Below, one piece after another: positions 1 to 64,000 of a stretch of DNA of 64,000 bases. A program made the translations under genes and the position numbers. Source of the DNA: Myxococcus landrumus. Lineage in GTDB: Bacteria; Myxococcota; Myxococcia; Myxococcales; Myxococcaceae. The stretch's first letter is position 1; the number at the start of each line of letters is the position of its first letter. The DNA lies in the NCBI RefSeq assembly GCF_017301635.1, contig NZ_CP071091.1:1934001-1998000 (forward strand). Reading direction: 5' to 3'. The notes under the pieces are model-generated. The model was not told where the DNA came from, ran no database searches, and was given only the letters and a program-made list of their open reading frames with translations.

Positions 1-12884
<12,884 letters not shown>

Positions 12885-12888
<4 letters not shown>

Positions 12889-15800
12889 CGCGTCTTCTTT
12901 CCGAATCGCGCCGCCAGCTTGTCGAGCTGCGACTGCTTCACCTTCGCGAGCGGGAAGTCGGACGGGGAATGCCCTCCCGCATCCGGTGCCCGTGACGCCT
13001 CCACCAGCACCACCAGCCGAGCCAGGAAGTCCTCCGCCAACCGCGCCACCGTCTCGCGGCGATGCACCGCCTCGCTGAAGGTCCAGACCACCTCCAGCCG
13101 GCCGTCTCGCACCACGCTCGTCACGTCGAGGAGGTAGGGCCGACGAGCGCTCACCGCGCGCTGCCGCACCCCCTCGCTCTCCGGCGCGAGCACGAAGGGC
13201 CCGCCCCCGCCGACGAACCCCTCCAGTTGCCCCAGGTGGTTGAAGCCAACCTCCGCCTGGGGAAGCGCCGCCAGCGTGGCATCCGCGTTTCCGTAGCGCA
13301 GCAGGCCCCACCCCATGCCTCGCGAGGGCACCGCGCGCAGCAGCTCCTTCACGCCACGCAGAGCCTCACCCGGTGAGCTCGCGCCTCGAAGGTCCAACAG
13401 CGCGGGGAAGAAGCGCGTGAACCAGCCCACCGTGCGCGACACGTCCACGCCCGGGAGCACTTCCTCGCGGCCATGTCCTTCCACGTCGACCAACGCGGCG
13501 GTCCGCCCCGTCCAGGCAGCCAGCGCCTGTGCCAGGGCCGTGAGCAACGGGTCCTGCGCCTGCGTGTGCCACGCCTTCGGCACGTCCTGGAGCAGCGCCT
13601 TCGTGTGCTCCGCGTCCAACCTCACGGTGAGGGTGCGCGCCGAGGCCTCGGTGTTGATGCCGTCCGGGAAGTCTCGGGGCAGTCGCGCGGCGTCTTGCCA
13701 CGGACGCTCCACCCACCACGATTGCTCCGCGAGGAGCTTCTCCGAGCGGGCCAGCGACTCCAAGCCTCGGGCCCAGGCCTGGAACGAGGTCGTCTTCGGA
13801 GGCAGACGCACCGGAGCTCCTTCCGAGAGCCGTGCGTACGCCGCCGCCAGGTCCTCCAGCAGGATGCGCCACGACACCGCATCCACCGCGAGGTGGTGGA
13901 CCGTCAGCAACAGCCGGGGCGACTGTCCCTCGCCCAGCTCCAACAACAGGCCCCGAATCAGCGGTCCGCCCAGGCTCAAGGACTGCTGATGCGCCTGGAC
14001 GCGCTCCGCCAGCGCGCGATGCTTCGCGTCGGACGAGAGCTCGGACAGGCCCACTCGCTCCAGCGTCACCACCGAACCCGGAGCCTCGGAGGTCTGGTGC
14101 CAGGTGTCGCCGACTCGCGCGAAGCGCAACCGGAGCGCATCGTGGTGCTCCACCACATGGGCCAGCGCGCGCTCCAGCAGGGCCGTGTCCAACGGCGCGC
14201 GCACCTCGAACATCAGCGACATGTTCCAGTGGTCCGGCGCCTCCAGCCCCAGCTCGAAGAACCAGCGCTGGATGGGAGTGAGCGCCACCGGGCCCACCAC
14301 GGGCCCCTGCTCCGCTTGCACCGCGAGGCGTGTGCCCGCCACCGACGCCAGTCGCGCCACGGTGGGGTTCTGGAAGAGCTGCTTCGGGGACAGCTCGATG
14401 CCCACCGCACGGGCACGGGTGACAATCTGGAGGCCGAGGATGGAGTCGCCTCCCAGCTCGAAGAAGTCGTCGTGGATGCCCACGCGCTCCACATGGAGGA
14501 CGTCCTTCCACAGCGCGGCGAGCTGCTCCTCCACCTCCGTTCGCGGAGCCACCGCCGCGTCCGAGGTCTTCGCCGCCTGCGACTCCGGCGCCGGCAACAC
14601 GCGGGTGTCCACCTTGCCATGACGCGTTCGCGGCAAGGCGGGCAACACCACGTACGCCGATGGAACCATGTACGGCGCCAGCCTCGACTGCAGCCACGCC
14701 TTCAACACACCGGGCGACAGCACCTCGCCATCTCCTGGCTTCGCCGCGACCACATACGCCACCAGCCGCTTCGGCCCCGCGCCATCCTCGCGTGCGAGCA
14801 CCGTGGCCTCGCGTACGTCTGGATTCGCAAGCAGCGCCGCCTCCACTTCGCCGGGCTCGATGCGGAAGCCCCGCACCTTCACCTGCGCGTCCGCGCGCCC
14901 CAGGAACTCGAGGGTCCCCTCACCGCGCCAGCGCACCACGTCACCCGTGCGATACATCCGCGCCCCAGGCCGCGTGTCGAAGGGGTCCGCCAGGAAGCGC
15001 TCCGCCGTGAGGCTCGGCTGGCCCAGGTAGCCCCGCGCCACACCTTGGCCTCCTACGTACAGTTCGCCCGGAGCCCCGGGCGGTGCGAGCGCCCTCCGTC
15101 CATCCAGGACGTAGAGCCTCGCTCCTGGCACCCCGCGGCCGATGGGCACACTGCCCTGCTCATCCTTCCGTACGGCGTGCACCGTGCTCCAGATGGTGGC
15201 TTCGGTCGGGCCGTACTCGTTGAACAGCGCCACGCCAGGCAGGGCCTCATGGTGCGCGCGCGCCAGCTCCAACGAGCAGGCCTCACCCCCCACCGACACC
15301 GCGCGCAGCCTCGTCAGTCCTCCTGACGGTGCGGCGGCCAGCACCTGCGCATAGAGCGCGGGCACGGAGATGAGGTGCGTGACGCCCGCCTTTGACACCA
15401 GCTCCGCGAGCTTCCTGGGGTCTTCGCGTTCCTCCACGTCGGGGTAGCACAAACGGCCGCCCTCGAAGAGCGACCAGAGCATCCCCGCCAGCGACGCATC
15501 GAAGGTGAACGGGGCCAACGACAACACCACTCCGGGCGCGCCATAGACCGCCCTCCGCGCCCTCGTCGCTGAGACCAGTTGACGATGCTCCAGCACCACG
15601 CCTCGCGGCTTCCCCGTGGAGCCCGACGTGTAGACGATGCACGCGGCATGATGCGGCGCCGGAACCGACGCCGAGGCGCTGTCGTTCGCGGGCAGCGACT
15701 CCAGCGTCACCATGGACATTCCGTCTTGCGCGGGAACGCGTGCGCCCCAGGACTCCGTGGTCACCACCGCGACCGCCTTCGTGTCCTCCAGGATTCCCGA

Positions 15801-18800
15801 GAGCCGCTCCGAGGGATGCTCCAGGTCGAGCACCACCGCCGCCGCGCCCGAGCGCATGACTCCCAGGAGCCCCGCCACCAGGTCCGCGGGCCTCGCGAGC
15901 GCCAGCGCGACGACGGCATCCGTCCTCACCCCCAGGCCATCCAACGTCCCAGCCAGACGCGCGGACAGCACGTCCACTTCGCGATAGGTCCGCCGGAGGG
16001 TGCCATCCTCCACCGCGACCGCGTCCGGCATGGCCGCCGCGCGCGCCGCGAAGCACGCGGTCACCGTCTCGGCGTCCTCACTTTCGGACGGAGCTGACTC
16101 CGCCCACTCCGTCAGGAGTCGCTGGCGCTCGTCTTGTGACAGCAGGGAGAGGCGGGAGAGACGCTGCTCCGGATGCGAGACCACCCACTCCAACAGTCGC
16201 AACAGGTGCCCGGTGAGACGGGTGATGGTGCTCGCGTCGAAGAGGTCGGTGTTGTACTCGATGCCTCCCGACAGTCCGTCCTTCGACTCCACCAACTCCA
16301 GCGTCAGGTCCAGCTTCGTCGCACCCGTGTGGACCACGCGGCTGCTCAGTCGCAGGCCCGCCATGGACAGCTCGATGGGCGGCGTGTTGTGGAACACCAG
16401 CATCGTCTGGAACAGCGGCGTGTGGCTCAAGTCCCGCGCCACGTGCAGCGCGTCCACCAGCTTCTCGAACGGCACCTCCTGGTGGGCGAAGCCTCCCAGC
16501 GCCGCCTGCTTCACACGGGCGATGAGCTCCGTGACGGTCGGGTCGCCCGACAGGTCCGCGCGCAACGCGATGGAGTTGATGAAGCAGCCGATGAGCGGCT
16601 CGGTCTCCGGGCGGTTGCGGCCCGCGACGGGAGTTCCCACCGCGAAGTCGTCCTGCCCCGAGTACGCCTGGAGCAAGACCTGCCACGCCGCCATCAACAC
16701 CATGAAGGGCGTGGCCCCCACGCCACGGCCGAGCGACACGAGCGCATCGGCGAGCGGCCGAGGCACCACGACATCGCTCCGAGCCCCCGGATAGGTCTGC
16801 ACCGCGGGCCGGGGACGGTCCGTGGACAGCCGCAGCACCGGGACATCCGCCAGCACATCGCTCCACCACGCCTGCTCAGCCGCCAGCTCCGGGCCGCGCA
16901 TCCACTCGAGCTGCCAGGCCGCGTAGTCCGCGTACTGGACCTGAAGCGGAGGCAGCGGCGAGGGCTGGCCCTGACGGAAGGCCGCGTACAGGGTCGCCAG
17001 CTCGTGGAACAACACTCCCGAGGACCACCCGTCCGAGACGATGTGGTGCATCACGATGAGCAGGACGTGCTCATCCTCCCGGAGCCGCAGGAGCGGCGTG
17101 CGCAGCAACGGACCTGACTCGAGGTCGAATGGCTTGCGCGCCTCCTCGCGCGCCCACGCCTCCACCGTCAGGCCCCCGTGCTCTTCCAACGCGGAGAGCT
17201 GGAGCGGATGCGCCCTTGGCGCGGAGATGTGCTGCACCGCGCCCGCGTCCGTCATCGAGAACGTCGTCCGGAAGGCCTCGTGACGACGCACCACCTCGTC
17301 GAGAGCCCGCTCGAGCGCGGCGACGTCGAGGTCCCCCGACAACACCAGCATCACCGAGTTGTTGTACGCGACATTGCCCGGCTCCAACCGGTCCAGGTAC
17401 CAGAGCCGTTGTTGCGCGAAGGAGAGCGGCAATGGCCGCTCGCGGGAGACACTCGGAATGGGCGGAGGGCCTTCGCGCCGGGGCTGCGCGCTGGCCTGTG
17501 TGGCGACGCGGGGCGGTGCGGGACGACGCGATGGAACCGGCAGCGGAGCCAGCAGCTCCAAGGTGCCATCCAATCGCCGTCGCGCCCTGTGCCCCAGGGA
17601 GAAGCCTCGCCCCACTCCGCTGTCGGGGAGTGACCGGAGCGCTGTCTTCTCGGGCGCCTTCCACCATCCCCTCGGCGCGAGGTCTCCCACCATCGCCAAC
17701 GTCCCCACCACTCCCGGAGGAACGACACGTCCGCGCGTGTCCACCACGACCCAGTCCGTCGTCTCGCCAAAGTCTCGCAAGGACTCGCCTGCCTGAGCCC
17801 AGGCCCCAGGCCCGAACCTCGGCTCCCGGCGGGACACCTCCACGGGGAGCGCGCGTGACAGCGCATCCGCGAGGTCTTCCTTCACATCCTCCAGCCAGAT
17901 GCGACGAACGGAGCGCAGGCTCTCGGCGGCACCCGGCAGCTCGGACATGGCGCGCGCCAGCGCTCCCGTGAGGTGCAGGTGGGTCGCACCCGATTCCTGG
18001 ACCCAGGACAACAACGACGCCTCTGGACCAGGGCCTTCCAGCAGCGTCGGCACCGGTGCGGCGGGCATCGGAGCGTAGCGGCGCCGCAGCACGTCCAGGT
18101 GCTGGAGCCCCTCCAGTGTCGCCTCCACCTCCACGCCAAAGTCCACGAGGCAGGCGACCTCATCCACATCGAGGCTCCGCACCCGCTCCACCACGGGCGC
18201 GCAGGTGTCGGGCGTCCCGAAGAGCCCGCCGTCCTCCACGTAGCGATTCAGCCCATGCTCCAACAGGGCCTCCACGTCCGCCGGAGTCAGCGTGCGCAGG
18301 TCGCCCTTCAACCCCAGGCTCGACACGAAGGCCTGGAAGATATCCACCGAGCTGCGGAAGTAATCGAGCAGCGGTTTGCGCACGCGGCGGCGAACCTCGG
18401 CCGCGTCCTCTCCCAGGTACGCGTGGAGCATGAGGCTCACGTGTCCACGACCGGCATGGCCGTGCTGCCTCCACGCCTCGCGATAGAGGGCCACCTTCGA
18501 GGCGAGGTCCTCCAGGTTCTGCCCCATCAGGTTGGTGAGGACATACGCCCCCAGCTCACCCGCCATGCGGAAGGTGTCCGGGCTCCCCGCAGCCGTGAGC
18601 CAGAAGGGCAGCTCCTTCTGCACCGGGCGCGGACGCAGGAACACCTCCACCTCGTCGCCCGTGCCGTTGCGCCGGAGCACCGAGCCGCCACGCCAGAGCG
18701 TGCGCACCTCCTCGATGCCCTTGAACATGACCTCCTTGCGCCGCGCATAGCGGTCCGGCGCGAAGACGAAGTCATTCGCGTGCCAGCCCGACGCGAACGA

Positions 18801-21800
18801 CACGCCCACACGCCCGTTGGAGAGGTTGTCCAACACCGACCATTCCTCGGCGACCAGGACCGGGTCATGCAGCGGCAACACCACGCTGCCCGCGCGAATC
18901 CCCAGGCGCTCTGTCACGGTGGCCACTCCCGCGCCCACCACCGCCGGCCTCGGATACAGACCTCCGAAGGCATGGAAGTGACGCTCGGGCGTCCACACCG
19001 CGGAGAAGCCCTGGGCGTCGGCATACTTCGCCGCCTCCAGCAGCAGCCGGTACTTGCGGCCTCCCAGCGAGTCCTCGTCATTGGCGAAGAAGGACAGGCT
19101 GAAGTCCGGCCCCTTTCGCGCGCCTCCCGGCCCCGACGACGCCAGCACCAGCCGCGCGCGCTCCGACGGCAGCGCCACGCGCAGCCCGCGTGACAACGCC
19201 CACAGCACCTCCAACCCCGTCCCCGGCGAGCCCGCATCCTCCGCCGAGAGCCAGGTGCCCTCCGTCGCCCCTCGGCTCGCATCCAGACGCCGGAACAGTG
19301 CATCCACCGACGCCACGGTCTGCACCGCGCGCAGGTGCTCGCCCGTGGGCCCCACCAGCGGCTCCAGGCAGACCATCGTCTCCGGGGACACGTCCACGCG
19401 GTGGCCCGGGTCCCGTTCGACGCCTCGCGGACTGTCGTGCCTCGCCGGCACCTGGACTCGCACGACGCGCGCCGGGTCCAGCGTCACGCTCGTCCGCAGC
19501 CGTTCATGCGTCAGCAACAACGGCGGTGCTCCGCCTTCGGGCGCGAGCGAGGCCAGTTCCCGGAGCTGGGGCGGCGTCAGCAACATGTAGGCGCCCCCCG
19601 CCTCCAGCACCGCCCAGAGCGCCACCACGCGCTCCACCGACGGCTCCAGGCAGAGGGCCACCAGCACCTCCGGGCCCACGCCCTTCGCGCGCAGCTCGGA
19701 CACCAACGGCTGCACCTCGGCGCGCAGCTCGCGCCATGTCACTTCACCTCCACCCTCCAACAACAGGGCCACCGCGTCCGGTGCGAGCGAAGCCCGGGCT
19801 TCCAGGAGCGAGGGCACGGAGCCCGGGGTCGCGGACGCCATCCGGATGGCGGTGCGCCCGGGCGTCTCGGCCTCCACGGGAAGCGTGGAGAGCGACTGCT
19901 CGGGGTTCTCCACGGCGGACGCGAGCAGCGTCGTCCAGTGGCTCACGAGGCGCTCAATGGTCTCGGGGGCGAAGCGCTCCACCGCGTAGTCGAGCGTGCC
20001 CGAGAAGCCCCCCGCATCCTCGCCCATCGACACGGACATCGGCGACAGCACCGAGCCGAACTGCACGGGCCCATCCTCGACCTCGACCAGCCCCAACCGC
20101 AGACCGGGCAGCTCCAGGTTCGCGTCGAAGCGCGGGTGCAGGACGAAGAGCGTGTCGAAGACCCGCTCACGCCCCGGGTTCCTGGAAGGTTCCACCTCCC
20201 GGACGAGGTGCTCGTACGGCACATCGGGATGTGAGTACGCCTCCAACGTCACATCGCGCACCCGGGCGATCAGCTCACGGAATGTCGGGTCGCCGGACAG
20301 GTCCGTGCGCAGGGGCACCGCGTGCGCGACATAGCCGATGAGTGGCTCGAGCTCCGGCCGCGTTCGATTGCCGATGGGGGTCCCCACCACGATGTCATCG
20401 CGTCCAGCCCACCGCGCCAGCAGGGCCTTCCACGACGCGAGCAACACCATGAAGGCCGTGACCCCCTCGCGCCGCGCGAGCGCATGGACCGCCCCCGTGA
20501 GGGACTCGGAGAAGCCGACGTGCCTGCGCACTCCGCCGAGCGCGGGCCCCTTCCCGGGAGGCAGGTCCACGGGCAGTTCCAACGGGCCGGGCAGGCCCAC
20601 CAGTCGCTCCCGCCACGCCTCCATCTGCGCGGAGAAAGCGCCTGACTCCAGGGCCTCGCGCTGCCATGCCGCGAAGTCGCTGTACTGGATTCGCAGCTCG
20701 GGGAGCGCCGCCGCCTCTTTCTTCACGAACGCGCCGTAGAAGGCGCCCAGCTCTCCACTCAGGACGACCAGGGACCACGTGTCACACACCACGTGATGGA
20801 CCGCGACGACGAGGAGGTGCTCATGCGCCTCCAGCCGGAGCAACCGGGCTCGGACCACCGGGCCACCAGCGAGATCGAACGGGCGGGACATCTCCTCGTA
20901 GACGCGCTTGCGCCACTCCGCCTCGCGCACCGCGGGCGCGAGGTGCTCCAGTGCATCCACCACCAGCGGCACGCGTGCCTCGGATGAGACTCGCGCCACC
21001 GTCTTCCCGTCCACTCGCGGATACGTCGTCCGAAGGGCCTCATGCCTGCGGGCTACCGCCTCCAGGCTCCTCCGCAGCGCGTCCACGTCGAGCGTGCCCG
21101 TGAGGCGAAGCGTCGCGGACATGTTGAGCGCGGGGTTTCCGGGCAGCGCCTCCTCCAGTGCACAGACACGCTCCTGCACCACGGACAGCGGAGGTGCGCC
21201 GCGATGCTCCCGTCGCACCAGGGGGCGCATCACCGCGCCCTCCGCGCCCTCCGTCCCCATCCGCGCGGTGATGCGCGCGGACACTCCCGCCACGGTGGGG
21301 GCCTCGAACAAGTCACTCAGCGGAAGCTGGACGGGGAAGGCTTCTCGCAGACGCGTGAGCATCTGCGCCGCCATCAGCGAGTTGCCTCCCAGCTCCAGGA
21401 AGTTGTCGTGGATGCCGAAGTCCGAGCGACCCAGCCGCTCGCGCCAGATGGCGAGCACCCCGCGCTCCACGTCGGTCCGAGGGCCCACCTTGTTCTCGGG
21501 AACCACCGCCTCGGCCATCGGCGGAGTACGCACCGCCTCGACGCCGGGAGCAGTCCTGGGCGCCACGGCGGGAGGCGCGGAGAGGACGCGCGGCGCCTCC
21601 ACCGCGAAGCGCTGGCGTTGGAAGGGATAGGTGGGCAGCGGCACCCGGTGGCGCCGCTCATGCGCGTAGAACTGCTTCCAGTCCGGCTCGAGGCCGGCTT
21701 CCCACACCGCGCCCAGCGCCTCCATCAGCGCCCCGTACTCGCTCGCCTTCGAGCCCACCCGTGGCAGCGAAGCCACCGCGCGTCCCGCATGTCCGCGCAG

Positions 21801-24254
21801 TCCCAAGCGGGCCAGCGCCGTCAGCGCCTGGTCCGGTCCCACTTCGAGGAACACCGAGATGCCCGCGGCCTTCAAGGTCTCCAGGCCGTCCCCGAAGCGC
21901 ACGGGTGCCCGCATCTGCCGCGCCCAGTACGCCGGGTCCATCGCCTCCTCGGGACGAATCCACGTGCCCGTGACGCTGGAGACGTACGGCACGCGAGGCG
22001 CCGAGAGCCGCAGCCCCGCCACCACTCGCGACAGCTCCTCCATCAACGGCTCCACCGCCGCCGAATGGAAGGCATGCCCCGCGGGCAGCCGCAGCACGCC
22101 CACGCCTCGCGCCACCAGCTCTCGCTCCAGCGCCTCGATTTCCTCTGAAGGCCCCGACACCACACACCGCTCCGGACCGTTCACGGCAGCGAGCGCCAGT
22201 CCTCCGGTGAGCAGCGGGCGCACCCCTTCCTCGGCGCACCCGACCGCCGTCATGCGGCCCGGGGGCAGCTTCGCCATCAACCGGCCGCGAGCCACGACCA
22301 ACGTCAGCGCGTCCTCCCACGGCAGGACTCCCGCGAGGCAGGCCGCCGTGTACTCACCGAAGCTGTGCCCCAACAACGCATGTGGCCTGAAGCCCCACGA
22401 CTCCCAGAGCCGCGCCAGCGCGTACTCCACGCAGAACAACGCGGGCAGCGCGATGCGCGGGTCTCCCAGCGCCTCACGCGCCGAGTCCTCGGCCGACGGC
22501 GCCGGAAACAACACGTCCCGCAGCGACTTCTCGAGGGAGGGCCCCAACTCTCGAAGGCACGTGTCCACCGTCTCGCGGAACAGGGGCTCCGCCCCATACA
22601 GCTCCCGCCCCATCCCCAACGACTGCGCACCCTGGCCTGGAAGCAGGAAGGCCACGCGACGCTCTCGCGCCACGGCCACGTCCTCCACGACGCGCACCGT
22701 GCCCGGCGCGCGCAGCTTCGCCACCAGCTCCGCGGAGTCCTTCGCCACCATCGACCACCGCTGCTCGAAGGCCCCGCGCCCCACGTTGCGGGTGAAGGCC
22801 ACATCCGCCAGGGGCACCTTGCCCTGCGACGACTCCAACCAGTCCGCCAGCTCACTCGCCGCCTTGGAGAGTGCCGGGGCCGTGCGCGCGGACAAGGTGA
22901 CGAGCTGCGAAGGCCGAGCGCTCTCGACCGAAGCCACCCCGCGCGGCGCCTCCTCCAGCACCGCGTGCGCGTTGGTGCCTCCAATCCCGAAGGAGCTGAC
23001 ACCCGCGCGCCGAGGCACATCGCCTCGGGGCCAGGCCTTGCGCTCGGCGATGACGGTGAAGGGACTGTTCGCGAAGTCGATGGACGGGTTCGGCGCCGTG
23101 AAGTGGATCGTGGGCGGCACCTCCTCCTCGGAGAGCACCAGCGCCGTCTTGATGAGGCCCACCAGTCCGGCGGCCGTGTCGAGGTGACCCAGGTTCGTCT
23201 TCAACGAGCCCAGTCCACAAAAGCCCTTGCGCTCCGTGTCCCGACGAAAGGCCCGAGACAGCGCCGCGACCTCGATGGGGTCTCCCAGCGCGGTGCCTGT
23301 CCCGTGTGCCTCGACATAGCCGATGTCGTCCGCGCTCAGGCCCGCGTACGCGAGCGCCTCGCCGATGACGTCCGCCTGTCCCTCCACGCTCGGCGCGGTG
23401 TAGCCAACCTTCGCGCCACCATCGTTGTTCAGCGCGGAGCCACGGATGACGGCGTAGACATGGTCCCCGTCACGGAGTGCGTCCTCCAGCGGCTTGAGCA
23501 CCACCGCCGCGACGCCATTGCCCGGCACCGTCCCCGCCGCCTTCGCGTCGAACGCCCGGCAGTGTCCATCCGGAGAGAGAATCATCCCCTCCTGGAACAG
23601 GTAGCCCGAGCGCTGCGGCAACGAGACGCGCACCGCACCCGCCAGCGCGATGTCGGACTGGCACAGCAGCAGGCTCTGACACGCCATGTGCACGGCCACC
23701 AACCCCGTGGAGCACGCCGTGTACACAGCGAGGCTCTCTCCGCGCAGGCGCAGCTTGAAGGACGCCTTCGTCGCCAGGTTCTCGCCCGAGGTCCCCATCA
23801 CCTCGTACAGCGAAGCTGGGTCCAACTGCCCCTGCCCCAACATGTTCTGCGTGTGCAGCGAGGGGCCCGCGCCCGCGTACAGGGAAATCTTCCCGGAGTA
23901 GCGCGTCGGCTCATAGGCCGCGTCCTCGAGCGCGGCCCAGGCACACTCCAGGAACACGCGCTGCTGCGGGTCCATCCACAGCGCCTCGCGCGGAGACACA
24001 TCGAAGAAGGCCGCGTCGAATGCGTCCGCGTCTTCCAGCACGCCGGCCACGGGCACGAAGTCCGGATGGCTCCACACCGTCTCCGGCACGAGCGGGGAGG
24101 ACTCCAGCTCCTCGGGGGACAGGCGGGAGATGGACTCCACGCCGTCGAGCAGGTTGCGCCAGAGCTCGCGCACGTTCGCGGCGCCGGGGAAGCGACCCGC
24201 CATGCCGATGATCGCGATGTCGTTGCCACTGCCGGTCTGTTCCTGGTCAGCCAT
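12885..24254 (-). CDS. Hybrid PKS-NRPS: KS-AT-ACP-C-[A*-LLM-A*]-C-A-PCP-E
   Basis: A 3789-residue protein starting 4 bp after the stop of the FAAL-NRPS gene. KS (about 24218-22960) has active-site TACSTG plus VEAHGTGT and KTNLGH histidines. AT (about 22660-21720) has GHSFGEY and a HAFH motif, which indicates malonyl-CoA. No KR, DH or ER follows, so the new unit should stay a beta-keto unit. The carrier (LGGNSLMA, about 21480-21260) looks PCP-like. C1 (about 21220-19870) has HHVVCDTW, with Thr replacing the Gly of HHxxxDG. Next comes a degenerate adenylation domain split by a luciferase-like monooxygenase (about 19830-17530), with no carrier after it. C2 (about 17440-16100, HHIVSDGW), A (about 16060-14590), PCP (GGDSILG) and E (HHLAVDAVSWR, about 14290-12930) form a D-amino-acid module. 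That A pocket reads D-A-A-I-S-G-E-I-W, which I cannot assign. The gene ends in the E-C linker, and the next cistron begins with the matching C domain. Confidence 0.95.
18070..19115 (-). other. Luciferase-like monooxygenase (LLM) domain inserted in a degenerate adenylation domain
   Basis: This internal domain of about 345 residues has the hallmarks of flavin-dependent bacterial-luciferase-like enzymes of secondary metabolism: an N-terminal FSLSFFAND strand, AAKYADAQGFSAVWTPERH, GIRAGSVVLPLHDPV, a SNGRVGVSFASGWHANDF block and PFWLTAAGSPDTF. It sits between an A-domain N-part (ends about 19170, no YTSGSTG loop, reads LVGPTGEHL instead) and an A-domain C-part (18060-17530, GHRARRRLDGTLEL but no A10 NGKVDR lysine). 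The adenylation function is therefore presumably lost, and the LLM probably oxidises the carrier-bound intermediate made by the upstream PKS module. The family assignment is strong; the exact reaction is inference. Confidence 0.85.
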
Positions 24255-24258
24255 GGTC

Positions 24259-27200
24259 TCAGGTGTTCCTTCCGCCGCGACGCTGGAGGGCCTGACGACG
24301 GGCCTCCGCTCGCTCCTGGTGCTTCACGGCCTGGGTGCCCGGCTCCGAGTCGGAGGACAACCTCCGCGCCAGCGCGTGGACCGTGGGGTGCTCGAAGAAG
24401 TGGGTGATGGGAACGTCCCGCCCGAGCGACTCGCGGATTCGCGCGCACGCGCGCACCGCCGCCAGCGAGCTGCCGCCCAGGTCATCGAAGAAGTGCGAAT
24501 GGACCCCCACCGCGGGGAAGCCGAGCGTCTCCGCCCAGGCTCGCGACAGCGTCTCCTCCAGCGGCGTGCGTGGCGCCCCTTCCGCGGGGGCCATGCGCAT
24601 CGGCGGCGGCAACGCACGCGTGTCCACCTTGCCGCTGGACAACAGCGGCAGTGCATCCAGCGCGACGAAGTCCACGGGCACCAGGTACTCGGGCAAGCGG
24701 GTTCGCAAGCTCGCCTTCAACTCTCCGGGAGGAGGCAGCCCTCCTTCGGGAGGGACCACGTACGCCACGAGCCGGGCCTCCCCTCCCGAGGGTGGACGCC
24801 ACACACGCACGTGCGCCTGCCGCATCCCCACGAGCTCGCGCAACACGCCCTCCACCTCCCCTGGCTCGATGCGGAAGCCGCGCAGCTTCACCTGCGCGTC
24901 CATGCGTCCCAAGAGCTCCAACCGGCCATCGGGACGCCAGCGGGCCCCGTCTCCCGTGCGGTACAGGCGCGCTCCCTCCGCGCTTCCGTATGGGTCTGGA
25001 ACGAAGCGCGCCGCCGTCAGGTCCGGACGGCCCAGGTAGCCGCGCGCCACCATCGGCCCACCGACGAACAGCTCTCCCGCCACACCTGGAGGGACGGGGT
25101 TCAGCGCCTCGTCGAGCACGTAGGCATCCACCGCGGGCAGCGGACGGCCGATGTCCGGCGTGCCTTCCCCCGCATGGCATGTCGCCCAGGTCGAGCACAC
25201 GGTCGCCTCGGTGGGGCCGTAGGCATTCACGAACGTCCGCCCGGGAGCGAAGCGCGACACCAGGTCCTCCGGGCAGGACTCTCCCGCGGAGACCATCATC
25301 CGCAAGTCTGGGAGCGGAGCCTCTGGCAAGAGCGCGCACGCGGACGGAGGAAGCGTCACGAGCGTGATGCGCTCCTCTCGCAGCACGCGGTGCAGCGCCT
25401 CGCCCGCGAGCAACTCTCCCGTGGGAGGCAGATGCAGCGCCGCGCCCGTCACGAGCGCCTGGAGGTACTCCGCGACCGAGGCATCGAACGCCGGAGATGC
25501 GAACTGGAGCACGCGGTCGCCGGGCCCCAACCCGAAGCCCCGCCACATCGACTCCGCCAGATGCAGCGCTCCGCGATGGGTCACCACCACACCCTTCGGA
25601 TGTCCCGTGCTGCCCGACGTGTAGATGACATACGCGGAGCAGTCCGACGACGGGAGCGGTGACGCCACGACAGGAGGCTCCTCCTCTCCCGGCGCGTGCC
25701 CGCCCAGCTCCTCCCACCGAAAGAGCGACACGTCCGAGGGAAGCTCCAGGCGCCGCGCGAGCCGGTCCTGCACGAGCAGGCCACGGGCCCTCGCGTCGCG
25801 CAGCATCCACGCGATTCGCTCGGGAGGGTGCGAAGGCTCGCAGGGCACCACCGTCCCGCCCGCCTTCAGCACGGCGAGGAATGCGATGACAGTCCCGGGA
25901 TGTCCTCGCTCCATCATGACGCCGACGCGGACCTCCGGCCCCACTCCCCGGCGCCGCAGCCTCGCGCCCAACCTCTCGGCCCAGTCATCGACCTCGAGGT
26001 ACGTCCAGCGAGACGTCCCCGAGACCAACGCCACCGCGTCCGGCGACCTCGCCACCGCGTCCTCGAAGGCTCCGTGCAGGCTTCGCGCTCGCGGCGCCTC
26101 CGAGGCCGCCGTGCTCAGGCCCAACGCGAGCAGTCCGCGCTGCTCATCGACGTCGAGCAGGGGCAAGTCCAGCACGGGCACTTCGGGCGTGCGCGCGGCG
26201 GCGTCCAGCAGCGTTCGGAGATGGCGCACCATGCGCTCGGCGAGCGCCGTGTCGAACAGGTCCGTGCAGTACTCGAGGCTCGCGGCGAAGCCCCCTTCCG
26301 ACTCGGCCATCGTCAATGTCAGGTCGAAGGCCGAGGCCTGGTTGCGCAGCGGCACGGACTCCAGCTCCAGCGCCCCCAGCCGGACCCGCGTCCCCGCGCC
26401 TCCCAGTGCGAAGGGCGCGAGCGCTTCGCGTCCGGGACGACCGGCGTGCAGCACGAACATCGTCTGGAAGACGGGAGCACGCGCCGCATCCCGCCGGGGC
26501 TGGAGCCGTTCGACCATGCGGGCGAAGGACAGCTCCTGGTGCTCCAGCGCCTCCAGCACGAGGCCGCGCACCTCCTTCAGCAGCGAGGAGAAGGACTGCC
26601 CTCGCGTCACGCGCGCGCGAAGCGCCATGGGATTGACGAAGTAACCCAGTTGCCTCGACAGGTCCGCGTGCTCCCGGCCCGTCGTCGGCGTCCCCACCAC
26701 CAGGTCTTCCTGTCCGGTGTAGCGCCGCAGGAAGGCCACGTAGCCCGCGAGCAACACCATGAAGGGTGTGGCGCCCTGCGCACCCGCCAGCGACAGCAGC
26801 CGTGAGGCCGTGTCTCCCTCCACCCGGAAGGACACCGACGCGCCCCGGAAGGACTGGAGCCGGGGCCGCGTCCTCGAGGTCGGCAACTCCAGCACCGGCA
26901 GCTCACCTCCCAGGCGCTCGCGCCACCAGGACTGGAGCGCTTCGCCTTTCGCGCCGGTGAGCCGCGCCTCCCTGTCACGGAGGAGAGGACCCGCCATCGG
27001 CGGCGGAGCGGGCAGCTCCGCGGGCACGCCTCGAACCCCCGCGGTGTAGAGGACGCCCAGCTCTTCGGCCAACACCTCCAGCGACCAGAAGTCGGTGATG
27101 AGGTGGTGGAATACGAGCAGCAACACGGGCCCGCGTTCGACGCCCGTGAAGACACGCACGCGCATCAAGGGCCCACGCTCCAGGTCGAAGGGCCGCTGCG

Positions 27201-29571
27201 ACTCCACATCCAGACGCTCGCGCAGGGCCGCTTCGCTCCAGCCACTCGCGGATTCCCGCTCCATCACTGGCGCGGCGGCGGAGCGCCACACAGGCTCGCC
27301 TCGCTCCTCGGGAAACGCACAGGCCAAGGCCGGATGCCGAGCGGCGAGTTCGGTGAACACCCGCGCGAGGACCTCCAGGTCCACGTCGGGCGCCAGCCGC
27401 ATTGCCCGAGCGATGTGGTACGCGGTGCCACCGGGCGCCAACCGCTGGAGGAACCACAGCGCACGCTGCCCGTCCGAGACATGGGGCGACACATCCCCGG
27501 CCGCCGAGGACAACACGGGCTCCACCACCGTGCCTCGCTCGTGCTCCACCCTCGCCGCCACTTCGCGCAGGCTCGGGCCCTGGAGCAGGAACGTGGGCGG
27601 CAGAGACACGCCCCACCGCCGCTGGATGGCGTGCATCACGTCCAGCCCCCGCAGCGAGTCCAATCCGTACCGCGTGAGCGGTGCATCCGCGTCAAGCGCA
27701 GCGGTGGAGCTCCCCAACCGCCACGCCACGTCCCCCGCCAGCCACCCGAGCACCTCCTCGGACTGACTCGCGTCGGCGGCACGTGCCTCCACCTCGGACT
27801 CGCGCCACGCCTTCACCACCTCCAGCGCACCGTCGAGATAGGTCCGCCGCGTCACCCGCCGCTGGACCTTTCCGCTCGAGGTCTTGGGCAGGCTCCCCGC
27901 GGTGATGAGCACCACCGCGTGCGCGGCCACGCCATGCTCCTCCGTCAGCGAGGCCTGAATCCGCGCGAGGGCGTCATCGGCGGCGCCGCTCTCCGCCGCC
28001 TTCGCGGCCACCTCCTGGACCACGACGAGCCGCTCCTCGCCGTTCACCTGCACCGGGAACGCGACACCGCAGCCAGGCCGCAGGGCCGGGTGGCTCCGCT
28101 CCACCGTCAGCTCCAGGTCCTGCGGATAGAGGTTGCGCCCGCGAAGGATGAGCACGTCCTTCAACCGGCCGGTGATGAAGACCTCGCCGTCCTCGACGAT
28201 GGCCAGGTCGCCCGTGCGCAGGAAGGGACCCTCGCCCGAGCCCGCCAGCCGACCATTGAAGTCGCGCTCGGTCTCCTCCGGCCGCTGCCAGTAGCCCTCC
28301 GCGACGCTGGGGCCTCTCACCCACAGCTCGCCCACCCGTCCTGGAGGCACCGGCTCGCGCGTACCCGGGTCCACCACCCGCACCTCCTGCACCCCGAGCA
28401 CCTCGCCACAGCTCACCAGCGCGGTGCCTTCCTCTCCGGGAGACGGCGGGCGCGCCTCGCCTCGCTCCAACCCCTCGCGTGCGTAGTCGCGCACGACCAG
28501 CACATCCTCGCGCTCCTCCGCGCGCTGGCGGCCGGTGACGATGAGCGTCCCCTCCGCGAGCCCGTAGCAGGGATAGAGCGCCTGACGACGGAAGCCCCCC
28601 GGCGCGAAGGCCTGGGCGAAGCGCTCCATCGTCTCCGCGCGCACCGGCTCCGCGCCGCAGTACGCGACCTCCCACCGGCTCAGGTCCAACGCCGCGCGCT
28701 CCTCGGGCGTGCTCTTGCGCACGCACAGGTCGAACGCGAAGTTGGGCCCGCCACTCACCGTGCCGCCATGGCGGGAGATGACCTCCAGCCACCGCATGGG
28801 CCGCTGGAGGAAGTACAGGGGCGGCATCAGCGACGACGGCATGTCGCGGAACAGCGGGTGGATGATGCCGGCGATCAACCCCATGTCGTGGTACGGCGGC
28901 AGCCAGGAGACGAACCGGGGATTCGGCTTCGCGTTGAAGCCCCGGGAGATGAGCTCCGAGTTGTGCAGCAGCTGCCGGTGCCCCAGCACCACGCCTCGGG
29001 GCGTCCCCGTGGAGCCGGACGTGTACTGGAGGAACGCCACCGTGTCGGGACGCAGGTCGAGCTCGCGCCACGACCCGGCCTCCTCCACGGGCACCGCGTC
29101 CGTCGGTAGCCAGCGCAGCGCGCGCAGGTCCTCGCGTCCCTCGGTGAGGGGCCCCACCAGCGCGGCGATGCCTTCGGTGGTGAGCGCCACGCGCGCACCG
29201 CAGTCCGCCACCAGCGACAGGAGCCTGGGCAACGTGCGCCCCAGCCGCGTCACATCCGGGGGATACGCCGGCACCGCCACCACTCCGGCGTACAAGCACG
29301 CGAGGAAGCCCACCACGTACTCACGACCCGGTGGGTACATGAGCAACGCACGGTCTCCGGGGGCCAGCTCCCGCTGAAGTCGCGCCGCCACCGCGCGCAC
29401 CTCGGTGTCCAGCTGCGCATAGGTGACGGTGTGCTCCCCCGTCTCATCCACGAAGGTGTAGATGTCATCCGTTGGCTGATTCAGCGCGCGGAAGCGGCAC
29501 ACCTCCACGAGCGTGGCGGACTCCGGACGGACGAACGCGGATGCGGGGGAAACGCGAGTCGGCAGGTGCAT
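24259..29571 (-). CDS. Lipopeptide initiation protein: FAAL-ACP-C-A-PCP
   Basis: First gene of the megasynthase operon. The N-terminal fatty-acyl-AMP ligase (about 29530-27790) shows FLQYTSGSTGTPRGVV, SWLPPYHDMGLIAGIIHPLF and CYGLAEGTL, typical of FAALs that load a fatty acid directly onto a carrier. The ACP (about 27780-27560) has YGLDSLRGLD. The C domain (about 27480-26140) has HHLITDFW, with Phe where HHxxxDG has Gly, and should join the acyl chain to the first amino acid. The A domain (about 26090-24600) has intact YTSGSTG; its pocket reads D-A-A-T-V-A-A-V-C, close to Phe/Tyr-type codes (low confidence). The PCP (LGGSSLA, about 24560-24330) is followed by a charged tail rich in Arg, Glu and Gln that may dock on the next protein. 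I prefer ATG 29571 because the 22 extra residues from ATG 29637 do not look like a FAAL start; neither has a clear ribosome binding site. Confidence 0.93.
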   Translation of the reverse strand: MHLPTRVSPASAFVRPESATLVEVCRFRALNQPTDDIYTFVDETGEHTVTYAQLDTEVRAVAARLQRELAPGDRALLMYPPGREYVVGFLACLYAGVVAVPAYPPDVTRLGRTLPRLLSLVADCGARVALTTEGIAALVGPLTEGREDLRALRWLPTDAVPVEEAGSWRELDLRPDTVAFLQYTSGSTGTPRGVVLGHRQLLHNSELISRGFNAKPNPRFVSWLPPYHDMGLIAGIIHPLFRDMPSSLMPPLYFLQRPMRWLEVISRHGGTVSGGPNFAFDLCVRKSTPEERAALDLSRWEVAYCGAEPVRAETMERFAQAFAPGGFRRQALYPCYGLAEGTLIVTGRQRAEEREDVLVVRDYAREGLERGEARPPSPGEEGTALVSCGEVLGVQEVRVVDPGTREPVPPGRVGELWVRGPSVAEGYWQRPEETERDFNGRLAGSGEGPFLRTGDLAIVEDGEVFITGRLKDVLILRGRNLYPQDLELTVERSHPALRPGCGVAFPVQVNGEERLVVVQEVAAKAAESGAADDALARIQASLTEEHGVAAHAVVLITAGSLPKTSSGKVQRRVTRRTYLDGALEVVKAWRESEVEARAADASQSEEVLGWLAGDVAWRLGSSTAALDADAPLTRYGLDSLRGLDVMHAIQRRWGVSLPPTFLLQGPSLREVAARVEHERGTVVEPVLSSAAGDVSPHVSDGQRALWFLQRLAPGGTAYHIARAMRLAPDVDLEVLARVFTELAARHPALACAFPEERGEPVWRSAAAPVMERESASGWSEAALRERLDVESQRPFDLERGPLMRVRVFTGVERGPVLLLVFHHLITDFWSLEVLAEELGVLYTAGVRGVPAELPAPPPMAGPLLRDREARLTGAKGEALQSWWRERLGGELPVLELPTSRTRPRLQSFRGASVSFRVEGDTASRLLSLAGAQGATPFMVLLAGYVAFLRRYTGQEDLVVGTPTTGREHADLSRQLGYFVNPMALRARVTRGQSFSSLLKEVRGLVLEALEHQELSFARMVERLQPRRDAARAPVFQTMFVLHAGRPGREALAPFALGGAGTRVRLGALELESVPLRNQASAFDLTLTMAESEGGFAASLEYCTDLFDTALAERMVRHLRTLLDAAARTPEVPVLDLPLLDVDEQRGLLALGLSTAASEAPRARSLHGAFEDAVARSPDAVALVSGTSRWTYLEVDDWAERLGARLRRRGVGPEVRVGVMMERGHPGTVIAFLAVLKAGGTVVPCEPSHPPERIAWMLRDARARGLLVQDRLARRLELPSDVSLFRWEELGGHAPGEEEPPVVASPLPSSDCSAYVIYTSGSTGHPKGVVVTHRGALHLAESMWRGFGLGPGDRVLQFASPAFDASVAEYLQALVTGAALHLPPTGELLAGEALHRVLREERITLVTLPPSACALLPEAPLPDLRMMVSAGESCPEDLVSRFAPGRTFVNAYGPTEATVCSTWATCHAGEGTPDIGRPLPAVDAYVLDEALNPVPPGVAGELFVGGPMVARGYLGRPDLTAARFVPDPYGSAEGARLYRTGDGARWRPDGRLELLGRMDAQVKLRGFRIEPGEVEGVLRELVGMRQAHVRVWRPPSGGEARLVAYVVPPEGGLPPPGELKASLRTRLPEYLVPVDFVALDALPLLSSGKVDTRALPPPMRMAPAEGAPRTPLEETLSRAWAETLGFPAVGVHSHFFDDLGGSSLAAVRACARIRESLGRDVPITHFFEHPTVHALARRLSSDSEPGTQAVKHQERAEARRQALQRRGGRNT

Positions 29572-29827
29572 GTCGAGTCCCGGGGGGGATTTGCCCGAGG
29601 ACGCCAGCCGGATGAGCACGGCACACACGCGTCCCATCGACGTGGGGGCGATGTCCGCACCGCACCTGCTGGAGCCCCCTGAAACACTTCTCTTTTAACG
29701 TATTCGCGACATACGCGAAAGACGGCCCTCCAGGAATGACCCATGACATCGGGAGGAACCGGCTACATATCCAGGACACCGCCACGGCCACCCTGGCGCA
29801 TGGAAACAAGGCGGGAGGAGCAACGAG
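29572..29827. promoter_or_regulatory. Divergent promoter region between the megasynthase operon and the aldo/keto reductase
   Basis: The only sizeable non-coding stretch next to the megasynthase operon. It includes the alternative upstream start (29637) of the FAAL gene. It holds an AT-rich patch (ttttaacgtatt, about 29693-29704), uncommon in this DNA, next to a palindrome at 29703-29719. For the plus-strand reductase, ATGACA at 29743-29748 and ACATAT at 29765-29770, 16 bp apart, are a weak sigma70-like candidate. Both transcripts must start here unless promoters lie inside genes. Confidence 0.5.
29703..29719. promoter_or_regulatory. Palindrome TTCGCG-N5-CGCGAA, candidate operator
   Basis: A perfect 6-bp inverted repeat with a 5-bp spacer (TTCGCG ACATA CGCGAA) lies beside the AT-rich patch upstream of the NRPS operon. 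Size and spacing suit a dimeric helix-turn-helix regulator. The placement suggests control of the operon, the reductase or both. No regulator gene is seen nearby, so the cognate protein is unknown. Confidence 0.4.
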
Positions 29828-30808
29828 ATGAAGTACACCCAACTGGGCAAGACGGGTCTGCGTGTGTCGCGACTGGCCCTGGGCTGCATGAGCTACGGAA
29901 CTCCCTCCTGGCGCCCCTGGGTCCTGAGCGAGGAGGCGTCCCAGCCGTTCTTCCGACGCGCCGTGGAGATGGGCATCAACTTCTTCGACACGGCGGACAT
30001 GTATTCGCTGGGGGTCAGCGAAGAGGTGACCGGACGCGCGCTGCGTCGCTACGCGAAGATGGAAGAGGTGGTGCTGGCCACCAAGGTGTTCTTCCCCATG
30101 GGAGATGGCCCCAACATGCGCGGGCTCTCACGCAAGCACATCGTCCAGGCGTGTGAGGCGAGCCTGAAGCGGCTGGGGGTGGAGGCCATCGACCTGTACC
30201 AGATTCACCGGATGGACCCGCACACGCCCGTGGAGGAGACGCTGTGCGCGTTGGATCAACTCGTGCGTCAGGGGAAGGTGCGCTACCTGGGGGCGTCGTC
30301 GACCTTCGCGTGGCAGTTCGCGCGAGCGCTGGGCCTGGCGGACCAACATGGCTGGACGCGCTTCGTGTCCATGCAGGACCACTACAACCTGGTCTACCGC
30401 GAGGAGGAGCGCGAGATGCATCCGCTGTGCGAAGCGGAGGGCATTGGCATCCTCCCCTGGTCGCCCCTGGCGCGCGGCCTGCTCGCGGGCACACGCACGT
30501 CGCTGCAGGACAAGAGCTCCACGCCGCGCGCGAAGTCGGATGCCTACGCGGGCATGCTCTATGACCAGCCGGGCGACTGGGAGGTGGTGGAGGCGACGCG
30601 ACGTGTCGCCGCGGCGCGCAACGTGCCACCCGCCCAGGTCGCGCTGGCGTGGGTGCTGTCTCGCCCGCTGGTGACGGCGCCCATCATCGGCGCCACCAAG
30701 ATGGAGCACCTGGAGGACGCGGTGCGGGCCGTGGACCTCAAGCTCCAGCCAGAGGAGATCCAGCAGCTCGAGGCGCCCTACCTGCCCCACGCACTCCGGG
30801 GGATGTGA
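29828..30808 (+). CDS. Aldo/keto reductase (beta-subunit-like of voltage-gated K channel type)
   Basis: A 326-residue TIM-barrel NADPH-dependent oxidoreductase. The N-terminus [20 protein letters not shown] is typical. The catalytic tetrad is visible: Asp and Tyr in [11 protein letters not shown], Lys in VLATKVFF and His in LYQIHRMD. The C-terminal cofactor motif is [17 protein letters not shown] strong ribosome binding site (GGAGGAG) precedes the ATG at good spacing. The gene is divergent from the lipopeptide operon, sharing its upstream region, so it may tailor or detoxify a carbonyl product. It is equally compatible with an unrelated housekeeping reductase, because many bacteria carry several of these. 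Confidence 0.93.
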
Positions 30809-30815
30809 GCCGAAC

Positions 30816-30836
30816 GGGCCCGGTGAGTCCGGGCCC
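30816..30836. terminator. Bidirectional stem-loop between convergent genes
   Basis: A perfect 8-bp stem GGGCCCGG / CCGGGCCC with loop TGAGT lies in the 30-bp gap between two convergent stops. There is no long T-run on either side, so it is a likely but not classic intrinsic terminator. Confidence 0.65.
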
Positions 30837-30838
30837 TC

Positions 30839-31645
30839 TCACAGGTCGATGAAGGACGGTGCCTTCGGCGCCGTCCTCAACGACAGCTCCGGCCCCAGGA
30901 AGGCCGCGCGAGGCCCCGAGCCACCGTAGGCCTGGGCCTCCAGGCGGTTGCCCAGGGGCGACAGCGGATCTCTCGGCACACACTCCGCCTCGGATGCCCA
31001 GAGCCGCAGCTCCGGACGAGCCTGCTCGAGCCGGTCCGCGCGCAAGGGCGCGAAGTCGACGGCATCCTCGAACGCGTAGCGGGTCACCACGCGCTTCACG
31101 GTGTGGGCGGCGCAAGACCCCGCCGGGTCCCACGTCAGGCCAATGCTCATGCTGTGGCGGAGGAACATCGGAGCCTTCAAGTTCGCGGGAGCATGCTGGC
31201 TCAGGAACTGGAGCACCGCCCGCCCCGTCGGGTCTCCGCAATGCATCACCGTGTCCGTCTCGACGCGGCGAATGTGCTTGAGCGGCGCGGAAGCCTTCGC
31301 CATCACACGAGACGGGCCCTGCACCTGTCTCGTGGCGAGGGCGGCCTGGGGCACCAGGCTCCTGCGGCACTCCAGCTCCGTGCCCGCATCATCCGCCATG
31401 AACACCACCTGCATGTCGCTGACGTAGCGAGCCCCGGACAGCTCCGCCTGGTCCAGGAACCGCAGCACCAGCGAGCTGCCATCTTCTGCTTCCCCGAACG
31501 GCATGCTGATGGTCCACGGCGTGTAGCCCGACTTCATCGCCAGGTCCGCCGGAGCGACGGAGACCGCCGGCCCGGACCGCGTGATGGACGTGCGCGCGCA
31601 GGCGGAGACCAACAGGAACAGCAGGGCCACGGACAGACGACACAT
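30839..31645 (-). CDS. Putative lipoprotein of unknown function
   Basis: A 268-residue protein with a clear lipoprotein signal (MCRLSVALLFLLVSAC, lipidated Cys 16). ATG 31645 is chosen because it puts the signal peptide at the start and follows a G-rich stretch; upstream in-frame codons add a non-signal leader. The mature part has several Cys (for example ELECRR, MHCGDP, GSCAAH) that could form disulfides in the periplasm. I do not recognise a domain. It converges with the aldo/keto reductase and is not obviously in an operon with its right neighbour (110 bp away). Confidence 0.75.
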   Translation of the reverse strand: MCRLSVALLFLLVSACARTSITRSGPAVSVAPADLAMKSGYTPWTISMPFGEAEDGSSLVLRFLDQAELSGARYVSDMQVVFMADDAGTELECRRSLVPQAALATRQVQGPSRVMAKASAPLKHIRRVETDTVMHCGDPTGRAVLQFLSQHAPANLKAPMFLRHSMSIGLTWDPAGSCAAHTVKRVVTRYAFEDAVDFAPLRADRLEQARPELRLWASEAECVPRDPLSPLGNRLEAQAYGGSGPRAAFLGPELSLRTAPKAPSFIDL

Positions 31646-31755
31646 GGTAACCCCCCGGTGGGTTTGGCGAACCTCCCAAGGGTAGCACCTGGAGGTGCCC
31701 CCCATGGAGTCGGACCCTCGTGGGGCAAGTGCCTCAGCGGAGCCCGATATGACGG

Positions 31756-32928
31756 TTACTCACGGGCGTTGATGTCGTTACACGCCCGCGCCGATTCCGC
31801 TTGCGCCACCAGCGTCCGCCGCAACGCGTCCGCCGCCGAGCGGAGGTCCGCTTCGAAGTGGATGCGCAGTTCCGCCTGCTCCCGGATATCCCCCGGGCGC
31901 AGCACCTCCGAGGGCGCGAAGGTGGCCATGGCGACGGCCCCCGAGGGCATCTGGACGAGCCGCCCCCGGCACAGCGCGAGCCTGAACCCGGGCCCCCAGA
32001 GCATCTGCCCCGCGACGCGTCCGAGCGCCAGCAGCAGCAGCGGGCGGGCCTCCGTGACTTCCGAGGCGAGCCGTTCCCGGCGCGACCAGGCGTCCCGCCA
32101 GTCCAGGGGTTCGTCGTGGCCACCGGACCGTGCCTCCTGGGAGACCCTCAGGTCCGTGCGCCGCAACCCCGCACGCGCGAGCACGACCTCCAGGAACTTC
32201 CCCGCGGGGCCGACGAAGCACACGCCGCGCCCCTCTTCCCACGTCCCGGGCACATCCCCCAGCAGCATCACGGGTGTCCTGGCTCCACCGCGCGCCCAGG
32301 TGCGCCGCTCCACACGCGCCGCTGGAGACGATGAGGGCTCCATGCCGCCGGGAGGGTCCTCCCACCGGAGCCCCGCGCCGAAGGTGAGGCGCACGCCGTC
32401 CCAGTGCGCGCTGGTGTCCGGGGTGAAGAGGCTCCAGCACAGCGTGGGAAACCGGCCCACGAGGAAGGGCGCGGCCAGCCGGACGACGCGGTGGTCCGGC
32501 CGGTACCAGGCCACGTGGCGCTCCGCGCCGTCCAACATCTCCCGCCGGAAGCGGACGCGAATCACCAGGTTGCTCACGTCCCGCCGCACCGCGCGCTCCA
32601 TGCGCCGCAGCCGCTGAACGTCCAGGTCCCCTTCCCGCTCCAAGAGGCGCCGCTCTCCCCGTGTCATCCGCCAGAGCACGCGGTACAGCAGCCCCCAGCG
32701 CTCCGGGGCCCGATGACACACCACCTTCTCCGCCAGCCCCAGGAAGTCCCAAGGCAACACCGGGAGCACCCGCGCCGACGTGCCCTCCAGGCCGCCCGGG
32801 TCCACTGCCCCCTCCCAGGGCCCCGGGGCGTCTTCGAAGGTGACCCGCTCCGGGGGCACGCCCCGCGCAAGCAGCCCCCGCGCCACGTCCCGAAACGCCC
32901 CCAATTCCGATGCCACGCTCACCCGCAC
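31756..32928 (-). CDS. DUF4130 / uracil-DNA-glycosylase-like fusion protein, probably catalytically altered
   Basis: The N-terminal half matches DUF4130 of the TIGR03915-type putative DNA-repair proteins (block HVAWYRPDHRVVRLAAPFLV, then WSLFTPDTSAHWDG). The C-terminal half has the fold markers of family-4-like uracil-DNA glycosylases (VMLLGDVPGTWEE, CFVGPAGKFLEVVLARAG, LLLLALGRVAG). Several key residues differ: the GEQPG-type motif is GDVPG, the HPS motif near the C-terminus is APS (ATFAPSEVLR), the UdgX-type KRRIH loop is missing, and the four Fe-S cysteines are not there (no CxxC before VMLLGD). I place the start at GTG 32928, five bases after a perfect AGGAGG; an in-frame ATG at 32991 adds 21 residues of low-complexity leader. 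Function: DNA-repair-associated, mechanism unknown. Confidence 0.8.
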   Translation of the reverse strand: MRVSVASELGAFRDVARGLLARGVPPERVTFEDAPGPWEGAVDPGGLEGTSARVLPVLPWDFLGLAEKVVCHRAPERWGLLYRVLWRMTRGERRLLEREGDLDVQRLRRMERAVRRDVSNLVIRVRFRREMLDGAERHVAWYRPDHRVVRLAAPFLVGRFPTLCWSLFTPDTSAHWDGVRLTFGAGLRWEDPPGGMEPSSSPAARVERRTWARGGARTPVMLLGDVPGTWEEGRGVCFVGPAGKFLEVVLARAGLRRTDLRVSQEARSGGHDEPLDWRDAWSRRERLASEVTEARPLLLLALGRVAGQMLWGPGFRLALCRGRLVQMPSGAVAMATFAPSEVLRPGDIREQAELRIHFEADLRSAADALRRTLVAQAESARACNDINARE

Positions 32929-33053
32929 CTGGACCTCCTGGTCGCTCAGCCCCGCGCGGCACGGACCTCCCGAGCCTCTCCGCGCGCGCACGCTGTCTAC
33001 CTTCCAGGTCTGACATCACCATCCCACCCGTGACGTCGCGGGCGACCTCCGGG

Positions 33054-34022
33054 CTACTCCTCCTTCGCGAGCGAGTCCACCTGCTCCTGGAGCCCTCCCA
33101 GCTCCTCGAAGAAGGACTCCATGGGCTGGGCGCGGGCCAGCCTGAGCGCGGGGGGCAGGAGCGTGCGGGAGAAGTCCAGGGAGGTGCTGAAGGGCTCGTT
33201 GCCCAGCAGGTCATCCGCCCGGGACAGCGCGCCAAAGGCCAGCGTCACCACGACCAGCACTCGCACCAGCCTCGCCGGCTCCCACCGGGCCACGTAGCGC
33301 AGGTGCCAGAACAGGCCGACGCCCATGAGCACCAGGAACGTCACGTGGTGCAGCCAGACGAGTCCGGAGCCCCATCCCAGGCTGAAGCCCAGCGCCGACA
33401 ACACGGGCGGCAGCGCGACGGCGGCCAGCAACACCAGGCTGCCGATGGTGGCGTGGGTGCGGTAGTGGAACTGGCGCCGGGAGATGCGGCTGGCCACGGC
33501 CCAGCCTCCCGCCCACAACAGCGTGAGCGTGAGCGGCATTACCAGGGCCATCGTCAGCGCGCCCCAGTCCGTGCGGCCGTAGTTGCCCAGGTGCGACTCG
33601 AGCGCGCTCACCGCCAGCAGGGCCAGCATCGCCAGCGGGAAGGCCCGCGCATGCTCGAACCAGCGCTCGCGAGGCGCCGTGGGCGCGGACGTCACCACGG
33701 TCTCCGGCACCGCGTGGTTGCGCCCCCGGAAGCGCAGCACCGTGTCCCCCACCGCCACGCGCGTATCCGGCGCCACCTCCAGCTCCGCCAGCCGCGCCCA
33801 GGAGTCCACGCGCCAGGTGCCGTTGTGGCTGCCCGCGTCGCGCACCACGAGCACTCCATCCTCGCGCCGCTCGATGCGCAGGTGCTCCGGGGACACCTTC
33901 GGGTCATCCAGGATGACGTCGTTCGAGTACGCGCGCCCCACCGTCGCGGGGAAGCGCTCCAGCCGGTGACGCGCGTGGACGGAATCGCCCTCCACCACCT
34001 CGACGAAAATCACTTCGTCCAC
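33054..34022 (-). CDS. FHA-domain integral membrane protein
   Basis: A 322-residue protein. Residues 1-100 form an FHA phosphothreonine-binding domain (VGRAYSNDVILDD, SPEHLRIE, DAGSHNGTWRV). After a linker come about five hydrophobic segments between residues 125 and 255, then a C-terminal soluble tail ending in QVDSLAKEE. It should sit in the inner membrane with FHA in the cytoplasm, reading Ser/Thr-kinase signals. Its ATG overlaps the end of the upstream protease gene by 13 bp, so the two are co-transcribed and probably translationally coupled. The membrane part is not recognised as a known transporter. Confidence 0.85.
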   Translation of the reverse strand: MDEVIFVEVVEGDSVHARHRLERFPATVGRAYSNDVILDDPKVSPEHLRIERREDGVLVVRDAGSHNGTWRVDSWARLAELEVAPDTRVAVGDTVLRFRGRNHAVPETVVTSAPTAPRERWFEHARAFPLAMLALLAVSALESHLGNYGRTDWGALTMALVMPLTLTLLWAGGWAVASRISRRQFHYRTHATIGSLVLLAAVALPPVLSALGFSLGWGSGLVWLHHVTFLVLMGVGLFWHLRYVARWEPARLVRVLVVVTLAFGALSRADDLLGNEPFSTSLDFSRTLLPPALRLARAQPMESFFEELGGLQEQVDSLAKEE

Positions 34023-35332
34023 GACAACCCCTCCAGGTAGCGGCGAGCCAGCTTGCGCGCGTTGTCCGCCGTGAAGCCGCCCAGCGTGAGGCTGGTGTCG
34101 ACGCCGCTCGTGCTGGCGTTGAGCGCGGCGGCGCGCAGCACCAGGTCATAGAGGCCCGGGAAGCGCTTGTAGGCGCGCAGGCACATCGCGGCGCGCACGG
34201 GCAGCCCCTCCACGTCCACGAACTCCGTCGTGCACCGGAAGTTGGTGACGTCCTCGCGCGACGCCTCCACCGTGTCCGGGTCCTGGGAGAACAGCGCGCT
34301 GTAGAGCGCGGAGAAGCGCAGCGCGCCCAGCTTCTGGCTGGAGGCCTGCTGGTGCAGGAAGGCCACCACGCCCGTGCGGTGGCGCGAGGACAGGTAGATG
34401 TCCTCCTCCGAGGAGCACTGGTAGTTGGTCACCGTGTACGGCACCTCCGGCTCATGCGGCGTGTCGCCCCAGCACTTGAGGAAGGGAATCCAGCGCCCCG
34501 GCACGTGGTAGCTGCCCAGCCGGTGCTTGGGCAGCGCCGCCGCGAGCATCTGCTCGGTGAGCCGCTGCTGGTTCTCGATGAGCTGCGCGCGCACCGACTC
34601 GACGAGCGGCGCGGCCTCATCGGCCTTCGCCTGGAGCGCTCGCGCCAGCAGCGCACTCGCGCGCTTCACGGGCACCAGGAAGCCCAACTGATTTCCCATG
34701 GTGGCCACGTTGACGCCCACCACCGTCCCCTGTCCGGTGAGCGTGGGCCCGCCGCTCATGCCCGGGTTGATGGCGCCGCTGAAGTGGACGCGCTCATAGA
34801 GCGAGTCCTGGATGAAGCCGTTGTAGGTCCCCTCGACGATGGTGGTGCCCAGGTCGTGTGGGTTCCCCATGGCGAACAAGCGCGTGCCCTGCGGCGGCTC
34901 GCGGTCCTCCAGCATGAAGAAGTCCTTCACGCCCGCCTCCATCCGGATGACGGCGAGGTCATGCACGACGTCCACGTCCACCAGCTTCGCGGGGACCGGC
35001 TCGCCGCCACTGCGCAGGACGAGCTCCGCGGTGTAGTCCTCCGGGTGGAGCACCACGTCCGAAATCACGTGGTAGTTCGTGATGGCGTGGCCCTGCGCGG
35101 AGACGAAGAAGGCCGAGCCGATGGACGACCGCGTGCCCGAGCGCCGCTCGATGATGCGCACCTGCGCGACGCGGTTCTGGATGCGCTGGAACAGCTCATG
35201 CGTGGCCGGAGGCAGCACGGCGGGAACCGGCGCCACGGGCAGTTCGCTTTCAGCGGGTGATGGGACATCCGGCTCGACCGGGGCGGCCGACGGCGCCTGC
35301 CCCAGCACGGCGACGAGAAGGAGGACGAACAT
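34010..35332 (-). CDS. Exported trypsin-like serine protease (S1C/DegP-like, no PDZ)
   Basis: A 440-residue protein with a short signal peptide (MFVLLLVAVLGQAPSA). The catalytic triad is visible: His in NYHVISDV, Asp in VVHDLAVIRM and Ser in NPGMSGGP. The protease core spans about residues 55-235. Instead of a PDZ domain there is a C-terminal region of about 200 residues with paired cysteines (FLKCWGD, NYQCSSEE, NFRCTTEF, AMCLRAY), which I do not recognise and which may form disulfides in the periplasm. The gene overlaps a downstream FHA membrane protein, suggesting a signalling link between periplasmic proteolysis and cytoplasmic phosphorylation (inference). Confidence 0.9.
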   Translation of the reverse strand: MFVLLLVAVLGQAPSAAPVEPDVPSPAESELPVAPVPAVLPPATHELFQRIQNRVAQVRIIERRSGTRSSIGSAFFVSAQGHAITNYHVISDVVLHPEDYTAELVLRSGGEPVPAKLVDVDVVHDLAVIRMEAGVKDFFMLEDREPPQGTRLFAMGNPHDLGTTIVEGTYNGFIQDSLYERVHFSGAINPGMSGGPTLTGQGTVVGVNVATMGNQLGFLVPVKRASALLARALQAKADEAAPLVESVRAQLIENQQRLTEQMLAAALPKHRLGSYHVPGRWIPFLKCWGDTPHEPEVPYTVTNYQCSSEEDIYLSSRHRTGVVAFLHQQASSQKLGALRFSALYSALFSQDPDTVEASREDVTNFRCTTEFVDVEGLPVRAAMCLRAYKRFPGLYDLVLRAAALNASTSGVDTSLTLGGFTADNARKLARRYLEGLSWTK

Positions 35333-35449
35333 GGATGCGGCGCACGCTATCCCAGCACCCGGCGGGTGGGGATCATCCTCCAGCGCCCAGGAGAAGCCCC
35401 CGTGCGCTCGCCGCCCCCCGTGCCCCAGGAGCGGCGCGCCTGGCCCGGC

Positions 35450-36157
35450 TCAGCCCTCGGGAGCCTCCCGCTTGCGCCGCCAGGCCGCGTACGAGGCCAG
35501 CAACGCTCCCGCCAGCGCGCCCGCGAGCGCCCCCAACACCCGGCGAGGAACCACCCCGGGCGCCGTCGTCGGCTCCAACCGGAAGGTCTCCAGCGACGCA
35601 CGCACGCCGGGCGCCAGCGACTCCCACCGCACCGCGGGCGCGCTCACCACCACCACCGCGTGGCGCCCCTCGGAGGCGAGCCCCGCCACCAGCACCGTGC
35701 GCACCTGTCCCGCGTCGCGCAGCGTGCCCAGCACCTCCACCCGTGGCGCCACGCCCCCCACCCGGTCCACCCGCTCCGGCGCCAGCGACATCCCCAGCTC
35801 CCGCTGGAAGTGCTGCATCACCGCCGAGGCGAAGTCGTCACGCTCCGCGGGACTGGCGGAGAAGCCTCGCTCCACCACGGACACCAGCATCATCGCCGCG
35901 TCGGGCCCCTCGCCATCCGACAGCGCCGCCGACAACGCCCGCCCCGCCTCCGGATCCAACGACACCGCCCCCGCCACCGAACCCGCGTAGGGCTCCCACC
36001 GCACCATGTGGAAGCCCTCCGGCGGCCGCAGCACGTAGCCATCCCGCCGCAGCTCGGAGCCGAGCGCGCCCGACCACAACAACCATCCCCCTGCGACCCA
36101 CGCGAGATTCACCCCTCGAGCATAGAGCCACCCCACGCCTCGCGCAGGCACGCGCAT
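35450..36157 (-). CDS. Membrane-anchored hypothetical protein
   Basis: About 235 residues. An N-terminal hydrophobic signal/anchor (VAGGWLLWSGALG) is followed by a globular part (about 45-190) and a C-terminal transmembrane segment (LGALAGALAGALLASYAAW) ending in a basic tail KRKREAPEG. The topology suggests a periplasmic domain tethered at the C-terminus. No known domain is recognised. ATG 36157 is used, but GTG 36112 just before the hydrophobic stretch is also possible; further upstream in-frame sequence lacks signal character. The divergent neighbour starts 114 bp away. Confidence 0.7.
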   Translation of the reverse strand: MRVPARGVGWLYARGVNLAWVAGGWLLWSGALGSELRRDGYVLRPPEGFHMVRWEPYAGSVAGAVSLDPEAGRALSAALSDGEGPDAAMMLVSVVERGFSASPAERDDFASAVMQHFQRELGMSLAPERVDRVGGVAPRVEVLGTLRDAGQVRTVLVAGLASEGRHAVVVVSAPAVRWESLAPGVRASLETFRLEPTTAPGVVPRRVLGALAGALAGALLASYAAWRRKREAPEG

Positions 36158-36270
36158 CCTCGAGCAACTCGGCACAAACGAGACAAACGAGCGAAGGGGC
36201 CCGGAGTGGGCCACACCCCAGGCGCCTTCGTTGTGACTTCCCGGAGCAGCGCGGGTAACGTGCCGCCGAG

Positions 36271-36753
36271 ATGACTCCTGCAGCCCGGGTGGAGATGGAG
36301 GCGCGCGCCGACCGAGCCCTGCGTCGAGGCGAGCTCGCCGAGGCCCTCCACCTCTACGAGACGCTGGCGCACGCCTTTCCCCAGGACACCGTGCTGGCGG
36401 ACAAGCTCGCCCAGTTGCGTGAGTCACTCCAACCCCTGGAGCTCCAGACGCTGGAGGCCTCGCGTCCACCCGAGGAGCCGGAGCTGCCGCTCGGTCCGTC
36501 CTCACCCGCCCAGGAGGGCGAGCGGCTGTTCGCCCTGGGAGACTACGTGGGGGCCGCCGCCGCCTACCGCCGCGCCCTCCAGGAGCGCCCCGACAACGAG
36601 CTCTTCAAGGAAAGGCTGATCGAGCTCTATCGAATGGCGCGCGAGATGCCCCTACAATCCCCGACAGACAAGGCACTGCCCAAGGCACCGCAGCCTCGCC
36701 TGCAAGCCCTGCTGGACAGGGTCGCGTCTCGTCGCCGCCTCAAGCGGGACTGA
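36271..36753 (+). CDS. Small TPR-like protein
   Basis: A 160-residue soluble protein with two tetratricopeptide-like helical hairpins, at residues 8-50 (ADRALRRGELAEALHLYETL) and 88-122 (GERLFALGDYVGAAAAYRRA), joined by a Pro/Glu-rich linker, with a basic C-terminus (RVASRRRLKRD). It is likely a protein-interaction adaptor. It is transcribed toward pfk but separated from it by 141 bp, so not clearly in that operon. Confidence 0.8.
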   Translation: MTPAARVEMEARADRALRRGELAEALHLYETLAHAFPQDTVLADKLAQLRESLQPLELQTLEASRPPEEPELPLGPSSPAQEGERLFALGDYVGAAAAYRRALQERPDNELFKERLIELYRMAREMPLQSPTDKALPKAPQPRLQALLDRVASRRRLKRD

Positions 36754-36894
36754 TGGAAGCTCGCGTTTCCACTCGGAAATCCACCGGACCCGGCGATTCG
36801 CGCGTTGCACCTCGGCGGTAGGGCCTCCTATCATCAGGTCCGACGTCGCTGTCATGGTGGGCCACCCTCCCTCTGACACCCGCGTCCGACCCCT

Positions 36895-37992
36895 ATGCCC
36901 CGTTCCCTGAGACTCGGAGTCCTCACCGGTGGCGGCGACTGCCCCGGGCTCAACGCGCTCATTCGCGGCCTCGTCAAGCGAGGCACCCACGAGTTCGGCC
37001 ATGAGTTCGTGGGCATCGAGAACGGCTACATGGGGCTGGTGGAGGCCGACCTGACGCGTCCTCTCACCGAGGAGGACACGCGGGGAATCCTGCCCAAGGG
37101 CGGCACCATCCTGGGCACGTCCAACCGGGCCAACCCCTTCATCTACGCGTTCCGGGAGGGCAACCGCTGGGTGGAGCGCGACGTGTCCGACGCGGTGCTG
37201 CGGCGCTGCGAGGAGCTGAAGCTCGACGGCCTCGTCGCGGTGGGGGGCGATGGAACCCTCTCGATTGCCCACCGGCTGAGCGAGAAGGGCCTCAAGGTGG
37301 TCGGCTGCCCGAAGACCATCGACAACGACTTGTGCGGCACGGACCAGACGTTCGGCTTCGACACCGCGCGCCTCATCGTGACCGAGGCTCTGGACCGGCT
37401 GCACTCCACCGCCGAATCCCATGACCGGGTGATGCTGGTGGAGATCATGGGCCGGCATGCGGGCTTCCTCACGCTGGAGAGCGGCCTCGCCGGTGGCGCC
37501 GACGTCATCCTCCTCCCGGAGATTCCCTACCGCGTGGAGTCCATCGTCGAGAAGCTGCGCGCCCGCGCCACGCGCCGCCGCAGCTTCTCCATCATCGCCA
37601 TCTCCGAGGGCGCCTTCCCCGTGGGCGGCACGCTGGCCGTGCTGGACCGGGCGGAGGATGTCCCCGGGCGCGGCGTGGTGAGGCTGGGCGGCTCCGGCAA
37701 GGTGTGCGCGGACCTGTTGGCGCAGCACATCGAGGCGGAGATCCGCGTGAATGTCCTGGGCCACCTCCAGCGCGGCGGCAGTCCCAGCGCGGCGGACCGG
37801 GTGCTGGCCACGCGCTATGGTTGCGGGGTGCTGGACCTGGTGCGCGATGGGAAGTGGGACCACATGGTGGCCCTGCGCGCGGGGGAAATCGTCGCGGTAC
37901 CACTGAGTGAGTCGCGCAAGGAGCGCCGGGTGGACCCTTCCGGCGACCTGGTGCGATTCGCCAAGAGCATGGGCATCAGCTTCGGGGACTGA
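36895..37992 (+). CDS. pfk: 6-phosphofructokinase
   Basis: A 365-residue glycolytic enzyme phosphorylating fructose 6-phosphate. The motifs are clear: LTGGGDCPGLNA (phosphate loop), VGGDGT, PKTIDND (catalytic Asp), MGRHAGFL and QRGGSPSAADR. The pair Gly in GGDGT and Lys in PKTIDND is characteristic of the group with ATP-type Gly104 and PPi-type Lys124 (E. coli numbering) found in some actinomycete enzymes; ATP use is the more likely reading. A kinase gene follows 25 bp downstream, matching the M. xanthus pfk-pkn4 pair, where the kinase phosphorylates and activates PFK. Confidence 0.96.
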   Translation: MPRSLRLGVLTGGGDCPGLNALIRGLVKRGTHEFGHEFVGIENGYMGLVEADLTRPLTEEDTRGILPKGGTILGTSNRANPFIYAFREGNRWVERDVSDAVLRRCEELKLDGLVAVGGDGTLSIAHRLSEKGLKVVGCPKTIDNDLCGTDQTFGFDTARLIVTEALDRLHSTAESHDRVMLVEIMGRHAGFLTLESGLAGGADVILLPEIPYRVESIVEKLRARATRRRSFSIIAISEGAFPVGGTLAVLDRAEDVPGRGVVRLGGSGKVCADLLAQHIEAEIRVNVLGHLQRGGSPSAADRVLATRYGCGVLDLVRDGKWDHMVALRAGEIVAVPLSESRKERRVDPSGDLVRFAKSMGISFGD

Positions 37993-38017
37993 GGAGGGGG
38001 ACGCACTTCCGCGCATC

Positions 38018-40045
38018 ATGACGCTCGTCGGCCGCCATATCGGTCGCTACCGCATCCTCGAGCAACTGGGCTCGGGGGGCATGAGCGTCGTGTACAAAGG
38101 GCTCGACACGGCCCTGGACCGCGAGGTCGCGGTGAAGGTGCTACACCCGCACCTGGCCGGCAAGGATGAATCGCGCCGCAGGCTCGCGCGCGAGGCCCGC
38201 GCGGTGGCCAAGCTGCACCACCCCAACATCCTGGAGGTGTTCGACTTCTCCGCGGCGGACGCGCAGGACGCGTTCATCGTCACCGAGTACATCCGCGGCC
38301 GGACGCTCAAGACGGTCCTGGATGAGGGCCCGTTGGATCCGCCGGAGCTCGCGGCGATGATCATCCACGAGCTGGCGGCGGCGCTCGCGCACGCCCACGA
38401 GGCCGGCGTCATCCACCGCGACCTCAAGCCGGAGAACGTCATGGTGCGCGAGGACGGCGTCCTCAAGCTCATGGACTTCGGCATCGCCCGGCTGCTCGAC
38501 ATCGAGGAGCGGATGACGGTGACGGGCACGCTCGTGGGCTCGCCGGCCCACATGTCCCCGGAGATCATCGAGGGGCTGGAGGCCGGCCCCGCGGCGGACG
38601 TCTTCAGCGTGGGCATCATGTTCTACGCGGCCATGACGGGGCGCCTGCCCTTCTCCGCGCCGAACACCACGGCCACGCTCAAGCGCATCCTCGACGGGGA
38701 CTACGAGGACCCTCGCCGCCGCCTCCCCGCCCTGTCGGACGAGCTGGCGGACATCTGCGCGCGCTGTCTCCAGCGAGACCCCACGCAGCGCTACCCCGAC
38801 GCGGGCAAGCTGCGCGACGCGCTGGCGGACTACCTCGCGGGACTGGGCTTCGCGCGCGTGGGCGAGGAGCTGGTCTCGTTCTTCGCCGACCCCACCTCGT
38901 ACCGGAAGCTGGCCCGGCAGCGCATCGTCGCGGCGCTCCTGGAGCGCGGTGAGCGGATGCTCGCGGAGAAGCGGACGTCGCGCGCGCTCGGGTGCTTGAA
39001 CCAGGTGCTCGCGCTGGATGCGCAGAACACGCGCGCCCTGGGGCTGCTCAAGGGCATCCAGCGCGCCCAGCGGCTCAAGACCTGGCGACGGCGCGGCATC
39101 CGGCTGGTCGTGGGGCTGGTCGCCGCCACCGCCGTGAGCGTCGGTGGCTACAAGGCCTACCAGGCACGCATCGCCTCCACCGAACCGGGGGCGCAGGGCC
39201 CCCACGGCAAGCCCGTCCCCCATGGAGACGACGCCACGGGCGCGAAGCCCCCGGCGGCCCCCTCGGGCACGAACAGCGAGGCACGCGGCGCCCAGGAGAA
39301 TCCTCCCTCTCGCGGCACGCCCCAGGCTCTGGAGGCCGAGCCGGCGCCCAAGGCCGGTGGTGGCACGTCTCGCGAGAGCGCGGCGGGAGCGCCTCGCACG
39401 TCGGACAGCGCGCGCACGGGGAACGTCGTGCCCGCGCGTGGCGCCGCGAGTGACCTGTCCTCGGGACTGGGGAACCGCGGCCAGCGGTCCAACGGGAGCA
39501 GCGTCGCCGAGCGCGCCGTGGAGGACAGCCGCGTGCTGCCGAGCGGCCCGGGCGAGGAGCGCGTCGCGGGGAAGAAGCCCGCGTCGAAGAAGAACTTCGT
39601 GTCCATCCTCGTGCGCCCCTTCGGCACCATCCGCGTGGATGACGGCCCGCCCAGCGCGCAGGCCCTCCAGAAGCACGACGTGGACATCGCACCGGGCCCG
39701 CACACCGTCACCATTTCCTGTCAGTACTGCGAGGACGTGGTGGAGACCATCGACGTCCGCGCGGACGCGGAGAACGTCTTCCACCTCACCGCCCAGCCCA
39801 AGCCGTCTTCGCTGTCGTTCCAGTACGAGCCCGCCGAGGCCACCGTGCGCGTGGGAGATCAGGTGCGCACCGCTCGGGACACGGCGGAGCATCCGTTCGA
39901 GGTTCGCTCGCAGCGAGGCCCCGCGGGCTTCCTGCACACGGTGACGGTCGAAATCTCCCACCCTGGCTTCAAGACGGAGCGATACCCGGTGCAGCTCCGT
40001 CCCGGGGAACCCAAAATCCTGAGCGGGAGCTTGCGCCCCGAATGA
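38018..40045 (+). CDS. pkn4: Pkn4-like transmembrane Ser/Thr protein kinase
   Basis: A 675-residue eukaryotic-like kinase. N-terminal kinase domain (about 10-275): glycine loop LGSGGMSVVYKG, Lys40 (VAVKVL), HRDLKPENV, DFGIARLL and MSPEII. A linker helix region is followed by one transmembrane segment at about 360-380 (VVGLVAATAVSVGGY), a Pro/Gly/Ala-rich low-complexity stretch and a periplasmic C-terminal PEGA-like beta region (SILVRPFGTIRVDDGPP...). ATG 38018 is chosen because it begins MTLVGRHIGRYRILEQ, a standard kinase start; the frame extends further back inside pfk without kinase features. A purine-rich GAGGAGGGGG lies upstream. Gene order and spacing identify it as the Pkn4 counterpart that regulates PFK and glycogen use in M. 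xanthus (family knowledge). Confidence 0.93.
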   Translation: MTLVGRHIGRYRILEQLGSGGMSVVYKGLDTALDREVAVKVLHPHLAGKDESRRRLAREARAVAKLHHPNILEVFDFSAADAQDAFIVTEYIRGRTLKTVLDEGPLDPPELAAMIIHELAAALAHAHEAGVIHRDLKPENVMVREDGVLKLMDFGIARLLDIEERMTVTGTLVGSPAHMSPEIIEGLEAGPAADVFSVGIMFYAAMTGRLPFSAPNTTATLKRILDGDYEDPRRRLPALSDELADICARCLQRDPTQRYPDAGKLRDALADYLAGLGFARVGEELVSFFADPTSYRKLARQRIVAALLERGERMLAEKRTSRALGCLNQVLALDAQNTRALGLLKGIQRAQRLKTWRRRGIRLVVGLVAATAVSVGGYKAYQARIASTEPGAQGPHGKPVPHGDDATGAKPPAAPSGTNSEARGAQENPPSRGTPQALEAEPAPKAGGGTSRESAAGAPRTSDSARTGNVVPARGAASDLSSGLGNRGQRSNGSSVAERAVEDSRVLPSGPGEERVAGKKPASKKNFVSILVRPFGTIRVDDGPPSAQALQKHDVDIAPGPHTVTISCQYCEDVVETIDVRADAENVFHLTAQPKPSSLSFQYEPAEATVRVGDQVRTARDTAEHPFEVRSQRGPAGFLHTVTVEISHPGFKTERYPVQLRPGEPKILSGSLRPE

Positions 40046-41064
40046 ACCGAGGTCTCGCGCTCATCATCCTGTGTCTCGTGCTGTGGCACCCCACCGTCTC
40101 GCTCGCGCAGGACGTCGCGGGAGACCCTGAAGTGGCCGCCCTGCGCGCCAGCTTCGACTACGGCAAGTACGCGGAGGTCCTGGACCGCGCGGGCGCCCGC
40201 ATCGACCGGGGCGGGCTGAGCGAGGACGAGCTGGTGGAGCTGCACAAGCTCGCGGGGCTCGCGGCCTTCAACCTGGGCCGCACCGACGAGGCCTCGCGCC
40301 ACCTGCGCGCCCTGCTCCGGTTGGACCCGGACTTCTCCCTGGACCCGTTCGTCGTGCCGCCCCCGGCCGTGGCGTTCATGGAGGGCATCAAGGGCGAGAT
40401 GGGCAATGAGCTGGAGTTCCTCCGCCAGGAGCGCCGGCTCCGCCAGGAGCGCGAGAAGGCCGAGGCCGAGCGTCGCGAGCGAGAGCGCGTGGAAGCCGAG
40501 GTCCTCCGCCGCCGCGCCGAGGAGCTGGCTGGCCAGGTCACCGTCCGCACGGTGGAGAAGCGCAACTTCCTGGTCAACTTCGTGCCCTTCGGCGCCGGTC
40601 AGTTCCAACAAGGCCGCAACAGCCTGGGCATCGTGTTCGCCGCCACCGAGGGCGCGCTCGCGGTGACGAGCATCATCTCCTACTTCGCCTACGAGTCGCT
40701 CTTCGAGGAGCGCACCATCGAGCTGGACAACGTGCTCGACGAGGATGGCAAGGCGTCCATCACCGTGCGCTTCATCCCCACCAACCGCGAGCGCCAGCGA
40801 GACACCTGGCAGTTGCTCAAGCTGGCGTCGGCCGCGGGCTTCTACACCATCTACGCGCTGGGCGTGGTGGACGCGCTGTACCACCACGAAGACGAAGTGG
40901 TCCGCACCAGCGTCGAGACGCGCGAGGCGCCCGAGGGCGACTCCCCCCGCGCGGGCGTCTCGCTCACCGCGCCCCGGCGCGCCCGCATCCCCCGCCCCGC
41001 CGCCACCGTGGGGCTGTACCCCACCGACGGCGGACTCGGTGCCGCCTTCACCCTTTCCTTCTGA
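40042..41064 (+). CDS. Exported TPR/coiled-coil protein, function unknown
   Basis: A 340-residue protein overlapping the kinase stop by ATGA, so translationally coupled. It has a signal peptide (cleavage after TVSLAQ), a tetratricopeptide-like segment at about 30-105, a charged coiled coil at about 128-165 (RQERRLRQEREKAEAERRER), then FVPFGAGQFQQG with two hydrophobic stretches resembling DUF5683-type membrane segments. The end (VGLYPTDGGLGAAFTLSF) looks like a terminal beta-strand. It probably acts in the cell envelope as a partner or target of the upstream kinase (inference from coupling). Confidence 0.85.
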   Translation: MNRGLALIILCLVLWHPTVSLAQDVAGDPEVAALRASFDYGKYAEVLDRAGARIDRGGLSEDELVELHKLAGLAAFNLGRTDEASRHLRALLRLDPDFSLDPFVVPPPAVAFMEGIKGEMGNELEFLRQERRLRQEREKAEAERRERERVEAEVLRRRAEELAGQVTVRTVEKRNFLVNFVPFGAGQFQQGRNSLGIVFAATEGALAVTSIISYFAYESLFEERTIELDNVLDEDGKASITVRFIPTNRERQRDTWQLLKLASAAGFYTIYALGVVDALYHHEDEVVRTSVETREAPEGDSPRAGVSLTAPRRARIPRPAATVGLYPTDGGLGAAFTLSF

Positions 41065-41093
41065 GCCCTTTTTCTCCAGGTACGTGAAGCCCT

Positions 41094-42986
41094 ATGGCCA
41101 GCCTCACCGTCCGAAGTCCTGATGGCAAGGTCCGCGAAATCGCCCTGCACAAGCGCATCACCAGCATCGGTCGGAGCACGGACAACGACATTTCGCTCGA
41201 CGATGCGCAGGTCCCCGACAGCGCCTTGCACATCACCTTCGACGGCACGCGCTACGAAGTCGGAAGCCTGGGCGCCATCTTCCAGGTCAACGGCAAGAAG
41301 CGCGACGCCCATGCCCTCGCCACCGGCGACGTGGTCCGCGTGGGGGGCACCGAGCTGAAGTTCGCTCGCGAGGACGCACCTCGCGCCCCTCCGCCCTCCG
41401 CCCTCACCCCGCACCGCGAGGTGCCCGCGCACGCCGACACGCCGGACTCCCACACCACGGAGCTGCCCGGAGTGCCCGGCCGCGAGCTGGCCATGCTGCG
41501 CCGGCTCACCGCGTTCAGCGAGCGGCTGCTGGCCCTCTACGACGTGGAGCGCATCCTCGAGAGCCTGATGGACGAGGCCATCGAGGTGACGCGCGCCGAC
41601 AAGGGCTTCCTCATCCTGATGGAGAGCGGAGACCCGCGCGTGAAGGTCGCGCGCAACGTGGCGCGGGAGAACATCGAGGACGCGGTGGAGAAGCTGTCCG
41701 ACTCCATCATCGCCAAGGTCGTCAAGGAGCAGCGGCCGCTCATCGTCGCGGACGCGGTGGACGCCCCGGAGTTCAAGGCCAGCGAGTCGGTGGTCAACCT
41801 GCGCGTGCACTCGGTCATGTGCGTGCCGCTGATGCACAAGGGGGACTTGTTCGGCGTGCTCTACGTGGGCAATGACCGGCTGGTGAACCGGTTCGAGCCG
41901 AAGAGCGCGGACATGCTCACCATCTTCGCGGCGCAGGCGTCCCTCGTCCTGCACAACGCGATGCTGGTCAACGACCTCAAGCTGGACAACACGGAGCTGC
42001 GCCGCAAGCTGGAGGACCAGCGCTACGGCGACATCGTCGGCGCGTGTCAGGGCATGCGCGACGTGTACAAGCGCATCGACAAGATTGCGCCCACGGACAT
42101 CTCCGTGCTCATCACCGGCGAGACGGGCACCGGCAAGGAGCTCATCGCCCGCGAAATCCACCGCCGCTCACCCCGCGTCAAGGGCCCCTTCATCACCATC
42201 AACTGCGGCGCCATCCCGGAGAACCTCCTGGAGAGCGAGCTGTTCGGCCACGTGAAGGGCGCCTTCACCGGCGCGGTGGCCACCAAGGCGGGCAAGTTCC
42301 AGGCGGCCATCAGCGGCACCCTCTTCCTGGACGAGATTGGCGAGATGCCCCTGCAGCTCCAGGTGAAGCTGCTGCGCGCGCTCCAGGAGAAGATTGTCTA
42401 CAAGGTGGGCGACAACCGCGGCGAACCGGTGGACATTCGCGTGGTGGCCGCGACCAACAAGGTCCTGGAAGAGGAAGTGAAGCGGAACACGTTCCGCGAG
42501 GACCTCTACTACCGCCTCAACGTCGTGACGCTGAAGCTTCCCCCACTGCGGGAGCGCGGCGAGGACGTGGTGGTGCTGGGCAAGTTCTTCCTCCAGAAGT
42601 ACTCGAAGGAGTTCAACTCGCGCGCCAAGGGGTTCACCCCGTCGGCGGCCGTGTCCATGAAGAAGTACGGGTGGCCCGGCAACATCCGCGAGCTGGAGAA
42701 CCGCATCAAGAAGGCGGTGGTGCTCTCGGACAAGCCGCTGCTGGGCTCGGACGACCTGGACCTCAAGCCGGAGAACCTGGAGCCCATCATGCCGCTGCTC
42801 CAGGCCAAGGAAGAGTTCCAGAAGCGTTACATCAACGAAGTGCTCGCGCGGAACAACGGCAACCGGACCAAGACGGCCAAGGACCTGGGCGTGGACCCTC
42901 GCACCATCTTCCGCCACCTGGAGAAGCTGGAGGCGGAGAAGTCCGGACGGCCCCTGCCCCCCGAGGAGGGCGAGGAGCTGCTCTAG
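41094..42986 (+). CDS. FHA-GAF-sigma54-dependent transcriptional activator
   Basis: A 630-residue enhancer-binding protein. FHA domain at 1-92 (SIGRSTDNDISLDD), GAF domain at about 145-290, AAA+ sigma54-activation domain at about 306-545 with Walker A GETGTGKE (about residue 342), GAFTGA loop (about 389) and the FLDEIGEM Walker B, and a Fis-type helix-turn-helix at about 587-612 (NRTKTAKDLGVDPRTIFRHL). All residues needed to contact sigma54 are present. FHA-type activators in myxobacteria are controlled by Ser/Thr kinases; the nearby Pkn4-like kinase is an obvious candidate, but that is inference. Start at ATG 41094, 29 bp after the previous stop. Confidence 0.95.
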   Translation: MASLTVRSPDGKVREIALHKRITSIGRSTDNDISLDDAQVPDSALHITFDGTRYEVGSLGAIFQVNGKKRDAHALATGDVVRVGGTELKFAREDAPRAPPPSALTPHREVPAHADTPDSHTTELPGVPGRELAMLRRLTAFSERLLALYDVERILESLMDEAIEVTRADKGFLILMESGDPRVKVARNVARENIEDAVEKLSDSIIAKVVKEQRPLIVADAVDAPEFKASESVVNLRVHSVMCVPLMHKGDLFGVLYVGNDRLVNRFEPKSADMLTIFAAQASLVLHNAMLVNDLKLDNTELRRKLEDQRYGDIVGACQGMRDVYKRIDKIAPTDISVLITGETGTGKELIAREIHRRSPRVKGPFITINCGAIPENLLESELFGHVKGAFTGAVATKAGKFQAAISGTLFLDEIGEMPLQLQVKLLRALQEKIVYKVGDNRGEPVDIRVVAATNKVLEEEVKRNTFREDLYYRLNVVTLKLPPLRERGEDVVVLGKFFLQKYSKEFNSRAKGFTPSAAVSMKKYGWPGNIRELENRIKKAVVLSDKPLLGSDDLDLKPENLEPIMPLLQAKEEFQKRYINEVLARNNGNRTKTAKDLGVDPRTIFRHLEKLEAEKSGRPLPPEEGEELL

Positions 42987-43008
42987 AGCGGCCCCAGTCG
43001 CATCCGCG

Positions 43009-43599
43009 ATGGACTCCACCCCACGGCGAGAAGTCAGGGACCAGCGCTCAGGCCAGGGCTGGGCGATGTGTGTGCTCGCGGCCAGCCTGGGCGCGCTGCT
43101 CGTGGGCTGCTTGTTTCCTCAGGACGACACGCTGCTGGATGACGTCCCGCGCTTCATGAACCGCCCGCCGCGCATCATCGAGACGCTGGTGCTGCCCCAG
43201 GAGCGCATCATCCGCGACTTCGGTGGCAGCCGCTGCGAGCTCGCGTTCGAGGTCGCCGTCGAGGACCCGGACGTGGACGACCGCATCAAGGTCCACTGGT
43301 ACATCGACTACAGCCCGCAGGACCCGCGCGGGCCGTACCGGGAGATTCCCCTCACCAACAACGGCGAGACGCGCCGGCCGGACCGAGGCACGCTGCGCAT
43401 CAACCTGGCCGCCGCCAACTCGGAGCTGAGCACTCCCGGGCAACACCTGGTGGAGGCCCTGGTGAGCGACGCGGAGCTCACGGACCGGCAGCCCGAATCC
43501 CGCGTGGTGAACCTGCCAGACGGGGGCACCATCATCGACCCTGGCTTCGTCATCAGCTACGCGTGGGTGGTGAACACCGTCCCCGGGAACTGCCGATGA
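43009..43599 (+). CDS. Putative lipoprotein
   Basis: A 196-residue protein with lipobox LLVGC (Cys 34 from ATG 43009, Cys 15 from the alternative ATG 43066). The second start gives a shorter, more typical lipoprotein signal (MCVLAASLGALLVGC) and cannot be excluded. The mature part looks like an immunoglobulin-like beta domain (FEVAVEDPDVDDRIKVHWYI, GQHLVEALVSDAEL). It lies 22 bp after the sigma54 activator and is coupled by ATGA to the next lipoprotein gene. Confidence 0.8.
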   Translation: MDSTPRREVRDQRSGQGWAMCVLAASLGALLVGCLFPQDDTLLDDVPRFMNRPPRIIETLVLPQERIIRDFGGSRCELAFEVAVEDPDVDDRIKVHWYIDYSPQDPRGPYREIPLTNNGETRRPDRGTLRINLAAANSELSTPGQHLVEALVSDAELTDRQPESRVVNLPDGGTIIDPGFVISYAWVVNTVPGNCR

Positions 43600-45209
43600 G
43601 GCGTGCCCTCCCCCGGCTCCTCCTGACGCTGGCCCTGTCGTGGAGCACCGGCTGCGCGCTCCTGGGAGAGGAGCCCGGAAAGTCCGTGCTGGTCTGTCGC
43701 TCCGACTCGGACTGCTCCAACAACGAGGTGTGCTTCGTCGACGGCTGCGGGGACCCAGGCCAGGACATCGTGGTGGAAGTGACGCCCAATCCGGCCCTGG
43801 GCCTGTATGCGCAGGACTTCCCGGTGGGACGCCTGCGGGCCGACCACAACCTGGAGCTGTTCAACGAGGCCTCCCTGCGCGGCACGACGCTGCGAGCCAT
43901 GCCCTCCGCGACCCGCCCCTACTCCGAGCCCCTCTTCGTGCGCGCCGTGGGCACCAGCGCCCTCATCCCCGGCGTCGCGCGCTACCACGAGGCCGTGGTG
44001 GTGCCCGACAACGGGAAGTGGACGATGCCCGTGGCCGCCACCGGCCAATACGCCGTCACGCTGCTCGCCGAGGACCCGACCGTCCCGCCCCTGACGACGC
44101 TGGGCACCGTGTCGCCCGGTGAAGCCGTCGCGATGCAGTGGCACTTCCCCGCCGCGAACACCGTCGTGCCGATGCAGGGCCAGGTGACGCGCCATGGTGG
44201 CGCCCCGCTGGACGAAGACTTGGTGGTGGAGGCGCTGGACGCCACGCTGGCTCCGCTCTCGCAGCAGCGCCCCGTGGACCGCGCGACGGGAGGCTTCTCC
44301 CTCTCGCTGGCCCCCGAGGTCGCGCACATGAACACGGTGCTGTTGCGGGTGTCGGCCGCGGGTGAAGGCTCGCTCCTGCCACAGCAGACCTTCACCGTGG
44401 ACCCGCGTGCCCCGCTTCCCGCGCCACTGGAGCTGGGCGACTTCGGGACACCCGTGCGTGTCTCGGGCCGGGTGGTGTCCTTGGATGGCCGGCCCGTGGT
44501 CGGAGCACGCGTGTCGCTTCGAGGGCGCGTGAGTGGTGGAGGCACCTTCCAGAGTCCTGTGACGAAGACAGGGACCGAGGGCCGCTTCGAGCTGCGCTCC
44601 CTGCCCAGCCCCAATGAGTCACCCCTCCAGTTGGTGGTGGTTCCTCCGGCCTCTTCGAGCGCGGGGCTCACCGTCGCGCCCGCCGTGGTGGCCCGCTCCG
44701 ACACGGTGTTGTCGGACATCGTTTGCGTGAACCGGCGCGTGGCACGGGGGCGGCTCTTTCAACAGGACGGCATCACCCCCGCCGCGGGCGTGCGGTTGAG
44801 CGCGGAGCCGGTGGAGGCCATTCCAGGACGACTGCTGCCGCCCAACCTCGCCTCCGAGACCATCACCGATGGGTCCGGCGAGTACATCCTGCGGTTGGAT
44901 CCCGCGCTCTATCGCCTGGATGTGGTGCCAGGAGAGAACCTGCCCCGCGTCAGCCGCTTCATCTCGATGCTCCCGGGCGACGACTCGACGGAGCAGACCG
45001 TGCCTTCCTTCGGACTCCAGCGCGGGCGCACCCTGCACGGGCGCGTGCTGCTCAGGGGACGGGAGCCCGGGGTCCCACCGGGCATGCCCTTCGCGTCCAT
45101 CCGCTTCTATCGGGTCGTGAACGTCGAGGGCCGGCCCGCCTCCGTGCTGCTGGCCCAGTCGGTGACGGACACGCTCGGCCGCTACACGGCGCTGCTGCCC
45201 GTGCGCTGA
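43596..45209 (+). CDS. Large lipoprotein with carboxypeptidase-regulatory-like repeats
   Basis: A 537-residue protein starting at ATG 43596, overlapping the previous stop (ATGA). The lipobox is WSTGC. A short Cys-rich motif follows (LVCRSDSDCSNNEVCFVDGC), of a type common in myxobacterial surface lipoproteins. The rest is beta-rich with at least two segments like carboxypeptidase regulatory domains (SGRVVSLDGRPVVGARVSLR near 300; RLFQQDGITPAAGVRLSAEP near 395). Likely outer-membrane or surface located; function unknown. Confidence 0.85.
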   Translation: MRRALPRLLLTLALSWSTGCALLGEEPGKSVLVCRSDSDCSNNEVCFVDGCGDPGQDIVVEVTPNPALGLYAQDFPVGRLRADHNLELFNEASLRGTTLRAMPSATRPYSEPLFVRAVGTSALIPGVARYHEAVVVPDNGKWTMPVAATGQYAVTLLAEDPTVPPLTTLGTVSPGEAVAMQWHFPAANTVVPMQGQVTRHGGAPLDEDLVVEALDATLAPLSQQRPVDRATGGFSLSLAPEVAHMNTVLLRVSAAGEGSLLPQQTFTVDPRAPLPAPLELGDFGTPVRVSGRVVSLDGRPVVGARVSLRGRVSGGGTFQSPVTKTGTEGRFELRSLPSPNESPLQLVVVPPASSSAGLTVAPAVVARSDTVLSDIVCVNRRVARGRLFQQDGITPAAGVRLSAEPVEAIPGRLLPPNLASETITDGSGEYILRLDPALYRLDVVPGENLPRVSRFISMLPGDDSTEQTVPSFGLQRGRTLHGRVLLRGREPGVPPGMPFASIRFYRVVNVEGRPASVLLAQSVTDTLGRYTALLPVR

Positions 45210-45222
45210 GGTCCGCGACGCC

Positions 45223-45732
45223 TCAAGGCGCCTGCGCCGCGGGGTTGTTGGCGGCGGCCTTGAAGGCCGCATGGAACGCGTCCACCGTGCCGCCGACTTC
45301 GTCCGCGTACTGCACCGCGTGCGTGGTGTAGAGGTCCAACACGACTTCCAGCCGGCCGTACACCGTGCGCAGCGGCGCACGCTCGCGGGCCTGGAGGTCG
45401 CACTCGGACTCGCGCACGCGCAGCCGCTGCATCCACTCCGTCCGGAAGCGCATCCATTCCTGGTCGGTGTCGCGGGCGGGTGACACTCGCACCAGCTTCT
45501 CGCGTCCGGCTTCCAGCTCGTCCCAGAGCGCTCGCGCGCCCGCGAGACAGTCCCGGTAGCTGAGCGCCTGGGCGGCGGGAGGGAGCTTCTCCGGCGTCAT
45601 GGCCGCCACCGAGCGGCTCACGTTCCAGAGAATCCAAATCGAGAAGAGCGCCGTCAGCGTGATGTAGATCCCATACGCGGCACCACGGTAGCGGCGGAAG
45701 CGGGGATCTTTCCGGGGGTCGGGGGCGGACAC
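45223..45732 (-). CDS. Single-pass membrane hypothetical protein
   Basis: A 169-residue protein. A basic N-terminus (DPRKDPRFRRYRG) and one transmembrane helix at about 18-40 (GIYITLTALFSIWILW) lead to a helical soluble domain (periplasmic by the positive-inside rule) with two conserved-looking Cys (YRDCLAGA, ESECDLQ). No known domain recognised. It converges with the lipoprotein gene (13-bp gap) and follows the TPR gene at 45817 on the same strand. Confidence 0.75.
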   Translation of the reverse strand: MSAPDPRKDPRFRRYRGAAYGIYITLTALFSIWILWNVSRSVAAMTPEKLPPAAQALSYRDCLAGARALWDELEAGREKLVRVSPARDTDQEWMRFRTEWMQRLRVRESECDLQARERAPLRTVYGRLEVVLDLYTTHAVQYADEVGGTVDAFHAAFKAAANNPAAQAP

Positions 45733-45783
45733 GGGGTCCAGGTCTTATGACTGTGGACCCCGCGAGGCAACGCCTCCGTGTGC

Positions 45784-45806
45784 CCCCACCCGGTGCCCGG
45801 GTGGGG
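45784..45806. terminator. Strong GC-rich stem-loop
   Basis: A perfect 10-bp stem CCCCACCCGG / CCGGGTGGGG with a 3-base loop TGC lies just downstream of the minus-strand TPR gene. There is no T-run, so termination may be partial, but it is the strongest hairpin in this part of the window. Confidence 0.55.
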
Positions 45807-45816
45807 ACAAGGGGGA

Positions 45817-46803
45817 CTACTGACCAGCGGGGCTCGCCGCCTGGGGGGTGGAATCGGCCGGAGCCGGAGCCGCCGGGGCTGCGGGCGCCACGCCAGGGCC
45901 CGCCGCGTCCGTCCCGCCGCTCATGGCCCGCTTCACGCTGGCGATGCGGCCACGGAACTGCGACTGGTACTGGCTGTTGAGGTAGGCACCGGCCGCGTCA
46001 CGCGCCGTCTCCAGCGCCTTCTCGTTCTGACCCACCTCCTGGTACGACTGGGCCAGGAGCAGCATGGCGTAGTCGCGCGTCTTGGCGCGGCGATCACCTT
46101 CCACGAAGCGGGCCAGCAGGGGCACGGCCTTGTCGTGCTTGCGCAGCTGGTTGTACGCGATGCCCAGATAGAAGGAGGCATCCAGCGCCTGGTCCTGCGG
46201 CGGGTTCATGGCCAGGAAGCGCTCCATCTCCGAGACGACCTGGGACATCTCGTTGCGCGTGTAGGCAATCTTGCCACGCGCGAACGCCGCGTCACCCGAC
46301 TCCCGGCGAAGCGCCGAGGCCCGGTCATTGAGCGCCTGGCGCTCCAGCGAGCTCAGCCGGGACGTGTCCAGCTTCATCAGCGCGTCGATGCCCTTGAGCC
46401 GCTCGTCGCCGGGCAGCGAGGTCATCATCTTGTAGACCTCGGCCGCGCCGCGCTGGGCCGTCTGGTGCGCGGACGTCTCCGCCCGCTGCTTCTCCATCTG
46501 CCCCGTCAGGTCCGCGGCCATCTTCTCCAGCCGCTCCCGCTCGCTGGTGGCGCTGGAGCTGCGGGCGCTGGTGACCATGATGGCCGCGCCCACGACGATG
46601 ACCGCGAACAGCACGTAGGCCGCCGCGGAGGACACCCACTGACGCCGCTGGAAGTCCTCGTGCCGCTTCCCTACCGCCTTCACCTCCGCATGGAGGTTCT
46701 TCAGCAGGTTGTCACTCTTGATGACGAGGTTGCGAGCCTCGACGACTTCACGGCGGAGATCCGCCAATTCCTTATCAATCTCGGTCTTCGCCTGCTCTGG
46801 CAT
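45817..46803 (-). CDS. Membrane protein with TPR repeats
   Basis: About 328 residues. An N-terminal coiled coil (KELADLRREVVEARNLVIKS) precedes one transmembrane segment (SAAAYVLFAVIVVGAAIMV), a second helical region and two or three TPR-like units near the end (ASFYLGIAYNQLRKHDKAVP, AMLLLAQSYQEVGQNEKALE). The C-terminus is Ala/Pro-rich. ATG 46803 is favoured because AGGAAG lies at good spacing before it; ATG 46848 and ATG 46809 are in frame. Probably a scaffold anchored in the inner membrane; no specific role can be read. Confidence 0.82.
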   Translation of the reverse strand: MPEQAKTEIDKELADLRREVVEARNLVIKSDNLLKNLHAEVKAVGKRHEDFQRRQWVSSAAAYVLFAVIVVGAAIMVTSARSSSATSERERLEKMAADLTGQMEKQRAETSAHQTAQRGAAEVYKMMTSLPGDERLKGIDALMKLDTSRLSSLERQALNDRASALRRESGDAAFARGKIAYTRNEMSQVVSEMERFLAMNPPQDQALDASFYLGIAYNQLRKHDKAVPLLARFVEGDRRAKTRDYAMLLLAQSYQEVGQNEKALETARDAAGAYLNSQYQSQFRGRIASVKRAMSGGTDAAGPGVAPAAPAAPAPADSTPQAASPAGQ

Positions 46804-46957
46804 GGACATCTTCCTGGGCCCGGAAACGATCTCGGCCGATTCGCGCATCGTAAGGAGTTCTCCCGGTTCAACGGCGACTCATTTCGAACCGGAACAACAC
46901 GATGGCTTTGCCACATTTCCAGGGGCAAACAACCCGTTTGGCGCACGCCCGCTCGGG

Positions 46958-47677
46958 CTACAGGCCACTTCCAGGCAACGGGCGGTTCGTCTCGGGCGGA
47001 AAAGTGTACGTCACGCCGATTCCGAGCCAGCTCCCGCCCAGATTGAACGAGCCGATGCGGTTGTCCGCCGGCCCGGCCGGTCCCCGCAGGAACATGATGC
47101 GGTACTCGGCGGTGAGCCCCCAGCGAGGAGACAAGCGCCAGGTCGCGCCCAGCGTGCCCGCCCAGGCCTGCATCGTGTCTTCCTGGAGGGCCTCGCCCGC
47201 TCGCCGCGAGCTGGCCAGTGCGGGGCCCGTGAAGATGCCCCCGAAGGGAACGAGGCCGTAGGGGCCCACCTCGGAGAGCACCGTCTGGAAGCGCAGGCCC
47301 AGGAGCGCGCCGTAGCCCAGCGTATCGACCCGCCGCTCGGTGGTGGGTCCCTCGGCCACGCCCGGCTCGGTGAGGTAGAGGCGTGAGCCCGTCGCGAACA
47401 GGTCGATGCCCACCTCCACGAGGTCCGACAGCGAGTATGCGAAGGAGGCCACACCGAAGGGCCCGCCTCCCGTCTTCCTCGCGCGGGGCAGTCCCTCGTT
47501 CTCTTTTCGGCCATACCAGCTGTTGTAGAAGGTCTCGTTGGACGTGACGCGCCAGCCCCCTTGCACGGTGATGCGGCCGACGCCGTCCATCGTCGTGGGA
47601 ATGTCTTCGCCCTCGTCCTGGGCGACAGCGGGGGTGGCGAGCAACAGGGCAAGCGGCGGCAGGAGGCGACGGAGCAT
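46958..47677 (-). CDS. Outer-membrane beta-barrel-like protein
   Basis: A 239-residue protein with a signal peptide (MLRRLLPPLALLLATPAVAQ) and alternating hydrophobic strands through to a terminal strand ending GVTYTFPP and a short tail. Patterns such as YGALLGLRFQTVLSEVGPYG and WGLTAEYRIMFLRG suggest an 8- to 10-stranded barrel. The frame stays open far upstream, but the signal peptide fixes the start at ATG 47677. A 51-codon ORF ends 19 bp upstream and may be in the same transcript. Confidence 0.8.
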   Translation of the reverse strand: MLRRLLPPLALLLATPAVAQDEGEDIPTTMDGVGRITVQGGWRVTSNETFYNSWYGRKENEGLPRARKTGGGPFGVASFAYSLSDLVEVGIDLFATGSRLYLTEPGVAEGPTTERRVDTLGYGALLGLRFQTVLSEVGPYGLVPFGGIFTGPALASSRRAGEALQEDTMQAWAGTLGATWRLSPRWGLTAEYRIMFLRGPAGPADNRIGSFNLGGSWLGIGVTYTFPPETNRPLPGSGL

Positions 47678-47696
47678 CGGACTCGGGAGGCGAAGG

Positions 47697-47852
47697 TCAG
47701 GGGTGTTTGGAGCGCACGGCGATATCCAGGAACGTCGTCTTCTGCCGGCGCAGGGACGCCACCAGACAGCGGATGACACACAGCGCGCCGAACTCGCGCA
47801 GCACCACGCCCAGGTTGGACAGCACGTCCCGCAGGGTGATGACACCGCGCAT
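47697..47852 (-). CDS. Small protein of 51 residues
   Basis: ATG 47852 follows AGGAG at ideal spacing (8 bases), which decides the start over longer in-frame options. The product MRGVITLRDVLSNLGVVL... has an amphipathic or hydrophobic helix with two Cys (GALCVIRCLVASL) and a basic end (RRQKTTF). It lies 19 bp before the beta-barrel gene. No family is recognised; a good ribosome binding site and protein-like composition support it. Confidence 0.6.
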   Translation of the reverse strand: MRGVITLRDVLSNLGVVLREFGALCVIRCLVASLRRQKTTFLDIAVRSKHP

Positions 47853-48003
47853 GGGGCCGCTCCTGTCGAATGCGTCGCCGCGTGAGAGGACTCGTTCCGG
47901 ACCGCCGTGCCCGGTCCGCGCCGTGCTACAGGCGTGTCGCGCACCGTAGCAGTGGCCTCCCACGGGTCAACTTTCCGGCAGTCCGAGGCCCGGCCTCCCC
48001 GTC

Positions 48004-49875
48004 TCAGCGAGCCCGGCGCTCCAGCTCCAGCAGCGGCATCTCCAGGACGACCACCGTGCCGTGGATGCAGGGCGGGTGGAAGTCGGCCCGGTCCAGCTCC
48101 CCCAGCAGCGCCCGCAGCTGCGCGTCCGTGAGCGGCACCGCCCCGGCCTTGCGCGCGGCATGGCACGCCATCACCCGCACCGCCTCCGCGAGCGTGACGG
48201 CATCCAGCGCGGCGCTTCGCGGCGGCAGCGCCCGGGCGAGCGCCTCCAGCAACGAACGGGCATCCGCCCCTTCCAACCCCGGGGGAACCGACTTCAACGC
48301 CACCGTGGTTCCGCCAAACGGCTCCACATCCACGCCCAGCCGGGCGAGCGCCTCGCGTCCCTCGACGAGGGACTTCGCCACCTGGACGGTGAACTCCAGC
48401 GTGGCGCCGAACAGGGACGGCGCGGGAGGACCCTTCTCGTCGTCCAGCATGCGCAGGTACGTCGTCAGCCGCGCGCGCTCCAGCGCCGCGTGGGGGTCCA
48501 GCACCACCAGCGTGCCGCCCGGTCCCTCGCAGATGTGGAAGCGTCCCCCCAGCAATCCCATGGGACGAAGCGCGGCGAAGTAGCCCGGAGGCGGGGCCTC
48601 GTTGAGCTGGGGCTGGGCCTCGCCGAACGCGGGGGCTCGCCCCACCGCGCCATTCGCGAAGGGCAGCGCGGACGGAATCGCGGCCATGGCGCCCGGTGCA
48701 CCCGAGAAAGGCACCGGCGTCGGAGCCCCTCCTGCCGGAGCATCCATCGTGGTGGGCAGCGGCGCACCCCAGGACGCCTCCTGCGCACGGGTGAGGAAGC
48801 GCTCCACCGCGAGCGCGTAGTGCGCGGCATCCATGGGTTGCGGAGCCCCGGAGGCGCTGGGGTCCACGCCCGCGCCCAGCCACGGGGCCGCGCGCAGCAT
48901 CCGGTTCAGCGCGGCGCTGATGGCCTCCTGCACCCCGCGCGCGTCGGAGAAGCGGACCTCCAGCTTCTGCGGGTGCACGTTGACGTCCACCGCGATGGGG
49001 TCCACGTCGATGTGGAGCACGACGACGGGCTGGCGCCCGGCCGCGAGGAAGTCCTGATACGCGCGCTGAATGGTGCCGATGAGGCCCCGGTCCCTTACGT
49101 AGCGCCGATTGACGAACGTGTAGAGCCCGCGCGCGTTGGGGAAGGTGAACTCGGGCGAGGCCGCGTAGCCGGTGACGCTGACGCCCAGCCGCCGCTCCTC
49201 CACCGGGAACAGGTGCGGGTGCGCCGCGGGCCCGAGCGCGGCGGCAATCCGCTCGCGGGGGTCCTCGGGACACGCCGCGCTCGAGAAGAGCTCATTGCCC
49301 TCGTGGGTCGCGAAGAAGGCCACGTCCGGGTTGGCCAGCGCCAGGCGCACGACGGCCTCTTCGGCGTGCTTGAGCTCGGTGTCGCCCCGGCGCAGGAACT
49401 TGCGGCGCGCGGGCACGTTGAAGAAGAGGTCCTCCACGGTGATGACGGTGCCCACGCGCGGCGGGGCGTCCTCCACCACGGTGTCCACCCCACCCTCCAG
49501 CGTCACGCGGGTGCCCACCTCCGCGCCCACCTCCGCGGTGTGGAGCGAGAAGCGGGACACGGAGGCGATGGCCGGCACCGCCTCGCCCCGGAAGCCCATG
49601 GAGTCGATGTGGAACAGGTCGTCCAGCTCCCGCAGCTTGCTGGTGGCGTGGCGCTCCAGACACGTGGTGGCGTCGTGCCGACCCATGCCGTGCCCGTCAT
49701 CCGACACGATGATGCGGTCCACGCCCCCACCGGCCAGGTCCACCCGGATGGTGCTCGAGCCCGCGTCGATGGAGTTCTCCACCAGCTCCTTCACGACGGA
49801 GGCGGGCCGCTCCACCACCTCACCGGCGGCAATCTTGTTGATGAGGACGTCACTGAGACGGGCAATGCGTGCCAT
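48004..49875 (-). CDS. mutL: DNA mismatch repair protein MutL
   Basis: About 623 residues. The GHKL ATPase core has VVKELVENSIDAGS (catalytic Glu), DDGHGM, RHATSKL and GFRGEAVPAIASV. The transducer region follows (VNVHPQKLEVRF). A long Pro/Ala-rich linker leads to a C-terminal dimerisation domain; the MutL endonuclease motif DQHA(x)2E(x)4E is represented by LDPHAALERARL, with Pro replacing Gln, so endonuclease activity is uncertain. ACHAARKAG and a CIHGTVVV stretch near the end resemble metal-site motifs of nicking MutL proteins. ATG 49875 is used; ATG 49884 three codons upstream has a GGAGG nearby and is also possible. Confidence 0.95.
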   Translation of the reverse strand: MARIARLSDVLINKIAAGEVVERPASVVKELVENSIDAGSSTIRVDLAGGGVDRIIVSDDGHGMGRHDATTCLERHATSKLRELDDLFHIDSMGFRGEAVPAIASVSRFSLHTAEVGAEVGTRVTLEGGVDTVVEDAPPRVGTVITVEDLFFNVPARRKFLRRGDTELKHAEEAVVRLALANPDVAFFATHEGNELFSSAACPEDPRERIAAALGPAAHPHLFPVEERRLGVSVTGYAASPEFTFPNARGLYTFVNRRYVRDRGLIGTIQRAYQDFLAAGRQPVVVLHIDVDPIAVDVNVHPQKLEVRFSDARGVQEAISAALNRMLRAAPWLGAGVDPSASGAPQPMDAAHYALAVERFLTRAQEASWGAPLPTTMDAPAGGAPTPVPFSGAPGAMAAIPSALPFANGAVGRAPAFGEAQPQLNEAPPPGYFAALRPMGLLGGRFHICEGPGGTLVVLDPHAALERARLTTYLRMLDDEKGPPAPSLFGATLEFTVQVAKSLVEGREALARLGVDVEPFGGTTVALKSVPPGLEGADARSLLEALARALPPRSAALDAVTLAEAVRVMACHAARKAGAVPLTDAQLRALLGELDRADFHPPCIHGTVVVLEMPLLELERRAR

Positions 49876-49977
49876 GGCAGCCATCCACCCTCCGCCACCC
49901 GGCGGACGTTGTCCAGCAAGAGGCGCCCGGTGCAGGCTGACATTCGAGGGCGGCTGGGCTAACAGGAGAACCCGCGT

Positions 49978-50943
49978 ATGGACGTGACACGACCAGGCAA
50001 GGGACGGTTGCGCGTCGCGGTGACGGGAGCCAGCGGCGAGTACGGCAAGCTGCTGCTGCCCCGCCTCGAGCGGGACCCCGATGTGGAGAGCATCCTCGTG
50101 CTGGACGTGGTGCGTCCGGAGGGGGACAAGGTGGAGTTCCACCGGGTGGACCTCACCCGGCACGACGCCGAGGGCGAGCTCACCGACGCGCTCTCCGAGC
50201 GTCCGGTCGACGCGCTCTACCACCTGGCGTTCCTCTTCGGCCCCATCCGCAACGGCTCTCTGGCGCATGAGCTGGAGGTCATCGGCACCATGAACGTGCT
50301 GACCGCGGCGGGCCGGGCCCACCTGCCCCGGCTCATCGTCCCCTCCCTCACCGCGGTGTACGGCGCGCGGAGCAACAACCCGGCGCTGCTACGCGAGGAG
50401 TCGCCGCTGCAGGGCTGCCCTCTCAGCCGCTTCATCACCGACAAGGTGGAGGTGGAAGGACAGGTCCGAGCCTTCCGTGAGCGGCACCCGGAGATGCAGG
50501 TGCTCGTGCTGCGCTTCGCGCCGGTGCTGGGGCCCACCATCGAGAACCCGGTGACGCGCCTGCTCACGCGCACGTCCGTGGTCCCCACGCTCCTTGGGTT
50601 CGACCCCTTGTGGCAGGGGCTCCACGAAGAGGACGCGGGAAGGGCCCTGCACGTGTCGCTGCGGGCACAAGCCTCTGGCGAGTTCAACATCGTGGGCCGA
50701 GGCGTCCTGCCCCTGTCCGGACTCATCCGCCAGGCGGGCGCCCGCCCGCTCCCCCTCCCCGGCCCATTGTTCCGTGGAGCACTCCACGCGCTGGATGTGG
50801 TGGGCGCGGATACGTTGCCCGTAGCCCTCCTCGACTACATCCATTACTCGTGGGTGGCGGATGGCGAGCGCGCCGAAACCGCCCTCGGGTTCATCCCCTT
50901 CCACCATGTCAGGGACGCCGCCGCGGCGCTCAGGAGGAGCTAG
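49978..50943 (+). CDS. SDR-family NAD-dependent epimerase/dehydratase
   Basis: A 321-residue Rossmann-fold protein: VAVTGASGEYGKLLLPRLE (nucleotide loop), LDVVRPEGD (Asp after beta-2, suggesting NAD) and an extended-SDR substrate domain (LRFAPVLGPT). The usual YxxxK is not clear (the region reads FITDKVEVEGQV), so catalysis may be altered or the protein may act as a binding subunit. It starts after GGAGAA, about 92 bp from the divergent mutL, and is followed 2 bp later by an acyltransferase gene, so the pair may work on a lipid or sugar-lipid. Confidence 0.88.
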   Translation: MDVTRPGKGRLRVAVTGASGEYGKLLLPRLERDPDVESILVLDVVRPEGDKVEFHRVDLTRHDAEGELTDALSERPVDALYHLAFLFGPIRNGSLAHELEVIGTMNVLTAAGRAHLPRLIVPSLTAVYGARSNNPALLREESPLQGCPLSRFITDKVEVEGQVRAFRERHPEMQVLVLRFAPVLGPTIENPVTRLLTRTSVVPTLLGFDPLWQGLHEEDAGRALHVSLRAQASGEFNIVGRGVLPLSGLIRQAGARPLPLPGPLFRGALHALDVVGADTLPVALLDYIHYSWVADGERAETALGFIPFHHVRDAAAALRRS

Positions 50944-50945
50944 AG

Positions 50946-52973
50946 ATGGCCAAGGGTGTCCTCGGCAACGATCCCTTCCAGCGGGGCGCCGCTTCCCGTG
51001 AGGGTGCGACCGCGAAGCCCGGCCCCCACCCGAAGGAACGCTCGCCCTCCGAGCGCGGGACCTCCGACGCGAAGAAAGCGTCGAGCTCCCGCCCGGCCCC
51101 GGCCCCCCAGAAGCCCTCCCGGAACGCGAAGTCCGCCGCGTCCGGGCGCGCCGCGAACGCGAGCGCGAAGAAGCCGCCTCGTGGAAAGCCCGCACCCGGG
51201 AAGCCCCAGCAGCGCAATGGCGTGAAGAACGCCCGGGGTGCGCCTCCCGTGAGCACCGGCAAGGTGCGTCCCGCCACCGCCAAGGCCCCGAGCACGCCTG
51301 ACGTGGACGAGAACGAGGTGGAGCCCCTTCGCGAGCCCGCGGCTCCGGAGTCGCCGCGCGCCCCTCCTCCGTCGCGAGAGCCGGTCGTGACGGAGAAGCC
51401 CGCCGCGCGGACGGCCCGTCAACGGGATGTGGACCACGCGCTCGCGGAGGCCCTCGCGGCCGAGGTCGCGGAGATCACCGCGAAGCACGCGGTGGACGAG
51501 GCCATGGACCGCCGCGCGGGAACCGACGAGCCCGTGGACCGGTTGCTCGCCACGGAGATGGCCACCGAGCTCGCCGAGGCCGCGGTGGAGGAAGTCCTGG
51601 AGCACAGCCCCGCGAGCCGGCGTCCGGAGCGGGAGCGGGAGCTCGCCGCCACCGTGGCCGCGCAGGTCGCGGAGAGCGCCGCCGAAATCGCGGTCGCCGA
51701 GGTGATGGACCGAAAGGACAGCACCGCGGATGCCTCGGAGCGACTCGATGAGCGCGCCGCGGACAGCCTGGTGGACGAGCTGGACGAAGAGGAGCGCTTC
51801 GACCTGGAGCTGCGCGAGGACTTGATGATCGCCGGCGCCGTGATGGAGACGTACGAATACGACAACGCCCAGGACGGGGGCGACGATGCGTGGACACGGT
51901 CCATCGCTCCGCACTCGACCGACAGATACTCCGTGGAGCCGGAGGTGGAAATGCCAGACGCGACGCGCGACGAGTTCCCTCCCAGCCGGCGAGGCCCGCT
52001 CTCCCTGGTGCAACCCACCGACGACACGACGAGCACGGAGCCTTCCGCGGAGGCCTTCGGTGAGTCCGGCGGTCAGCGCCCGCTCGCGGAGCGCGCCAGT
52101 GGGGTGTTGTCCCTGGCCCGGGAGATCGCTGGACAGGCGCTGGCCAGTGAAGGGCTGGGGCGAGCCTGGGGCGCGGTGAACGGCATGCTGGACGCGGTGC
52201 GCGCGGGCCTGGGCACGGGCGGCGGCGCGCACCTGGACGAGTACGGCAAGGACCCCTCGCTGGTGCAGCGGCTGGAGCCCGTGCTGGAGTTCCTCTATGG
52301 CCAGTACTGGCGCGTCAGTGCCCAGGGCGCGGACCACATCCCCGGGGGCGCGGTCATCCTCGTGGCGAACCACTCGGGAGCCCTGCCCTACGACGGCCTC
52401 GTGATGTCACTGGCGCTGGCCCGCGAGCGGCCGGACCTGCGCGAGTCGCGATGGCTGGTGGAGGACCAGATCTTCCACGCCCCCGTGCTCGGCACCCTCT
52501 TCAACCGCCTGGGCGCGGTGCGGGCGTGTCCGGAGAACGCGCTGCGGCTCCTCGACGAGCAGCGCCCCCTGGTCGTCTTCCCGGAGGGCTATCAGGGCCT
52601 GAGCAAACCCTTCGCGGAGCGCTACCGCCTCAAGCGCTTCGGACGCGGAGGGTTCGTCAAGCTGGCGCTGCGCACGGGGGCTCCCATCGTCCCCGTGGCC
52701 ATCGTCGGCGCGGAGGAGACGTCCCCCATGTTGGGCCGCCTCCCCGCGAGCTTCCTGGGGCTTCCCTACGTGCCGCTCACCCCGCTGGGCCCGCTGCCGT
52801 TGCCCGCCAAGTGGAGCATCCGCTTCGGAGAGCCCATCTCCATGGACGGCCTGCCTCCCGAGGCGGCCGACGACCTGGGCGAAGTGGGACGCCTCACCGA
52901 GCGCACCCGCGAAGCCATCCAGACCATGCTGCACACGCTGCTGCGGCAGCGGCGCTCCATCTTCGCCGGCTGA
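50946..52973 (+). CDS. PlsC-like acyltransferase with long repetitive N-terminal extension
   Basis: A 675-residue protein. The C-terminal 240 residues form a lysophospholipid-acyltransferase-like domain: VILVANHSGALPYDG (His...Asp with wider spacing than HX4D, as in MGAT-like families), VVFPEGYQG and PIVPVAIVG. The first 110 residues are Lys/Pro/Ala-rich and probably disordered. Residues about 165-260 contain three imperfect Ala/Glu-rich repeats ending in M/L-D/E-R/H (HAVDEAMDR, AAVEEVLEH, IAVAEVMDR), likely coiled. A short acidic region follows. The start has AGGAGG upstream and overlaps nothing; it follows the epimerase by 2 bp. Confidence 0.88.
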   Translation: MAKGVLGNDPFQRGAASREGATAKPGPHPKERSPSERGTSDAKKASSSRPAPAPQKPSRNAKSAASGRAANASAKKPPRGKPAPGKPQQRNGVKNARGAPPVSTGKVRPATAKAPSTPDVDENEVEPLREPAAPESPRAPPPSREPVVTEKPAARTARQRDVDHALAEALAAEVAEITAKHAVDEAMDRRAGTDEPVDRLLATEMATELAEAAVEEVLEHSPASRRPERERELAATVAAQVAESAAEIAVAEVMDRKDSTADASERLDERAADSLVDELDEEERFDLELREDLMIAGAVMETYEYDNAQDGGDDAWTRSIAPHSTDRYSVEPEVEMPDATRDEFPPSRRGPLSLVQPTDDTTSTEPSAEAFGESGGQRPLAERASGVLSLAREIAGQALASEGLGRAWGAVNGMLDAVRAGLGTGGGAHLDEYGKDPSLVQRLEPVLEFLYGQYWRVSAQGADHIPGGAVILVANHSGALPYDGLVMSLALARERPDLRESRWLVEDQIFHAPVLGTLFNRLGAVRACPENALRLLDEQRPLVVFPEGYQGLSKPFAERYRLKRFGRGGFVKLALRTGAPIVPVAIVGAEETSPMLGRLPASFLGLPYVPLTPLGPLPLPAKWSIRFGEPISMDGLPPEAADDLGEVGRLTERTREAIQTMLHTLLRQRRSIFAG

Positions 52974-52974
52974 T

Positions 52975-53001
52975 GACGGGCCGGCGAGGTCCGGCTCCGT
53001 C
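52975..53001. terminator. Imperfect stem-loop between convergent genes
   Basis: GACGGGCCGG and CCGGCTCCGTC can pair (one bulge) around a CGAGGT loop in the 34-bp gap between convergent stops. A probable shared terminator. Confidence 0.5.
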
Positions 53002-53007
53002 CCAGGC

Positions 53008-53886
53008 TCAAGAGATGACGCGGTTGCGTCCCGCCGTCTTCGCCTCGAAGAGCTTCTCGTCCGCCGCGCGCACCAGGTCACCGGGCTCGCGGTGGCGGGG
53101 CTCCAGCACGGCCACGCCCAGGGAGATGGTGACGGGGATGGGCTGACGGTCGAACTCGAAGCGCTGCTTCTCCACCAGCCGCCGCACCTTCTCGGCGAGC
53201 TGCTTCGCCCCGGGCAGCGCCACCTCCGGCAACAGGATGGCGAACTCCTCGCCACCGTAGCGGGCGAAGACATCCTCGCGGCGGATGCGCGTGCGCACCG
53301 TGGACGCCAACTGCTTGAGCACCGAGTCACCCGCGAGGTGGCCGAACTTGTCGTTCACCTTCTTGAAGTGGTCGATGTCCAGAAGCACCAGGGACAACAC
53401 GCGCTCGTATCGCCGGCTGCGGGAGATTTCGCGATCCAACTGCTCGTCGAAGTAGCGGCGGTTGTAGATCTGCGTCAGGCCGTCCATCGTGGTCAGCCTG
53501 TAGATTTCGTCGTGGTAGGCGGCCTCGATGTTGCCGCCGGCGATGTACTTGAAGATGGTGCGGCCAATCTTCACCAGGTCGCCGTTGCGCAGCTCCCGCT
53601 CGCCCTCCACCAACTCGTCGTTGACGAAGGTGCCGTTGGTGGAGCCCGCGTCGCGAATCCTCACGCCCTCTCGCGTGTTGGCGATGGCCGCGTGGCTGCG
53701 GCTCACCGACTCCTGGTCAATCTGGATGTCCGACTTCGACGAGCGGCCAATCAACGTCTCCGCGCGCGTCAAATCGAACTTCCGACCCAGGTCCAAGCCG
53801 TAGATCACCACCAGAGCCGCGTCGAGGTTGACCGGCCGGTCGGAGATCTTCGAGATGACCGTGACGACCGTCGTCTCCTTCTGCAC
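53008..53886 (-). CDS. FHA-GGDEF diguanylate cyclase
   Basis: About 292 residues from GTG 53886, which directly follows GGAGGAG; an ATG at 53964 would add a leader without domain character. FHA domain at about 20-110 ([31 protein letters not shown]). GGDEF domain at about 130-290 with the active signature YGGEEF (around residue 211) and the inhibitory I-site RRED five residues earlier. It should make c-di-GMP, with feedback inhibition and possible input from a Ser/Thr kinase through FHA. It has the same FHA logic as two other genes in this window. Confidence 0.94.
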
Positions 53887-53990
53887 CGCTCCTCCAGCGA
53901 ACCCCTGCGGGACGCTACCACCCAGCAAATCCCGAAAGCGAGCCAAGCCCGTTGATTGATACACAACCGGCGACGTCTTCGCTCATCCGA

Positions 53991-56597
53991 CTAAGGGATG
54001 TCCACGCCTCTGATGACCATGACGGGTGGGCGTAGCAGCGCCCCCTGTGTGTCCTCGAGCGCGGCGATAAGTGAGACCCCTGTCCCCGAGCAGTTCGAGG
54101 GCAACCGGAGCTCCACCTCGCCCGAGCTGAGTGAGACAGCAGTATCGCTCACCACGATGTCGTCGCATCCCTTCCCGCCCTTCAGGGTGACGCGGACACG
54201 CCCCTGGGCCTCGGCGTCCACTCCTGGACGAAAGCCGGTGACGCGCACGCGAACGGCGCTGCCCCGGCTCAGCCGCTGCCCCTCCAGCTCCGGGTAGATC
54301 CACGCCACCTCTGGGCGCCCCATCTCCAGCGCGGAGACCGCGCGAGTCAGGTCCGCGACCTTCTCCAACCCCTGCCCCTCCGCCGAGACCAGCTCGGAAG
54401 GCCCCAGGTCATTCCAGTCACCGTCCGAGACCAGGAGCGTCTCCACGCGCAGCAGCGAGCGGGAGCCCAGGTGGTCTCCAAAGTACGTCCGGTCCTCGAA
54501 GCCCGAGGGCGGCATGGGGATGAGGACCCCGTCCTCGGCATCCGAGGGCGAAGCCAGCACCGTCCATCGACGTCCCAGGCGGTTGGTGAAGACGACTCGG
54601 ACCAGCGTCGCCGACCCGACCTCCACCACGCGAAGCTCGCGGCCCTTCAACTCCTGGGAAGCTTCCGTGTCGAAGTTGTAGCGAGCCCCCTCGGGGATGG
54701 GGAGGAACCTCGCGCCGGGAGCAATGGGGCGCTCGCCCAGGGGGTCGAAGGGCGGCGCGGAAAGGTCCGTCACCACGAAGCTGGTTGGCGTCCCCGCGGA
54801 GGCGTCATCGCGTGCCGCGCGGGAGGTGGCCCCCACCAGGAGCCGGTACGGCTGACCCTCCAAGCCATGGTGCGCGGGGGCCATCCGCACGGCCACGACG
54901 CCAGGCTGACCCAACCGAGCATCCGCATCCGCGTTGGGGTCCGCGGGCGAGACATTCGCCGCGGCGCCATAACCGAGTGGCACGAGGCCGCGTCCCGGAG
55001 CGACCACGGTGCTCAACACGAAGGCCCGGTCCAGGTACACGCCCCGGTAGCGAGGCAACTGGGGCACTCGCACCGCGAACGGAAAGGCCAGGCGCACCCC
55101 CTCGAAGTCCAGGGACACGAGCTGGGGATACGTCACCGCGTCGGGCCTCGGCGCTCCGTCGGAGAGGCCCGGTGTAGGCACCAGACGGAACGAGGCATCA
55201 CGCACGGCGGACGAATAGAAGCGCGTGGACACGGGCAGCATGCGGCCCAGCATCAACAGCGGATCCACTCCCGGCTCGGCGGCACTCAGGGGCAACGCGG
55301 TCATGGGCAGCGTTCCCGTCAAACCCCACGCGGTGCGGGTGCTGCAGGTGCCCGCGAGAATCTCCGCTTCAGGGTCCAGCACTCCGGCCAGCGAGGCATC
55401 ACACACCCCGGCGACACCCGATGCGGAGGCCCTGGGAGCCGCGGAGCCCTCGAGCCACACCACCGCGCCGGAAGGAAGCGACATGTCTCCCGAGCCCGCG
55501 GCCCCGACATCCACCCTGCGCTCGGCGCCCAGCAGCGACTCCGGAGTGAGCTCCGAGACGAGCCCAGGCACCGACAGCCCCGTCATCCCCAGGCGCAGGT
55601 TGATCGTCCGGGGATTCGCCGCGAGCGCCTCGACGAAGGCGACCTGTACGCCGCCCGAGGTGTCCAACGGATTGCGCCGCAGCGAGAGGCGAAGGTCGCG
55701 GAGCGAGTCCGCGTCGAGCCGAGCCAGCGTGAGATAGCCATAGTCTGGATGGAAGGCCGACACCCCCACGCTCCCCGATGCGGGAACCCACGCGGTGCCA
55801 TCGGTCCCCGTCACCGCGCTCGTGAGCCCCTGGCCACGCGAGCCCGACACGGAGAGCGTGACCTTCGGCAAGGGGCGACCGGTCAGCTCATCGACCACCG
55901 AGACGCGCACGCCTCGCGCGGGAACATCGGGGCTCAGCACGGTGACGCGCGCGGTGCAGCTCGCCGAGCCGATGCTCGCCGCCACCAGTGCTCGCGCCTC
56001 CGTTTGCGCGACGAGCTCGAAGGTGGCGCGGCTGCCTCGCTCCATCCCCCTCCGCTTCACCACATCCGGATCCAGGGCCTTCCACACCACGTCATTGAGC
56101 GGCACCAGGGGACGCCCCGACGCGTCCCATACCCAGACATTGAAGGCCACCGTCCCACCGGGACGACCGACGACGACGTCTGGCGTTATCTGGCAGGAGG
56201 CGGCGAGCGTGGAGGGCGGGGGCTCCACACAGGCACCATCGCGACAGACCTTCAGGCCCACGCAGTCCGCGTTGGAGGCGCACAGGTTCACCTCGCACCG
56301 GTTCATGTCGCACTGGCAGCCCAGCTCGGTGGCACAGGCGGGGATCGCGAAGGCCTCTCCGCGCCGGCTGGCGTCACAGTCCCGGCGCGTCCGACAGGAA
56401 GGCTCGCAGAGAGAAATCGCCGTGTTGCAGAAGAAGAGGGCCGGGTCCGGGCAGTCCTGATCCACCGCGCAGGTGACGGAAGGCGGCTTGGGCCCTGGGA
56501 TGCTCAGGTCTTCGCCCCCCGGCGCGCACCCCGCCAGCGTCCCCACCAGGGCACACACGAAGACAGGGAGCACGAGGGGGCGAGACGAGGGACTCAT
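53991..56597 (-). CDS. Large Cys-rich lipoprotein
   Basis: An 868-residue protein beginning at ATG 56597 (an upstream in-frame ATG 56621 adds 8 residues). The lipobox is LAGC. Residues about 38-125 are Cys-rich with a regular pattern (CAVDQDCPDP, CNTAISLCEPSC, CQCDMNRCEVNLC, CVGLKVCRDGACV), similar in style to the lipoprotein at 43596. Immunoglobulin-like or carboxypeptidase-regulatory-like segments follow (RGVRVSVVDELTGRPLPKVT). The C-terminal half is beta-rich (for example RVRVTLKGGKGCDDIVV). Probably a surface-exposed, disulfide-bonded protein; function unknown. Confidence 0.88.
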   Translation of the reverse strand: MSPSSRPLVLPVFVCALVGTLAGCAPGGEDLSIPGPKPPSVTCAVDQDCPDPALFFCNTAISLCEPSCRTRRDCDASRRGEAFAIPACATELGCQCDMNRCEVNLCASNADCVGLKVCRDGACVEPPPSTLAASCQITPDVVVGRPGGTVAFNVWVWDASGRPLVPLNDVVWKALDPDVVKRRGMERGSRATFELVAQTEARALVAASIGSASCTARVTVLSPDVPARGVRVSVVDELTGRPLPKVTLSVSGSRGQGLTSAVTGTDGTAWVPASGSVGVSAFHPDYGYLTLARLDADSLRDLRLSLRRNPLDTSGGVQVAFVEALAANPRTINLRLGMTGLSVPGLVSELTPESLLGAERRVDVGAAGSGDMSLPSGAVVWLEGSAAPRASASGVAGVCDASLAGVLDPEAEILAGTCSTRTAWGLTGTLPMTALPLSAAEPGVDPLLMLGRMLPVSTRFYSSAVRDASFRLVPTPGLSDGAPRPDAVTYPQLVSLDFEGVRLAFPFAVRVPQLPRYRGVYLDRAFVLSTVVAPGRGLVPLGYGAAANVSPADPNADADARLGQPGVVAVRMAPAHHGLEGQPYRLLVGATSRAARDDASAGTPTSFVVTDLSAPPFDPLGERPIAPGARFLPIPEGARYNFDTEASQELKGRELRVVEVGSATLVRVVFTNRLGRRWTVLASPSDAEDGVLIPMPPSGFEDRTYFGDHLGSRSLLRVETLLVSDGDWNDLGPSELVSAEGQGLEKVADLTRAVSALEMGRPEVAWIYPELEGQRLSRGSAVRVRVTGFRPGVDAEAQGRVRVTLKGGKGCDDIVVSDTAVSLSSGEVELRLPSNCSGTGVSLIAALEDTQGALLRPPVMVIRGVDIP

Positions 56598-56770
56598 GGA
56601 CGGTGCGACTCCGGGGGGCAAACGGCCTCGACCTTACAGGCACGGCGCCCGTCGCGCGACGGCTCGGAAGGACTGTCTCCACTGGAAACCGTCGGACCCG
56701 GCCGCCCGCGCGCCCCCGTCGCGCAACGGAGGGTTGGCTTTCAGGTTGCCACGAATCATCATCGCGCGCG

Positions 56771-57070
56771 ATGGCCCGTGGTGAGCCCAAGTCTCTCGAG
56801 AGTCTCCTTCCCCGTGTGTTGGCCCGCCTCGCAGGTGAATCCGGGCGTGCCCACACCCTGGCACCCGTGTGGGCCTCGGTGGTGGGCGCACACATCGCGC
56901 GCCACACCCGCCCCCGTTCGCTGGAGGGAGGCGTCCTGGTCGTCATCGTGACGAGCTCGGAGTGGGCTCGCACGCTGGAGCAAGAAGCCCCGTCCTTGCG
57001 CGAGCAGCTCAATGAACGGCTAGGCCCCGGTACGGTGAAGGAGATTGCCTTCCACTGGGAGTTCCGATGA
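56771..57070 (+). CDS. DUF721 / DciA-like protein
   Basis: A 99-residue protein matching the DUF721 pattern (LESLLPRVLARL, WASVVGAHIARHTRP, GGVLVVIVTSSEWARTLEQE, LNERLG). DciA proteins load the replicative helicase in bacteria without DnaC; in myxobacteria the assignment is by domain only. ATG 56771 is chosen as the first Met of the conserved part; the frame is open upstream without homology. The stop overlaps the start of the next gene by ATGA. Confidence 0.85.
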   Translation: MARGEPKSLESLLPRVLARLAGESGRAHTLAPVWASVVGAHIARHTRPRSLEGGVLVVIVTSSEWARTLEQEAPSLREQLNERLGPGTVKEIAFHWEFR

Positions 57071-58659
57071 TTGCCGTGCTCGTGCTGGCCGCCCTGCTGG
57101 GAGCGACGCCCGGCCCCGAGCGTCCGCGAGCAAGCGCGCCCCCTCCTCCCCAGGCCACGCCGCGGCCCCCTCCGCCCAAGGTCCCCTCGACGCCCGCGGA
57201 GCTCATGGAAGTCCAGGCCGCGCAGCACGTGGTGCGGGAGTTCGAGCGGGTCGGACGCCGGGCCCCCACCGAGGACACCCCGCTCGACACCGCCGCGAGA
57301 CGGCTGGCCCGAGAGGCGCTCACGGGCGGGTTCACGGGAGCACCAGACCTGTTCACGCTCACGGAGGCCATCAGCGACGCGGGGGCAGCGGACCCGGCGC
57401 CTCGTGCCCTGGTCATCCGCGCCTGGGCCCACGCGCACATCCTCGAGTCGCTGCGGGCCCGAACCGACATCAACATGGACCGGGCCTCCCACTTCGGCGT
57501 CGGCGTGGCGCTGCAGGACAACCGCGCCTCCCTCGTGTTGCTGCTGTCGGAGCGCAAGGCGGACCTGAAGCCCTTCCCTCGGGTCATGCCCGGCGAGCGC
57601 GCCATCCAGACGATGTGTGGCCGGCTCATCCCCCCTCTCGAGCGACCCGAGTTCTACGTCACCCATCCCAACGGCGAAGTGAGCATCGTCCCGCTCTCGC
57701 GGCGAGGCACCCAGGGCTCCGACTTCTGCTCCCGCCTGGACTTCACCACGCCCGGCACCTACACCGTGGAGGTGGTGGCGCGTGGCGACGCGGGGCCGGA
57801 GGTCGTCGCGCTGCTCCTCGTCCAGTTGGGAGACGTTCGCCGCCGAGGTGAACGTGAGAGCTGGGTGGAGCCCACCACCGAGGAGGAAGCACGCCTGCTC
57901 CTCCAGGAGCGCATCAACCGGTTGCGCAAGGCCCATGGCCTGCCGGAGCTGATTCCGGACCCGGTGCTGGAGCGCGTGGCGCAGACCTACAGCGGCCGGA
58001 TGGCGAAGGAGGGCTTCTTCGCGCACATCGCGCCCGATGGCAGCACCCTCACCGGGCGCCTTCCGCCGGGCTCTCGCTACGTCCGCGCCGGGGAGAACCT
58101 GGGACAGGCCGTGGGGCCGCTCGCCGCGCACTTCGGCATCGAGCACAGCCCTGGCCACCGCCGCAACCTGCTGGACCCGGGCTTCCGCTACATGGGGCTG
58201 GGCATCACCTTCCGCCAGGTGGGCACCCGCAGCGAGGCCCTGGTCACCGAGGTCTTCAGCGCCGCGTCGCCCGGCTCCGTGGACCCGGAGAACCCGCAGC
58301 AGGAGGCCTATGACGCCCTGGCGAGATGGCGCGCCTCGAAGAAGCTGCCGCCGCTGGCTCGCAGCCAGGCCTTGGAATCCCTGGCCATGGCCCACGCGAA
58401 GCGCGCGCTGGAGCTGGACCAGCCTTCGGCGCAGCCGGGTGAGTCACCGGTTCACGAGCGCGTGTTCCAGGTGATTCCCGACGCGGGAACGGCATCGGTG
58501 GACTTCTTCGTGGTGTCGGACCCCACCGCGCTCCCGGAGTCCCGCAGCGTCGGCGACGCCACCAACAACCGCGTGGGCGTGGGCATCGTGCGGGGTGACT
58601 CGAAACGCTTTGGTGCGAAGCAATACTGGGTCGCCGTCATCTACGCCGCGGTCCACTGA
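57067..58659 (+). CDS. CAP-domain (SCP/YkwD-like) secreted protein
   Basis: A 530-residue protein with a signal peptide (MIAVLVLAALLGATPG) and a Pro-rich linker. An N-terminal unknown domain spans about 45-260. A CAP domain spans about 275-400 with ERINRLRKAHGL, FFAHIAPDG, ENLGQA, HSPGHRRNLLD and MGLGI, including His and Glu residues typical of the CAP cavity. A second helical region follows. It is co-translated with the DciA-like gene, an odd partnership that may be only operonic. Likely periplasmic or secreted, with a possible role in envelope or cell contact. Confidence 0.88.
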   Translation: MIAVLVLAALLGATPGPERPRASAPPPPQATPRPPPPKVPSTPAELMEVQAAQHVVREFERVGRRAPTEDTPLDTAARRLAREALTGGFTGAPDLFTLTEAISDAGAADPAPRALVIRAWAHAHILESLRARTDINMDRASHFGVGVALQDNRASLVLLLSERKADLKPFPRVMPGERAIQTMCGRLIPPLERPEFYVTHPNGEVSIVPLSRRGTQGSDFCSRLDFTTPGTYTVEVVARGDAGPEVVALLLVQLGDVRRRGERESWVEPTTEEEARLLLQERINRLRKAHGLPELIPDPVLERVAQTYSGRMAKEGFFAHIAPDGSTLTGRLPPGSRYVRAGENLGQAVGPLAAHFGIEHSPGHRRNLLDPGFRYMGLGITFRQVGTRSEALVTEVFSAASPGSVDPENPQQEAYDALARWRASKKLPPLARSQALESLAMAHAKRALELDQPSAQPGESPVHERVFQVIPDAGTASVDFFVVSDPTALPESRSVGDATNNRVGVGIVRGDSKRFGAKQYWVAVIYAAVH

Positions 58660-58680
58660 CACACGGCGTGGGCCCGTGTG
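58660..58680 (+). terminator. Stem-loop after the CAP-protein gene
   Basis: A perfect 7-bp stem CACACGG / CCGTGTG with a 7-base loop directly follows the stop at 58659. The convergent minus-strand gene ends at 58733, so the hairpin probably serves the plus strand. No T-run. Confidence 0.5.
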
Positions 58681-58732
58681 GGGCGCCCCTCTCCACGACG
58701 GGGCCTCCCCTCACACGGTGAGGCACGCCCAC

Positions 58733-58966
58733 TCAAACGGGACGGCGCTGGGTCGCGTAGGCTTCCAGCCCCATCTGCGGCGGAGCGGCTTCCTGGTACA
58801 TCGGGCACTTCATGCACGTGAAGGACTGCCACCCACGCCGAACCGCCTCATCCAGGCAGTTGTCGTACTGGTGGCAATTCAGATTGCGATGAGTCTCGAC
58901 GCCGGCGCGCTTCGGCCCGGCCTCGGGATTGATGGTTTGCGGCAGATCGGCTGGACACGGCTTCAT
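58733..58966 (-). CDS. Small cysteine-rich protein of 77 residues
   Basis: ATG 58966 follows GGGAGGG at good spacing. Cys at 4, 31, 37, 51 and 54 with His 26 and 32 (NLNCHQYDNC, FTCMKCPMY) suggest a zinc or iron-sulfur binding fold. The sequence is not low-complexity and uses the codons of its neighbours. No family is recognised. It lies alone between a convergent terminator and a 353-bp non-coding stretch. Confidence 0.75.
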   Translation of the reverse strand: MKPCPADLPQTINPEAGPKRAGVETHRNLNCHQYDNCLDEAVRRGWQSFTCMKCPMYQEAAPPQMGLEAYATQRRPV

Positions 58967-59319
58967 GGAGCCCTCCCTCTGTGCTGTTTCCCCCCCGAGC
59001 GCTGTGAACGAGCAGTGTTACCGGACGGCAGGTCCACCTGGATGGTGGCGGACCGGGGTAGCGTGCAACGGCCGCGCAAAGTAGTGATGCACCCCGGGTG
59101 ACGCAATGGGTCGGCTTGCAAGACCCAAGAGCACGTAATCGCCTGAACGCATTCAGCGAATGACGACGGGTAGAAGACAGTACGCACCGGCCCGATGGCG
59201 CGCGGATTTAGGACTTGTCGGGCCGCCTGTCAAACCACCCCCCCTCTGTGAGAGGGGAATGATTGCCGAATCCATCTCGTTGGCTGCCCGCAAAGCCGCG
59301 TCGTGAAAGGAAGAACCAC
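58967..59319. other. Non-coding stretch with two stem-loops
   Basis: No convincing gene is seen. On the minus strand it contains the start region of the small Cys-rich gene, and on the plus strand the leader of the lytic transglycosylase. Two inverted repeats are visible: GGCCCGA / TCGGGCC (59189-59195 with 59218-59224) and CCCCTCT-GTG-AGAGGGG (59241-59257). The second lies about 60 bp upstream of the transglycosylase start and could be a leader structure or operator. No tRNA features are present. Confidence 0.5.
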
Positions 59320-61458
59320 ATGAGCTGGATGGGGACGGTCGCCGGGTGGGCGCTAGGGGTGTCTCTGGGACAATCCCCGACAACCCTGGATGCCGTTCGT
59401 CTTCACCACGCCGAGGCAACCTCGCTGGCGCGGCGCGAGTGGGTGGCCTGTGTGGAGCAGAAGTGCCCCGACGCGGGCCGGCTCGCCTTGCTGGCGGGCA
59501 CGCTGGCGCTGTCGGACGGCCACGCGGCCGAGGCGCGGGACATGCTGGCGGCGGGCCCCGCCCCTGCCCTGCTGGAGCCCTACCGTGCGTTCTATCTGGG
59601 TCAGGCGCGCTTCTATTCGGGGGACACCGAGGGCGCCGCTCTCGACTTCGCGCGCGCCGTGGAGGCCCCAGGAGCGCCGCCAGGACTGGTGACCCGCGCG
59701 AGGGCCCGGCTGGGTGAGTCGCTCCTGAAGGCGGGCCAGGTGAAGCAGGCGGCGACCGTGCTGGAGGCCGCGGTGAAGGCCCTGCCCACGCCGGAGCTGT
59801 ACTACCAGCGGGCGCAGGCCCGAGGTGAATCGGGCAACGGTGCGGGCCAGCAGGCGGACCTGTTGACGGTGGCGCTGCGCTTTCCCACGCACCCCTACGC
59901 CGACGACGCCGTGAAGTGGCTCATGGAGGAGGGCCGGCCAGGAAGGAGCTGGGGCTTCGCGGAGCGGGCCCAGCGCACCGAGGGCTTCCTGGCGGGCGGC
60001 GCGGCGAAGCGTGCGCTGGAGGAGCTGGAGACGCTGGGTGGGGCAAAGCTCTCGAAGGAGCAGATGGCGAAGGTGTCCCTGCTGCGGGCGAAGGGCCTCT
60101 TCGCGCTCGGCCGGGAGTCAGAGGCGGACAAGGCGCTCGCCGTCGCGAGAAAGGGGCCGCTGGCCATCGCCGCCGAGGCGGAGCTCCTCGTCGCGCGTCG
60201 AGTCCTGCGCGCGGATGAGAACGACAAGGCCCGGGTGCTGATGGCGGCGCTGGACAAGAAGTACGCCACGCAGCCCGCGGGAGAAGAAGGTGCCTTCTTC
60301 GCGGGGTGGATCGACTTGCAGTCGGGCCGCTTCGCGGAGGCCGCCAAGGCCTTCGCCGCTCACGGGACGCGGTATGCACGCTCGCGCCGGCGTGAAGAGG
60401 GGTTGTGGTTCCGTGCCCTCGCGCACCTGAGGCTGGAGGAGTACGAGAAGGCGCGCGAGGCCTTGGATTCGCTGGTGACGACCTTCCCGCGCAGTGCCCT
60501 CGCACCGCAGGCACGCTATTGGATGGCGCGCAGCCGGGAGCTGGGAGGCGCGAAGGCGGCGGAGGTTGCTCCTGAATATGAGCGACTCATCACCACGGCG
60601 CCCGCGTCGTTCTACGCCCTCTTGTCCTCGGAGCGGTTGCGCGAGCTGGGACAGCCGGCGCCCTCGAGCTTCCCTCGCCCTCCCCTCGCGCTGGAGCTGC
60701 CTCGCCCGCCCGAACTGGCGCTGGCGGTGGAGCTGACGCGCGCGGGCCTGTTCCGAGACGCGGCGGACGAAGTGGAATCCCATGTCGCGCGATTGCGCTC
60801 GGCGGAGCAGGCCCTGCCCTTCGCCCACGCGCTCCTGGGCCTGGGCGAGTTCGGCCACGCGCACACCGTGGCGGCAAGACACCTGTGGGGCCGAGCCTTC
60901 GGCTCACGTGAGCCCGATGCCCTCGCGGCCTTCTACCCCCGCGCCTTCTCGAGCGCGGTGGAGCAGGCGGCGGCGGCGCAGCAGGTGGACCCGTTCCTGG
61001 TGTGGGCCATCATGCGGCGAGAGAGCGCCTTCAAGCCGGAGGTGATGAGCGCGGCCGATGCACGGGGGCTGATGCAAATCATCCCGAAGACGGCCACGGA
61101 GATTGCCCAGAAGCTCTCGGAGCCGGCGCCGGCGCCCGCGGACCTCTTCTCACCCGAGCGGAACATCCGCTACGGCGCCTGGTACCTGGCCCGGCTGATG
61201 GAGCGCTTCGCGCATCCCGTGCTCGCCGCCGCCGCCTACAACGCGGGCCCCAGCTCCGTCGCGAAGTGGGCCGCGGACAGAGGCACCCTGCCGCTGGACC
61301 TCTTCGTGGAGTCCATCCCCTTCCGGGAGACGCGCGGCTACGTGAAGCAGGTGGTGGCGGACCTGTTCCTCTATCGCGCCTTCTACGGTCCGAAGGGCGA
61401 GCAACCCCGGCTCTCGCTGGTGGTGCCCGCCCCCTCGAAGGAAGGCGTCGCCTTCTAA
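59320..61458 (+). CDS. Slt70-type soluble lytic transglycosylase
   Basis: A 712-residue murein hydrolase. The N-terminal two-thirds is a helical superhelix of TPR-like units (for example FYLGQARFYSGDTEGAALDF). The C-terminal catalytic SLT domain (about 550-690) has RRESAFKPEVMS with catalytic Glu, ADARGLMQIIP, NIRYGAWYLARLM and AAYNAGPSSVAKW. ATG 59320 follows AGGAAG at good spacing and starts a hydrophobic leader (MSWMGTVAGWALGVSLGQS), consistent with export. The stop TAA overlaps the convergent cmk stop by 4 bp. Confidence 0.94.
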   Translation: MSWMGTVAGWALGVSLGQSPTTLDAVRLHHAEATSLARREWVACVEQKCPDAGRLALLAGTLALSDGHAAEARDMLAAGPAPALLEPYRAFYLGQARFYSGDTEGAALDFARAVEAPGAPPGLVTRARARLGESLLKAGQVKQAATVLEAAVKALPTPELYYQRAQARGESGNGAGQQADLLTVALRFPTHPYADDAVKWLMEEGRPGRSWGFAERAQRTEGFLAGGAAKRALEELETLGGAKLSKEQMAKVSLLRAKGLFALGRESEADKALAVARKGPLAIAAEAELLVARRVLRADENDKARVLMAALDKKYATQPAGEEGAFFAGWIDLQSGRFAEAAKAFAAHGTRYARSRRREEGLWFRALAHLRLEEYEKAREALDSLVTTFPRSALAPQARYWMARSRELGGAKAAEVAPEYERLITTAPASFYALLSSERLRELGQPAPSSFPRPPLALELPRPPELALAVELTRAGLFRDAADEVESHVARLRSAEQALPFAHALLGLGEFGHAHTVAARHLWGRAFGSREPDALAAFYPRAFSSAVEQAAAAQQVDPFLVWAIMRRESAFKPEVMSAADARGLMQIIPKTATEIAQKLSEPAPAPADLFSPERNIRYGAWYLARLMERFAHPVLAAAAYNAGPSSVAKWAADRGTLPLDLFVESIPFRETRGYVKQVVADLFLYRAFYGPKGEQPRLSLVVPAPSKEGVAF

Positions 61459-62147
61459 CCGCGCGCGTCCATCCGCCGGAGGATCTCCGCCTCCATCGAG
61501 TGGACCACCTCCGACAGCGGCAAGGCGCTGGAGTCCACGTGGATGGCGTCCTCCGCGGCCTTCAGCGGAGCCACGGCGCGCGCGGAGTCATCCTTGTCGC
61601 GCTTCGTCTGGTCGGCGAGCACGTCGTCGAGGCTGCTCTCCACGCCCTTCTGGAACAGCTCCTCGAAGCGGCGGCGGGCGCGCACCTCGGGGCTCGCCTC
61701 CAGGAAGAACTTGGCGTCGGCGTCCGGGAACACCACGGTGCCGATGTCACGTCCCTCCAGGATGGAGCCCTTGCTCGACTCCAGCGCCAACCGCCGCTGG
61801 AGCTGGAGCAACCCCGCGCGCACCACGGGGCGGCCGGACACCTGCGACGCGGCCATGGAGATCTCCGGCGAGCGAATCTCCCCGGACACGTCCTGGCCCC
61901 CGAGGAACACCCGGTTCTCCTCGCCCACCACCAGGAAGTGGATGTGCACCCGCCCGAGCAGGTCGCCGAGACGCGCATCATCGTCGTAGGCAATCCGCTC
62001 GCGCGTCGCCATCAGCGCCACGCAGCGGTAGATGGCGCCCGTGTCCACCAGGGAGAAACCCAGGCGGCGCGCGAGCAACTTCGACACCGTGGACTTGCCA
62101 GCACCGGCGGGACCGTCGATGGCGACGATGAAGCAGCGAGGGCTCAC
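61455..62147 (-). CDS. cmk: Cytidylate kinase
   Basis: A 230-residue enzyme phosphorylating CMP/dCMP. P-loop IDGPAGAGKSTVSK, DTGAIYRC, SQVSGRPVVRAG, LEGRDIGTVVFPDADAKFFL and RRRFEELFQKG are all typical. The start is GTG 62147, overlapping the hisC stop as GTGA; an ATG further upstream (62219) would lie inside hisC and add unrelated residues. Length matches the family. It is the last gene of an accA-hisC-cmk operon. Confidence 0.95.
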   Translation of the reverse strand: MSPRCFIVAIDGPAGAGKSTVSKLLARRLGFSLVDTGAIYRCVALMATRERIAYDDDARLGDLLGRVHIHFLVVGEENRVFLGGQDVSGEIRSPEISMAASQVSGRPVVRAGLLQLQRRLALESSKGSILEGRDIGTVVFPDADAKFFLEASPEVRARRRFEELFQKGVESSLDDVLADQTKRDKDDSARAVAPLKAAEDAIHVDSSALPLSEVVHSMEAEILRRMDARG

Positions 62148-63235
62148 GAGAGGACCTCCCTCAAGGCGCGCACACAGCGCTCGTTCTCCGAGGCCGTCCC
62201 CACGGAGATGCGCAGACACGTCGGGAAGCCGCCCCCGGCGAAGGGCCGGACGATGACCCCCTTGCGCAGGAGCAGCTCGTACAGCTCCGTGGAGGGCCGG
62301 CGGAAGTCCGCGAACACGAAGTTGGCGTGGCTCTTCGTGAGCGTGATGCCCAGCTTCGGCAGCTCCGCCTCGAAGTAGCGCAGCCCCTGGCGGTTGTTCT
62401 CACGCGTGCGCTGCACGTGCTCGGTGTCCTCCAGCGCCGCGAGCCCCGCGGCCTGCGCCACCACCGTCAGGTTGAAGGGCATGCGCGTGCGCTGGACGTA
62501 CGTCGCCAGCTTCGCGTCCATCACCCCGTAGCCCAGCCGGATGCCCGCCAGCCCGTGAATCTTGCTGAACGTGCGCAGCGCGACCACGTTGGGATGGCGG
62601 CGGAACAGCTCCACCGCACTGACGTAGTCGGGCCAGTCGACGAACTCGAAGTAGGCCTCGTCGTAGGCGATGAGCACCTCGGGCGGCACCGCCGCCAGGA
62701 ACTTCTCCAGCGCCTCGCGGCTGAACGCGGTGCCCGTGGGGTTGTCCGGGTTGGCCAGGAACACCAGCCGCGTGCGAGACGTCACCGCGCGCGCCATGGC
62801 CTCCAGGTCGTACTGGTAGCCCTCGCGCATGGGCACCTCGACGAAGGGCCGCCCATGGGCCTGCGCGGAGATGCGGTACGCGGAGAAGGAGTTCTTGCAC
62901 AGGAGGATTTCGTCCTCCGGCGTGGTGAACGTGCGGATGAGCAGCTCGATGAGCTCGTTGGAGCCGCTGCCCAGGACCACTTCCTGGGGCTGCACGCCCA
63001 GCGAGTCCGCCAGCCGGCGCACCAGGTGGAACGACGTGGCGTCCGGATACAGGTGCACGTTGGACGACGCGCGCCGCATGGCCTCCAGCGCGCGCGGAGA
63101 GGGCCCCAGGGGGTTCTCGTTGGAGGCGAGCTTGATGACGCCCGTCAGGCCGAACTCGCGCTCGGTCTCCTCGATGGGCTTGCCCGGCACGTACGGTTTG
63201 AGCGTCTCGACGTAGTTGGGAACGAGGGGTCGCAT
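62144..63235 (-). CDS. hisC: Histidinol-phosphate aminotransferase
   Basis: A 363-residue PLP enzyme. ASNENPLGPSP at the N-terminus, ANPDNPTGTAFS, YDEAYFEF and TFSKIHGLAGIRLGYG (PLP lysine) identify the HisC family. It converts imidazole-acetol phosphate to histidinol phosphate; some family members also take aromatic substrates. It starts 20 bp after accA and is coupled to cmk (GTGA overlap). No other his genes are near, so it is not in a histidine operon. Confidence 0.95.
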   Translation of the reverse strand: MRPLVPNYVETLKPYVPGKPIEETEREFGLTGVIKLASNENPLGPSPRALEAMRRASSNVHLYPDATSFHLVRRLADSLGVQPQEVVLGSGSNELIELLIRTFTTPEDEILLCKNSFSAYRISAQAHGRPFVEVPMREGYQYDLEAMARAVTSRTRLVFLANPDNPTGTAFSREALEKFLAAVPPEVLIAYDEAYFEFVDWPDYVSAVELFRRHPNVVALRTFSKIHGLAGIRLGYGVMDAKLATYVQRTRMPFNLTVVAQAAGLAALEDTEHVQRTRENNRQGLRYFEAELPKLGITLTKSHANFVFADFRRPSTELYELLLRKGVIVRPFAGGGFPTCLRISVGTASENERCVRALREVLS

Positions 63236-63255
63236 GATGGAAACGAGGGGTCCCT

Positions 63256-64000
63256 TCAGCGTCCGGAGAACACACCGAACGCGCGGAACTTCGCGTACCG
63301 GTCCTTGACCAACCCATCCGGCGACAGCTCGGCGAGCTGCGCCAGGTGCTTGCGCAGCACCTTGCCCAGCGCCTCGGCCGTCTTCGCCGGGTCTCTGTGC
63401 GCGCCACCGGGAGGCTCGGCCACCACCTCGTCGATGATCTTCATCTGGAGGAGGTCCTTGGCGGTGGGCTTCATCGCGTCCGCCGCCTTGTCCGCGCGGC
63501 TGGCATCACGGAAGAGGATGGAGGCGCAGCCCTCCGGAGTGATGACGGAGTAGACGCTGTTCTGGAGCATCAGCACGCGGTTGCCCACGCCAATGGCCAG
63601 CGCGCCGCCCGAGCCACCCTCGCCCACCACGGTGGAGATGATGGGCACGCTCAGCCGGCTCATCACCTCCAGGTTGACGGCGATGGCCTCCGCCTGCCCG
63701 CGCTCCTCCGCGCCCATGCCCGGGTAGGCACCCGGCGTGTCGACGAACGTGAGAATGGGCTTCTCGAAGCGCTCGGCCAGCTCCATCAGCCGGCGCGCCT
63801 TGCGGTAGCCCTCCGGGCGCGGCATGCCGAAGTTGCGCGCCATGTTCTCCTTGGTGTTGCGCCCCTTCTGGTGGCCAATCACCATCACCGGCTTGCCGTC
63901 GAAGCGGGCGAAGCCGCCGACGATGGACGGGTCCTCGCCGAAGTGCCGGTCGCCGCACAGCTCCACGAAGTCGGTGAACAGGAAGCGGACGTAGTCCAGG
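63256..64000 (-). CDS. accA: Acetyl-CoA carboxylase carboxyltransferase subunit alpha, 5' part beyond right edge
   Basis: About 248 visible residues, N-terminus missing. The right-edge bases read [20 protein letters not shown], the canonical AccA block, followed by [61 protein letters not shown] and [14 protein letters not shown]. It transfers the carboxyl group from biotin to acetyl-CoA, making malonyl-CoA for fatty acid synthesis; it would also supply the malonyl unit used by the PKS module in this window (metabolic remark only). Confidence 0.97.

Follow-up and report, generated by a model that had tools for sequence, protein, structure and literature searches.

The Fusion Gene and Its Locus

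The window analyzed here is the whole stretch of 64,000 nucleotides from Myxococcus landrumus (contig NZ_CP071091.1, positions 1,934,001 to 1,998,000), and it carries on the minus strand a gene of 390 codons (31756..32928) in which the open reading frame (ORF) and Pfam indicate a fusion of the N-terminal part of DUF4130 (DUF4130-N) and a uracil-DNA glycosylase (UDG) fold. According to the ORF list, the frame runs uninterrupted from a GTG start at 32928, and an AGGAGG ribosome-binding site (32934..32939, minus strand) was read 5 bases before this GTG, bearing out the perfect start noted earlier for this gene. Seven of the eight other loci of the clade containing M. landrumus (own clade) match the string GACCAGGAGGT at this position, the sole non-matching locus being that of G009, which has Asn before QEV. 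Several other frames across this GC-rich stretch (31756-32928) are also open for hundreds of codons each; the open frame is therefore little proof, and substitution rates carry the argument against decay instead. Long antisense ORFs over the gene were considered as real genes and taken as a GC effect. The codon-position GC of the UDG half (0.779/0.552/0.903; GC2 0.552, GC3 0.903) is still coding-like.

Neighbor comparison provided two synteny markers, an FHA-domain gene upstream (33054..34022, minus strand) and an aldo/keto reductase gene on the other side (29828..30808, plus strand). The fusion lies between the FHA/trypsin-like pair and the aldo/keto reductase in the own genome, G014, G008, G005, G006, G004, G011, G016, G017, G021, G019, G043, G125, and the canonical G020, and the canonical G040 has the same neighbor genes nearby in another order. 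Within the retrieved sequence, only the FHA neighbor is visible in G022 and G002 and only the reductase in G026, with neither in G010; the fusion of G033, G034, G037, and G041 had none of these neighbors there. Horizontal arrival or misassembly is unlikely, since the locus is syntenic with its relatives on both sides, and a near-identity search of plasmids gave no match. Membership in an anti-phage defense family was rejected, as the fusion gene has no PADLOC match.

Two other genes in the window are recorded in passing. The trypsin-like protease gene (34010-35332, minus strand) overlaps the FHA-domain gene (33054-34022) and weakly resembles the protease part of PADLOC RT-Protease_XI (E 5e-14), probably just through a shared peptidase domain. 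At 24259-29637 (minus strand) lies a gene of the NRPS type encoding 1792 aa, with AMP-binding (two stretches), condensation, and carrier (two stretches) domains.

Domain Composition and Predicted Fold

The N-terminal half contains DUF4130 at residues 63-190 (32359..32742, minus strand), which scores 51.8 bits against the PF13566 gathering cut-off of 27, but over profile positions 1-91 of 146 only, so that the C-terminal third of DUF4130 is absent from the fusion, a truncation that goes beyond the description in the earlier note. The UDG-superfamily fold (residues 213-366; 31831..32292, minus strand), delimited by profiles, alignment, and Foldseek, appears to be derived from UdgX with its catalytic residues lost. 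It scores 38.1 bits against the Pfam superfamily cut-off of 24.3, and the protein falls below the NCBIfam cut-offs of TIGR03914 (UdgX; 71.2 bits vs. 189.95), the repair-protein family TIGR03915 (86.3 vs. 112.25), and TIGR00758 (family-4 UDG; 53.6 vs. 125.3). Among PDB sequences, M. smegmatis UdgX is the closest (E 8e-12), and the best Foldseek match for the protein model is UdgX 8iij (E 3.5e-11, TM 0.64 by target length, rmsd 4.0 Å). The structure model was built on 11 sequences, two of them with DUF4130, and has a mean pLDDT of 70.9, with 57-86 for residues 211-280 and 83-93 from residue 281 on; residues 142-215, including part of DUF4130, lie below 50 and were left uninterpreted. On this model, the UDG half is predicted to keep the alpha/beta fold of UdgX.

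Loss of Catalytic Residues in the UDG Half

When aligned to canonical UdgX rows, the protein lacks the CxxC and has Arg in place of the third conserved Cys, residues that we take to be the 4Fe-4S cluster ligands of UdgX. Motif A (residues 224-228; 32245..32259, minus strand) reads GDVPG where UdgX has GEQPG, and VSQEARSG (32122..32145, minus strand) stands where UdgX has VTNAVKHF, followed by what aligns as a deletion of the KRRIH R-loop, with which R107 and H109 are gone. Motif B (residues 338-344; 31897..31917, minus strand) reads APSEVLR in place of HPS..LLR. Residue by residue, the changes are E52 to D, Q53 to V, D59 to E, N91 to Q, K94 to R, and H178 to A, while F65 and R184 are retained. 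The earlier note had claimed that the Fe-S cysteines were lost, that HPS had become APS without the catalytic-type His, and that the protein may be non-enzymatic; the alignment agrees on each residue, the changes at N91 and H178 speak for a disabled enzyme, and comparison with UdgX and family-4 enzymes points to a UdgX-derived protein with the motifs of neither family.

These losses are concentrated at functional positions. Among 49 columns invariant in 14 canonical rows, 11 of the 12 key catalytic or ligand columns are lost in the protein, compared to 12 of the 37 others (Fisher p 0.0005). The 12 key columns were selected with knowledge of the literature and the alignment and leave out R184, which sits in the group of 37; adding it to the key set gives 11 of 13. 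The same excess recurs by lineage, with p-values of 0.007 for the own clade, 0.037 for the second lost clade, and 0.047 for genus g18, represented in the alignment by one genome, G043. Not included among the canonical rows are the PDB fragment and two standalone UdgX proteins, that of G073 and that of G034, which its frame truncates.

Residue numbering and roles follow PMC10359453 and PMC10776899. UdgX is described there as having motif A GEQPG, an R-loop KRRIH with the cross-linking His109, motif B HPS(S/A)(L/V)(L/V)R, and an R184 that contacts the DNA backbone (PMC10359453). The UdgX mutants N91A and H178A were folded and inactive, R107A and D59A were inactive with folding severely affected, K94A and F65A were unfolded, and E52A and Q53A partly retained activity (PMC10776899). 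Since mutating H109 gives UdgX the activity of an ordinary UDG (PMC10359453), inactivity is argued here from N91 and H178 jointly and not from the R-loop His. Counting against this reading, motif B of Mug/TDG starts without His (MPSSSAR; PMC10359453).

Distribution and Number of the Losses

A homologue is present in all 27 genomes of the genus, and in 18 of them CxxC, N91, H109, and H178, the motif-B His, are all lost. Of the nine that keep H178, four keep all UDG motifs that could be read (G020, G026, G002, and the fragment of G012), three have lost CxxC (G010, G019, and G022), and two (G011 and G016) retain CxxC together with H178 and have lost N91, the R-loop, and R184. The last two carry Ser or Ala at R184, which counts against the pseudoenzyme reading given below, whereas R184 is kept in all 19 rows without H178. 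Position 178 is Ala in all nine own-clade genomes and A, D, E, or S across the lost rows; at position 91, the own clade has Q or R, and the other lost rows have S, H, or no residue. The possibility raised earlier, that homologues with HPS would reveal a single-strain change, is thereby settled: homologues with the His do exist (9/27), yet Ala is common to the nine-member own clade, ruling out a single-strain mutation. H178 is lost also in genus g18, in G043 by alignment and in G125 by BLAST only. The UDG half reads in one frame in 26 of the 27 genus genomes; in G012 a contig end truncates the copy, and one stop lies near the C-terminus in each of G010 and G011.

A second match, in a frame of about 237-277 aa, occurs in 13 of the 27 genus genomes, and the three that were read (G005, G003, and G012) are all canonical UdgX. 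No standalone UdgX was found in the own genome, and compensation by such a protein was rejected as a rule. Besides the fusion, the own genome has five other UDG-superfamily matches, which, as read by eye, presumably include Ung-like, intact family-4, UdgB-like, and Mug-like proteins. In genomes of other genera (G118, G144, and G140), the fusion was seen only as short pieces at the place searched; in G144 (L089), about the first 59 residues of the fusion lie close to about its last 53, and pieces occur also at L088 (G118) and L091 (G140). G037:C1 (L052) has, about 6-7 kb from its intact fusion, an additional and incomplete copy of the C-terminal UDG part.

Two trees bear on the number of losses, and the UDG fragment of G012 and the partial second copy of G037 were left out of them as well as of the charge and invariance counts. 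In a tree of three neighboring proteins, used as a stand-in for the species tree with 18 genomes (G026 filled in 30% of columns only), H178 is lost in g18, in the own clade, and in the clade of G006, G017, and G021, amounting to three losses if there was no regain; G011 and G016, sister of the own clade, keep H178, and so does the sister of the G006/G017/G021 clade. The tree of the N half (34 rows) likewise gives three losses without regain, and two changes under unordered parsimony. The trees disagree on G043: it falls within the genus's lost clade in the N-half tree, but in the neighbor-gene tree G043/G125 is left unresolved against the two genus clades. Judged from these trees, the motif-B His would have been lost at least three times, if it was never regained.

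Selection on the Two Halves

Selection was estimated as omega under a codon model with the tree fixed per group. For DUF4130, omega is 0.11 in the nine own-clade genomes, 0.092 in the four closest, and 0.17 in the seven genomes of the second lost clade, vs. 0.102 (six genomes) and 0.109 (three genomes) where the motifs are intact. The UDG half has 0.165 in the own clade, 0.233 in the four closest, and 0.242 in the second lost clade, vs. 0.066 and 0.039 in the intact-motif genomes. Omega = 1 was rejected in every fit (2ΔlnL 17 to 349). The UDG half is thus relaxed yet far from neutral, and the constraint on DUF4130 is about unchanged. Within the UDG half of the own clade, residues 263-300, the site of the former catalytic Asn and R-loop, are the most relaxed (omega 0.288), and the segments of motif A and motif B the least (0.11 and 0.126).

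Pairwise NG86 estimates for the UDG half point in the same direction as the codon model but are higher overall, 0.08-0.19 for intact-motif pairs, partly eroded genomes apart, and 0 to 0.57 in the lost clades. For DUF4130 they are 0.20-0.30 in intact-motif pairs and 0.10-0.52 in the lost clades, and because of this wider spread the statement of unchanged DUF4130 constraint rests on the codon model. Counts of conserved residues give the same picture as omega. Of 52 residues of the N half invariant in eight full-length canonical rows, the own clade retains 38 and the second lost clade 47, whereas in the UDG half the own clade retains 21 of the 49 invariant columns. With 14 of the 52 varying in the own clade, there is some erosion of the N half too, which counts against a retained job carried by that half.

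The Radical SAM Partner and the C-terminal Part of DUF4130

A TIGR03916 radical SAM gene lies directly upstream of the fusion in the canonical genomes G020, G033, G034, G037, G040, G041, and G072 (in two pieces), and on the Verrucomicrobia contig L038 the same place holds a gene beginning MELARKLAILADAAKYDASC, with, by eye, the CxxxCxxC stretch CTFDCLYC. No TIGR03916 match was found in the whole own genome; neither this missing partner nor the stepwise losses among relatives figure in the earlier note. Within the genus the match is full-length in G012 and G020 only, covers positions 2-27 only in G022 and G026, and is missing from the other 23.

DUF4130 is present in 44 of 195 genomes of the phylum. 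All 17 genomes with full-length DUF4130, matched to the profile end, have the radical SAM gene at an E threshold of 1e-20 (that of G072 under the family cut-off), vs. none of the 27 in which DUF4130 ends early (position 91 or 92; G010 at 114), although at 1e-3 the stubs of G022 and G026 match at positions 2-27. This shows that the DUF4130 C-terminal part goes together with radical SAM. The radical SAM profile also hits 17 genomes in which DUF4130 was not matched; 14 of these hits score below the family cut-off, and the three genomes with hits over it are G012 (broken by contig ends), G140 (partial, positions 2-249), and G166, whose gene is at G166:C32:18293-19480. Remains of the partner are seen in frame before DUF4130, namely the first two dozen radical SAM residues in G022, G026, and, by eye, G002, and a shorter MDVHQ or MDVHP stub, also by eye, in G021, G023, G006, G001, G007, G018, G017, and G024. 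No such N-terminal stub was seen in the own clade.

A Candidate Role and Its Alternatives

We think it likely that the fusion is a pseudoenzyme kept by selection for a non-catalytic, probably DNA-associated role centered on DUF4130-N, a role that we infer from sequence. The ancestor would have been the second gene of a two-gene DNA-repair module, in which a TIGR03916 radical SAM gene was followed by DUF4130 fused to a covalent UdgX. In the own lineage, the radical SAM gene and the C-terminal part of DUF4130 have disappeared, and the UDG half has shed its CxxC, the loop used for cross-linking, and the residues with which uracil is held and expelled, with the fold, R184, and DUF4130-N staying under purifying selection. 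Such a fusion would perform neither uracil excision nor DNA cross-linking; the job kept by selection would fall to basic DUF4130-N, most likely through binding to DNA or to a partner on DNA, and the UDG shell might serve as a folded DNA-facing scaffold, the last two steps being the less certain ones.

The net charge of the N half is +7 in the own protein, +6 to +10 in the 19 rows without H178, and +1 to +6 in eight radical-SAM rows, and the half is basic in all 34 DUF4130 rows. That of the UDG half drifts from -2 to +6 in the rows without H178, which counts against the UDG half as a DNA grip. A basic N half and the retention of R184 in 19 of 19 lost rows make DNA binding centered on DUF4130-N the most likely candidate job, which would leave the DNA-binding role suggested in the earlier note plausible.

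One alternative, that only DUF4130-N matters and the UDG half is a passive tail aiding solubility or folding without a DNA role, draws on the drifting charge and on a DUF4130 constraint about unchanged while the UDG half relaxed. It accounts poorly for an omega well below 1 in the UDG half, with its minima in the segments of motifs A and B (0.11 and 0.126), and for R184 kept in 19/19 lost rows, and we regard it as rather unlikely. Slow decay would make the fusion a translated relic without a selected function, its low omega coming from folding constraints or recent loss. Relaxation of the UDG half by about 3-6 fold relative to intact-motif genomes, key motifs eroding differently per lineage, and a module reduced to short pieces in G118, G144, and G140 all fit this, and because other genera hold only such pieces, the fusion could be a slower step on the same path to loss. 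Against it stand omega values of 0.165-0.242 (UDG) and 0.09-0.17 (DUF4130) among genomes that all share the losses, with omega = 1 rejected, and a homologue in 27 of 27 genus genomes whose UDG half reads in one frame in 26; plain decay, which omega argues against more strongly than the open frame does, is in our judgment improbable. The earlier impression that this is not a decaying pseudogene is upheld by the lack of an internal stop and the rejection of omega = 1.

The earlier note had also suggested a different chemistry, and in an altered enzyme the UDG half would act on DNA with another base or by a Mug/TDG-like or water-only mechanism. Retention of the fold, F65, and R184 would suit this, as would Mug/TDG enzymes without a motif-B His and UdgX H109 mutants that behave as ordinary UDGs (PMC10359453). 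Positions 91 and 178 vary, though, no new conserved polar set replaces the old residues, and constraint is weakest in the motif-3 stretch (omega 0.288 for residues 263-300), which speaks against the suggestion and makes an altered enzyme very improbable.

Returning to the selected pseudoenzyme, a broader scenario is put forward only tentatively. Myxobacteria may, on several independent occasions, have turned a covalent UDG fusion into a DNA reader or clamp without catalysis, where loss of radical SAM would have ended selection for the chemistry, with basic DUF4130-N and a UDG shell with its backbone-contacting arginine staying selected. If so, DUF4130-N would function as a unit of its own, and DUF4130-C would belong with the radical SAM enzyme. 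The loss series of this family acts as a natural dissection experiment, in which UdgX chemistry becomes dispensable where the radical SAM partner is missing and DUF4130-N keeps a selected job without either, and it makes the uncharacterized DUF4130 domain directly testable. It also adds a probable case of a repair enzyme turned pseudoenzyme more than once.

Comparison with Known Systems

A single sentence of PMC3765255 predicts for DUF4130 an enzymatic function related to mutagenesis, linked with SplB-like radical SAM proteins and UDGs, and TIGR03914 is named once in PMC13212565. In the open-licence PMC literature, we found no reported reaction for the radical SAM-DUF4130-UdgX module, and no paper on degenerate DUF4130-UDG fusions by title or abstract start.

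The closest known protein is M. smegmatis UdgX (TIGR03914), homologous over residues 210-368 by sequence and fold, with F65 and R184 kept in the fusion, which differs in lacking GEQPG, TN.VKH, the KRRIH loop, HPS, and CxxC. The DUF4130-UdgX proteins beside a TIGR03916 radical SAM gene (G020, G033, G034, G037, G040, G041, G072, and L038) have the same domain order, and the neighborhood is the same in G020 and, with another gene order, in G040; unlike them, the own genome has no TIGR03916 match, and its fusion has the C-terminal third of DUF4130 deleted and the UDG motifs lost. Family-4 UDG (TIGR00758) belongs to the same superfamily as the UDG half, but its GE(A/G)PG and HPA motifs are missing from the fusion, in contrast to the family-4 copy of the own genome (G000:C1:620097), which has GEGPG, CxxC, and HPAYLLR. 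Poxvirus D4 is a UDG-fold protein that acts as a polymerase processivity factor with its enzyme activity retained. By analogy of role, the fusion may resemble D4 in using a UDG fold to hold DNA or a partner.
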